Positions 1-42,774 of a DNA stretch of 42,774 nucleotides are shown in pieces. A program made the position numbers and the translations under genes. The stretch is from IMG/VR virus record IMGVR_UViG_3300030328_003769, positions 1 to 42,774 of that record, one strand, 5' to 3'. This stretch comes from a virus. Position 1 is the first letter of the stretch. The number at the start of each line of letters is the position of its first letter. The notes under the pieces are model-generated. The model searched no databases. It saw only the letters and a list, made by a program, of their open reading frames with translations, and had not been told where the DNA came from.

Positions 1-4
1 CCAT
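1..4 (-). CDS. Start of next head gene (probably major capsid protein), cut by window edge
   Basis: The minus strand reads GGAGACTGAT directly before an ATG at 4-2, so a gene starts here and runs out of the window. It follows the scaffold-like gene and the 154-aa head-region gene. In this phage architecture the major capsid protein normally comes next, and none was recognised elsewhere in the window. Only the start codon is visible, so the product is an inference. Confidence 0.5.
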
Positions 5-46
5 ATCAGTCTCCTTTTACTTATTCAGAGACTAAAATCTTACTCA

Positions 47-511
47 TTAAGACTTTTTGCCTCCAAAAGTTACTCTGCTCTGCCTTTCCTGATGGATAGG
101 CATGCTTGGATGCTCGTCTTTATGCAGATCATTTTCAATAGCGTCTGTCTTTTGATTAGTAAGATTTCTGAAATATTCATCTCGGTCCTCTTTCACCTCA
201 ATTGGACAACGCATTAAAGCTAACCCACCGATGCCAATTACACCTTTGTACTTGCCGTCAGCGATAGATGGTAAATCCATTCTATCAGGATATTCATCTG
301 CTTTTACAAACTCATATCCACTTCGTAACCTGCCAATAACATTTTTTTCATCGGCCATGCCACGATACTCAAGTCTTACCCACCTATGGTGAAAACCTTC
401 AGGTGGTTCAGGTGCTTCTAAATTTGACGGAGGGACCCATCCCCTCGGTCGAGCGTCCTTTTCACGGGTTTCTTGTTTGCGTGAGGTAGTTTTTGTTTCT
501 TTAGTACTCAT
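47..511 (-). CDS. Conserved phage head-region protein, 154 aa
   Basis: Soluble, charged protein. Its N-terminus is low-complexity (Lys/Thr/Glu-rich), followed by a Pro-rich stretch around residues 21-40 (PRGWVPPS, then APEPPEG) and an RWVRLEYRG segment. Small proteins with an RPRGWVPPS-like start are common next to the capsid gene in uncultured marine phages; function unknown. It sits between the scaffold-like gene (whose stop directly precedes its ATG at 511) and the probable capsid gene, so a role in head assembly or decoration is plausible. It has no membrane segment or cysteine motif. Confidence 0.75.
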   Translation of the reverse strand: MSTKETKTTSRKQETREKDARPRGWVPPSNLEAPEPPEGFHHRWVRLEYRGMADEKNVIGRLRSGYEFVKADEYPDRMDLPSIADGKYKGVIGIGGLALMRCPIEVKEDRDEYFRNLTNQKTDAIENDLHKDEHPSMPIHQERQSRVTFGGKKS

Positions 512-1417
512 TTAAGCCTCCTTCACGTGTTTTGCGTACTCTTCAAGTGGCACACCAAGTTTTTTTGCGATAGCTACCTGTGAGGGTGTGAGTTTCACAG
601 TGCGGCGTCCAGATTTTGTCGATCTATTTGCAGAAGCAACCGTCTGAACTACACGATTGCCCTTTGTATTATCCCCAAATTTTTGAGGAAAATTGTTACG
701 CATCTCAGCGTCTAAACTCTTATAGTAATCTTCTGACTTTGGGTCAAGTCCTTCTTGTTCAACAAGTCTTTTATGTATACCAAAAGCAGCATAAGTCATT
801 ACTTCATCTTTACCAAACCATTCATTATCTTCAGCCCATTGTTCTGCTCTTGGATCAGGTCTTTTGTATGTTTGCGAAGCAGGAGCTGCTTCTTTTGTTT
901 CTTTCGGAGCATTTTCTCTTTCAAGAAGAAGTTTTTCAGCTTCTTTTAATCTTTGTTGATCAATAGCAATTTGTGCTAATTGTTCTTGTGCCTTTACAAC
1001 AGCGTCATTATCTTTTGATGTTAAAGCTCTTTTAAGATTATCTTTTATAACTTCAGATTGAGTATTAACTCTTTCTTTAAACTCATTTGTATAACCAGTA
1101 TCAAGATCTTTTACTTTTTGTTCAAAATCTTCATTCTTTTTTTTCATTGTTTCTGCAAATTCAATAGCAGCTTGTTCTCTTCTTTCAGCTTCACGCATTT
1201 TTTTTGTTAATTTATCAATACGTTTTTTAACTGAATCAGAATACTGATCTAACTCATTTTCATTTTTTGTTTCTGTAGATTGTTGTTCAACAACAATTTC
1301 TTCTTTTGGCTCTTCCTTTGTTTCGACAGCTTTATCGTCTTTAAGTTCTATTTCTACAGACTCTCCAGACGTATCAATTGGAACCATTTTATCTTGTTCT
1401 GATTGCACTTGTTGCAT
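512..1417 (-). CDS. Scaffold-like head assembly protein, about 301 aa
   Basis: Highly acidic N-terminal half (Glu/Lys/Asp-rich, residues 1-60), then a long predicted coiled coil (about 65-175), a Pro/Ala linker, and a compact C-terminal part around EQWAEDNEWFGKDEVM ending in a basic tail. This layout and position, just before the probable capsid gene, fit a podovirus scaffolding protein that templates procapsid assembly. An upstream in-frame ATG exists at 1429, but GGAGA stands 5-6 bases before the ATG at 1417, so the downstream start is preferred. Scaffold function is inferred from composition and synteny, not from a catalytic motif. Confidence 0.7.
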   Translation of the reverse strand: MQQVQSEQDKMVPIDTSGESVEIELKDDKAVETKEEPKEEIVVEQQSTETKNENELDQYSDSVKKRIDKLTKKMREAERREQAAIEFAETMKKKNEDFEQKVKDLDTGYTNEFKERVNTQSEVIKDNLKRALTSKDNDAVVKAQEQLAQIAIDQQRLKEAEKLLLERENAPKETKEAAPASQTYKRPDPRAEQWAEDNEWFGKDEVMTYAAFGIHKRLVEQEGLDPKSEDYYKSLDAEMRNNFPQKFGDNTKGNRVVQTVASANRSTKSGRRTVKLTPSQVAIAKKLGVPLEEYAKHVKEA

Positions 1418-1431
1418 AGACTTCTCCATGT

Positions 1432-1851
1432 TTATAATATGTTAGCGGGTAAAATGTCTCTAGGATCATCTACCGTCCCGATTATTTCATCGTCGTTTAC
1501 GATTCTTAACTCACCGCCATCAATCTTAATACGAGATCCTGCATAACGAGTTATTATCACCCAATCATCTTGTTTACACCAAGGACCATCAGGAAATCTT
1601 TTTTCATCTTTATAGGCACTAGGACCTACTTTTAAAACTTTACAAATATTTGTTGTAATTTGTGATTCTTCAATTGTTTCATCTGTTAAATGAATACCAC
1701 CTTTTGTTTTACCCTGTAATTTAAGAGGAAATAAAACTACTCTAAATCCAGTTGGAGTTGGTACTTTTTCTAATTCGTTCTTCTTTTTTTCAACACTTTT
1801 GCCGTCCCATACATGTTTTGGCATTATTATCTTACTTGCTGTTTTAGTCAT
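1432..1851 (-). CDS. GroES-like co-chaperonin (functional analogue of T4 gp31)
   Basis: 139 aa, somewhat longer than bacterial GroES (about 97 aa). A Cpn10-type beta-barrel core starts near residue 34 (GFRVVLFPL). A mobile-loop-like glycine segment follows (KTKGGIHLTDET, about 48-59), then the KVGPSAY-like strand, which carries an insertion, and the strand around DDWVIITRYAG. GroES caps GroEL so that substrates fold inside the cavity; phages such as T4 encode a substitute so that their large capsid protein fits. No GroEL is present, so it would work with host GroEL. Its place one gene before the scaffold supports a role in capsid-protein folding. Its ATG overlaps the upstream stop. Confidence 0.85.
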   Translation of the reverse strand: MTKTASKIIMPKHVWDGKSVEKKKNELEKVPTPTGFRVVLFPLKLQGKTKGGIHLTDETIEESQITTNICKVLKVGPSAYKDEKRFPDGPWCKQDDWVIITRYAGSRIKIDGGELRIVNDDEIIGTVDDPRDILPANIL

Positions 1852-2041
1852 CTTCTAGCTCCTGTTTTTTCAGCAGGTCCGTGAGTTCCTGTTCTTCTTG
1901 TTTAAGTGCGTCGAGTTTACCTGTTAGATATCTGTAATCGTCCCAACTCTTACACAGTCCACCTAATATAGACTCTTCAACTTGCTTTTGTCTACTAATT
2001 AATTGATTTTTGTAATAAGTAAAAAAATTTTCTATTCGCAT
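1844..2041 (-). CDS. Small coiled-coil protein, 65 aa
   Basis: Charged helical protein with a heptad-like C-terminal half (LDALKQEEQELTDLLKK). No membrane segment and no recognised family. It overlaps the lysozyme 3' end upstream and the co-chaperonin start downstream, so it is translated within the lysis-head operon. Length and position would fit a small virion chaperone or lysis accessory protein, but neither can be shown. Confidence 0.6.
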   Translation of the reverse strand: MRIENFFTYYKNQLISRQKQVEESILGGLCKSWDDYRYLTGKLDALKQEEQELTDLLKKQELEDD

Positions 2042-2472
2042 GATTTCATTTGATCCGATAATTTTTTACAGCGATTTGGAGTTTGACGATTCCATTTCGA
2101 ATCTAACATCTCTAAACTCGCACCCTCAAAATTTCGGTCCTGCAGGCATTTCCACATATTACGGAACTTGGACACGCCTGTAGGCCCAAGCTGATATACC
2201 ATTTCTGTAATGGTATGTTGTGCAGTCGTTGGTAAATCAGAAACACCATTATTTTCCATAAGTGCTCTAGCCTTACCAATCGCATTATTTAAATCTTTAT
2301 CAAATACTTCTTGTAATTCTTCTTTTGTATAAGTTTTACCTTCTTCAAAACTATCTTCAGGAGTAACTTTATGACCCCAGCCAATTGTAGCGAATCCTTC
2401 CGTGTCCATGTAGACGTGGTCTTTAAACCCCTCGGATAATTTTACTGAACCAGCTAATTCGTCGTATGTCAC
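2032..2472 (-). CDS. Endolysin, T4-type lysozyme (glycoside hydrolase family 24)
   Basis: Cleaves the beta-1,4 link between N-acetylmuramic acid and N-acetylglucosamine in peptidoglycan to release progeny. The 146-aa length is normal for the family. The catalytic triad is visible: Glu14 (LSEGF), Asp23 (YMDTEG) and Thr29 (ATIGWGH), with the same spacing as Glu11/Asp20/Thr26 of T4 lysozyme. No signal peptide or signal-anchor is seen, so export should depend on the holin next door. The GTG start at 2472 overlaps the holin stop (GTGA), implying translational coupling. Confidence 0.93.
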   Translation of the reverse strand: MTYDELAGSVKLSEGFKDHVYMDTEGFATIGWGHKVTPEDSFEEGKTYTKEELQEVFDKDLNNAIGKARALMENNGVSDLPTTAQHTITEMVYQLGPTGVSKFRNMWKCLQDRNFEGASLEMLDSKWNRQTPNRCKKLSDQMKSCE

Positions 2473-2882
2473 TTAGCGATACCCTTTGCCTTCTCGAAAC
2501 TTCTCATGCCGGCAACTCCGAGCATTGAAGTGACAATTGCTAGTAAGGGCCCAGTTTCTATAGCAGGCGGTACAATATCCATACCTGAAAATTTTGCATA
2601 CCACTCAATACATGGTGATAATATAAAAGCAAAAAATAAGGCAAGCGCTCCGCACCATCCTATTGCAGGTCGCCAGCCAGCAACGAATACGCTGCGATGG
2701 CTGGCTTCCTTTGCATTAACATCTAATTGTTTTTCTGCAAGCTTTTGTTGTAAGCGTTGCATTAAAATCTTTTTATCTAATTTCTCTTCCTCACTTGTAT
2801 GAAGTTCATCGACAACTTTTGAAATGGTTGCTAAGGCTCCACCTTTTCCACCACCAAGTAAGCCACCGATAAGATTAAGCAC
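2469..2882 (-). CDS. Holin of the GTA three-transmembrane family
   Basis: Forms the inner-membrane lesion that lets the endolysin reach the wall. 137 aa: a glycine-rich N-terminal hydrophobic segment (about 1-20), an amphipathic charged helix (25-65), the signature FVAGWRPAIGW near 67-77, and two hydrophobic stretches (about 77-92 and 108-125). The RPAIGW motif is typical of the holin family first described for gene-transfer agents (PF11351-like). The GTG start shares one base with the upstream stop, and the gene is followed by the lysozyme. Confidence 0.85.
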   Translation of the reverse strand: MLNLIGGLLGGGKGGALATISKVVDELHTSEEEKLDKKILMQRLQQKLAEKQLDVNAKEASHRSVFVAGWRPAIGWCGALALFFAFILSPCIEWYAKFSGMDIVPPAIETGPLLAIVTSMLGVAGMRSFEKAKGIAK

Positions 2883-3016
2883 TATGCTGCTCCGCCTGTC
2901 ATCCAGCTAATTATCCAGAGAACAACGATCGCTACAATAGCGGCTTTTATCCAGTCCTTCATCTGCCAATCCGACCACTCTTTAATATGTGACCATAGAT
3001 CTTTTAATAGGTTCAT
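2882..3016 (-). CDS. Small single-span membrane protein, 44 aa
   Basis: Found by hand translation. A perfect GGAGG stands 5 bases before the ATG at 3016. The protein has an amphipathic, Trp-rich N-terminus (W9, W14, W17, W22) and one transmembrane helix (about residues 24-40, AAIVAIVVLWIISW). The stop TAG overlaps the GTG of the holin. Position in front of holin and endolysin suggests a lysis accessory such as a pinholin or antiholin. That role is inference. Confidence 0.75.
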   Translation of the reverse strand: MNLLKDLWSHIKEWSDWQMKDWIKAAIVAIVVLWIISWMTGGAA

Positions 3017-3047
3017 AAAACCTCCTTTGTTAAAGTAGCGAAGTATA

Positions 3048-3233
3048 CTATTTTATACCTTTAAAAGCTACTTTTTTAATTTGCATTCTACTTGTTTGAC
3101 CCTGTGGTCCAGTTCCTTTGTTATCTTTTACAACAAAAGGAGAAATACTTATTTCAGCAGTTGAAGCTGTGCCTCTGTTTGGAAAAGGATTTTTTTGAGG
3201 AACTTCCGTCATTTTTGCATTTTTAAATTTCAT
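3048..3233 (-). CDS. Small phage protein, 61 aa, probable virion component
   Basis: Lys-rich, with a central PFVVKDNKGTGPQGQ segment and a basic C-terminus; no membrane segment. Its start overlaps the stop of the 130-aa gene upstream, so it belongs to the late operon. No family recognised; a minor structural or head-completion role is only suggested by position. Confidence 0.6.
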   Translation of the reverse strand: MKFKNAKMTEVPQKNPFPNRGTASTAEISISPFVVKDNKGTGPQGQTSRMQIKKVAFKGIK

Positions 3234-3625
3234 TAATAACCTCTCTTTGCAATACCAAAACCTTTTTTGGCAATTCTTGTTCTAGATGATTTCTTTTTAA
3301 CAATACCACCTTTTGCTAAATTAGCTGTTTTTATTCTTTTACCATCATCACTTACTATTGATGCTCCTGCGGGTCCTATTGATCTTTTTGTTTCTTTTTT
3401 TGAAGAAGTTTTAACTTCAGTAACTTTACCATCTATAACTTTATAAGTTTTGTCACCTACCTTAATCATTTCTTCTTCTTCTTTATTTACATTACCAGGA
3501 AGCGTTTTTTGTATCATTTCACCATCTTCATTTCTGAAAATTGCTATTAATTTGTCCCCAACTGTTTGAACTTTAATAGCCTCTGCTGTTTTTGGTAAAC
3601 TTATTTTTTTTGTGTCGATTCCCAT
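3233..3625 (-). CDS. Late-operon protein with basic C-terminal tail, 130 aa
   Basis: The N-terminal two thirds alternate short beta-like segments (KVQTVGDKLIAIFRNEDGEM; KVGDKTYKVIDGKVTEV), suggesting a small beta fold. The last 50 residues are very basic and contain NLAKGGIVKKKSSRTR. The AKGGIV motif recurs in other proteins of this operon. A nucleic-acid-binding or internal capsid role would fit the tail but is unproven. Confidence 0.65.
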   Translation of the reverse strand: MGIDTKKISLPKTAEAIKVQTVGDKLIAIFRNEDGEMIQKTLPGNVNKEEEEMIKVGDKTYKVIDGKVTEVKTSSKKETKRSIGPAGASIVSDDGKRIKTANLAKGGIVKKKSSRTRIAKKGFGIAKRGY

Positions 3626-3627
3626 GG

Positions 3628-3876
3628 CTAATGTATAGTAGGTTTTATAAGATTTAGCAAGTCTCTTCCATTATGATCCATAATTTTTTGAAATTCTATG
3701 TCGGATAAATTATTATGATACAATATTTTAGCTACAGCCATCATGGACCCCGCTAAAAGTATCTGATCTTCTTGATTTTTAGTAGTTTGATCACAAAATG
3801 CTAATAAATTATCAAAAAACTCCTGTAATCTTTCGGTTGCAGTATTCATGTTGTTAATATTAGACACAATCATCAC
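3628..3876 (-). CDS. Small helical phage protein, 82 aa
   Basis: Mostly alpha-helical, with a hydrophobic patch around ILLAGSMMAVAKILY but not long enough for a confident membrane call. A GTG at 3876 and an ATG at 3873 are both possible starts, and neither has a strong Shine-Dalgarno sequence. It lies between two small basic late-operon proteins. Function unknown. Confidence 0.6.
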   Translation of the reverse strand: MMIVSNINNMNTATERLQEFFDNLLAFCDQTTKNQEDQILLAGSMMAVAKILYHNNLSDIEFQKIMDHNGRDLLNLIKPTIH

Positions 3877-3884
3877 TTTTACAA

Positions 3885-4076
3885 CTAAGTTTTACGTTTT
3901 TTAGACTTCTTAGACGCAGAACCACCTTTTTTAAAACCTTGTAACGATGCATATTTAGAAGGTTGCACTCCTGCCTTAATTAATTGTGCTATTCTTTTTG
4001 GATCAATAGATTGTTTTTTCTTTAACATCTGTTTTCGGAGCCTTCTAATCTCTGCTGCTGATAATCCTGTTGCCAT
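3885..4076 (-). CDS. Small basic protein, 63 aa, late operon
   Basis: Strongly basic (RRLRKQMLKKKQ near the N-terminus; KKSKKRKT at the C-terminus) with GFKKGGSAS near residue 50. It starts one base inside the portal stop, so it is co-translated with portal. Size and charge fit a DNA-binding or internal head protein; no family recognised. Confidence 0.65.
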   Translation of the reverse strand: MATGLSAAEIRRLRKQMLKKKQSIDPKRIAQLIKAGVQPSKYASLQGFKKGGSASKKSKKRKT

Positions 4077-6451
4077 TAGTTACCTCTTTGTTTTGCTAAA
4101 TTAACATTTGCTCTTAATTGAGCAATATCTTCTTGTGATTGTATTTTTTCTCTAGCAATTTTTTCTTGTTCATCAATTTTTTCTTTATCTAATTCAAAAC
4201 GTTGTTGATCATCAAAAGCTCTTCTTTGTATTTCTGACTCTTGAATGTCTAAATCACGTTTTTTAAGCTCAAGTAATGGATCAGCTTGATTAGCTTCTAG
4301 ATATTCTTGTTCTTCTGCTACCATTTCCTCTGTTTTCTTAGCAATAAGAGCAGAAATTTCTTTTTCATTCTGCATTTGAAACTGTTGCATGAGCTCTGGC
4401 GGTACTTGTCCACCAAACTTCATCGCTTGTTCTTGTATTAATGGTGCATTTTTCGCTTCAATCTCTTCTCTTGATTGTTGTGAAATATGATCAGACACAT
4501 GACTTTGTAAAATTAATAATATCTGAGGATTATTTTTTACTAAATATGAAGACATAAAGGCACGATGTGCATTAATGTGTTGTTCATGATCCTGTCCTGG
4601 AAAGACTTGAAAAGGAATTCCTTTAAGTGCGTTTGAATTTTCTTTTCCAGGGTCCAAAGGAGCGGGAGCTGGTGGAGGAGGAAGTATTGCTTCTATACCA
4701 TCTACACCTAAAGCCATGTACATTCTTCTATAAGCTTCATAAATGTTATGTATTTCTGGATTACTTTGAGCTAATTGTAATTGTGTTTGTGCCAACGATA
4801 TGCGTTGCGTCATAGAAAAAATATTTGGATCACTTACAGGTATGACGTCAATACGATCGTCGAAATCTGCTAATTTAATTTGTCTATCTCCACCACGTAC
4901 AGAGTACGGATATGCTGGAGGTAAGTATTCAGCAAACACTCTTGCTAATATTTTAAACTCGATATGTTGTGCATAATGCAATCTTTTATGTATACTTGAC
5001 ATGACCCGTGAACCACGTTCCAATAATGCCATTGTAGTACCAACTGGATTGGCTTGTGAACCATCTCCAATTTTTTGATCAGCAATAGAAGCGAACTCTC
5101 TACCACTTTGCACGACAAATCCTAATAGTTGATATAATACTTGATCAGGACCCTTATATGGTAGTGGCATTAAGCCATCACGAATTGCACCGCCTGGTGC
5201 GTCTACGTCTCTAAATTCTCCTGGCTGTATTGGTGAATCATCATCCCTGATTCTAAGACCACGGGCCTTGAACCCTGCTGGTAAGTTTGACAATGTTCCC
5301 GCATCAATAAGTTGACGGAGCGCTGAAGTGGCCGTTCTTGATAAACCCCCAAGCATATGGATAAGACCAAAACCATAAAAACCAAGACCAGGTAAAAACT
5401 TAAAGTGTACGAAGTAAGGTATCTTTTGTTTTGTTGGATCGTTTGGTTTGTAGTTTCTGTAGATAGATAATACTTCGCCTGAGTTTTGATCAACTGTGAT
5501 AATATAAGGAAGTTTGATTCCAGTTTGTTCTCCGTCTTTGCCTAAATCTTCGAAGCCTTCTATATCGCATTCAGCATGAAACTCTATTAGATTAAAATCA
5601 TACTCCTCATCTGTTTTTTGCACACCTTCAAGTTTATCCATTTTTTCTTGAATAGGATTATCTTCAGAGATAGCTGGGTTTAAATCTATGTCTCGATAAA
5701 AACCAGATACTTGTTTTTTACGTAAATCATTTTCTGACATTTTTAAAACATGTGCAATACGTTCTGCTGACATCAAGTCACTAGCGTTGTAAGGAACAAC
5801 TAAATCTTCACTAGGAATAAATTTTGCAACAGCTCTATTTTTCTGTCCGTCATAATAAACTTTTTTAAATGCTGAACCTGCAAGAGGTAAATGAAAAAGT
5901 AATTGATCCATCTCAGGATCATACTCTTGCATCACATTTGTAATTTGGTAATTCATAAAATCTTTGACACGCTCTGCTTGAGCTTCTTTGTCCATTGTAA
6001 CTTCACCAACAATACTTACATCGACAGGTCCTTTTGCTGGTAACATTTCTCTATAAGCATGTGCTTGAAACTGTGTAACTGATTCGGCTAATAATGGATG
6101 AGTAACACCACTTGCTCCTTGAAAGGGTTGTGATCTTTCATCATATTTAAAACCTAGTAAATCTAATCCTTTTGAAAAACCTTCTTCCCAATCTTTTCGT
6201 GAACTTTTATCATCTTCAAATTCACCTAATAATTTATTTGAAATTCTCATTAATTCATCATCACTGACAACTTCTGCTAAGTTTGCATAAAAATCAGTAG
6301 AGGGTGCTTGTAGTGGTGGGTTAATTAAAGCTCCACCATCTTCCGTCATTTCAATATTTATTTCTTCAGATTCTCCAGGTGCATCAACTATAACTTCTTC
6401 TTGAGCTTTTATCTCTGCATTTTCTGGTTGTATTTTTTTATCTATAGCCAT
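4076..6451 (-). CDS. Portal protein, P22-like, 791 aa
   Basis: The portal forms the dodecameric ring at one capsid vertex through which DNA is packaged and ejected. Its length is close to that of the P22-type portal. Recognisable stretches are the N-terminal arm ending in DWEEGFSKGLDLLGFKYDE (about 84-103), the PFQGASGVTHPLLAE motif, the central LPYIITVDQNSGEVLSIYRNY beta region, and a long charged Gln/Glu-rich C-terminal coil (about 690-791). It lies two genes after TerL in the usual late order. Two arrays of the CNNG heptad repeat lie inside the gene near 4997-5024 and 5257-5277. Confidence 0.93.
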   Translation of the reverse strand: MAIDKKIQPENAEIKAQEEVIVDAPGESEEINIEMTEDGGALINPPLQAPSTDFYANLAEVVSDDELMRISNKLLGEFEDDKSSRKDWEEGFSKGLDLLGFKYDERSQPFQGASGVTHPLLAESVTQFQAHAYREMLPAKGPVDVSIVGEVTMDKEAQAERVKDFMNYQITNVMQEYDPEMDQLLFHLPLAGSAFKKVYYDGQKNRAVAKFIPSEDLVVPYNASDLMSAERIAHVLKMSENDLRKKQVSGFYRDIDLNPAISEDNPIQEKMDKLEGVQKTDEEYDFNLIEFHAECDIEGFEDLGKDGEQTGIKLPYIITVDQNSGEVLSIYRNYKPNDPTKQKIPYFVHFKFLPGLGFYGFGLIHMLGGLSRTATSALRQLIDAGTLSNLPAGFKARGLRIRDDDSPIQPGEFRDVDAPGGAIRDGLMPLPYKGPDQVLYQLLGFVVQSGREFASIADQKIGDGSQANPVGTTMALLERGSRVMSSIHKRLHYAQHIEFKILARVFAEYLPPAYPYSVRGGDRQIKLADFDDRIDVIPVSDPNIFSMTQRISLAQTQLQLAQSNPEIHNIYEAYRRMYMALGVDGIEAILPPPPAPAPLDPGKENSNALKGIPFQVFPGQDHEQHINAHRAFMSSYLVKNNPQILLILQSHVSDHISQQSREEIEAKNAPLIQEQAMKFGGQVPPELMQQFQMQNEKEISALIAKKTEEMVAEEQEYLEANQADPLLELKKRDLDIQESEIQRRAFDDQQRFELDKEKIDEQEKIAREKIQSQEDIAQLRANVNLAKQRGN

Positions 6452-6479
6452 AACTTCCTTTTATTGTAATTTAGTCAAA

Positions 6480-7970
6480 TTATCTACTTAATTTATTCAT
6501 GCCTCTAGTAATGAAATCTTTTGTGCTTTCAAAAATTTCTTTAGCAGTAAGATTTCCATCAGTAGATTTAGCTTTTTCAAGAGCAGAGCCTTGCACCATA
6601 TTGATGCCATCAATAAGAAGATTTATATTGTCTTCTGAGCTTCCTCCAAAGTTTACTTCTTTGTCTCCTATTGATTTTGCTTTTGCAAGATCTAAGGCTA
6701 ATCGTATTACTTGACTGTCATCTAAAGGACCACCCTGTTTTTTATACATATCCGTGAGTACCTTTTCTATTAACATTAAATTTTCAGTAGAAATTTCTTC
6801 TGGGGTTGTAGCATATCGGGGATCTGGCGTATCTACAGGGCCACCCCTTCTAAAAAACTGAGGTTCCATATCTTGTCCAAACAAATTAGCGAAGGCAGGA
6901 TTTTGACTTAACATCTTTTGAAATTCTGGATCCATTACGATACTTTCAGCAAGGAAAGTCATTGGACCACCAGCCATAAATAATCTTCCTGTCTTAACTC
7001 CTTTTGCTATTTGTTTTAATATTTCCTTAGCCTTATCAGGAGCACTTTTAAAAAGTTTATCAACTTGTGCTAAAGCAAAATCTAAATTTAATTGTTGTGC
7101 TTTGTTAAGTGTTTTTCTACCAATCTCTTGTATCTTTGAATAAACTTGTGATTGTATTTTTGGTTTTGTTACACCTGTAGCTGATGTTTTGGTTTTAAAT
7201 ACATAATCAAAGTTCTCATCAAGATATTTATTTTGAAAAGCCATTTTAATAGCAGGTTCACCTTTTTTATTTAAAGTTAAAACATTTTTATATTTTGATT
7301 TGATTGTATATTTTTTTGATTTTGGATTATATGATGCTCCCTTTTTCATAATATCTTCCATAATATTTGTTTTATATCCAGATAAGTATCCAGTTTTTTG
7401 AATTGCGGCTAACTGATCTTTATCTAAACCTTTAAGTGCCGTGGTCCGATATTTTTTCATCGCTTTATTAAAACCATCGAAGTCGTCTAGATAATCATTT
7501 ATATCAGGAACATTTCCAATTTTAGCAATTTGTGCTTTTGTTATTCCTGCTTTTTCAAAAACTTCGTAAGTTTCTGGTCCCATTTTTCTCGTAACATTAG
7601 AACCTTTTAAAACGTTTGATGTTTTTGTTGTTTCTCTTTCCACTACTACGTCTTTAGGTTCATTTAAAGATTGTATTACATCAGTCATTGTTTCAGTAGC
7701 CGAGGCTAGCTTTGGTTTGTTCTTTAAGTTTGCTACAAGTTGCCCTAATAACGCATCACCGCCCTTGTTCATCTGAACAATACCACCATCTTTTTTAGCG
7801 ATAGTTGGTCCAACACCAAAATCTTTTAATAGCTTTAAAACGTCTGAGTCCTTTAAATCTGATATTGTTTGAATAGTCGAGGGATGTAGATCTTTAGCAT
7901 TAAAGTATCCTTTATCAATCATCTTATCTAACAATAATTGTTTCAACGGATTTTTAAAATCATCTGCCAT
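6480..7970 (-). CDS. Probable virion protein between TerL and portal, 496 aa
   Basis: Lys-rich, predicted mainly helical. Several short Gly-Gly motifs occur: KKDGGIVQMNKGG near 59-71, MAGGPM in the middle, RRGGPVD and KKQGGPLDD in the C-terminal third. No enzymatic motif and no clear transmembrane helix. The start overlaps the TerL stop (TAATG). Genes at this place encode head-completion or internal proteins in related marine phages, but I recognise no named family. Confidence 0.75.
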   Translation of the reverse strand: MADDFKNPLKQLLLDKMIDKGYFNAKDLHPSTIQTISDLKDSDVLKLLKDFGVGPTIAKKDGGIVQMNKGGDALLGQLVANLKNKPKLASATETMTDVIQSLNEPKDVVVERETTKTSNVLKGSNVTRKMGPETYEVFEKAGITKAQIAKIGNVPDINDYLDDFDGFNKAMKKYRTTALKGLDKDQLAAIQKTGYLSGYKTNIMEDIMKKGASYNPKSKKYTIKSKYKNVLTLNKKGEPAIKMAFQNKYLDENFDYVFKTKTSATGVTKPKIQSQVYSKIQEIGRKTLNKAQQLNLDFALAQVDKLFKSAPDKAKEILKQIAKGVKTGRLFMAGGPMTFLAESIVMDPEFQKMLSQNPAFANLFGQDMEPQFFRRGGPVDTPDPRYATTPEEISTENLMLIEKVLTDMYKKQGGPLDDSQVIRLALDLAKAKSIGDKEVNFGGSSEDNINLLIDGINMVQGSALEKAKSTDGNLTAKEIFESTKDFITRGMNKLSR

Positions 7971-9409
7971 TAGTAGTATTCCCTTTGTTGCGTGATCCGT
8001 GGTTCATCCTGATAGTCATCTGGTAGATTAATAAAGCTACCTTGACGAAAACGCATTAATGCCTGTGTAGTTGAATCCACTAAATCATCGTACTCACCAT
8101 AAGGGAAAGCGGCGCATTCTTCAATAACTTCTTCTGCCCATCGCTTATCAGCAGGATAATAAATCTTACCAGCTTCAAACAAAGGTGCAACCGAGTTTAC
8201 ACGTACATGCTTATCGTTTCCTTTACTTGGTGTAAAATTTACAACAGGGACTCCTATTTGACGTAATTCGTGAGTTAGGGGTGTACCCGTTGCTTTGGCT
8301 TCGATTATCACAGTCTCTGGTTCCCAGTACTTATACTCCTCTAATGCAATTTTTTTTAATTCAGGGAAGTCCCACCTCCCCTTACGAACATCAACCAAAA
8401 TTAGGTGTGGCCCCTTGTTTGGAGGATAGAAAACTCCCCACGTGGTGATCGCAGAAAAATCGGCTGTTTCTTTTTTACTGAAAGCTGTGTCATAACTTTG
8501 TATGATATGTACCAAATCAGGTATTTCTTTTTCTTTCCATTCTTTCCACCATTCTCTTTTGATGATAGATCCTTCTTCTGAAGTTGGGTTCTGTTGCCAT
8601 TGTGCTTGCCACTTACCTTCGGACAGTGATGCTTTAACTCCCTCTAATTCTTCTAGCTTCCAATAGTTTGACCAAACAGGAGTATTGCTAGGCAAGATTG
8701 CCGGAAATTCTATTACTTCCCATTGATCTGCTTTTGGTTCTGATTGTGCATTTAACAGTTTGCCTGTTAAATCTTTCGTGGACCAACGTGTCATAACAAT
8801 GACAATTGCACCACCTGGCTGTAAACGTTGACGAGGACCAGAAGTATACCACTCGTATGCTGAATCCATAGCCGTTTCACTTAGTGCATCTTGCTCGGAA
8901 TGTGGATCATCAATAATTAATAAATCTGCACCACGACCGGTTATCGCACCACCGATACCTGCTGCATAATACTCGCCACCTTTATTTGTTTCCCAACGCC
9001 CTGCCGCTTTGGAGTCTGCTGCAATTTTACAATCTTCAAAGACTTGTGCAAATTCACTTGTATCAACAAGGTTTTTCATCTTACGACCGAACCTAACTGC
9101 AAGCTCTCCTGTGTGTGTTGTTTGTATCACTTTTAATTTTGGATTTTTTCCTACCATCCATGCAGGAAACAAATAAGAAGCAAACTCCGATTTAGTGTGC
9201 CTGGGGGGCATGTTCACTATCAATCGCTTAATCTTTCCATTGGCAATATCTTCAAACTTCTTTGCTATCTTTCGATGATGATCTCCTTCAATAAATTCTG
9301 GCCAAACGTGTTTGACAAAGGGAATAAACCTTTTTTCAGCTAGGTCTAACTTTCTTAATTGCTGTTCCAATAGTTCTGTTTGGAGTTGGACCTCCGTTTT
9401 GTTTTGCAT
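7970..9409 (-). CDS. Terminase large subunit (packaging ATPase and nuclease)
   Basis: 479 aa, two-domain TerL. ATPase: Walker-A-like MPPRHTKSE (67-75), Walker B LLIIDDPH (163-170) and a coupling motif around VMTRWS (205-210). RNase-H-like nuclease: first Asp in SYDTAF (305-310), Glu in VIIEAKATG (about 370), later Asp in YDDLVDST. It pumps DNA through the portal and cuts the concatemer with TerS. The small subunit is not adjacent but about 6.6 kb away. The last codons contain a GAACCACGGATCACG string shared exactly with the polymerase gene (CNNG heptad repeat). Confidence 0.95.
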   Translation of the reverse strand: MQNKTEVQLQTELLEQQLRKLDLAEKRFIPFVKHVWPEFIEGDHHRKIAKKFEDIANGKIKRLIVNMPPRHTKSEFASYLFPAWMVGKNPKLKVIQTTHTGELAVRFGRKMKNLVDTSEFAQVFEDCKIAADSKAAGRWETNKGGEYYAAGIGGAITGRGADLLIIDDPHSEQDALSETAMDSAYEWYTSGPRQRLQPGGAIVIVMTRWSTKDLTGKLLNAQSEPKADQWEVIEFPAILPSNTPVWSNYWKLEELEGVKASLSEGKWQAQWQQNPTSEEGSIIKREWWKEWKEKEIPDLVHIIQSYDTAFSKKETADFSAITTWGVFYPPNKGPHLILVDVRKGRWDFPELKKIALEEYKYWEPETVIIEAKATGTPLTHELRQIGVPVVNFTPSKGNDKHVRVNSVAPLFEAGKIYYPADKRWAEEVIEECAAFPYGEYDDLVDSTTQALMRFRQGSFINLPDDYQDEPRITQQREYY

Positions 9410-9559
9410 GGTATTGTTTGTATCAAACTGGGGGCGTAGTGTAAATTATTTTGTACCGGTGCTGCTTTAGGGGGGTGGGGGTAAATGTAAAGGGGTTTTT
9501 GTTTTTTGGTTTGGTTGTAAGTACCTAGGACCACGGTTCATGGTCCTAGGTTTAATTAT
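9410..9559. other. Non-coding gap upstream of TerL with four G-tracts
   Basis: No gene seen. On the plus strand there are G runs at 9430-9434, 9470-9475, 9477-9481 and 9492-9495, unusual in such AT-rich DNA. The first TAGGGGGG resembles the TAGGGGGG at 16756-16763 near TerS. Possible roles are a G-quadruplex or a terminase recognition or cut site; none is shown. Confidence 0.5.
9522..9551. terminator. Strong hairpin, possible bidirectional transcription barrier
   Basis: Perfect 11-bp stem, ACCTAGGACCA (9523-9533) with TGGTCCTAGGT (9541-9551), and a 7-nt loop. It is followed on the plus strand by a T-rich stretch, on the minus strand by no T-run. It stands between the accessory genes and TerL. 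The stem is also made of four CNNG heptad units, so it may be a repeat element rather than a dedicated terminator. Confidence 0.5.
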
Positions 9560-9703
9560 TTATTTCTTTATGTATCCTAGTTCTTGCGCAATTTTCTTTT
9601 TATATTCAGGATAAGGTAAATGGCTATATTTTTTAGACGCCTTTAAAAAGTTAATATAATTTGAACCAAGGTTAATGGTTCTTTTTTTAGTTTTCTTTTT
9701 CAT
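9560..9703 (-). CDS. Small basic protein, 47 aa
   Basis: Found by hand translation. Its ATG at 9703 overlaps the TGA of the upstream gene (ATGA), and GGAG lies about 9 bases before it. The protein is very Lys-rich (MKKKTKKRT start; HLPYPEYKKKIAQELGY near the end). No family recognised; probably nucleic-acid associated by charge only. Confidence 0.6.
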   Translation of the reverse strand: MKKKTKKRTINLGSNYINFLKASKKYSHLPYPEYKKKIAQELGYIKK

Positions 9704-9888
9704 ATTTTCATTTCTCCATTTTCTTTATCTTGTAGTTTATTATTTTCTTCCGAATAAATAGCGTTATTAATTCTAGCATTTAATTCTGAGTAATAAGGAA
9801 AAGAATAAGTGCTATTTTCTTTTGACCTTATAAAATCGGTTAAAGCTCTTCTAATACATTGTAAATCTGTAGTATCTAAATCAATCAT
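9700..9888 (-). CDS. Small early-region protein, 62 aa
   Basis: Charged, helical, with LQCIRRALTDFIRSKE in the N-terminal half. It has the standard leader of this cluster, AGAAAGGATAAAT, before the ATG. No family recognised. It is coupled to the 47-aa gene behind it. Confidence 0.6.
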   Translation of the reverse strand: MIDLDTTDLQCIRRALTDFIRSKENSTYSFPYYSELNARINNAIYSEENNKLQDKENGEMKI

Positions 9889-9890
9889 TT

Positions 9891-10142
9891 TTATTTATCC
9901 TTTCTAATTTGATTTAATAACAATGAAACCTTTTTAATTTCTTCCTTATCCCAGTATTTAAAGTATTCGTTGTTTTCGTCGTTAATATCTTGAATAAGTA
10001 ATCCAATATTATTTTTTAAAGGTTCACTAATTGAAACAGTTAAAATACAATAATCTAGTAAATTTTTTGGATTATCGTCAAAATTTACAGCATGATTTTT
10101 AACTATTGTATTCGTTAAAAATTCGTCTTTTTCTGTAATCAT
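9891..10142 (-). CDS. Small acidic early-region protein, 83 aa
   Basis: Acidic and probably helical, with no membrane segment or cysteine motif. Preceded by AGAAAGGATAAAT. Function unknown; it lies in a minus-strand run of short genes between the VRR-NUC-like nuclease and TerL. Confidence 0.6.
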   Translation of the reverse strand: MITEKDEFLTNTIVKNHAVNFDDNPKNLLDYCILTVSISEPLKNNIGLLIQDINDENNEYFKYWDKEEIKKVSLLLNQIRKDK

Positions 10143-10157
10143 TTTTATTTATCCTTT

Positions 10158-10472
10158 CTAAAATAATTCTAATTGTTTTGGGTTTGGTTCTTGGTTCATG
10201 GTACACGGATCAAGATCCAAGAAATTAAATGACTTTGTAAGATTATCAAATAATGCTCTTTTAATAAGTTTTTTATCAACGTAATGCCTAAATTCAAAAA
10301 GGTTCTTTTTAATTTCTCTTTTTGTTGTGGTGTAGTTAACAAAGTGATTACTGTACTTGGAACTTGAACCAACGTTCACATTGACATTACAAGTATCTTT
10401 AGCACCCCAACTTTTTGAACTGTTATAAATACAAGCTTCAACCTCGTTCCATATTGCATAAGCTCTAGACAT
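10158..10472 (-). CDS. Conserved small phage protein, 104 aa
   Basis: N-terminal SRAYAIWNEVEACIYNSSKSWGAK and a central VNVGSSSKYSNH segment resemble a small protein seen in other marine phages; function unknown. Its last codons overlap five consecutive CNNG heptad repeat units (10187-10221), so the C-terminal DPCTMNQEPNP may be repeat-derived. Leader AGAAAGGATAAAA. A TTATGGGATAA site lies just upstream at 10509-10519. Confidence 0.65.
   Translation of the reverse strand: MSRAYAIWNEVEACIYNSSKSWGAKDTCNVNVNVGSSSKYSNHFVNYTTTKREIKKNLFEFRHYVDKKLIKRALFDNLTKSFNFLDLDPCTMNQEPNPKQLELF
10187..10221. repeat. CNNG heptad repeat array, five units
   Basis: Five consecutive 7-bp units, each with C at position 4 and G at position 7, including GTTCTTG, GTTCATG and GATCAAG. 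The array lies in the 3' end of the 104-aa gene and shares a 15-nt string with the array at 10561. Confidence 0.65.
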
Positions 10473-10508
10473 AATTTTTATCCTTTCTTAATTAATTAAT
10501 AGCCCAAT

Positions 10509-10519
10509 TTATCCCATAA
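10509..10519 (-). promoter_or_regulatory. TTATGGGATAA motif, site 1 of 7
   Basis: Minus-strand copy 37 bases upstream of the ATG at 10472. TTGAAA lies about 13 bases upstream of it, giving a plausible sigma70-like promoter. It may be an operator or a phage-specific promoter core shared with six other sites. Confidence 0.45.
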
Positions 10520-10523
10520 ATGC

Positions 10524-10901
10524 TTAAATTTCAAACATTTTAAGGAGTTTTTTTATATCGGTTCTTGGTTCATGAACCAAGAAACAGGGTTCAGAAAAGC
10601 CATTTTTGGCTAATTTTAGCGCTTTTTTACCTTCATATGCTTTTATAAGAGAATCTTTGCCCCTTTTAACTAAGATAAAAGTGCGAATACCTAGAGAATA
10701 TCTCTTTAAATGCCATGAAATTTGAAAAGGGCTAAGATTAATTTTATTTAGTTTTATAAATTTTAATTCTATCCATAATTCCTTTTTATTATAGATTGCT
10801 GTTATATCTGCTGTACCTTGCCCTATTCTATTTTCAATTCGTTCAAAATAAACACAGGGCAAAGAGTTTTTTAATTGTTGATAAAATTTACTTTCGCTCA
10901 T
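10524..10901 (-). CDS. VRR-NUC-like PD-(D/E)XK nuclease, 125 aa
   Basis: Small stand-alone nuclease of the VRR-NUC type, expected to act on branched or nicked DNA. Visible motifs: GQGTADI (catalytic Asp about residue 32), ELKF (Glu-X-Lys, about 46-48) and the downstream Gln/Trp helix SPFQISWHLKRY. Its length is typical for phage members. A 22-bp perfect palindrome, part of the heptad repeat family, sits in its 3' end and encodes HEPRT. Probably helps recombination or resolves replication intermediates, since no other resolvase is obvious. Specific substrate unproven. Confidence 0.8.
   Translation of the reverse strand: MSESKFYQQLKNSLPCVYFERIENRIGQGTADITAIYNKKELWIELKFIKLNKINLSPFQISWHLKRYSLGIRTFILVKRGKDSLIKAYEGKKALKLAKNGFSEPCFLVHEPRTDIKKLLKMFEI
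10561..10588. repeat. Heptad repeat array containing a 22-bp perfect palindrome
   Basis: Positions 10562-10583 form a perfect inverted repeat with half-site TTCTTGGTTCA. Four consecutive units with C at position 4 and G at position 7 cover 10561-10588. It lies inside the nuclease coding sequence. Confidence 0.65.
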
Positions 10902-11016
10902 TTAGTAATTTTAATTGTATTTTTAATTGTCTTTTCCAATATTTAGTATCATGACCATTAACAATACAATTTTTTTTAATCATTTTTTTTAATTCTTCTA
11001 TTGAATATAACCACAT
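10888..11016 (-). CDS. Small basic protein, 42 aa
   Basis: Found by hand translation; starts MWLYSIEELKKMIKKN and continues basic and helical. It overlaps the nuclease start by 14 bases, suggesting coupling. It lacks the strong AGAAAGGA leader seen in neighbours, so the call is moderate. Confidence 0.45.
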   Translation of the reverse strand: MWLYSIEELKKMIKKNCIVNGHDTKYWKRQLKIQLKLLNERK

Positions 11017-11019
11017 TAT

Positions 11020-11190
11020 TTAATCGCTTTCATTTTTTATTATTAAATCAAAACATTTAATCCAACACATACCTAAAGCAATTAAGAAAATATTACTTAT
11101 AAATGTATATTGAAATATATTATAATCAGTTAACAACCACGCTAATATTAAGGAATTAATAACCAATATTAATACTTTTATTTGTTCCAT
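11020..11190 (-). CDS. Small two-span membrane protein, 56 aa
   Basis: Found by hand translation. Two hydrophobic helices are visible, about residues 5-21 (KVLILVINSLILAWLL) and 30-46 (FISNIFLIALGMCWIKC), with a short charged tail. Ribosome-binding site weak. No family recognised; superinfection exclusion is one role for such proteins but is only a guess. Confidence 0.5.
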   Translation of the reverse strand: MEQIKVLILVINSLILAWLLTDYNIFQYTFISNIFLIALGMCWIKCFDLIIKNESD

Positions 11191-11203
11191 TGTTTACTCA
11201 CTT

Positions 11204-11587
11204 TCATTTAGTAATTTTAAAATTTTCCATTTCTTTTTTTTCAAGATTTATCATTTTTTCTATTATTGTATCAGTAAATTCAATATCAAATTCAAAGGGC
11301 ATAACCTCTCTATTTTGATCAAAATCATAAACAAATTCGTCTACTGTTTCTTGGTCTTCCATACTTATCTGAGTATTAAATTCAGTTTGATATGGACTAG
11401 GTTTATTATCTGCTAATGCCAATTTATAACCAGTATTGCCCTTTTCAATAATTTTAGGTTCAAAATCTAATTTAAACATACTGCTTAATTTATCATTGAT
11501 GGCTAAAGCTACTGCACAATAATAACAATTGTCAGGAATACCATCTTTGATATGTTTTTCTTTGACTTGTATTTTAATTTTTTTCAT
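11204..11587 (-). CDS. Conserved phage protein with Cys pair, 127 aa
   Basis: N-terminal segment with CYYCAVALAIND, where a CxxC is followed by an Ala-Leu-Ala helix. A similar short motif occurs in small proteins of many phages without known function. The rest is acidic (PFEFDIEFTD). Leader AGAAAGGATAAAA. Possible zinc or redox site, not demonstrable from two cysteines alone. Confidence 0.65.
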   Translation of the reverse strand: MKKIKIQVKEKHIKDGIPDNCYYCAVALAINDKLSSMFKLDFEPKIIEKGNTGYKLALADNKPSPYQTEFNTQISMEDQETVDEFVYDFDQNREVMPFEFDIEFTDTIIEKMINLEKKEMENFKITK

Positions 11588-11799
11588 TGTGTTTTATCCT
11601 TTCTTATTTCGTCAATGTCATTTCCATATAATTTTATGGCTTTTTTCAATTGTTGCTCGTCTAATTGTATTTTAAATCTAAGTTTTTTTAATTTTTCAAC
11701 GTAGCCATTTAAATTAAAATCATTAGAGCAATTTTTTATTTCAATGTTTATTAAATCCCTTAACAAACATTTTTCTTTTGTACTGAAATTTAAATTCAT
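11584..11799 (-). CDS. Small helical protein, 71 aa
   Basis: Charged and helical (KCLLRDLINIEIKN; LDEQQLKKAIKLYG). Its end overlaps the start of the 127-aa gene, so the two are coupled. Leader AGAAAGGATAAAA directly before the ATG. No family recognised. Confidence 0.65.
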   Translation of the reverse strand: MNLNFSTKEKCLLRDLINIEIKNCSNDFNLNGYVEKLKKLRFKIQLDEQQLKKAIKLYGNDIDEIRKDKTQ

Positions 11800-11814
11800 T
11801 TTTATCCTTTCTAT

Positions 11815-11826
11815 TTATATGGGATT
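11815..11826 (+). promoter_or_regulatory. ATATGGGATTT motif, site 2 of 7
   Basis: The motif is on the plus strand, but the nearest gene (ATG at 11799) is on the minus strand. Read on the minus strand, ATCCCATATAAA offers a -10-like TATAAA about 20 bases before the ATG, so the leader would be very short. Confidence 0.4.
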
Positions 11827-11838
11827 TTATATGAAAAG

Positions 11839-12348
11839 TTATACAATTGAAAGGTTTTTATTCATTAAATAAAAGTCTGCTATTTGCTTAAAAATCGTAA
11901 AATCGGTGGTATCTCTTTTAATACTATTAACTCTATAAGAGATAATCATTATATTATTTGGTGTATATCCTTTGTTATTATCAATTCTATCTATTGTAGG
12001 ATTAAAATGTTTATTTTCTAAACCATATAAAAAAGGTTTTTTAATAACAGGACATTTATTATCTTTAGGAAATTTTGATTTAACTATTTCTTTTGTAAGA
12101 GTGAATTCCATATTCTTTTCTTTTGCTCTTCTTTTTGCTAAATGAAACAATCTATTGAAAGGGTTTTTTTCATGTAATTGTGCATTATATTTTACATCGC
12201 AAGCCCTACAATGCCATTTATGAGTATTACCTTTTAAATCTAACCAACCATTTTTTTTATTTCCAAACTGTAAAAATGATTTTTCAATTTTACACATTGT
12301 GCAAATTGAAGAGTTTGAAGGTTCTCTATGATTTTTTCTAACTTTCAT
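11839..12348 (-). CDS. HNH endonuclease (endonuclease VII-like) with zinc finger
   Basis: 169 aa. An N-terminal Cys4 zinc ribbon (CTMC near 17-20, CRAC near 47-50) is followed by a basic helix and then the HNH core PTIDRIDNNKGYTPNNIMIIS (about 117-137), ending in an Asn-rich helix (YRVNSIKRD). Such proteins are free-standing phage HNH nucleases, often homing-like, cutting intron-less alleles or nicking host or competitor DNA. It stands alone after a long structured leader and a TATGGGAT promoter, consistent with mobility as a separate cassette; target unknown. Confidence 0.8.
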   Translation of the reverse strand: MKVRKNHREPSNSSICTMCKIEKSFLQFGNKKNGWLDLKGNTHKWHCRACDVKYNAQLHEKNPFNRLFHLAKRRAKEKNMEFTLTKEIVKSKFPKDNKCPVIKKPFLYGLENKHFNPTIDRIDNNKGYTPNNIMIISYRVNSIKRDTTDFTIFKQIADFYLMNKNLSIV

Positions 12349-12501
12349 TTTATTTTATCCTTTCTTTTTGGGTGGTGGTTTCGCTGACAACCCATTTAAC
12401 CACGCATTAAGTATTTCTAACTAGTATTGCGATAATACGCCCAATTTTTTTCACGTGAAAAGACTATCCCATATATATAGGATAGTCAAGATAATATAAA
12501 A
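12349..12501 (-). promoter_or_regulatory. Promoter and structured leader of the HNH gene; site 3 of 7
   Basis: Minus strand: TTGACT (12489-12484) overlaps the inverted repeat GACTATCC/GGATAGTC (12462-12469 with 12480-12487), whose 10-nt centre contains ATATGGGAT. Downstream are the 14-bp palindrome TTTTCACGTGAAAA, a GTATT/AATAC hairpin and a GTGGTT/AACCAC hairpin, then AGAAAGGATAAAA before the ATG. No gene seen in this gap. Confidence 0.5.
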
Positions 12502-13080
12502 TTATTGTTTAGTTAATTGAAGAGCTTGCTCTCTTCTAAATGGAATTCCAAAACTACCTTTCATTATGTCATCAAGTCTAGAATTCATGCCTTCGCTAGA
12601 TCCTTCCTCGTAAAGTACATCGTTCATACAACTTTCAACATGCTCTAATTTATTTATTTCTTTAAATTCTTGCATTGTCTTACATTTATCTTCAGTTATT
12701 TGATCTACAATACTTTGAAAGCAATCATCAATCTGACTATCAGAAATAACTCTATCCTCTTGAGGTAGATTATAACTAGAAACACCATTTTTTTTAAATA
12801 TTTTAATCAATTTTTTACTTTCAGTAAGTTGTGTTTCTTTTAACTTTCTTTTTGCTTTTTGAAAGTCTTGCTCAAGTTGTAAAAACTGATTTTCATAATT
12901 ATCAATAGTCTTTTTCCATTTATCAATTTTTAATGTTTGATTAAGTTTTTTAGAGATTTGTGCTTTAACAATATCCTTCTTTTCAGATAATTTTAAATCT
13001 ATAATCCTTTTTAATGGATTAATCATTTCTCTTATTTTTTGTCTGTAATGGTCAATCTGATAAACTTTTAATTGTGCCAT
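12502..13080 (-). CDS. Coiled-coil protein, 192 aa
   Basis: Long charged helices, strongest coiled-coil between about residues 50 and 95, then a less charged C-terminal half. No enzymatic motif. Leader AGAAAGGATAAAA preceded by an unusual 59-nt stem-loop element. Function unknown. Confidence 0.65.
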   Translation of the reverse strand: MAQLKVYQIDHYRQKIREMINPLKRIIDLKLSEKKDIVKAQISKKLNQTLKIDKWKKTIDNYENQFLQLEQDFQKAKRKLKETQLTESKKLIKIFKKNGVSSYNLPQEDRVISDSQIDDCFQSIVDQITEDKCKTMQEFKEINKLEHVESCMNDVLYEEGSSEGMNSRLDDIMKGSFGIPFRREQALQLTKQ

Positions 13081-13101
13081 AGTATTTTATCCTTTCTTGT
13101 A

Positions 13102-13160
13102 AAAAGGGGTTATCCTAAGGACTCGCACCCTTCGTTATGACTTTGTCAATAACCCCTTTT
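13102..13160 (-). ncRNA. Structured element: 12-bp stem closing two hairpins
   Basis: A perfect 12-bp stem, AAAAGGGGTTAT (13102-13113) with ATAACCCCTTTT (13149-13160), encloses two smaller hairpins. On the minus strand these are TGAC-AAA-GTCA and AAGG-GTGCGAGT-CCTT; the second resembles a tRNA T-arm. The minus strand continues TTTTTAC, so it could act as a terminator, and it lies directly before the ribosome-binding site of the 192-aa gene, so it could also act as a leader element. Confidence 0.5.
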
Positions 13161-13189
13161 AGTTTACGTTATTTAATAATTAAATAACA

Positions 13190-13224
13190 TAATATCCCAT
13201 AAAACTAAGATATAAATTTGTCAA
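13190..13224 (-). promoter_or_regulatory. TTATGGGATAT motif with -35-like TTGACA, site 4 of 7
   Basis: Minus strand: TTGACA (13224-13219), then about 20 bases to GGGAT. It overlaps the 3' end of the 83-aa gene and would drive the structured element and the 192-aa gene. Confidence 0.45.
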
Positions 13225-13456
13225 GCATATTTTTTGTTATTTTTTCAATATCACAATTAGTCTTATTATACTTAAAAGCTGTACCAAGATACAAAGTATA
13301 TTTATTCACTTTATTTGGTGCAATTCTTTTTCTTATTTGAAATTGATCTAAACAAGCTAATTGATTTCTAACCTTAGTCAAAAATAAATTATAAGGATCT
13401 AAACTTACTCTATGAGTTTTACCGAAATAATCTTGACTTATATAATAATTTTTCAT
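13205..13456 (-). CDS. Small basic protein, 83 aa
   Basis: Basic and aromatic-rich, with short beta-like segments (NKYTLYLGTAFKYNKT). Its start overlaps the stop of the 228-aa gene (ATGA), so the pair is coupled. No family recognised; partner of the Cys-rich protein by context. Confidence 0.6.
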   Translation of the reverse strand: MKNYYISQDYFGKTHRVSLDPYNLFLTKVRNQLACLDQFQIRKRIAPNKVNKYTLYLGTAFKYNKTNCDIEKITKNMLDKFIS

Positions 13457-14139
13457 TTTCCAATATCCCCAGCTACATGGTGTCTAATAAAAGTACCATA
13501 AGGTAATGTCTTCACCCAATTTGTCAATTTTTCAGAATCAGGTCTATCTTGTTTTCTGTTTACTGTATCTTGCCATGCAAATCTAGTAAACCCTTGTCCT
13601 GCATAACAGCCCCCTTGCTCTTTTTTGCCTACTTTCTTTTTTTGGCTACCATGAGCAACAAACTTAATAATGTAATCTCTATTAATTCTTGCACATAATG
13701 GTTTACCTGAACCACAATTTTGGCACTTAATTTTTTCATTATATTCTGAAGGACACCTCACAAATTTAACACCTTGTATATTATCAACTTTATCAGTCAT
13801 TGTTGAGGGTGCTGTATAAACTGTATCTCTTTTATCATTAAAACTATTTAATGCTTGAATGAGTGTATCAGCACTATAATTTATAACAGTCTTCTTTTCC
13901 TTATTTCTTGGTAATTTTTTATAATCAAAATGACTATAAGTCCATGATAAACCATTTTTTACAACAGCATTTAAAAGGGAAGCCAAATATTTTTTATCAA
14001 TACCTTTTGCCGATTCTTTTGGTTTTGGATTTAATGCACAACTTGAAGGACAAGAACCATACATTGAAGTACCTGATCTATAAGTCGTAGCAATATTGCC
14101 TGTTTTTCTATTTGTTGAATTATTAATTAATTTTAACAT
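13453..14139 (-). CDS. Cys-rich conserved phage protein with RHxxxGD end, 228 aa
   Basis: N-terminal TNRKTGNIATTYRS segment followed by CPSSC (about 30-34). Central CQNCGSGKPLC (about 138-148), then GGCYAGQGF and a C-terminal FIRHHVAGDIGK. At least six conserved-looking cysteines suggest a zinc or iron-sulfur site. Proteins with this GNI...CP..C...CYA...RHxxxGD pattern occur in many phages; I know no established function. First gene of the minus-strand arm from the divergent promoter; leader AGAAAGGATAAAA sits behind a hairpin that can pair with it. Confidence 0.7.
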   Translation of the reverse strand: MLKLINNSTNRKTGNIATTYRSGTSMYGSCPSSCALNPKPKESAKGIDKKYLASLLNAVVKNGLSWTYSHFDYKKLPRNKEKKTVINYSADTLIQALNSFNDKRDTVYTAPSTMTDKVDNIQGVKFVRCPSEYNEKIKCQNCGSGKPLCARINRDYIIKFVAHGSQKKKVGKKEQGGCYAGQGFTRFAWQDTVNRKQDRPDSEKLTNWVKTLPYGTFIRHHVAGDIGK

Positions 14140-14146
14140 TTTATTT

Positions 14147-14192
14147 TATCCTTTCTTTAGGGTTATATACAAAGGATATAAGATATAACCCT
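14147..14192 (-). promoter_or_regulatory. Leader hairpin with anti-Shine-Dalgarno loop
   Basis: Minus strand: 10-bp stem AGGGTTATAT/ATATAACCCT (14192-14183 with 14168-14159). Its 14-nt loop contains TATCCTTT (14178-14171), the exact complement of AAAGGATA in the downstream ribosome-binding site (14154-14147). Loop pairing could hide the site; release would expose it. Confidence 0.55.
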
Positions 14193-14193
14193 G

Positions 14194-14226
14194 TATCCCA
14201 TATAACTATAATAAATTATAATTCAA
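14194..14226 (-). promoter_or_regulatory. Minus-strand promoter of the divergent hub, site 5 of 7
   Basis: -35 TTGAAT (14226-14221), 16-bp spacer, -10 TATATG (14204-14199), continuing into GGGATAC. Drives the Cys-rich gene and genes behind it. Its -35 box stands only 3 bp from that of the plus-strand promoter. Confidence 0.55.
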
Positions 14227-14229
14227 GTC

Positions 14230-14257
14230 TTGACTTTTATATTTATGGGATTATATG
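14230..14257 (+). promoter_or_regulatory. Plus-strand promoter of the divergent hub, site 6 of 7
   Basis: -35 TTGACT (14230-14235), 16-bp spacer containing TTATGGGAT, -10 TATATG (14252-14257). It would transcribe the structured leader at 14314-14559 and the plus-strand run of small genes. Confidence 0.55.
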
Positions 14258-14313
14258 TCATTTAACTTTATAACTCGGTATAATTTAGAAGTATACGCCA
14301 AAGTGTAAAGGGT

Positions 14314-14559
14314 GTTAGTAATTTAATGAAGGGGTTAGATATAACTATACAAGCGATTACTAACAAAGGGGTTAGATTCTCTACAGTAGAGGTTAAACTA
14401 GTTTTCTAATCCCAAGGGTCAGGAGTGAAGGAGAACCATAATCTTGTAAACGACTACAAGAGGGCTTCCAGAACCTTGCGTAAGTGTTTCATCGGAAACG
14501 TAGAAGGCAGAAACCCTGACAAACAGAGCCACCATGACTTAAAGCGCTATGGTGGCTCT
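14314..14559 (+). ncRNA. Large structured 5' leader with alternative pairing (candidate riboregulator)
   Basis: Stem A GTTAGTAAT/ATTACTAAC (14314-14322, 14356-14364). Stem B GGGGTTAGA/TCTAATCCC (14368-14376, 14405-14413). Stem C GTCAGG/CCTGAC (14418-14423, 14515-14520) encloses hairpins CTTGTA/TACAAG and GTTTC/GAAAC. Stem D is 11 bp, AGAGCCACCAT/ATGGTGGCTCT (14525-14535, 14549-14559). The strand AAGGGGTTAGAT occurs twice (14329, 14366), so either copy could pair with TCTAATCCC. It ends just before the AAAGAAAGGATT ribosome-binding site. Confidence 0.55.
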
Positions 14560-14583
14560 ACATTAAAAAAAGAAAGGATTAAA

Positions 14584-14892
14584 ATGGAAAATTGGGAACA
14601 ATGGGAAGAAAAATATAAACCTATACCAAACCACATAGATAAAGAAGGTTCTTATTATGCAGATCAAAATGGAATTAATTATTCTTTTGAAACTTATGGT
14701 AAAGAATTAGAGCATATACAAAACCAAAATCCTAAATATGTATGGACTTTAGGGGAGTGTGATGATGTGCAATATATTACTAATGGAAAATGGTTGGTTA
14801 ATAGACTTGCATACTTTGTATGTAAAAACCCTTGTAATGAAGAGAGAGGGTCAATTGAATATACATATCAAGTATTTAAAGAAAACGATTAA
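14584..14892 (+). CDS. Small plus-strand protein, 102 aa
   Basis: Trp- and Tyr-rich soluble protein (MENWEQWEEKYKPIP; KNPKYVWTLGECDDVQY-like centre). An upstream GTG at 14425 keeps the frame open, but that stretch is strongly structured RNA, while AGAAAGGATT stands directly before the ATG at 14584. The ATG is therefore preferred. No family recognised; first gene of the plus arm. Confidence 0.65.
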   Translation: MENWEQWEEKYKPIPNHIDKEGSYYADQNGINYSFETYGKELEHIQNQNPKYVWTLGECDDVQYITNGKWLVNRLAYFVCKNPCNEERGSIEYTYQVFKEND

Positions 14893-14906
14893 TAGAAAGG
14901 ATAAAA

Positions 14907-15371
14907 ATGAGTGTAGATACAGAGCTATATAACAAAAATGATAATCAAGTTTATCTAACACCTACAAAATGGTCAGCTACAGAGAGAAGACTATTTCAGG
15001 TAAAATATAAAGATCAAAAACTTTTTAGAGCTTTTGAATTACAATATTCTAAATGGGCAATATACAACATAAAAGATTTTGAAGATGTTGAAATATTAAA
15101 ATATACCGATGATGGTTTTTACAATGTAAAACTTAAAGGGGAAACTTATTTAGAAGAGGCGCAAGATGTCAGTTTTGAAAGTTGGTGTGGTAATTTAGAA
15201 GTAAAAAAATTATTTAAAGATTGGCATGATAATGAGTTGGAATTATTTTTAGAAGATCACTCTAATTTATTTAAAATTGAAAGTGTGCAAAGTGATGTAA
15301 AATGCACTATAGAAGTTAGTGATTATGTTAAATTAAAAAAGTATTTAAAAAAGAAAGGAAGTAAAAAATGA
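14907..15371 (+). CDS. Plus-strand protein, 154 aa
   Basis: Soluble, acidic, with a mixed alpha/beta look; no cysteine motif (one Cys near 105, one near 135). Strong leader AGAAAGGATAAAA. Its stop overlaps the next start (ATGA). Function unknown. Confidence 0.65.
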   Translation: MSVDTELYNKNDNQVYLTPTKWSATERRLFQVKYKDQKLFRAFELQYSKWAIYNIKDFEDVEILKYTDDGFYNVKLKGETYLEEAQDVSFESWCGNLEVKKLFKDWHDNELELFLEDHSNLFKIESVQSDVKCTIEVSDYVKLKKYLKKKGSKK

Positions 15372-15499
15372 AAGCATATGAATTAATAAAACTATTAGAC
15401 AATACTTTTACTGATGTTGAGTTTGATGTTTTTGAAGACATTGAAGGATTAGTAAGAGTAAACTTTGTTGTTGATGTAGAGGAGGGTGAAGATGCCTAA
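15368..15499 (+). CDS. Small acidic protein, 43 aa
   Basis: Found by hand translation; AAGAAAGGAAG leads the ATG at 15368. Highly acidic (FDVFEDIEGLVR, VEEGEDA end). Size and charge resemble DNA-mimic or inhibitor proteins of phages, but this is speculation. It overlaps genes on both sides. Confidence 0.55.
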   Translation: MKAYELIKLLDNTFTDVEFDVFEDIEGLVRVNFVVDVEEGEDA

Positions 15500-15653
15500 A
15501 TATACAGTAATACAGAGTTATACTGCTCAGGATATTTATAAAAATGTTGAGGCAGTAGATGTAGATGATGCAATTAATAAGATTGGTGGTTTACCAGTTG
15601 ATGAGAATAACCACGAAGATACAGAAACAGAAGTAAAATTGGAGGAAGAGTGA
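15492..15653 (+). CDS. Small acidic protein, 53 aa
   Basis: Found by hand translation, with GGAGG before the ATG at 15492. Begins MPKYTVIQSYTAQDIYKNVEA, then an acidic tail ending EVKLEEE. The N-terminal pattern fits a short beta-alpha unit. Overlaps neighbours at both ends; function unknown. Confidence 0.55.
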   Translation: MPKYTVIQSYTAQDIYKNVEAVDVDDAINKIGGLPVDENNHEDTETEVKLEEE

Positions 15654-15838
15654 ATAAACAAGAAAGAGAAAAATTTTTAGAAAATTGTTATGAAAGAGCT
15701 TTTGTTATCTACAGTTATGACAAAAATTTACACATAGCACATTTAAAAAATTCTAATATGCCATTAAAAGATTTTTTAAAATCATACAAAGTTAAGATGA
15801 GAGAATTAACTGATGAGGAGGTAATATATACACCATGA
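15650..15838 (+). CDS. Small basic helical protein, 62 aa
   Basis: GTG start preceded by GGAGGAAGA inside the previous gene. Basic and helical, with a FLENCYERAFVIYSY segment. Coupled on both sides by short overlaps (GTGA, ATGA). Function unknown. Confidence 0.55.
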   Translation: MNKQEREKFLENCYERAFVIYSYDKNLHIAHLKNSNMPLKDFLKSYKVKMRELTDEEVIYTP

Positions 15839-16008
15839 ATAAAATAATAATTTACAAAGAAGGTGAGTATCAATCACTTCCTATGACTGAAAGTTTATTT
15901 TGGAATAGAGTTGATAATTTAAAAAGAGCTGTATTAACAAGTGAGGACTTTGAATTTAGATTAATGTGGTATCATAAACTACAAGAATTATTGAAAAAAG
16001 TACCCTAG
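15835..16008 (+). CDS. Small protein, 57 aa, last gene of the plus run
   Basis: Found by hand translation; the ATG overlaps the previous stop (ATGA). Charged helical sequence with FWNRVDNLKRAVL and HKLQELLKKV. It ends 19 bases before the convergent TerS gene. No family recognised. Confidence 0.5.
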   Translation: MNKIIIYKEGEYQSLPMTESLFWNRVDNLKRAVLTSEDFEFRLMWYHKLQELLKKVP

Positions 16009-16026
16009 TGTTTATTTATTTATTTT

Positions 16027-16539
16027 TTAACTGTCTTGGTTGGATTGTTTTAATTCTTTATGTTCTAATTCAGTTGAATCGATGACTTCATATTCAGCAT
16101 TAACAATATTATTATCCCGTATCTCTTTTAATTTTGACTCTAATTCTTTTCTAGTCATACTATCAAGAGATGCGGTCACAACCTCTTTACGATCCACATA
16201 AAAACCACCAAGTTGACCTCTTCTAAATTCAGCATTTATTGCAGGTCCTAACTGTCCATTTTCAACAGCTTTATCTCTTAATCTAGCTAATTCTCTAGAA
16301 TGTTTGACAATATCAATTTTAGTAGCATCAGCGTATTCTCTTTGAAGTTTTTCAATTGCTTCAACAACACCTGGGTAATACTTAGGATTTCTTAAATTAG
16401 ATGCTGCAGCAGTTGCACTATGTTCTTTATATCCTGCTTGTCTTGCACATTCTGTTGGAGTTATTCTTCCATTTTCTTTACAAAATATCTCAACAAATGC
16501 TTTTTGTCTGGGACTTAACCCACCTCTATTTTTTGGCAT
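16027..16539 (-). CDS. Terminase small subunit, about 170 aa
   Basis: DNA-recognition subunit that marks the packaging site and regulates TerL. The N-terminal helix-turn-helix is of the Terminase_2 type: LSPRQKAFVEIFCKENG followed by PTECARQAGY. A basic and helical oligomerisation region and an acidic tail follow. A TTG start nine codons upstream is open, but the ATG at 16539 has AGGA just before it and is preferred. It is about 6.6 kb from TerL. TGTAACA iterons lie upstream of its start, a possible pac region or operator. Confidence 0.88.
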   Translation of the reverse strand: MPKNRGGLSPRQKAFVEIFCKENGRITPTECARQAGYKEHSATAAASNLRNPKYYPGVVEAIEKLQREYADATKIDIVKHSRELARLRDKAVENGQLGPAINAEFRRGQLGGFYVDRKEVVTASLDSMTRKELESKLKEIRDNNIVNAEYEVIDSTELEHKELKQSNQDS

Positions 16540-16634
16540 AATTCCTATAATATCCTTCTTTTTCAAAAAGGTATAGTTTATTTTTACCCTAACTATTTAT
16601 AATATACTAAGTATGGCTTAAAATATCCCAATAG

Positions 16635-16731
16635 TGTAACATATAATAAAATCTTTTGTTACAAGATTGTGACATAAAAACATATATATTTCAATAAATT
16701 AACTTAATGTAACACTGTAACAGGTGTAACA
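16635..16731. repeat. TGTAACA iterons, four direct and one inverted
   Basis: Copies at 16635, 16708, 16716 and 16725 (direct) and 16657 (inverted, TGTTACA). The last three are spaced 8 and 9 bp. The arrangement fits binding sites for a phage protein such as TerS, a replication initiator or a repressor; which one cannot be told. Confidence 0.6.
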
Positions 16732-16789
16732 CAGGTTTGAGCAGTAAAAATATTCTAGGGGGGCTAAAATAAACTATACTTTTATAATT

Positions 16790-16836
16790 TGATAGTAGAG
16801 CCATACGATCAGGAGGAAAGAAAGACTCTACTATCA
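16790..16836. other. Hairpin with Shine-Dalgarno-like loop
   Basis: Perfect 11-bp stem TGATAGTAGAG/CTCTACTATCA with a 25-nt loop carrying AGGAGGAAAG on the plus strand. No start codon follows within a useful distance on the plus strand, so the loop does not serve an obvious gene. Confidence 0.5.
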
Positions 16837-16866
16837 TTTAACAACATATGCATTGATGATTTAACG

Positions 16867-16936
16867 GGTTATGTATGAACACCGGGAATCGAGGCCCGAA
16901 CCATCTCCAAGCTTTTGCCATGATTTGCATATAACC
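16867..16936. ncRNA. 70-nt tRNA-like fold, not a canonical tRNA
   Basis: The ends pair GGTTATGT with ATATAACC (one G-U), extendable past one mismatch. Inside, the minus strand has a T-arm-like hairpin CGGG-CCTCGATT-CCCG. No anticodon arm can be drawn, so a working tRNA is not supported. It could be a tRNA remnant, a tRNA mimic or a structured site. Confidence 0.4.
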
Positions 16937-16965
16937 ATTGAAAAATTCCTCTATCCCAACTTTAA

Positions 16966-16982
16966 AAGGGCGGTTCGCCCTT
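16966..16982 (-). terminator. Intrinsic terminator of the small-gene operon
   Basis: Stem AAGGGCG/CGCCCTT with a 3-nt loop; the minus strand continues TTAAAG. It lies 17 bases past the last gene of the minus-strand small-protein operon. Confidence 0.65.
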
Positions 16983-16998
16983 AAACTCTATAACTGGT

Positions 16999-17220
16999 TT
17001 ACTCATTCGAAATCGTGTAGTTTTCGAAACATTCTGGGTCAAGTGGTGGTCCGTAGTAGATCGCAAGGGTTTTGTTACTACCTTCGGTCCATGTTTGGTG
17101 GTAGTACTTATCTTCATTGATTTCCCCTTGTGAGTGACAAACCTTACACTGTTCAATGACCTGTTCTGCTTCAAACGATAATCTGACATATCCATTTCCT
17201 TTACATTTAGAACAAATCAT
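16999..17220 (-). CDS. Small DnaJ-type zinc-finger protein, 73 aa
   Basis: CSKCKGNGYV at residues 3-12 and CKVCHSQGEI near 25-34 form one CxxCxGxG-type zinc centre like those of DnaJ or of small phage zinc proteins. The rest is acidic and Tyr-rich. Starts with ATGA overlap to the upstream zinc-ribbon gene, and the terminator follows it. Substrate unknown. Confidence 0.7.
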   Translation of the reverse strand: MICSKCKGNGYVRLSFEAEQVIEQCKVCHSQGEINEDKYYHQTWTEGSNKTLAIYYGPPLDPECFENYTISNE

Positions 17221-17501
17221 AACGCTTGCTCATTATTGTTTTTAATCTGTCCCACTTCTTTCTTATTGCTAACTCTCTCAGGGTCCGTGGTTCCCGTAAC
17301 GCTTTCTTTGATACATCTTTGTAGAGTTTCATTAATCGTTTCTTTAGTTTCATTTATCTCTCTCCTGTTATAACATCTAATGCAATAGTAATTACTTCGC
17401 TTTCTACTACTACTATAATTCGCAATTAAATTTACTTCCAAATATTTTCGTTCACACTTGTAACAATGATCATATTTGTCGTAATGTTGTTCAAAATACA
17501 T
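17217..17501 (-). CDS. Zinc-ribbon-like protein, 94 aa
   Basis: CYKC near residues 13-16 and CIRCYNRR near 40-43 form a Cys4 ribbon; the C-terminal half is charged and Gln/Asn-rich. A TCCGTGGTTC heptad-repeat fragment lies inside. Preceded by AGGAGGAAGAAAGA. It may bind nucleic acid or a host protein; function unknown. Confidence 0.65.
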   Translation of the reverse strand: MYFEQHYDKYDHCYKCERKYLEVNLIANYSSSRKRSNYYCIRCYNRREINETKETINETLQRCIKESVTGTTDPERVSNKKEVGQIKNNNEQAL

Positions 17502-17513
17502 TCTTTCTTCCTC

Positions 17514-17711
17514 CTATTCCGATAGCTTAATTAACATCTGGCGCAACCAGGATTCATCTTTTGCTATCTCATAATACAACCAAACACAATAATCGAAATC
17601 ATTTGTTTGATCAACACACCCTCTCACATACGTGTGGAAAGGTGAATAATGAACCGTGATCCATGTAACAAGAACCACGGTAACACAAACAAAAAACACG
17701 CTACGTACCAT
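17514..17711 (-). CDS. Small exported or membrane-anchored protein, 65 aa
   Basis: N-terminal hydrophobic segment (residues 4-20, SVFFVCVTVVLVTWITV) works as signal peptide or anchor. The periplasmic part contains two cysteines (CVDQTNDFDYC) that could form a disulfide. Four CNNG heptad units (17652-17679) lie in the middle of the gene. Such proteins can act in superinfection exclusion, but this is only a possibility. Confidence 0.6.
   Translation of the reverse strand: MVRSVFFVCVTVVLVTWITVHYSPFHTYVRGCVDQTNDFDYCVWLYYEIAKDESWLRQMLIKLSE
17652..17679. repeat. CNNG heptad repeat array, four units
   Basis: Four consecutive units including AACCGTG, ATCCATG and AACCACG. One 14-nt string (CCGTGGTTCTTGTT, minus strand) is identical to part of the array in the polymerase gene. 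Confidence 0.6.
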
Positions 17712-17890
17712 TAGAGGCGTCTAGCGTGATACTCGATGTCTCTTTGATTTTTTAATACTCTATTCTCTAGTTCCTCAATTTTTGCATAATAGTACATCTT
17801 AATTGAGTATCTACCTGCAAAAAATCCTAAAACAAAAACACTAAGAATAGCAATGCCATGCCATAAAGGCATATCAAAAAAATCTAACAT
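17711..17890 (-). CDS. Small membrane protein with coiled-coil tail, 59 aa
   Basis: Found by hand translation. GGAGGAG stands 6 bases before the ATG at 17890. One transmembrane helix (about residues 11-27, HGIAILSVFVLGFFAG), then a charged helix (KIEELENRVLKNQRDIEY). Its stop shares a base with the next ATG. Topology resembles i-spanin-like or phage membrane-anchor proteins; function unknown. Confidence 0.65.
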   Translation of the reverse strand: MLDFFDMPLWHGIAILSVFVLGFFAGRYSIKMYYYAKIEELENRVLKNQRDIEYHARRL

Positions 17891-17891
17891 G

Positions 17892-18095
17892 TTAACTCCT
17901 CCCTATGTATTTTAAGTAATCATGTAAAATGTAATAAGTTTCTCTATCTTTATAAAAAAGTTTTTGCATAAATCTATTAACAAAATCTTTAGGAGCAAAT
18001 CTTAACATAATACTTAAAGGTTTTGTGGAATTCCATTTAAAAAATATACAAATTCTAAAAAATACATATAGCAAACGCAATCTTAAATTATTCAT
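17892..18095 (-). CDS. Small basic protein, 67 aa
   Basis: Start set at the ATG at 18095, because AGAAAGGAAG precedes it; a longer frame to 18221 would overlap the zinc-ribbon gene. Basic, aromatic-rich (LYVFFRICIFFKW near the N-terminus, possibly membrane-associated). Ends just before the next gene, whose ribosome-binding site overlaps its stop. No family recognised. Confidence 0.5.
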   Translation of the reverse strand: MNNLRLRLLYVFFRICIFFKWNSTKPLSIMLRFAPKDFVNRFMQKLFYKDRETYYILHDYLKYIGRS

Positions 18096-18105
18096 TTCTT
18101 CCTTT

Positions 18106-18294
18106 CTAAGAAAAAAATTTTGGGTCATACATCTCAAGTAAAATATTAAGAGCCTTGCTGCCTTGTTGCAGCACGTGTTCCCATTCTTCTTTACTATACG
18201 ATGTATCGTATTGTGGATCATAAAACTTCACTGTCACCCGTTTACATTTACGACATTCATAAACTTTTTTTATGGGGCTTTCAGGAAGTTTCAA
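18106..18294 (-). CDS. Small zinc-ribbon protein, 62 aa
   Basis: CRKCKRVTVKFYD at residues 14-26 gives one CxxC knuckle. The remainder is acidic and helical (KEEWEHVLQQGSKALNILLEMY). TTG start directly after the stop of the ribbon-helix-helix gene, so it is probably translated by coupling. A partner role with that regulator is possible. Confidence 0.6.
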   Translation of the reverse strand: MKLPESPIKKVYECRKCKRVTVKFYDPQYDTSYSKEEWEHVLQQGSKALNILLEMYDPKFFS

Positions 18295-18468
18295 TTAATC
18301 CGCCGATCCGTTCCCTTCTTTCTTTCTTTCTCTGAATTTTACATGTTCTTTATCAACAAGTTTCCTGATGAAATTGTTAATCGTCATATAATCCTCTTTA
18401 GCTATTACACGTATTTTGTCATACGTGTCTTTGTGTATAGCAACACTTTTATATTTTTCTATATTCAT
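18295..18468 (-). CDS. Ribbon-helix-helix (Arc/CopG-type) regulator, 57 aa
   Basis: Found by hand translation. Pattern of a ribbon-helix-helix DNA-binding protein: beta strand KYKSVAIHK (about 5-13), helix A TYDKIRVIAKED, turn YMT, helix B INNFIRKLVDKE (about 30-41), then a basic tail. These proteins dimerise and insert the beta ribbon into the major groove as repressors. The promoter at 18475-18503 places the predicted transcription start on or next to the A of the ATG, so the mRNA is probably leaderless. A TATGGGAT site lies inside that promoter, which suggests autoregulation and control of the other sites. Confidence 0.72.
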   Translation of the reverse strand: MNIEKYKSVAIHKDTYDKIRVIAKEDYMTINNFIRKLVDKEHVKFRERKKEGNGSAD

Positions 18469-18473
18469 GGGTT

Positions 18474-18503
18474 ATATATATGGGATAATATATTATTAGT
18501 CAA
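18474..18503 (-). promoter_or_regulatory. Leaderless promoter of the regulator gene, site 7 of 7
   Basis: -35 TTGACT (18503-18498), 17-bp spacer (18497-18481) containing ATCCCA, -10 TATATA (18480-18475), then six bases before the ATG. The ATATGGGATAA motif (18478-18488) is read on the plus strand here and spans the spacer and -10. The -35 overlaps the stop codon of the upstream gene. Confidence 0.65.
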
Positions 18504-18703
18504 GTATTTTTTCTTACATCTTCTATACATTCAATAGAAAAACGAAAATAAGGGTTTTTTTCAAACTTTGTCCAACTCTGCTCAATCATTTCGCATTGTT
18601 CTTTGTTAAGATCCATGCTTAAAACAGTTTGATTACCAGTGTAAACCCATGAGCTACCATTAAAACCCCATAAACTTACCACTAATAAAAAAACTTTAGT
18701 CAC
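18500..18703 (-). CDS. Small secreted protein with two cysteines, 67 aa
   Basis: N-terminal signal-peptide-like stretch (MTKVFLLVVSLWGFNGSSW). The mature part has two cysteines (CEMIEQ and IECIED) about 22 residues apart, able to form a disulfide. GTG start overlaps the polymerase stop by 8 bases. It resembles small periplasmic phage proteins of unknown role. Confidence 0.6.
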   Translation of the reverse strand: MTKVFLLVVSLWGFNGSSWVYTGNQTVLSMDLNKEQCEMIEQSWTKFEKNPYFRFSIECIEDVRKNT

Positions 18704-20570
18704 TAATCTCTTTTATTTCACCCCAACTATTACCTATCTCTACATCTACCTTACATTTAACCTTGAGATCAACACAATTTTCCATTATTCTTTGTATGAC
18801 CGAATACTTTTCGGGATTATCAACAGATAGATTCAATTCATCATGAACCTGGATATGAGGAAGAAAACCTTCCTCGTGCAAATCTATCATCGCTTGCTTT
18901 GTTTGATCCGCCGCACTGCCCTGTATTAGCTTGTTAAGAGCTTTGTAGGTAAAAGCACGTCTAATGTTCTTACCATGCTCTCTCATCGCTTCTACGTGTG
19001 GTAATGGCTTATTAATGCCAAACAAATTTGGTTCCCATAAATCGAAACGACATTTGCGACCAAGTAGTGTTCTTATATATCCAACATCTTGCGCACGTTG
19101 TGAAACTTTATCAGCAAGCTCTTTTACAAAAGGAACTCGTTTGTGATATTGTTTCCAAAGATCCGCTGTATCTTCTTCATCTAAACCTAACTCTGAACCA
19201 AGTTTACCTTTGCCCATACCATACATCATACCAAGGTTAATTGTTTTTGCTGTCTTACGATCAATGCCTGCCATATCTGCTACAATTTGATGGAAGTCTG
19301 CATCTTCATTTTGATATGCATCAATAACGGTATCAGAACCGGGCAACCCACCATTTGTTAATTTAGCAAAGTGTACCGTGATCCGTGGTTCTTGTTGCGA
19401 GTAATCAAATGTTCCCCACTTGCATCCTTCTTCAGGAATAAATAATCGTCTGATCCGTGGACCAATAATATTATTACGTGCAGGAATTTGCTGTAAGTTT
19501 GGATTACTATACGAGAACCTACCTGTTACTGTTCCTCCTTGATCCGAACGCATTTGGTGGATCTCTGCGTGAATCCTGCCTCTGTACGAATGCTTGAGTA
19601 TTGTATCGATGAAGGTGGTTCTTGCTTTATTAATCTCTCTCGCTTCAACAATGTTCTTGGCCAACTGACTAGGATGCGTCGTAAGAAAATTTTTATCAAA
19701 CTTAGGCTGACCAGATTTTGGAGTCGTTTCATATCGAATACTTTTCGCATCGAAAGCTTTCGCCACTGACGTTGGAGTCCATACTTCCACAGCAACACCT
19801 GTATCCTTATAGATATTATCCAATATCTTTTTCTCTCTATTAGCGAAATCGTTTTTCGTGCGTTCTGCTTCATCAAGATCAATCCTAACGCCTTTCTTTT
19901 TCATTTCAAATAAAATTGGAAAAAGCTTTGTTTCTAAATCAAAAATAGATAGTAGATCTTGTTTAATTAATTCTGTTTTAAAGAACTGCCATAACTTTAA
20001 CGTGAGTACTGTATCTTGTTCAGCATAAGGACCAACATACATCGGTGGTAGTTTCCACATTTCTCCTTTAGCATCAACGCCCCAATTTTTAGCAGCATCA
20101 TACAATAATGATTCACTCTTTGTTTCACCAAGATAATGTTTACCTAACTCATTAAGTGAATATCTAAATCTATTTTCATCAACAAGAGGAGCGGCAATCA
20201 TTGTGTCAATAATACGACCATGAACTTTTAAACCCATAGCGTGTAACCAACCAACATCATACATCGCATTATGAAATATTTTATCGCATGGTAATTCTAA
20301 AATCTTTTTTAATTGCCCTGTAAATATTTTTTGATCAAAGTTACCACCGCCTTCATGATTAATAGGAAAGTATCCTGTCCATCCATCGACTGCTATGGCA
20401 ACGCCTGCAACAAAACCTTTTTTAACAGGCCATCCAGGACCAATGCCTGTATTTAAACCGATATCATTTGTTTCTAAATCAATACAAATTTCTTTTGCAT
20501 CACTAAGATCTGGAATTGATTCAGGAGGAACCCACTCACTTGGTGGTTGAAACAATGGTATTTGTGTCAT
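18696..20570 (-). CDS. DNA polymerase, family A, with 3'-5' exonuclease
   Basis: Replicative polymerase of the Pol I/T7 type, 624 aa. Exonuclease: DLET (Asp31, Glu33), HNAMYD (Asp105), YAEQD (Asp186). Polymerase: motif A FDYSQQEPRI (Asp389), motif B RKTAKTINLGMMYG (Arg438, Lys442, Tyr450), motif C VHDE (His576-Glu578). No 5' nuclease domain, as in phage enzymes. The residue matching E. coli Phe762 is Leu446, a variant discussed as a lifestyle marker in viral polymerases. Two CNNG heptad arrays lie inside (19374-19401 and near 19451). It follows the DUF6378-like gene with a 4-base overlap. Confidence 0.96.
   Translation of the reverse strand: MTQIPLFQPPSEWVPPESIPDLSDAKEICIDLETNDIGLNTGIGPGWPVKKGFVAGVAIAVDGWTGYFPINHEGGGNFDQKIFTGQLKKILELPCDKIFHNAMYDVGWLHAMGLKVHGRIIDTMIAAPLVDENRFRYSLNELGKHYLGETKSESLLYDAAKNWGVDAKGEMWKLPPMYVGPYAEQDTVLTLKLWQFFKTELIKQDLLSIFDLETKLFPILFEMKKKGVRIDLDEAERTKNDFANREKKILDNIYKDTGVAVEVWTPTSVAKAFDAKSIRYETTPKSGQPKFDKNFLTTHPSQLAKNIVEAREINKARTTFIDTILKHSYRGRIHAEIHQMRSDQGGTVTGRFSYSNPNLQQIPARNNIIGPRIRRLFIPEEGCKWGTFDYSQQEPRITVHFAKLTNGGLPGSDTVIDAYQNEDADFHQIVADMAGIDRKTAKTINLGMMYGMGKGKLGSELGLDEEDTADLWKQYHKRVPFVKELADKVSQRAQDVGYIRTLLGRKCRFDLWEPNLFGINKPLPHVEAMREHGKNIRRAFTYKALNKLIQGSAADQTKQAMIDLHEEGFLPHIQVHDELNLSVDNPEKYSVIQRIMENCVDLKVKCKVDVEIGNSWGEIKEISD
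19374..19401. repeat. CNNG heptad repeat array in the polymerase gene
   Basis: Four consecutive units including ATCCGTG and GTTCTTG. CGTGATCCGTGGTTC (19377-19391) is identical to 7991-8005 in TerL. In frame it encodes the EPRIT of motif A. Confidence 0.65.
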
Positions 20571-20839
20571 GATGTTTCCTTTTTGCTAATTTCACCTGCA
20601 ATGCCAGCGTATCCGGCAATGTCTATGTAACAGTCATCAGTATGCATGTTTTTTAATCGTGCTACTTTTACCAACAACATACAAATTGCTACATCGTGAG
20701 GCGATATTTCTACATCAAGAAATGCACTCCACAGCTTTGCAATGTTTTGATGATTAAGTGTTTTATCACCATAATCTTCTTGTCGTTGACCTTCGACTAA
20801 CTCAATCGCTTTCTTTAAAAAGTCAGATGTTTTCTTCAT
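20567..20839 (-). CDS. DUF6378-like phage protein, 90 aa
   Basis: Pattern EDYGDKTLNHQNIAKLW (about 21-37), PHDVAICMLLVKVARLK (about 47-63) and YIDIAGYAGIAGEI (about 71-84) matches the small DUF6378 family, common next to phage replication genes and distantly like all-alpha NTP pyrophosphatases. If so, it could hydrolyse a nucleotide, but the activity is not established. Overlaps the helicase stop and the polymerase start. Confidence 0.75.
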   Translation of the reverse strand: MKKTSDFLKKAIELVEGQRQEDYGDKTLNHQNIAKLWSAFLDVEISPHDVAICMLLVKVARLKNMHTDDCYIDIAGYAGIAGEISKKETS

Positions 20840-22365
20840 GCAAATACCTCTCTAAATTCTCTGTTACTGCGTGAACGAACTAAATATAAATTTTGTTTAG
20901 CTCTTGTTAAAGCAACATAAAAAACTCTTCTCTCATCATCTTTTTGTCGCCAATATGATTCATCAGCCTTACGTGATAAATCAGATAAAACCATTACGTT
21001 ATCTGCTTCTCCACCTTTACTTCCATGTACTGTAGAGAGCGTGATCCGTGGTACGGGATTAAAGCTACCTTCTTTTTGTATAACGGTAGAGACATACGCT
21101 TTTTTATATTCAGGGACCTTGTCTAATGCTTCATGCCACGAATAATCTTTTGGTACTTGCAATCCGTTATGTTGTTGTAATTGATCAAAGGTAAATGTTG
21201 CTTCAGGATCGACACCTGTTAAATTTTTATAGCCACGTTCAACACCAACATTACTATTCATATAATAATACAAATCTTTTAGTTGATTAAAATCAATGTA
21301 TCCTCCTTTCTGAAGATCTCGCCATGCTGTGATAGCATTAACTAAACGTTTACCAATAGAACTTTTATCTGCACGATGATAAAAATATCCAAGTATACGT
21401 AAGTCATCTTCTATCTGATCTAAAAAATAATTTGTCCTGCCAAGAATTAACCAGTTACCTGTTTTTAAATGTTCATAATTTCGCCTTGGTAAGTGCACAA
21501 TGTTGCCTTCTTCTTCTTTAGGACTCCATGTTTTTGCTACTCTATTCTTTACACGATTAATTAAATTAATTGCACGCTCTTGTATTTTAATGGGTAAACG
21601 ATACGACTTGTCAAGAATAATTCTATTACCTTCTCTATTTAATAAATACTCACTACGAGCTCCTGCCCAGTTAAATATAGCTTGATCATCATCTCCTGCA
21701 ATGTAAACTCTTTTTGCTTTTTCTGCTAACTTATCAACCATTTGCCATTGTATGTAAGAAAGATCTTGAGCTTCATCAATGATAAGAACATCGAGCCGTG
21801 GTGCGATATCCTCTTTTAAAAATTCTACAATCATGTCAGTAAAATCATATTTATATTTACCACCACGACCAAACTTATAATCATGTAATGTTTCAGCAAT
21901 TAATTTTAACTTTGGCCATCCACCTTGCATGTGTCCACTGTGCTGAAACTGTGCGTATAATGTGTTACCATTTATTTTTGCCATATCAATGACACGCATA
22001 AAAATATCATTAGGTGATGATACACCATACGATCCTAAAACTTCTGAATTAGGATTAGATAACTTAACCTGTAGCTGTTGCGATAAATATCGATAGTCTT
22101 CATCATTCATAACATCTGATTCTGCTAAACCTAAAGCCATAAAAGCTAAACTATGTAATGTACGAAAGTATTTAAAATCTTGATCTTTACTATCAGGAAA
22201 AAATACAAGTGCTCTGTTAAGAGCTTCTCTTGCTGCTTTTTGTGTAAACGCAAAGTAACCTATACGATCAGGTGATGTATTAGGTAATTCTTTTGCAACA
22301 ACTTGTTCAATTAAGTAAGTTGTTTTACCTGTACCTGGTGGACCAAAGATTAAATTAACAGACAT
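20836..22365 (-). CDS. UvrD/Dda-like superfamily 1 DNA helicase
   Basis: 509 aa. Walker A GPPGTGKT (8-15), motif Ia around AFTQKAA (38-44), Walker B/motif II DEAQD (196-200), motif III GDDDQAIF (223-230), motif V TVHGSKG (about 442-448) and motif VI VALTRAK near the C-terminus. It should unwind DNA with 3'-5' or Dda-like polarity during replication or repair. No hexameric DnaB-type helicase is seen, so it may be the main replicative helicase. It lies directly after the primase with a 1-base overlap. A GATCCGTGG repeat lies at 21040-21051. Confidence 0.9.
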   Translation of the reverse strand: MSVNLIFGPPGTGKTTYLIEQVVAKELPNTSPDRIGYFAFTQKAAREALNRALVFFPDSKDQDFKYFRTLHSLAFMALGLAESDVMNDEDYRYLSQQLQVKLSNPNSEVLGSYGVSSPNDIFMRVIDMAKINGNTLYAQFQHSGHMQGGWPKLKLIAETLHDYKFGRGGKYKYDFTDMIVEFLKEDIAPRLDVLIIDEAQDLSYIQWQMVDKLAEKAKRVYIAGDDDQAIFNWAGARSEYLLNREGNRIILDKSYRLPIKIQERAINLINRVKNRVAKTWSPKEEEGNIVHLPRRNYEHLKTGNWLILGRTNYFLDQIEDDLRILGYFYHRADKSSIGKRLVNAITAWRDLQKGGYIDFNQLKDLYYYMNSNVGVERGYKNLTGVDPEATFTFDQLQQHNGLQVPKDYSWHEALDKVPEYKKAYVSTVIQKEGSFNPVPRITLSTVHGSKGGEADNVMVLSDLSRKADESYWRQKDDERRVFYVALTRAKQNLYLVRSRSNREFREVFA

Positions 22366-23879
22366 TAAAAAGGTATCTCCTCTTCAAATGTTGGTGTTTC
22401 ATGTTCATGTTGGTCCTTATCCTTTAATGCAAATGCTTTTGGAACGTACCATACACGACGAACCTTACCACTAATTCTTGTTGTTTCACTGTCTCCATCC
22501 AACCCTCTTATACTAGAATGTATCTGTGTTTGGTTAAAAGATTTAAATTGTTTTTTAGTAAGAAACTCAACTAATGCTTCAAGACGAAAATAAATTTTAT
22601 CATTTTTGTGTAATGCTTGACCTAAACGTAAACCTTCCCAATCTTGAGCATCACCTTGGTCCGTGATAAATTCTTCAAGTAACTCGGCAAATCTTCCTGC
22701 CGCTGTAACCTCAATTGGCATTTCAATAATCTTCACATTCGCTAATAATGCTTGAAGTCTAGCTGTCCAATCTCTAGGGTTTAATGAATTAGGTAAAATA
22801 TTTACTCTACCCATACAGGCTTTACGAAATAAATTTTGATCGTACAATTCATTATTAGATAAACTTAATCGTTTACCATCGACAGTAATAAACCATTGTG
22901 ATTCATCTGATTGAAACTTTGTTAAATCATCAAACTTACTTTCAAAGTCATCACCAATACCAAACTTTCTTGTTTGACAAACAGAACTATTACAATGCGA
23001 ACACATTGGTTCTATCTTACATGTGTAATTATAATCAGTTGTTTCATGCTGTTTAATTGTTTTAATAACTTCGTTCATCTTTAATGGCTGTTCCATATAC
23101 TTTTGATTAAACTCAGATATTTTATCTTGCCATTCTTTTGGCCATTTCTTTTTTGCATAGACACTGTAATGAAATAAAACTACATCTCTTGTGCCTTGCT
23201 GTACTTTTGTTGACATAAATGTTTCAAGACATGGAGGTCCATCAGACATCTCTTTAAAATTTTTTTTCTTTTTTAATTTTATTTTAGCAAAATCTTCTTC
23301 GGATATTCTAAACTTTTCGACAAGAGTATAAAACTCTTCAAGAGTAGCCGCAGAACCATCATCCAAAAAAGCATACCTATTGTTATCAGTGCCACCAAAG
23401 TAAGGAAGATTAAGAAAGTTCCCAACGTCTCCACGTTCCTTCTCAATCTTTTCTTGCTTAGGAAATATTTCACAACCCGCATAACCAAGTTCTCCTGCAA
23501 TCTGTTCTAATTTTTGACGCATTAATCTTGCAGAAATAAAACTCTTTGTAAAACAAAATATATGTGCGCCACCACTTTTGGAACGACATACAACTAAAGG
23601 AAACTCTTCCTCTCTAATTTTATCTATAATTTTTTTGTGATCTAAAGGGTAGTCATCAATATCAATACAACCCCACTGACAAGTGTTGTCATCTGTTATT
23701 GGTATAATACCCAAACTTCTTTCACCCGATAAGTGTTGTTCCCACAAATCATCGGTAGGTGGTTTTCTGACAATGAGAGATCTACCCTCCATCTTGCCTT
23801 TATCGTTTATGCCACCTTCTTTTTGATAGCAACCATGTGCTCTCTCTTGACCTTTATATATTTCTTTAAACTTTTCCAT
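22365..23879 (-). CDS. Archaeo-eukaryotic-type (TOTE/PrimPol-like) primase
   Basis: 504 aa. Motif I CIDIDD (Asp73, Asp75) binds metal; motif II CRSKSGGAH (98-106); motif III region FLNLPYFGG (155-163). A C-terminal PriCT-like part carries four spaced cysteines (Cys217, Cys287, Cys296, Cys301, with Cys293 also near), then KFGIG, as in TOTE-type primases. Makes RNA or DNA primers, perhaps also acts as polymerase. Phages of this type use it instead of DnaG or a T7-like primase-helicase. Preceded by a terminator, so it may have its own regulation. Confidence 0.82.
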   Translation of the reverse strand: MEKFKEIYKGQERAHGCYQKEGGINDKGKMEGRSLIVRKPPTDDLWEQHLSGERSLGIIPITDDNTCQWGCIDIDDYPLDHKKIIDKIREEEFPLVVCRSKSGGAHIFCFTKSFISARLMRQKLEQIAGELGYAGCEIFPKQEKIEKERGDVGNFLNLPYFGGTDNNRYAFLDDGSAATLEEFYTLVEKFRISEEDFAKIKLKKKKNFKEMSDGPPCLETFMSTKVQQGTRDVVLFHYSVYAKKKWPKEWQDKISEFNQKYMEQPLKMNEVIKTIKQHETTDYNYTCKIEPMCSHCNSSVCQTRKFGIGDDFESKFDDLTKFQSDESQWFITVDGKRLSLSNNELYDQNLFRKACMGRVNILPNSLNPRDWTARLQALLANVKIIEMPIEVTAAGRFAELLEEFITDQGDAQDWEGLRLGQALHKNDKIYFRLEALVEFLTKKQFKSFNQTQIHSSIRGLDGDSETTRISGKVRRVWYVPKAFALKDKDQHEHETPTFEEEIPF

Positions 23880-23896
23880 CTGATGCTCATAATATT

Positions 23897-23922
23897 AAAA
23901 AAGGGCGGTCGAGCCGCCCTTT
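23897..23922 (-). terminator. Intrinsic terminator between the ssDNA-binding-like and primase genes
   Basis: Nine-bp G+C-rich stem AAAGGGCGG/CCGCCCTTT with a 5-nt loop and, on the minus strand, a tail of six T residues. It would limit read-through from the ssDNA-binding-like gene into primase and helicase, giving more binding protein than enzymes. Confidence 0.82.
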
Positions 23923-23932
23923 ATAAAAAGGT

Positions 23933-24700
23933 TTAGTACGGCGAATCCGTTTTTTTGTCTTCTTCACTTTCGTGTTTGACTTTGGCTACGCCTGTATTAA
24001 CGTCTTGTGAGACACCTTTGGCCGTATTATAAAGACCCGAGTCTTCATTAGAAAGAAAATCACCTGCGGTAATATCCCAACCATACCAAAATCCTTGATC
24101 GTTTTCTTCTTTAACTGTTTTAAGGTTATAGAATTTTGAAAACATTGGTGGTGTGAATGGACCATTCTTACCAATTATCTTGGTAGTTTTCATCATTGTG
24201 TTCCACTTACGACTTTTTTTAAGCTGTGTAGCTTTCATCGTAATCACTGCCGGTTCCCCCACATTATCTTTTACGAGTAAAACAAAATGATTAGCACATG
24301 TTTCCACATAGTTTCCATTTTCTAAACGATCTTTATTCGTTTGATCTCTGGTTGTTTTTGTAAGTATATCACTGCCTGCATCATAAATGTTGACAGGAGC
24401 GCCTGTACTTTCCTTTCCTCGATCTCTCCATTCTACATATTGTCTAGCATATGCACATGGTATGACTGTGACGCCATCTTTACCTTTGTACCATTCATTA
24501 GTTGCACTATTGTAAATGTCACCAGGTTTAGCACCATCTAAGTCTTCGAGTTCTTCTGACAAGGGTTGCAACACTTTCAACCGAGGTGTTGCTGTATCTT
24601 TGTCATCCATTCCTTCAAATCCCACTTGAGCATCAGTTTCAAACATATCATTGAAAGGAATGACTTCTGCGGTCTTCTTTTTTGTAACGGCTTTTTCCAT
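23933..24700 (-). CDS. Putative ssDNA-binding protein, 255 aa
   Basis: Central part with beta-rich segments (DGVTVIPCAYARQYVEWRD; HFVLLVKDN; EPAVITMKATQLKKSRKWN) and a disordered acidic C-terminus (HESEEDKKTDSPY), the tail type that recruits partners in phage ssDNA-binding proteins such as T7 gp2.5. Located between recombination-like and primase genes, and followed by a terminator. The family name cannot be proved from sequence alone. Confidence 0.65.
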   Translation of the reverse strand: MEKAVTKKKTAEVIPFNDMFETDAQVGFEGMDDKDTATPRLKVLQPLSEELEDLDGAKPGDIYNSATNEWYKGKDGVTVIPCAYARQYVEWRDRGKESTGAPVNIYDAGSDILTKTTRDQTNKDRLENGNYVETCANHFVLLVKDNVGEPAVITMKATQLKKSRKWNTMMKTTKIIGKNGPFTPPMFSKFYNLKTVKEENDQGFWYGWDITAGDFLSNEDSGLYNTAKGVSQDVNTGVAKVKHESEEDKKTDSPY

Positions 24701-24710
24701 TTTTACCTCT

Positions 24711-25253
24711 TTATTTTTTCGTTAATTTAGTCTTTGAACCAACAAAGACGCCAAATTTGTCCATGGGCAATTCATCACCATTGGTAATTCGCTCACGGGC
24801 AAATGCTTTTAGGGTCATAGGTTCGACCCAAACCTTTTGCTGAACTGGTAATCCCAGTTCTGAAACTTGTTTTTTAAAATCTTCTGCTTTATCATCTTCT
24901 CCACGACCAAAAGATGCAGACAATTGATTTTTAATTAAATCACCATGTCCGTGGTCCCTGAGCCAATCAAAAGCTTCCTCTTTATATTTAGCAGGTATCG
25001 ATGCATAAATTGCAGGTACCACTTCTAATTTAGATCCGTCTTTTAACGAGATACTTGTTAAATTCATTTCGTTCATTTTTTCAGGAATTACTTCCTCACT
25101 TATTTTTCTAGCATCTTCTTTTATTTTTTTTAATGCCTTTTCTAACACAGATGCTTCGTCTTCTAAGTCAACAAGCTTTTGAGATAACTCACTAATATCT
25201 TTTAATGCATCATCTTTTACATCTATGTTTACATCTTTTTCAAAATCAATCAT
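24711..25253 (-). CDS. Conserved phage protein with N-terminal coiled coil, 180 aa
   Basis: Acidic coiled-coil N-terminal half (about 15-60), then a compact part with ISLKDGSKLEVVP, FDWLRDHGHGDLIKNQ and a PMTLKAFARERI helix. This domain pattern occurs beside ssDNA-binding and primase genes in many marine phages; function unknown. An in-frame TTG at 25271 exists, but AGAAAGGAG precedes the ATG at 25253. Confidence 0.7.
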   Translation of the reverse strand: MIDFEKDVNIDVKDDALKDISELSQKLVDLEDEASVLEKALKKIKEDARKISEEVIPEKMNEMNLTSISLKDGSKLEVVPAIYASIPAKYKEEAFDWLRDHGHGDLIKNQLSASFGRGEDDKAEDFKKQVSELGLPVQQKVWVEPMTLKAFARERITNGDELPMDKFGVFVGSKTKLTKK

Positions 25254-25572
25254 CGATTTCTCCTTTCTCAAATAAATTAAACTTTACAGGATAATAACGG
25301 TTTTCCATTCTATCCCATTTTAAACATTGTATTCTACCACGATTCATTTCTGATGCAATAGCACATGCAATGCCCATCGCAACGGGATCACCCATAAGTA
25401 AAAGATAATCATCGTCACTAAAATCTTTCAATTTTCTTTTCAATTTATTTACAGTAGGTTGAGAACTTAAAACTAATTGTGTGCCTTTTGGCAACAATAA
25501 TTCTAACTTACCGTAATTTTCAGCACTAAGAATATTTCTTCCTGGTACTTCTTGAACTACAAAAACTGTCAT
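25246..25572 (-). CDS. Conserved phage protein, 108 aa
   Basis: Contains FSDDDYLLLMGDPVAMGIACAIA and CLKWDRMENRYYPV, segments widespread in marine phage replication clusters with no assigned activity. No cysteine motif or membrane segment. It overlaps the coiled-coil gene and heads this minus-strand operon, opposite the SNF2 gene. Confidence 0.65.
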   Translation of the reverse strand: MTVFVVQEVPGRNILSAENYGKLELLLPKGTQLVLSSQPTVNKLKRKLKDFSDDDYLLLMGDPVAMGIACAIASEMNRGRIQCLKWDRMENRYYPVKFNLFEKGEIDD

Positions 25573-25652
25573 CTTTCTAATCCGCTAAATAATACTTGTA
25601 TTCATATTAATCAAGCATTATATCTTAAATTAGAAATAATAATAGGATAACA
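25573..25652 (+). promoter_or_regulatory. Divergent intergenic region with plus-strand promoter
   Basis: Plus strand: TTGTAT (25596-25601), 17-bp spacer, TATATC (25619-25624), then TAGGATAA before the ATG at 25653. A TATAAT is also visible on the minus strand. No TATGGGAT motif here, so this region is probably outside the early-gene set. Confidence 0.5.
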
Positions 25653-27086
25653 ATGGATTATAAGTTTAAAACAGAGCCATACGAGCATCAATTAAAAGCT
25701 TTAGGAGCTTCACATAACAAAGAAAACTTTGCTTTTTTTATGGAAATGGGAACGGGTAAATCAAAAGTATTGATAGATAATATTGCCATGCTGCATGATA
25801 AAGGCAAAATTAATAGTGCTTTAATTGTAGCTCCAAAAGGTGTGTATAGAAACTGGGAAAGACAAGAGATACCCACACATATGCCAGAACATGTGGATTA
25901 TTCTGTATTAGTTTGGAATCCTAATTCAACAAGTTTCTTAAAAGAATACGCTAAGTTTTTGAAAAATGATGATAAATTAAAAATATTTCTTATTAATATA
26001 GATGCTTTTAGTACAGCTAAAGGAACTGAAATTGCTAAACGTTTTTTAGTAGCAACACAATGTATGATGGCAATAGATGAATCAACAACAGTTAAGACAC
26101 CTACAGCAAAAAGAACAAAGACTATTTGTAAAATGCGTACACTTGCAAAATATAGACGTATACTTACAGGTTCGCCAGTTACAAAAAGTCCATTAGATTT
26201 GTATACGCAGTGTTATTTTTTAGACCCAGAACTTTTAGGTTTTGCTTCGTATTATACTTTTAAAAATAGATATGCTGTGATGGTTAGTCGTAGTGTAGCA
26301 ACTCATAGTTTTAAACAAATTGTAGATTATCAACGTCTTGATGAGCTTGAACATAAGCTTAATCAGTTTTCATATCGAGTTTTAAAAGCTGACTGTCTTG
26401 ATTTACCAGAAAAAATTTATACAAAACGTTACATTGAAATGACACCTGAACAGAAAAAAATGTATGTTGAAATGAAAAATTTTGCCTTGTCAATATTAGA
26501 AAGGGAAACAATAACAGCGGCAGGAATATTAACGCAAATGATTAAGTTACATCAAATAACTTGTGGTCATATTAAAACTGATGATGGAAAATTAATTGAA
26601 TTAAAGAATAATAGATTAAATGAACTTTTAAATGTAATGGAGGAAATAGATGGAAAAGTCATTATATGGGCAGTTTATCGTTATGATATACAGCAAATTG
26701 AAAAAGCACTTTCAAAAAAATACGGACCCGACAGTGTTCGGTCTTTTTACGGGGACACTGATGCTAATGATCGTCAAGATATTGTTACTTCCTTTCAAGA
26801 TCCGAAATCTGATTTACGATTTTTTGTCGGAAATCCGAGAACAGGCGGATTCGGGCTCACTCTTACTGCTAGTCATACTGTTGTGTATTATAGCAACTCT
26901 TACGATTTAGAAATACGTATGCAATCAGAAGATAGAGCTCATCGTATTGGACAAAAAGAAAAGGTTACATACATTGATTTTATCGCAGAAAAAACTGTAG
27001 ATGAAAAAATAATTAAATCACTTCGTAATAAAATTAATATTGCAACAAAAGTATTAGGTGAAGATTTTAAAGAGTGGTTAATTTAA
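25653..27086 (+). CDS. SNF2-family helicase/translocase
   Basis: 477 aa, a compact SNF2-type superfamily 2 ATPase. Q-like EPYEHQLKAL (8-17), Walker A EMGTGKS (31-37), motif II DEST (142-145), motif III LTGSP (171-175), and C-terminal motifs including DRAHRIGQKEKV near 433-444. Expected to translocate on duplex DNA, remodelling complexes or branched DNA. It is the only plus-strand gene in the replication block and ends by overlapping the stop of the convergent PD-(D/E)XK gene. A functional pair with that nuclease is possible. Confidence 0.92.
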   Translation: MDYKFKTEPYEHQLKALGASHNKENFAFFMEMGTGKSKVLIDNIAMLHDKGKINSALIVAPKGVYRNWERQEIPTHMPEHVDYSVLVWNPNSTSFLKEYAKFLKNDDKLKIFLINIDAFSTAKGTEIAKRFLVATQCMMAIDESTTVKTPTAKRTKTICKMRTLAKYRRILTGSPVTKSPLDLYTQCYFLDPELLGFASYYTFKNRYAVMVSRSVATHSFKQIVDYQRLDELEHKLNQFSYRVLKADCLDLPEKIYTKRYIEMTPEQKKMYVEMKNFALSILERETITAAGILTQMIKLHQITCGHIKTDDGKLIELKNNRLNELLNVMEEIDGKVIIWAVYRYDIQQIEKALSKKYGPDSVRSFYGDTDANDRQDIVTSFQDPKSDLRFFVGNPRTGGFGLTLTASHTVVYYSNSYDLEIRMQSEDRAHRIGQKEKVTYIDFIAEKTVDEKIIKSLRNKINIATKVLGEDFKEWLI

Positions 27087-27370
27087 GCGTAAACTATTTT
27101 ACCTTTATTATCTACGTATACTAATTGTACTTTTAATTTTTTTTGAAAAACAGAAAGTGTTCTTCTTATATAATCGTTTTTTTGTCTACCTGATTTTCTT
27201 ATTGATTTTGTTTTTACATCAAATAATTTTATCGTGCCTTTTTCTGATATGGCTATTAAGTCTACAGGACATTGTCTATGGTGTGGAGAAAAAACCCAGA
27301 ACCCCTTCTTGAGTAAATCACAAATTACTAAATGCTCGCTGAGTACGCCTTTAATCTGTTTTTTGTTCAT
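27083..27370 (-). CDS. PD-(D/E)XK endonuclease-like protein, 95 aa
   Basis: Matches the small PDDEXK_5-like pattern: GVLSEHLVICDLLKKGFWVFSPH (about 8-30), catalytic Asp in CPVDLIAI (about 37), then FDVKTKS with Asp instead of the usual Glu in the D/E-X-K motif. It could cut branched DNA or foreign DNA, or be a resolvase-like partner of the SNF2 protein. Starts inside the preceding membrane-protein gene. Confidence 0.72.
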   Translation of the reverse strand: MNKKQIKGVLSEHLVICDLLKKGFWVFSPHHRQCPVDLIAISEKGTIKLFDVKTKSIRKSGRQKNDYIRRTLSVFQKKLKVQLVYVDNKGKIVYA

Positions 27371-27572
27371 TGATTAGAATTTCTATTTTAGTCTCTAACC
27401 TAATTAATCTTTCTTTAATTTCAGGTATAGTTTCTAAAATTGCATTTTCCATCATTATTTGTTTTGTTTCGAGGGCCGTGACACGTTGAGTAAGCATACC
27501 ATATACTGAACCAGCAGATACAAGTATCATGGCAAACCAAACAACGTTACGTAAATTAAAATCTTTTTCCAT
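27351..27572 (-). CDS. Small membrane protein with coiled coil, 73 aa
   Basis: One hydrophobic segment (about residues 10-26, VVWFAMILVSAGSVYGML) followed by a coiled coil (RVTALETKQIM; KERLIRLETKIEIL). This topology resembles phage inner-membrane spanin subunits, but no outer-membrane lipoprotein partner was found. Its end overlaps the nuclease start. Confidence 0.6.
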   Translation of the reverse strand: MEKDFNLRNVVWFAMILVSAGSVYGMLTQRVTALETKQIMMENAILETIPEIKERLIRLETKIEILINEQKTD

Positions 27573-27574
27573 GA

Positions 27575-28591
27575 TTAAAAGAAAAAGAATTCTTTTTTCT
27601 TGTTTTCATTTTTCATTTTAGTGGGCTCAATCCCAAAAAGAATTTCTTTTGCTAACTCTCCGTCAGCTTCTTCATCTATACTATCAATTAAAGTATCAAG
27701 ATTTTCTTCTTCGCTAGATGTTATATTAGGTTCGGCTCTTCCAGGGTAAAGAGAATTATAAAAGTCTTTAAAACCAGTTAAAGTTTTTTCACCTAACATT
27801 TTTCCATATTTTAAAGGTGTCGCTGCGGTTACTAAGTCCTCTATAATTCTTCCATAATCTCTAAACCCTTGATCTTTTGTAAAATCTAATCCTGCTTGAC
27901 CGAATTCAGGTAAAGTCGCAATACCTCCACCAGGTAAATCTGATAAATTTATATTAGCTGCATTTTCTCCAGTAAATAAAGATTTAAGATCTCCAAAAAA
28001 CCCTTGACTTAATCTTGGATCTACAAAATTAGTAGCACCTATTCTATCTAAACCTTGCACAGCACTTTGACTAATTGGTAAAGCCCCTCGCATTCTTTCG
28101 TCGTCTCCTTGAAACATTTTATTCATTAGAAGTTGATAAACGTTTCTTGTTTCGTTTGGATCTGTTGTAAAAGCACCTAAACCTACAAGTGGATCTTTAA
28201 TGTACCCTAAAAGATTTGGATCCAAAATACCCATACCACCGACGCCACCAGTGTTTATTTGATTTAAATTGTTTATGAAGTCAAATGCTTGATCTTGAGT
28301 ATTTAAATTTTCTAATTGTTCTCTAAGTGGATTTATTTCTCTAACAAAATTTCCTGAACTATCTGTTGTTACAGTATCTTGTAAGACACCTGGAATATTA
28401 TTTTGAGTACTAGCTACCCCTGCTTCAAAAGCACTTCCCGCATCTGTGCCATCACCCTCTCCAGGTTTGGGTGGTGTAAATGTGGTTGAACCTGAACTTG
28501 CTGCTATATAAGCATCTCTTGCATCACTACTAGAACCTGATGATCCTGTGCTTGAAGAAGAACCAGGGTTATGTCCTGTTACGTGTGGCAT
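27575..28591 (-). CDS. Probable virion protein with Ser/Gly-rich N-terminus, 338 aa
   Basis: First 45 residues are low-complexity Ser/Gly; the middle contains loops such as NQINTGGVGGMGILDPNLLGY; the end is acidic then Lys/Phe-rich (KKKEFFFF). No enzyme motif. Its start shares one base with the stop of the 978-aa gene (TAATG). It is the last long gene of the injection-protein operon; a minor or ejected virion protein is likely, by synteny. Confidence 0.65.
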   Translation of the reverse strand: MPHVTGHNPGSSSSTGSSGSSSDARDAYIAASSGSTTFTPPKPGEGDGTDAGSAFEAGVASTQNNIPGVLQDTVTTDSSGNFVREINPLREQLENLNTQDQAFDFINNLNQINTGGVGGMGILDPNLLGYIKDPLVGLGAFTTDPNETRNVYQLLMNKMFQGDDERMRGALPISQSAVQGLDRIGATNFVDPRLSQGFFGDLKSLFTGENAANINLSDLPGGGIATLPEFGQAGLDFTKDQGFRDYGRIIEDLVTAATPLKYGKMLGEKTLTGFKDFYNSLYPGRAEPNITSSEEENLDTLIDSIDEEADGELAKEILFGIEPTKMKNENKKKEFFFF

Positions 28592-31527
28592 TATGCTACC
28601 CTTTGCCTTCCTACATTTGTTGACATGATACCACTAAATACTGGATCATCTTGACCAAATACAGATTGACCTGCAGCCATTGTGTTTGGATTAATTACAT
28701 TTGCATTTGCTAAAGTAGAATTGTTTGCAATCTGATTTAATAATTCTATAGGTACTTGTGAAGCAGATGCTGCTTCGTTTTCTGTTCTAATTGTTTGAGA
28801 AGGAGGAAATTGTGGTTTACCACCAGTATCACTACTACCCATTGAAGAGTTATTTATTTTTCTCATTTCATTTTCTGAAAGATTTTCTTCGTATTGATAT
28901 TCTGTATCAATATCTATTCCGTAACTTTTTGCTAAATTATTAATTGCAATGTTTACTGCTGCAAAACTTGAACTTTTGCCAATATCTAATATTTCTTCAA
29001 GTTCACTTGCTTTTACTCCTTTTGATAAAAGAGCTGCAAGGACATCATAACGAATCGTTGTAACAGCTACATCAACTAATGTCGCAGGGTTAAATATTGC
29101 CATAGCATATTTTGCTCTTTGAGTACCACCTGCCATTGCGCCACCAACGTCTTCTCCGCTTGCTAGTCTTGCAACATATCTAACAAAATTATCTAACGTG
29201 TCAACGTCTTCAGCTTTGTCAAAAAACTTCATTAATTGTTCGTTACTTTTTAAATTTTCTATTTCTTTAACAAGTTGTTTTGCATTTAACACTTGTCCCT
29301 CTGCACCTTCACCTGCCGTTTTTGTTGATTTACCTAAAATTTGTTGAATGATACCATTTCTTACAGACTCTTTATAACTATCGCCTCCTTGTGCAATTAA
29401 ATCATCAATTGCTTGTCCACCTTTGCCTGGTTTTGCTTTTCTTAAAACATCGTAAACTAAGTCGGCATTTGTTAATCCTTTTGCAATTATTTCACTAAAT
29501 GTAGAATTATCTAATGCGTTATATGTTCTTTGTATTTGAAACAAATCTAAAATTTTTTGTTCGGAATTTGTACCTAAGTACGCTTTTAACGAGTCAGGAT
29601 CAAACTTTTGCCATTTCGCAATTGTATCTTGTATATTTGTTGGGTCTTTTAAAAGTTTATTGACAAACATTTTTTGAACAGCTTCAAACATTTGATTTGA
29701 TAATGCTGGAGAAATTTCTCCAGAACTATTCAACATTGCTTTTATTGTGCTTGCGTTTACTCCTCCATCAGGATTAAAAGCAGCAGCCATAAAATCACTA
29801 ACATCTCCTTTGCCTGCCATGATGTTTCTTATTTTATTATTATTTAAAACAATATCAGTATTATCTAAATGCTTACCAAGCATTGCTAACAATGATTTAG
29901 CTTCAATACTTCCACTAAATAAATCATTATTAGGATTCATTATTTTTTTAATGTTATTTTTAATAGTATTACCAATAAGTTGATCTAATGGATCAGTGCT
30001 TTCTAATAATTTATTAGCCTGTTGTCTTATATTCACTAAAGAATTAATTGACTTTGTCATTCCTTTATCAGTGCTATTGCCTACAGATACCTTTATTTTG
30101 TTAAGTTGTTCTATTAAATTCATTGCAGGCTTACTTACTGCTTGTTCAAAAGGAACGTTTTTACCTTTTAATGTTTTAAAATTACCATTTTTTAATTTTA
30201 CCTTATAATTTTTACCAGGAACATAAGCATCTTTTATTGATGAAAGTATATCGGTTACATCTCCTTTTAAATTTGTAAAATTTATAAAAGCTGGATTGTC
30301 TTTATTTATTTTATTTTTAGTTTTGTTTATTAAACTTGTTGTAATTTTTGAACTGTTTCTATTATATAAAGATAAAAGTTCAGGTAGATATTCTTCTGCT
30401 TGAGCTGCTGCTACACCACTTTTTGGAAACAAGTCAAAAGCTTCTTCCATGTTTTGTTTTACTGTATGATTTAATTGTATTAGTTCGTCTAATGTTAAAA
30501 CTCTACCACCACCAAATTCATTTAACTTAGTAATAACACCTTCCATTTGTTTACGTTGAACTTGTTCAGGTCTTTTTGAAAACTCTTTTGCTTGAAAAAA
30601 AGATTTTCTTAAAGTTGGATTTAAAGCCAGTTGTGCAATTGTCAGTGGCTCTACGCCTAGTTTTTCTGCAGCAAGGGCTAAAGCATTAGCATCTTTTATT
30701 AATCCAGGTTTAAACTGTCCTGTTACTAATTTACCACCTACTTCAAATACACCAAACATTCCGCCAGCAAAGGCTGCTTCAAACCATTGTGATCCATCAA
30801 AAACAACATCATTAAAAAAATCAAATTTTTGATCTTCTGCATCAGCATATTCTTTTTCACCATAACCTTTTAAAGCTTCTGTTAAATCTCTTAACTCAAG
30901 GCCTGTTCTTGAACCAGCAGTAACTGCTAATACTCGTGTAAGTAAACTTTTACCTCTTGTTGCGAAAGCCGCTGCTATTTCAGAACCAATTACCAATGGG
31001 TCCATGTATCCCGCTATTAACCCAAATTCTCCCATGTCTCTTCCTTTTGGATTACTTAGTCTAAAATCTTTTTCATCAGGGTATCTAAATACTTCTACAT
31101 ATTCCGTTTTGTTCTTATTAATTGGAACCTGAATCATTTGGTAATCACCACCAGGATATTTTTCCATGAATTTAGCCCGTCTTGTATTAAAGCTTTTACT
31201 CATGGTGATTTCTCTTTTAAGGTTTATGTCCCCAGCCTTAAATCCTTCATTAGTTATTGTTTCATCAATAAGACTTCCCATGTAAGCAAGTTTATTATTG
31301 TATTTTTCATCGGCTAATTCTTTTCTTTGTTTAAAATACTCATATTCTTTTGTGCCACGAATAAACCGTGAGCCTGGAACAAACTCAAAGATACTTGGTG
31401 ATAAATCTTGTTCTTTAATATTTTCTATGATGTTTTGTGAATCTTGATCTGTTAAAGCAATCTGTTCATCAAAGTTTGGAAGTTTATAAAGCTCACTCTG
31501 GTCTAGTTGTTCTTCAAAAATTTCCAT
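28591..31527 (-). CDS. Internal virion (DNA-ejection-type) protein, 978 aa
   Basis: Long, mainly helical protein with hydrophobic patches near residues 180-205 (GSEIAAAFATRGKSLLTRVLAV) and 255-275, an arrangement common in podovirus internal core or ejection proteins that cross the cell envelope. No lysozyme or transglycosylase motif was found. Flanked by an 801-aa and a 338-aa virion-type protein. Role in DNA ejection is an inference from size, composition and order. Confidence 0.7.
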   Translation of the reverse strand: MEIFEEQLDQSELYKLPNFDEQIALTDQDSQNIIENIKEQDLSPSIFEFVPGSRFIRGTKEYEYFKQRKELADEKYNNKLAYMGSLIDETITNEGFKAGDINLKREITMSKSFNTRRAKFMEKYPGGDYQMIQVPINKNKTEYVEVFRYPDEKDFRLSNPKGRDMGEFGLIAGYMDPLVIGSEIAAAFATRGKSLLTRVLAVTAGSRTGLELRDLTEALKGYGEKEYADAEDQKFDFFNDVVFDGSQWFEAAFAGGMFGVFEVGGKLVTGQFKPGLIKDANALALAAEKLGVEPLTIAQLALNPTLRKSFFQAKEFSKRPEQVQRKQMEGVITKLNEFGGGRVLTLDELIQLNHTVKQNMEEAFDLFPKSGVAAAQAEEYLPELLSLYNRNSSKITTSLINKTKNKINKDNPAFINFTNLKGDVTDILSSIKDAYVPGKNYKVKLKNGNFKTLKGKNVPFEQAVSKPAMNLIEQLNKIKVSVGNSTDKGMTKSINSLVNIRQQANKLLESTDPLDQLIGNTIKNNIKKIMNPNNDLFSGSIEAKSLLAMLGKHLDNTDIVLNNNKIRNIMAGKGDVSDFMAAAFNPDGGVNASTIKAMLNSSGEISPALSNQMFEAVQKMFVNKLLKDPTNIQDTIAKWQKFDPDSLKAYLGTNSEQKILDLFQIQRTYNALDNSTFSEIIAKGLTNADLVYDVLRKAKPGKGGQAIDDLIAQGGDSYKESVRNGIIQQILGKSTKTAGEGAEGQVLNAKQLVKEIENLKSNEQLMKFFDKAEDVDTLDNFVRYVARLASGEDVGGAMAGGTQRAKYAMAIFNPATLVDVAVTTIRYDVLAALLSKGVKASELEEILDIGKSSSFAAVNIAINNLAKSYGIDIDTEYQYEENLSENEMRKINNSSMGSSDTGGKPQFPPSQTIRTENEAASASQVPIELLNQIANNSTLANANVINPNTMAAGQSVFGQDDPVFSGIMSTNVGRQRVA

Positions 31528-33932
31528 TAGTTACCTGCCGATAATTGTTTTCCTGTAAAGTATCGTAGTCTTCCGTTACCCATATTAATTGCATAGATTG
31601 GTTGATTTGGTTCAGCTCCCTCTTGATCAGAGCCTTTTAAAGTTTTAAAGATACCACCACTATCGGAATACGTTACAAAAAATAAATCACCTTTTTCATA
31701 AAGATCAGCTACTTGATACGTGTCATTGCCTATTGTAACACTATCAATATCACTAAACTCTTGATCAGTAAGTACAGCGCCTTGATTATTTAATTGACTA
31801 ATACCATTCTTAAACTCTTCTGAGGTTTCATACTGTCTATAAGCATCTGCTTCTTTTTCTAAAATGTACGCTGCAGCTTCTGCTGGTCGCATTTCTTTAC
31901 CATCAATTTTCCCTGTCTGTAAGAATGTATTTAACATATCACCTGATGCTGCTTGTATTTCGTTATCCACTTTATTTAAAGTAAGAATAAATTTTTGTGA
32001 CTCAGCGCTAAAGAAAGGTAACGTATTACTTTCTCTAACTGATGCAAATTCTGCTTGGTTAAAGTTACCTGGTATTGCTCCTCCAGATGCTGTGTCTAAT
32101 GTAAATTGATTATGTAATGCAATTAATGCATCAGAACTTGGTGCTGCACCATCTGCAAAAAGATCAAATGCTTCTCTTACACTATTTGGTAAAGCTGCAA
32201 ATACATTTGGAAAATCATTTTTGAAACTAGCGACAATGTTTCTTGAGTTATAAAATGTTCTGTTAGTTATTGAATCATCAATTAAGTTTAATGCAGCAGT
32301 AATTTTCTTATTATTTTGCGCTGCTAATTTTGTATTTTTTTGAATTGATTCAATTGTACTCTCAGCAATTTTTGCTAGTAATTTTTCATCTTCTGTATTT
32401 TGTAATAATTCTAACTCATCTTCTTTGGATAATCCTGTTTTTCTTGCATTTAAAATGTAATTAACTTGTAGATTTGTAATCTCTTCATTTGTATAAGGAG
32501 CTCCTGTTTCAGGGTTTGTTTGACCAGTAAGATTTGCTTTAAGAAAATTCATTTTCTCACTAAAGGCTGTTGGTTCTTTCTCTCCTGTAAATACAATATC
32601 GTAAGTACCTTTGTCACTTCTCTCAACAAGCACATTACCTATTTGATAAGTTTTTGGTTTGCTTTCATCTATTATTTTTACCCATTCATTTGCATCATTT
32701 TGTTCATATACCGTGTCACCAACAACAAGTTGATTTTTATCATTAGGTTTTACATTAAGTACTTCTTCTCTAATGCCTCCTTCTACAGAGCTGTCTTCTA
32801 TAATAGCTGTGTAAATAGGTTCATTATTTTCACCAACCCCTTGAACAATTTGTTTAATGCTTGGTTTACTCTCATCGATAACTTTTTCCCATTTTTGATT
32901 ATTAGGATTTTTCTCGTAAACAGTATTACCAACTGTAATTTGTCCTTTTGAATTTGGTGTAATACCCTCTAATATTTGTGAAATAATTTTATCGTCTTTC
33001 ATTACTAAACCTACAAATACAGATTTATCATCTATTATTGCTTCTTGTATTCCAATAAACTCACCTTGTACTTTGTCTCTTGCATCAAGTATTTGCTCGT
33101 ATTCACCAGTTTCTTCATTTAATTTAAAGACTTGGTTGTTAATTGTAATTTGTTCATTCTCATCTGGAACCTTGCCTACTATTGCAACCTGTTTAAAAGC
33201 ACCGTTTTCAACACCTACTGCTGAGTAAGATACTTCTCCTGCAGCATTTTCCACTTTTATTATTTTGTTTATGTTAAATCCTGTATCTTTATTTGTATCT
33301 GCTAATTCTGTTAATTTATCTTCACCCTCTCCTGCAAATTGATTGTATAAGTACAACACACCATTAACATCGACTAAGTTTGGTTCAACAAAAGCATCAC
33401 CAATTTCTTCTTGATGAAAGACACCATCTTTAGTCCCAACAGCATAATTGATCATTCCGGTGCCATCTTCTTTTTCTTTTTGTATTATATCTTTAATTAC
33501 AAACCCTTTGCTTGCTGTAGCCATTTTGTTTGCTTCTATTTCAAAAAGTTTTGATGCAGCCAATGTTGCCGCTTGATCTTCATAAGGTTTTATATTTGCT
33601 AGAGCAGGAGCTGCCGCACTTATATCAGTTAAGGTTCTTAGACCTATACTTTGATCAGCTCCATCTACCGCTGGTTTTCCTCCTGCGGCGGACTCACCAA
33701 GCCGTGCAAAAAAATCAAATAATGCTGGTGCATTTTGTGAAAAAAATCCTCTTTGTTTAGGAACAATGCCTTGAGCTAAATCATACAGTTTTTTATATTC
33801 TGCACTGTCAGCATAAAGCCCTTCGTTTGCTTTCATTACAGGAACGAGTCCTGATGTAATACCTGTACCACGTGAATTTAATTTCATTCTTTCAGGCGCA
33901 TTTACAAACATTTTCCTGTTATAAACTGCCAT
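31527..33932 (-). CDS. Virion protein with about 70-residue tandem repeats, 801 aa
   Basis: Three to four tandem modules of about 70 residues lie between about 188 and 455, each with a GNTVYEKN-like strand and a WEKVIDESKP-like segment (starts near 188, 262, 332 and 402). The N-terminal 150 residues are Ala-rich helices and the C-terminal half is helical. The repeats look like a beta-type array on an internal or tail protein. Located between the GAFGGSR-type protein and the 978-aa protein; start and stop overlap neighbours by one base. Confidence 0.7.
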   Translation of the reverse strand: MAVYNRKMFVNAPERMKLNSRGTGITSGLVPVMKANEGLYADSAEYKKLYDLAQGIVPKQRGFFSQNAPALFDFFARLGESAAGGKPAVDGADQSIGLRTLTDISAAAPALANIKPYEDQAATLAASKLFEIEANKMATASKGFVIKDIIQKEKEDGTGMINYAVGTKDGVFHQEEIGDAFVEPNLVDVNGVLYLYNQFAGEGEDKLTELADTNKDTGFNINKIIKVENAAGEVSYSAVGVENGAFKQVAIVGKVPDENEQITINNQVFKLNEETGEYEQILDARDKVQGEFIGIQEAIIDDKSVFVGLVMKDDKIISQILEGITPNSKGQITVGNTVYEKNPNNQKWEKVIDESKPSIKQIVQGVGENNEPIYTAIIEDSSVEGGIREEVLNVKPNDKNQLVVGDTVYEQNDANEWVKIIDESKPKTYQIGNVLVERSDKGTYDIVFTGEKEPTAFSEKMNFLKANLTGQTNPETGAPYTNEEITNLQVNYILNARKTGLSKEDELELLQNTEDEKLLAKIAESTIESIQKNTKLAAQNNKKITAALNLIDDSITNRTFYNSRNIVASFKNDFPNVFAALPNSVREAFDLFADGAAPSSDALIALHNQFTLDTASGGAIPGNFNQAEFASVRESNTLPFFSAESQKFILTLNKVDNEIQAASGDMLNTFLQTGKIDGKEMRPAEAAAYILEKEADAYRQYETSEEFKNGISQLNNQGAVLTDQEFSDIDSVTIGNDTYQVADLYEKGDLFFVTYSDSGGIFKTLKGSDQEGAEPNQPIYAINMGNGRLRYFTGKQLSAGN

Positions 33933-34921
33933 TATTTAAAACTCCCAAATCCCTCTAATAAAGTTCCAATACCCGTACCAAGTGATCCAATACCACTTGC
34001 AAATTGTAAGAATGGATTTGCTGGTGTGACTGGCATTTGTGAAATAGTTTGACCACCAAAAGGTAATCCTGCCAATATGTCTGTTCCAAAAGAAATTCGT
34101 TGAAAAGGTTCTTGTTGTTGTGCTGCAATATTTTGTCGTTGAGCTTCAAGACCTGCTTGTAGTAATTGTTGTTGCTGACCACCTACACCGAGTAATGTGC
34201 TTATATCTTGACCTAACATCTGTTGACCTAAACCGCCTATACCTGCTTGCGTTTTTGCAAGACTTCCTAATTGACCAGTAAGCCCTGATAATTGTTGGCC
34301 AGCGGATAGCTGTCTTCTTTGTTGAGCTTCTTGTGCTGATTGGGCTGATGATAAAGCTTGTTGATAACTTCTAGATGCATCTTCAAAAATACGTCTAGAT
34401 TTTATGTCACCTAAATTTTTTGCTAATTCTGCTTCTTGAACTCCAAAACGTGAACCACCAAAGGCACCCGCCTTTTGCGCTTGACTTGCAAGATTTGATT
34501 GTGCCATTGCACCTTGTTTATCAATTTCTTTTAAAGCTTCTTGAGTTACTAATTGTTGATAAGGATCTCTAAACGCAGCAATATTTGCCGCTGTTGGTGT
34601 AAATCCTTGTGTTGCACCACCTAATGTTTGTGCTGCTATATTTCCTAATTGTCCTGCACTTGTTGCTGTTTGTCCTGCTTGCGATACTAAAGGTTGAAAT
34701 GCTCCAATACCTGCACCCGCTAAATTAAAAGCATCTATTTGAGGTTGCGTGAACCCTGCAACAGTTTGCTTGGCTATATCACGTGGTTGGTTAATTAATC
34801 CTTTAATGTAATCCGCATCTCCAGGTGCGCCTTGTCCGAATAATGTTAAAAGTAAATCCTTTTGACGTTCCTGTACATATTCTGGAGGTAATTGTTGTTG
34901 TATTGTTGTTTGTGTTGCCAT
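33932..34921 (-). CDS. Gln/Ala-rich virion protein with GAFGGSR motif, 329 aa
   Basis: Helical, Gln/Ala/Gly-rich protein. FRDPYQQLVTQEALKEID (about 115-132) and KAGAFGGSRFGVQEAEL (about 150-166) are motifs seen in podovirus ejection or tail proteins; no enzyme function is implied. The C-terminus is Gly/Phe-rich. Between the 305-aa and 801-aa genes, with one-base overlaps at both ends. Confidence 0.7.
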   Translation of the reverse strand: MATQTTIQQQLPPEYVQERQKDLLLTLFGQGAPGDADYIKGLINQPRDIAKQTVAGFTQPQIDAFNLAGAGIGAFQPLVSQAGQTATSAGQLGNIAAQTLGGATQGFTPTAANIAAFRDPYQQLVTQEALKEIDKQGAMAQSNLASQAQKAGAFGGSRFGVQEAELAKNLGDIKSRRIFEDASRSYQQALSSAQSAQEAQQRRQLSAGQQLSGLTGQLGSLAKTQAGIGGLGQQMLGQDISTLLGVGGQQQQLLQAGLEAQRQNIAAQQQEPFQRISFGTDILAGLPFGGQTISQMPVTPANPFLQFASGIGSLGTGIGTLLEGFGSFK

Positions 34922-35838
34922 TATCCTTGTGCCTCCAATTGATCCATCATTTCATACATTTTTCTTGCACCTTGCATTCTATCACCATTACCCGCACCTT
35001 TCACAGCCTTAGCTGTCATAACAAATTCACCATCACTTAACATAGCAGGAATACTATCAGATGTACCTGTACCTGGTCCACTTATTTCGCCAGTTTTACG
35101 AGGAAACTCCGAAGTGCCACCTTGAGCCATCATCATGACATTTTCAATTTCTTTTAATCCATTAACTGGTTCTTGCATTAATCCACCCTCTGCAGCGTTT
35201 GTTATTAAGTTACCTTGATTATCATAATAAGAACCAGCGATACCACCTCCTAATTGTAAATCTAATAACTGTCCTGGTGTTAAATTTAAAGATTTTGCTA
35301 CATAATCAGAACCTGGAAATTTGCTATCTAATTCTTCTTGTTTTGGTGTTTTAAATAATCCAAACGGCGATAAAGCTGCACCTGTGATTGCACTTGCACC
35401 ACCTAATCTTGCTAATAGTTTTGCAGTGTCTACCTTACCTGAATCATCTTTTGGTATAAATGATCCTTTGTCACCAAATAATCCAGAAGTTCCTTCAACT
35501 ATATCAGGCCCTTTTTGTGATCCTTTTTTACCTAATAAAAATTCTCCAAAAGATCCTGCACCAGTTTTACCACCACCTTGTAAAGCACTCATAAATTTAC
35601 CATCACCTAAAAGTTTATTACCGGCAGTCATGTCAAATTTACCAAACTTTAATCCGGGGCTTGCGTTTGCTAAAAATGCTGCTTGTGCTATTTCTCCAAA
35701 TCCTGCTTCAGGATCTGCTAATGCTCCTATTCCTGCAAATAACGGATTACCTGTCGCTAATGCGAGTACAGTACCCAAATATTTTTCAGAATCTCCAGGT
35801 AGCGCTTTCGCCACCATTTTTCGTAATTTTTTAAGCAT
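34921..35838 (-). CDS. Virion-associated protein with SIPAMLSDGEFVM C-terminal motif, 305 aa
   Basis: N-terminal part Gly/Ala-rich; the C-terminal third contains GTSDSIPAMLSDGEFVMTAKAV (about 259-280), a motif repeatedly found at the ends of phage tail and injection proteins, then a Met-rich helix. Two GG motifs (AEGGLMQEP, AQGGTSEF) match those in the portal-side operon. First gene of this operon; GGAG precedes its ATG at 35838. Confidence 0.7.
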   Translation of the reverse strand: MLKKLRKMVAKALPGDSEKYLGTVLALATGNPLFAGIGALADPEAGFGEIAQAAFLANASPGLKFGKFDMTAGNKLLGDGKFMSALQGGGKTGAGSFGEFLLGKKGSQKGPDIVEGTSGLFGDKGSFIPKDDSGKVDTAKLLARLGGASAITGAALSPFGLFKTPKQEELDSKFPGSDYVAKSLNLTPGQLLDLQLGGGIAGSYYDNQGNLITNAAEGGLMQEPVNGLKEIENVMMMAQGGTSEFPRKTGEISGPGTGTSDSIPAMLSDGEFVMTAKAVKGAGNGDRMQGARKMYEMMDQLEAQG

Positions 35839-35974
35839 AATCTCCTAGTGCAATTTATGTGATTGAAAAACGCAAGGAGGCTGCCCTTGAATAAAAGCCT
35901 ATTTAAATGTATATTTATAGGCAAATTATTGCTATATGACAATAGATATTTATGCAAAGAAAGAAAAGGTTATA
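35839..35974. promoter_or_regulatory. Divergent intergenic region between virion operon and oxygenase genes
   Basis: No gene supported. Contains a CAAGG/CCTTG hairpin (35871-35887) and an imperfect inverted repeat GCCTAT/ATAGGC around 35898-35921. AAGGAGG at about 35872 precedes a TTG frame that overlaps the first oxygenase and is not called. Confidence 0.4.
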
Positions 35975-36634
35975 ATGTCCGAAAAATCAACAAAAGTAAA
36001 TTTCAACGCTATAAGACCATTTGGTCCTACTATTTTACAAGGTCAGTTACCAAAAGAAATCATTAAAATTTTAGATGATGAAGCAACAAAACTATTAGAA
36101 GTTGATGCATTAGCTAAGGAATGGGACCACTCAATGCATTTAGCAGGTAATGTTAAACAAGAAGTACGTTACCCTCCTGATTTTTTAAACTCATCTGAAT
36201 TTTCTCCAGTTTTAAATGCATTACAAATTATTGTTCAACAATATATTTCAATACCCCCAGCTTCCGATACCATAGCTGTAAAAGATGTAGGAACAATGAG
36301 TATTTCAAGCATGTGGATTGTATCACAATTTGCAGGTGATTTTAATCCTATACATGTGCATGACGGTGAACTATCAGGTGTTATTTACACAAGAATACCA
36401 AAAGATCTTAAAGAAGAATATAAAAAAGAAGACCATTTTCCATGTGTAGGTGATATACATTTTATGTGCGGTCAAGCTGCTAAATTTAGTGGTCATAATT
36501 TTCAAGCCACCCCTAAAGTTGGAGATATATTTTTGTTTCCAAGTTGGTTGTCACATGGAGTATATCCATTTAGAACGCCAAACCAAGAACGCAGATCAAT
36601 GTCATTTAACATTGATTTAAAAAGAAAGCCCTAG
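35975..36634 (+). CDS. 2OG-Fe(II) oxygenase 1, 219 aa
   Basis: Double-stranded beta-helix dioxygenase of the phage type (2OG-FeII_Oxy_5-like). The metal site His-X-Asp/His is in NPIHVHDGELSGVIYT (about 140-155), the distal His in SWLSHGVYPF, and the 2OG-binding Arg in ERRSMSFNI near the end. Hydroxylates an unknown substrate, such as a virion protein, sugar or nucleotide. An upstream ATG at 35936 is in frame, but AAAGAAAAGG precedes the ATG at 35975. First of a cluster of five. Confidence 0.85.
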   Translation: MSEKSTKVNFNAIRPFGPTILQGQLPKEIIKILDDEATKLLEVDALAKEWDHSMHLAGNVKQEVRYPPDFLNSSEFSPVLNALQIIVQQYISIPPASDTIAVKDVGTMSISSMWIVSQFAGDFNPIHVHDGELSGVIYTRIPKDLKEEYKKEDHFPCVGDIHFMCGQAAKFSGHNFQATPKVGDIFLFPSWLSHGVYPFRTPNQERRSMSFNIDLKRKP

Positions 36635-37221
36635 TGTTAAGAGCTCATAAGAATAATAAAAAAAATAATTTTATTGCTGGTTGGTATATTGAAGATCCTT
36701 TTATTTGTGACAACATGATAAAATTTTTTGAACAAAATTCTAGTTATGTAGAAAGAGGAGGTATGGGTGATGGTGAAATAAATTTAAATAGAAAAAACTC
36801 TTTTGATCTAGGTTTTAACAGTAATGATAATAGAGAGCCTTTGGTATCTTATAAAAAAAATTTAAGTAAAATTTTAGAGCTATACAAAAAAAAATATAAA
36901 TATTGCAGTGAACAACAAAGAGAATGGGGTTTGTATGAGGGATATAACATACAGAAATACCCAAAAGGTGGAGGTTATCCAGGATGGCATACTGAAAATA
37001 ATGGTTTTCATATTAATAGACATTTGGTCTTTACTACTTACTTAAATGATATTTCTAAAAATGGTGAGACTGAGTTTATGTACCAGAAGTTAAAAATAAA
37101 ACCAGAAAAAGGACTAACATTAATTTGGCCTGCTACTTGGGAATACACGCATCGTGGTAACATTTGTAAGAATCAAGAAAAATATATTACGACTGGGTGG
37201 TATTCATACAGAAATGATTGA
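36634..37221 (+). CDS. 2OG-Fe(II) oxygenase 2 (prolyl-hydroxylase-like), 195 aa
   Basis: Metal-site candidate in YPGWHTENNGF (His, then Glu two positions on), strand RHLVFTTYLND, acidic loop GETEFMYQ, distal His in WEYTHRG. The usual HxD is here H-x-E, a known but less common variant. GTG start overlaps the stop of oxygenase 1 by one base. Substrate unknown. Confidence 0.78.
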   Translation: MLRAHKNNKKNNFIAGWYIEDPFICDNMIKFFEQNSSYVERGGMGDGEINLNRKNSFDLGFNSNDNREPLVSYKKNLSKILELYKKKYKYCSEQQREWGLYEGYNIQKYPKGGGYPGWHTENNGFHINRHLVFTTYLNDISKNGETEFMYQKLKIKPEKGLTLIWPATWEYTHRGNICKNQEKYITTGWYSYRND

Positions 37222-37489
37222 TATAAACAAAGTTCCAATGGTCCGTGTTACGTGGTTAGATGCTCGTGATACAGAGACAGGATGGCTTGATATAAAAGAA
37301 GTTATCAATGCGCCGTTAGCCGTGTGTCAAGAAGTAGGGTGGATGATCACTAATAATAAAGAGAGAATAGTTATTATGCGTTCATATAGCAAAGACAAAG
37401 ATGATATTACAGGTGGTGGTGCTATTGCTATACCTAAAGATTGGTTAAAAAAAATAGAATATTTAAAGGTGGACTATGCAACACAATAA
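37214..37489 (+). CDS. Conserved small phage protein, 91 aa
   Basis: Start at the ATG at 37214, inside the preceding oxygenase stop region. Sequence PMVRVTWLDARDTETGWLDI with a following QEVGWMITNNKERIVIM segment matches a small beta-rich protein common in marine phages. Function unknown; embedded among oxygenases. Confidence 0.65.
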   Translation: MIDINKVPMVRVTWLDARDTETGWLDIKEVINAPLAVCQEVGWMITNNKERIVIMRSYSKDKDDITGGGAIAIPKDWLKKIEYLKVDYATQ

Positions 37490-37991
37490 AAACACAGAGT
37501 TTGTTATGTACGTTGATAATTTTTTGGATGATAAAACTTTAAAAGATCTTCAACATACTTTTGTAAATATAAAATATGAAGATGTTGTTATGGATAGTGG
37601 TCATTATTATGGTAAACGTCATACTTTTCATGGTGATCATCATAAAGACGATCCTCTAGTAAAACTTACGAAACAGTTTTTTTATCCTCACAGAAATTTA
37701 AAACCTATTTCAATACATGCACACATGAGAAACAATGAGAAAGAGCCATTGTTTCATAAAGACACCGAAAACGATTGTGTGGCTAATTTTCTTTTATTTA
37801 TAAAAGGTGAACCTCTTTTAAATAATGGTACAGGTTTTATGAAAGGTAATTCATTATCCGCTCACATTGGTTTTGTTGAGAATAGAGCTCTTTTTTTTAA
37901 TGGATCTAAAATAATGCACAGTGATTTACAATCTTTTGGAGATAGCTCTACAAGATACACATTAAATATGTTTTTAAAAGAAGATGATTAA
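37476..37991 (+). CDS. 2OG-Fe(II) oxygenase 3, 171 aa
   Basis: Metal site candidate PLFHKDTENDC (His, Asp), later strand VANFLLFIKGEP, distal His in SKIMHSDLQSF, and Arg in STRYTLNMFL for 2-oxoglutarate. Different subfamily from oxygenase 1. AGGTGG precedes its ATG. Substrate unknown. Confidence 0.8.
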   Translation: MQHNKNTEFVMYVDNFLDDKTLKDLQHTFVNIKYEDVVMDSGHYYGKRHTFHGDHHKDDPLVKLTKQFFYPHRNLKPISIHAHMRNNEKEPLFHKDTENDCVANFLLFIKGEPLLNNGTGFMKGNSLSAHIGFVENRALFFNGSKIMHSDLQSFGDSSTRYTLNMFLKEDD

Positions 37992-38769
37992 AATATTTAT
38001 TGGCACTCCTTGTTATGGTGGAATGATAACGGCAGACTATTTTAAAAGTTGCATGCAACTTACTGCAGTAGCGGCTACAAATAAAGTTGAACTACAGTTT
38101 GGTACAATTGGTAATGAATCTTTAATTACAAGAGCAAGAAATACGTTAGTGCAGTTGTTTATGGATGATGAGCAATATACTCATCTTTTGTTTATAGATG
38201 CTGACATATCTTTTGATCCTAATACAGTAATGAGAATGATAGATTTAGATGAAGAGATTGTTACAGGTGTATATCCTAGAAAAACAATTGATTGGGGTAA
38301 AGTTAAAGTAAAAGTATTAGAAAATCCTGATATACCTGAAGATGCTTTGTTAGCCTCTGCTTTACAATATAATTTAAATGTAGTTAGCCCTGAAAAAATT
38401 GAAGTTAAAAAAGGATTTATAGAAGTATTAGATGGGGCTACAGGTTTTATGTTAATAAAAAGAAGTGTTTTTAAAAAAATGGCTTTAGCTTATCCTGAGT
38501 TAAAATTTATACCAGATCAACATATTGGTTCTCCACATGACAAAACATTTGATTATCATAGCACATCTAAGTGGAATTATACTTTTTTTGATACAATGAT
38601 AGATCCTGAAACAAAAAGATATTTGTCTGAAGACTATGCTTTTTGTCGATTATGGCAGAAAATAGGTGGTAAAGTTTATGCTGACATAGTAAGTGGTCTT
38701 ACTCATTACGGTAATTACTCATTCAAGGGTAATGTAGGCACTCAATTCTTGCCACAAAACAATAAATAA
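37984..38769 (+). CDS. GT-A-type glycosyltransferase, 261 aa
   Basis: Nucleotide-sugar-binding start IKIFIGTPCYGGM, a catalytic DxD in FIDADISF (72-74), then GVYPRKTIDWG and LDGATGFMLIKRSVF, all usual in phage family 2-like glycosyltransferases. It would transfer a sugar to DNA bases, a virion protein or host glycan. Its start overlaps oxygenase 3, which suggests that hydroxylation may create the acceptor site, though this is inference. Confidence 0.85.
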   Translation: MIKIFIGTPCYGGMITADYFKSCMQLTAVAATNKVELQFGTIGNESLITRARNTLVQLFMDDEQYTHLLFIDADISFDPNTVMRMIDLDEEIVTGVYPRKTIDWGKVKVKVLENPDIPEDALLASALQYNLNVVSPEKIEVKKGFIEVLDGATGFMLIKRSVFKKMALAYPELKFIPDQHIGSPHDKTFDYHSTSKWNYTFFDTMIDPETKRYLSEDYAFCRLWQKIGGKVYADIVSGLTHYGNYSFKGNVGTQFLPQNNK

Positions 38770-38785
38770 TTTAGTATACCTCGAC

Positions 38786-40624
38786 ATGAAATTAGTCGAT
38801 TTAAAATTCCTACCCGGTATAGATAAACAAGATACTGCTTATTCAGCAGGTGATCAAAGAAAATATGTTGATTCTAATTTTGTAAGATTTCACTACGGTA
38901 AACCAGAAAGATGGGGTGGCTGGTCATATCTTAGTCAACAATCTATAGTGGGCGTGGTCCGTGATACACATTCCTGGGTAAGTTTAAATGGCACTAGGTA
39001 TCTTGCTTTAGGTACCGATAGGAAATTATATTTATATACTGATGGGTCAATCATTGACATTACCCCTTTAAGAGAAACACAAGCCTTAACTAATCCTTTT
39101 ACAACTAATGGAAGTACAACAGTCACAGTAACTGATTCAAATCATGGAGCTAAAAAAGGAGACTTTGTAACATTTGACTCTTTTTCAGCAATTGACGGTT
39201 TAGACATGAACAACGAGTTTGAGGTAATTACAGTTCCTTCTGCAAATACTTTTACGGTAACTCACACAGGCACAGCCTCTGGATCTACGTCAGGTGGTGG
39301 AGGTTCAGGTAATGCTAAATATCAAATTAATGTTGGTCCTGCTAATTCTACTTACGGTTATGGGTGGGGAACATCTACTTGGGGGACTAGCACTTGGAAT
39401 ACAGCTAGATCCTCTTCTAATGTTGTACTAGATTCGAGAAGTTGGTCATTAGATAATTTTGGTGAAGACCTAATTGCTACCGTTTTAAATGGTGGTACTT
39501 TTATTTGGGACACTTCTTCTGGTACATCTAACAGAGCCACTGCATTATCAAACGCGCCAACTGCATCACGTTTTAATTTAGTATCTACTGATACAAGACA
39601 CTTGCTTTTATTTGGAACAGAAACAACGGTGGGGGATACTTCAACTCAAGATGATTTACTTTTTAGATTTTCTGATAGAGAAGATGCAACAGATTATACA
39701 CCAGTAGCTACAAACGAAGCTGGATCACTTAGAATTACAGACGGCTCTAAAATTATGGGCGCTGTTAAATCAGCTGGTCAACTGCTTGTTTGGACAGATA
39801 CGTCTATGCATGGTATTCAATTTGTAGGAACACCTTTTACTTTTGGTCTTAGACAATTAGGTGCTAACTGTGGATTAATAGCACAACACGCAGCTATTGA
39901 GGTAAGTGGTAGATCATATTGGATGTCTGATGACGCTTTTTATATGTTTGATGGTGTTGTCAAAAAAATGCCATGTTCTGTTCAAGATTATGTTTTTGAT
40001 GATTTAAGTTATGTTAATAGAACAGAAATAGCATGTGGTATAAACACGGCTTTTAATGAAATTATTTGGTATTATCCTTCAAGTACTTCTACACAGATAG
40101 ACAGAGCTGTTGCTTATAATTATTTAGAAAATACTTGGTATACTTTAAATTTACCACGAACAACGTGGCTCGGTGCTTATGTTTATGAAAATCCTATTGC
40201 TACAGAATATAGCACATCTCTTACCTCAAACGTTTCTACAATTTTAGGAGTAACAGCAGGAGCTTCTTATATTTATGAACATGAATCTGGCAATAATCAA
40301 GCAGACGGCACAGCTATTTCTGCTTTTTTAACTACAGGATCTATTGAGATTGCGGACGGTGATGAGCTTATGTCTGTAAGTAAATTAGTACCTGATTTTG
40401 ATAATTTAACTAATAATATGACAGCTACTTTGACTTTAGAACAATATCCACAATCTGCAGCTAACGTAACTACAACAGGCACTATAAGTAGCACAACTGA
40501 AAAAATTAATGTAAGAGGAAGAGGAAGAGCGGTTAAAATTAAATATGAGACAAACACTATTAATGATACAGCTTGGAGACTTGGATCAACAAAATTACAA
40601 CTTAGACCAGACGGAAGAAGATAA
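38786..40624 (+). CDS. Putative tail/stabilisation protein, beta-propeller-like, 612 aa
   Basis: N-terminal LPGIDKQDTAY and VDSNFVRFHYGKPERWGGW are typical of a protein family of marine podoviruses placed near tail genes. Several repeated beta-like blades follow (Trp/Gly-rich WGTSTWGTSTW near 195-205). It could stabilise packaged DNA or close the head-tail channel, as P22 gp10 does, but the match is only suggestive. A three-unit heptad repeat is at 38950-38970. Confidence 0.55.
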   Translation: MKLVDLKFLPGIDKQDTAYSAGDQRKYVDSNFVRFHYGKPERWGGWSYLSQQSIVGVVRDTHSWVSLNGTRYLALGTDRKLYLYTDGSIIDITPLRETQALTNPFTTNGSTTVTVTDSNHGAKKGDFVTFDSFSAIDGLDMNNEFEVITVPSANTFTVTHTGTASGSTSGGGGSGNAKYQINVGPANSTYGYGWGTSTWGTSTWNTARSSSNVVLDSRSWSLDNFGEDLIATVLNGGTFIWDTSSGTSNRATALSNAPTASRFNLVSTDTRHLLLFGTETTVGDTSTQDDLLFRFSDREDATDYTPVATNEAGSLRITDGSKIMGAVKSAGQLLVWTDTSMHGIQFVGTPFTFGLRQLGANCGLIAQHAAIEVSGRSYWMSDDAFYMFDGVVKKMPCSVQDYVFDDLSYVNRTEIACGINTAFNEIIWYYPSSTSTQIDRAVAYNYLENTWYTLNLPRTTWLGAYVYENPIATEYSTSLTSNVSTILGVTAGASYIYEHESGNNQADGTAISAFLTTGSIEIADGDELMSVSKLVPDFDNLTNNMTATLTLEQYPQSAANVTTTGTISSTTEKINVRGRGRAVKIKYETNTINDTAWRLGSTKLQLRPDGRR

Positions 40625-40791
40625 TGGCAAAAATTAATATTACTAGATTACCTAACGCTACACCAGAGTATGACCAAAATCAGTTTGATCAAATGATACA
40701 ATTACTTGAACAAATTGTTTTTTTATTAAATTCAAATTATCAACAAGATTTAAGAGAAGACGCACAACAGGAGGCATTTTTCCTTGGCTAA
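40624..40791 (+). CDS. Small protein, 55 aa
   Basis: Found by hand translation; its ATG overlaps the previous stop (TAATG). Contains FDQMIQLLEQIVFLLNSNYQQ, probably an amphipathic helix, and overlaps the next gene. Function unknown. Confidence 0.55.
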   Translation: MAKINITRLPNATPEYDQNQFDQMIQLLEQIVFLLNSNYQQDLREDAQQEAFFLG

Positions 40792-41146
40792 TACATTTAA
40801 AAGTAACATGTTAGACGTTACAACAACTGGTCTAACCACTTTCATAACTGTTCCAACAGCTGACGCTGGAGCATCTCCACCAGTTCCTCCTACAACATTT
40901 GTTGTTAAATCTATTTTAGTTTGTAATGATTCAGCTAATACCACTCTTCTTGATATAGAAGTTTTAAGGTCATCAGCTACTTTTGAAATATTTAAAGAGA
41001 AAAGCCTTGCCACAAAAACAACAACAGAATTATTAGAACAGCCATTAATTTTACAGGAAAGTGATGTTATGAAAGTACAAGCTAACGCAGCAAACCAAGT
41101 TCATATAACAGCAAGTTATATGCAAGTAACGAAAGGACAGTTATAA
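40784..41146 (+). CDS. Small tail-region protein, 120 aa
   Basis: TTG start with GGAGG about 9 bases upstream. Beta-rich sequence (TFVVKSILVCNDSANTTLLDIEVL) with a flexible ASPPVPPTT loop. Such proteins are often next to the stabilisation gene in marine phages and may be head-tail or tail components; exact role unknown. Confidence 0.6.
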   Translation: MANTFKSNMLDVTTTGLTTFITVPTADAGASPPVPPTTFVVKSILVCNDSANTTLLDIEVLRSSATFEIFKEKSLATKTTTELLEQPLILQESDVMKVQANAANQVHITASYMQVTKGQL

Positions 41147-41150
41147 ACTT

Positions 41151-41681
41151 TTGATAGAAAGTATAAAAATTTTACAGCTTCCAACTGAAATTATTGATGA
41201 ACTAGAGAATTGGAAAAAAGAATGTGATAAAATTAAAAATCACAAATTAAGTGATTTAAAATCTCACGACAACGTAGGTACATCAACAAATTATTATCAA
41301 ACAAGTGTGCCTGAAAATTTAGTTAGTTCTTCTTATTGGCTTGCTTTCACATTACGGTCATGTGCTAAACTATTTTTAGGTAGTCACAGAGATTATTTTA
41401 TTAGAAAATGGGATGGTCACTTTGATAATTATGATGTTTGGATAAATTATTCTTATAAAGGTAATTATAACCCAAAGCACAAACACAGTGGTTTTTTATC
41501 TGGCATTATTTATCTTAACAATCAAGAGGATACAGTTTTTCCAAACAATAATTTTAAGTATAGAGGAGAAAAAGGTGATATGTTGTTATTTCCATCAGAC
41601 ACTCTTCATCAAGTAAATGTTCAAGAAAAAGATTATGAGAGAGTTACATTTGCTTTTAACATTAATAGGAGAGATATATGA
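41151..41681 (+). CDS. 2OG-Fe(II) oxygenase 4, 176 aa
   Basis: Core NPKHKHSGFLSGIIYL (metal site with His-X-His rather than the standard HxD), distal His in SDTLHQVNV, Arg in YERVTFAFNIN. No ATG is available near the start; a TTG at 41151 is the best start though its ribosome-binding site is poorly spaced. Substrate unknown. Confidence 0.75.
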   Translation: MIESIKILQLPTEIIDELENWKKECDKIKNHKLSDLKSHDNVGTSTNYYQTSVPENLVSSSYWLAFTLRSCAKLFLGSHRDYFIRKWDGHFDNYDVWINYSYKGNYNPKHKHSGFLSGIIYLNNQEDTVFPNNNFKYRGEKGDMLLFPSDTLHQVNVQEKDYERVTFAFNINRRDI

Positions 41682-42277
41682 ATGATTCAAAACTTAACTT
41701 ACATTCTTTTTTTATTACCCCTGTGTTTTCATTTCCTTTAGAGGGTTATTTACATTTAAAAGATGAAATAATTGAATTCAAAAAAGAAGATCAAATAGGT
41801 GTAAAAGGTAGAAGTACTAATGGAGGCTGGCACAGTAAAGATAATTTACACACACATCCAAGTTTTAGTGAATTAAAAAGTGAAATATTTAATTTTGCTG
41901 ATGAGGCTTTTGTACATTTAGGAGTACAACAACATTACTCACCTGAAATAACAGGGATGTGGGGTATAATTAATCCTCCGGGATCCAGTAACAGATTACA
42001 TAATCACCCTTACAATTTTTTGTCTGGCGTATATTATTTACAAGTTCCAGAGGACAGTGGACAAATAATTTTTCATGATCCTAAAGCTCAAGCAGAAGTT
42101 TTATCACCTCCAAAAGTAGAAAATCATAGTATTCACGTAGCTCACAGAGTTAATTTTAAACCACAAAACGGAACTTTATTGTTATTTCCTTCTTATTTAA
42201 ACCATGAAGTAGAGGAAAATAATTCACAAGACGATAGAATTGTAGTAAGTTTCAATATTAATTTTACAAGGAGATAA
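41678..42277 (+). CDS. 2OG-Fe(II) oxygenase 5, 199 aa
   Basis: Family 2OG-FeII_Oxy_5: NGGWHSKDNLHTHPSF, the metal site in NRLHNHPYNFLSGVYYL (His-X-His type), distal His in SYLNHEVEENN, Arg near DDRIVVSFNINF. Overlaps the previous gene by four bases (ATGA). Substrate unknown. Confidence 0.85.
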   Translation: MNDSKLNLHSFFITPVFSFPLEGYLHLKDEIIEFKKEDQIGVKGRSTNGGWHSKDNLHTHPSFSELKSEIFNFADEAFVHLGVQQHYSPEITGMWGIINPPGSSNRLHNHPYNFLSGVYYLQVPEDSGQIIFHDPKAQAEVLSPPKVENHSIHVAHRVNFKPQNGTLLLFPSYLNHEVEENNSQDDRIVVSFNINFTRR

Positions 42278-42279
42278 AA

Positions 42280-42531
42280 ATGCCGATTGTCGAACCAGCA
42301 GAATTACTCGGTCATATTACGACCGAAGATGGAAGAAGAATTCCACACTATAAAGTAAAAACAGAGACTACAATTACACACGTTGATACAGGTGCCGAGT
42401 ATGAATCAGAAGCTGCAGCTCAAGCTGATGTTGATAATCCAGGAACATCTACAACAGCCGAGAAAATTAGAAGAGATATAAAAGTATTTGCTCCTTCCCT
42501 AGCAGACATGTTAGGTGAAACACCTGAATAA
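42280..42531 (+). CDS. Small acidic phage protein, 83 aa
   Basis: Acidic protein with a THVDTGAEYESEAAAQADVDNP repeat-like segment and a helical C-terminus ending LADMLGETPE. AAGGAGATAAAA precedes the ATG. A common small gene near marine phage tail clusters, no known activity. Its stop is directly next to the convergent stop at 42532. Confidence 0.6.
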   Translation: MPIVEPAELLGHITTEDGRRIPHYKVKTETTITHVDTGAEYESEAAAQADVDNPGTSTTAEKIRRDIKVFAPSLADMLGETPE

Positions 42532-42765
42532 TTAAGCGCTACAAGCCTCACATTCCATATCAGAATCTAAACCAGTTACCATAACTGTTGCATCTGAGTT
42601 GTGTGGTTTTCCTTGAATTGTATGTATATGAGAAACTTTTTTGTGTTCTAATACTTCTTTTTGTAACTTTTCATTATCTCTTTCCACTGCTAATAAACGT
42701 TCGTGGTAACGACTCACCTTATCAGCAAGGGTAGCTATAGCCTTCAATACTTCTTGATTTTCCAT
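42532..42765 (-). CDS. Small coiled-coil protein with C-terminal Cys pair, 77 aa
   Basis: N-terminal coiled coil (KVSRYHERLLAVERDNEKLQKEVLEHKK) and a C-terminal tail with CEAC. GGAGATATT precedes the ATG at 42765. It is the last gene of a minus-strand operon that lies mainly beyond the right edge. If the genome is circular, that operon would include the capsid gene that leaves the left edge. Confidence 0.6.
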   Translation of the reverse strand: MENQEVLKAIATLADKVSRYHERLLAVERDNEKLQKEVLEHKKVSHIHTIQGKPHNSDATVMVTGLDSDMECEACSA

Positions 42766-42774
42766 AATATCTCC

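Follow-up and report, generated by a model that had tools for sequence, protein, structure and literature searches.

A phage operon leader that is probably a cassette-like array of exchangeable RNA modules

Introduction

What does a long and heavily folded leader do between the promoter and the first gene of a phage operon? The question is raised by a ~1.4 kb operon on the plus strand of the 42,774-nucleotide stretch of viral DNA analysed here (the window), which is part of a 48,014-base virus record. The nearest isolates of the marine phage of this window (W), judged by TerL and DNA polymerase, are phage 023Pt_psg01, Pelagibacter phages HTVC027P and HTVC023P, and phage DSL-LC04 (50-70% identity), and a SAR11-like host is a guess made from these relatives. 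The operon lies opposite a divergent neighbour gene (13453-14139, minus strand), and the 102-residue product of its first gene had no match in Pfam and none among isolated phages. A first-pass annotation had proposed that the leader is a structured, non-coding RNA with the layout of a riboswitch or attenuator, in which two copies of a duplicated strand compete for one partner. We compared the leader of W with those of other viral loci fetched for this purpose (numbered with the prefix L), and weighed this proposal against other readings.

Results

The predicted promoter of W has the form TTGACT-N16-TATATG, with a predicted start at ~14264, and is probably an early one. This promoter type (TTGAC-N16/17 with TGGGA before TATA) recurs ~20 times in the loci, with a module array or a short leader immediately after it. 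The span from just after the promoter to the RBS is filled by five independent RNA modules in the order M, A, X, B and C (Table 1); the modules are compact (35-110 nt), each is closed by its own stem, and they are joined by short A/U-rich linkers. When read from the sequence, the four stems reported by the first-pass annotation and its duplicated AAGGGGTTAGAT (copies at 14329-14340 and 14366-14377) lie where it had placed them, and a fifth module that it lacked, M, has the best covariation support. A TATAAT at 14279, considered as a promoter, was rejected as part of module M. For the 311-nt leader, the predicted folding energy is -80.7 kcal/mol versus -64.2 +/- 4.7 kcal/mol for shuffled sequences (z -3.5; 0 of 100 shuffles were as good), and the fold of the whole intergenic region (z about -5) gives the strongest plus-strand value among the intergenic regions of the window.

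Table 1. Positions of the leader features and of two minus-strand leaders in the window
Feature	Position	Strand	Description
Predicted promoter	14230..14257	+	-35 TTGACT 14230-14235; TGGGAT 14246-14251; -10 TATATG 14252-14257
Module M	14265..14311	+	CTTTATAACTCGG..TTTAGAAGTATACGCCAAAGTGTAAAG; CM R2 match 70.5 bits (W sequence itself in model)
Module A	14314..14364	+	long stem GTTAGTAATT/..ATTACTAAC; inner stem GUUA/UAAC
Stem A	14314-/-14364	+	GTTAGTAAT/ATTACTAAC; 9 bp and more (11-bp)
Module X	14368..14413	+	GGGGTTAGA/TCTAATCCC closing CTCTACAGTAGAG hairpin; holds duplicate copy 2 and its partner
Stem X	14368-14376 / 14405-14413	+	GGGGTTAGA/TCTAATCCC; 9 bp including one G-U
Module B	14416..14522	+	three-way junction; P1 GTCAGG-A-GT/AC-CCTGAC
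Stem B	14418-14423 / 14515-14520	+	GTCAGG/CCTGAC; 6 bp
Module C	14525..14559	+	AGAGCCACCATGACTTAAAGCGCTATGGTGGCTCT; core found in 9 IMG/VR stretches
Stem C	14525-14535 / 14549-14559	+	AGAGCCACCAT/ATGGTGGCTCT; 11 bp
RBS AAAGGA	14573..14578	+	from sequence; mostly unpaired in two longer folds
First operon gene	14584..14892	+	102 aa; start ATG 14584; relatives L002-L004, 76-84% identity
Module S	13102..13160	-	leader of 12502-13080 gene; AAAAGGGGTTATTGACAAAGTCATAACGAAGGGTGCGAGTCCTTAGGATAACCCCTTTT; also in L002 and, with stem changed, in L149
Structured leader	12368..12444	-	from fold; closed by TTGGG/CCCAA; upstream of 11839-12348 gene

Two further leaders of the window are structured on the minus strand. 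One holds module S; the other, within a region of fold z -4.6 (12319-12531), is a single sequence that had no relative among the fetched loci. Also on the minus strand, positions 16855-16905 form a closed structured element, GATGGTTCGGGCCTCGATTCCCGG..AACCCGTTAAATCATC, which is conserved with changes in close relatives.

An open frame crosses the leader from a GTG at 14425 to 14892, and the first-pass annotation had judged it non-coding. This judgement holds, as the frame is merely an upstream in-frame extension of the gene that begins at ATG 14584, and in relatives the region varies by indels and by gains and losses of whole modules, with changes that are compensatory in RNA pairs. That a protein is encoded from the GTG, as the openness of the frame might suggest, is on these grounds extremely improbable.

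The proposed switch fared differently. The partition function over M, A and X gives a mean probability of pairing with 14405-14413 of 0.986 for copy 2 and 0.0003 for copy 1; forcing copy 1 onto this strand is 5.4 kcal/mol worse than copy 2 and would require the 11-bp stem A to open. In longer contexts copy 1 pairs at 0.0014-0.0020, and copy 2 drops to 0.25-0.57 because the X arm (14405-14413) also reaches the RBS, which it covers with a probability of 0.64, 0.19 and 0.11 in three contexts of growing length, or other sequence. This arm-RBS alternative is specific to W, since segment 14368-14413 was found in no relative, and an effect of the X arm on translation in W is possible according to these models. 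Module X, which sits exactly between A and B, is confined to W among all loci fetched and, as a single sequence, is the weakest part of the array; in L006, L007 and L008 the segment is wholly missing, including copy 2 and the partner strand. No U tract follows any leader stem, the leader contains no intrinsic terminator, and the one terminator-like site in 14100-16950 (2.85 kb, 0.9 expected) lies past the operon at 16370. The Rfam scan that had been suggested with the switch (Rfam 15, 4227 families, gathering threshold) returned 0 matches in the window or in 12 related loci (112 kb), and at permissive thresholds the best sub-threshold match was Yfr11, with 27 of 44 bits. The duplicate and its partner strand are genuine, as is the arm-RBS alternative in W, but a riboswitch or attenuator whose duplicated strand changes partners is very unlikely: copy 1 pairs at no more than 0.002, there are no conserved exclusive folds, X is missing in relatives, the leader has no terminator and no riboswitch was matched in Rfam. 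A ligand riboswitch is less likely and fits neither the variation of the modules nor the apparent lack of an expression platform.

The leader as structured non-coding RNA, in contrast, was borne out by compensatory changes in homologues. Module M was compared in 9 distinct sequences, in which all 108 cells of its 12 pairs hold standard pairs (85% in shuffles) and 6 of the 12 pairs are altered on both sides, a kind of count that kinship among the sequences inflates; its covariation score is 0.447 versus 0.128 +/- 0.034 for shuffled sequences and at most 0.118 for slid partners. Even between the close relatives W and L006, a C-G to G-C double change occurs at 14274/14303 in the ACU/AGU helix of M. 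In module B (7 sequences, 16 pairs), 97% of the cells are paired and 5 of the 16 pairs are altered on both sides; GGAGAACC..GGCTTCCA is invariant, and the P2 loop and P3 are variable. Module A is kept in relatives with a U-A to A-U change in the outer stem (L013) and in the inner stem (L006), in a comparison of only 4-5 sequences. The stem of module S changes from GGUUAU/AUAACC in W to GGUUGG/CCAACC in L149, an inner C-G of module C becomes A-U in L044, and the outer stems of C vary among AGAGC/GCTCT, TGAAG/CTTCA and TGAGA/TCTCA. In module N, a comparison of L044 and L064 by eye reveals CUAG/CUAG replaced by CGAG/CUCG and GCCGA/UCGGC by GCCCC/GGGGC, probably both helices of a covarying pseudoknot. 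The loop of module C in W (14543-14548) is the self-complementary hexamer AGCGCT, which is GGTACC in the module C of L024 and L146; these two states alone are suggestive of a kissing or dimer contact.

The modules are also recognized beyond closely related leaders. CM R2, built for module M, gave 26 matches in 86 sources, and CM R1, built for module B, matched W, L009, L010, L022, L026 and L053 at E <= 2e-9, with the next best match at E 4.6. In L141 the B core GAGGAGAACC..GGCTTCCA is combined with an unrelated P1. The exact patterns with which loci were fetched partly determine the cores of M and C; the same cores are present in carriers that came from gene-based searches instead (W, L006, L013 and L044 for M; L053 for B). 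The recurrence of the same cores with different outer stems indicates that the modules are real RNA elements.

We then compared how modules are arranged. Briefly, 20 homologous viral loci were obtained through the divergent neighbour gene, and further carriers came from pattern scans for B, A, M and C and from the terminase set; the de novo comparison of intergenic stretches was noisy, and the modules were afterwards checked individually. The neighbour protein of L006-L010 shares 97-99% identity with that of W, yet the leaders differ: M-A-X-B-C in W is M-A-B in L006 and L007, M1b-A'-B in L010 and M1b-A-D-B in L009, and L022 has M1b-A-D-B-E. L024, whose neighbour protein is 98% identical over 87 aa, has C with another module, L013 has A-P-M, L002 has two other modules, and the leaders of L011 (neighbour protein 90%) and L012 are module-free. 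In L026, L028 and L030, B adjoins the predicted start. Among the other arrays are C-B in L053, C-Q-M-N in L044, T-M-R-M (with M twice) in L132 and C-S in L149. Many of the relatives' leaders thus have nearly the same promoter followed by whole closed structures that differ, with near-identity persisting to ~6-8 nt past the -10 and the module differences starting there; module-free leaders also follow this promoter type. Modules are reordered, replaced, duplicated or missing between nearly identical flanks, and the exchange junctions map to the short linkers that separate one closing stem from the next. In addition to M, A, B and C, recurrence in differing sequence surroundings was seen for modules N, P, Q, R, S, T, U and E, several of them at similar promoters, and the structured pieces D and V were found in close relatives only; the modules differ from one another in both sequence and fold. 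On this comparative evidence the modules are real RNA structures that move between phages independently of the sequence around them, and the leader of W is, with high confidence, a cassette-like array of self-contained RNA modules. Separately, L026 7180-7300 holds two long hairpins (CAAGCTGCAA.. and GCCAGCTAG..) between a terminator and the promoter of its module B.

Unlike modules also lead the same gene. A small protein family (..KTCAER..W..R.EDL.DPE.E.LGFDYV..HTF), of which the L053 member had no Pfam match, is preceded by M in L130, T-M-R-M in L132, T-..-M in L138, C-B in L053, T in L055 and R in L058, from which it follows that different modules can occupy the position before one gene. 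Some carriers are not visibly related to W: 16 of its proteins had no match in the M carriers L123, L125-L128, L133, L135, L137, L139-L141 and L143-L145, which are partial contigs, and in the same search related loci matched the W terminase and portal at 54-76% identity. The TerL of L126 is phrog_2 and that of W is phrog_38, and W-type TerL had no match in four whole records of the L123-L145 group, in a search run without a positive control. As L141 carries B plus M, both M and B are present, to judge from these partial contigs, in phages without detectable relatives of W proteins. Among isolated phages, no relative of the W leader was found, and 19 module sequences gave nothing beyond one chance-level match; in bacterial genomes, the B pattern had two matches, about the number expected by chance, both in Actinobacteria without the rest of the module.

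Stretches of HTVC027P and HTVC023P searched for modules M and B contained neither. HTVC027P (L039) has at 17181-17335 an unannotated stretch of ~130-155 nt between divergent operons with 86-90% identity to uncultured L099 385-539 and L087 5613-5482, which may represent a conserved RNA or an overlooked gene. Upstream of a gene, L070 5873-5956, L084 15-71 and L099 793-878 have in common GGATCAG..CCC..AAGACGGC-loop-GCGGTGTGA with stems that differ, which may be a further RNA motif.

Discussion

The placement of the modules bears on their role. In most module-bearing leaders the first stem (at least 4 pairs) begins ~4-9 nt past the -10, near the expected start; 13 of 23 leaders have such a stem against 7.7 expected from shuffles, which is weakly above chance and refers to predicted starts. 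The distance from the last module to the RBS is short, and no terminator follows a module. The array would begin at or beside the transcription start and stop just before the RBS, and because any module can occupy the same place, the modules could share one common cis job at the 5' end of the mRNA. Of the jobs considered, we tentatively take the most likely one to be guarding the 5' end as a barrier to RNases. The first stem would leave almost no free 5' nucleotides, the intricate cores (the probable pseudoknot of N and the invariant internal loops of B and M) would resist unwinding or attack by 5'-to-3' RNases, and tandem modules would act as backups. Exchange between nearly identical flanks, compensatory changes in M, B, S, C and A, the occurrence of one gene family behind different modules and the presence of modules in unrelated carriers are consistent with a 5' guard, as is their position between start and RBS; however, the near-start position exceeds chance only weakly, and a generic barrier alone needs no sequence-conserved cores.

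The chief rival to 5' protection is that the array is a series of small non-coding RNAs or decoys, cleaved at the A/U-rich linkers, whose targets in trans would be host defence, host regulators or nucleases, and which are traded as defence and counter-defence genes are. The conserved cores with free outer stems, the tandem order with A/U-rich linkers, the high turnover between near-identical phages and the spread into unrelated phages would agree with it, and RNA-based anti-defence is known as a kind (PMC10651486). Against it, a gene follows the modules examined and no terminator intervenes, and the occurrence of different modules before the same gene suits a cis role. Taken by itself such a trans role is somewhat unlikely, although we regard it as almost as likely as mRNA protection.

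Two further cis roles appear improbable. The nascent modules could bind RNA polymerase and make it resist pausing and termination, as in phage HK022, where pairing in putL, located just downstream of PL, starts at A3 (PMC9378689). As with the put RNAs, which need no phage protein, structured cis RNAs here directly follow probable early promoters, with the first paired base close to the start. However, the ~1.4 kb W operon contains no terminator-like site of the intrinsic type and hence offers little to antiterminate, and put is a single conserved element (~70 nt, two stem-loops) with shared sequence, whereas the modules are many, unlike, arranged in tandem and exchanged, and tandem unlike elements would not be needed for this purpose; we therefore consider antitermination improbable. 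Slightly less probable again is that each module binds a ribosomal, phage or host protein and tunes translation of the operon. The invariant internal loops of B and M could be such binding sites, but no module includes the RBS, which stays largely unpaired in the majority of the leaders that were folded, and unlike modules precede the same gene.

Several known systems are similar in part. The stem-loops of the ompA type, which stabilise bacterial mRNAs, are single plain hairpins that start at or near the first nucleotide. Their position would be analogous to that of the first stem here, near the predicted start, but the leaders described here are arrays with conserved cores and horizontal exchange. 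Exoribonuclease-resistant RNAs (xrRNAs) often occur in tandem and combine a conserved core with variable stems. The modules may be likened to them as compact folded elements with these same properties; viral xrRNAs, however, stop Xrn1 and are located in 3' regions of RNA viruses of eukaryotes (PMC5760640). RNA anti-CRISPRs (Racrs) are also small RNAs encoded by phages, but they mimic CRISPR repeats (PMC10651486). Orphan RNA motifs from metagenomes likewise covary and have no known ligand (PMC2864571, PMC8040213), but they have been reported as single motifs, whereas here unlike motifs share one genomic position and are shuffled.

Modules of this kind were not described in the literature searched. 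To our knowledge, structured phage leaders have been known singly. We give roughly even odds to the reading that marine phages share a pool of at least 12 unlike RNA modules, recombined as cassettes behind promoters and serving as an mRNA shield or in anti-defence. Within this reading, a pool of unlike, shuffled RNA modules at one position would be the equivalent, at the level of RNA and not described before, of gene cassettes, and its novelty would lie in the arrangement rather than in a proven biochemical function. As far as the searches of tools and papers reach, there is no description of unlike RNA elements that share a single position, are exchanged at the edges of modules by near-identical phages and cross to phages without detectable shared proteins. 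Such a set suggests that phages may trade RNA elements in the way they trade accessory genes. The modules are compact and open to individual tests in standard reporters. Stabilisation of mRNA would make them useful parts, and action on host defence would add an RNA side to the conflict between phage and host.
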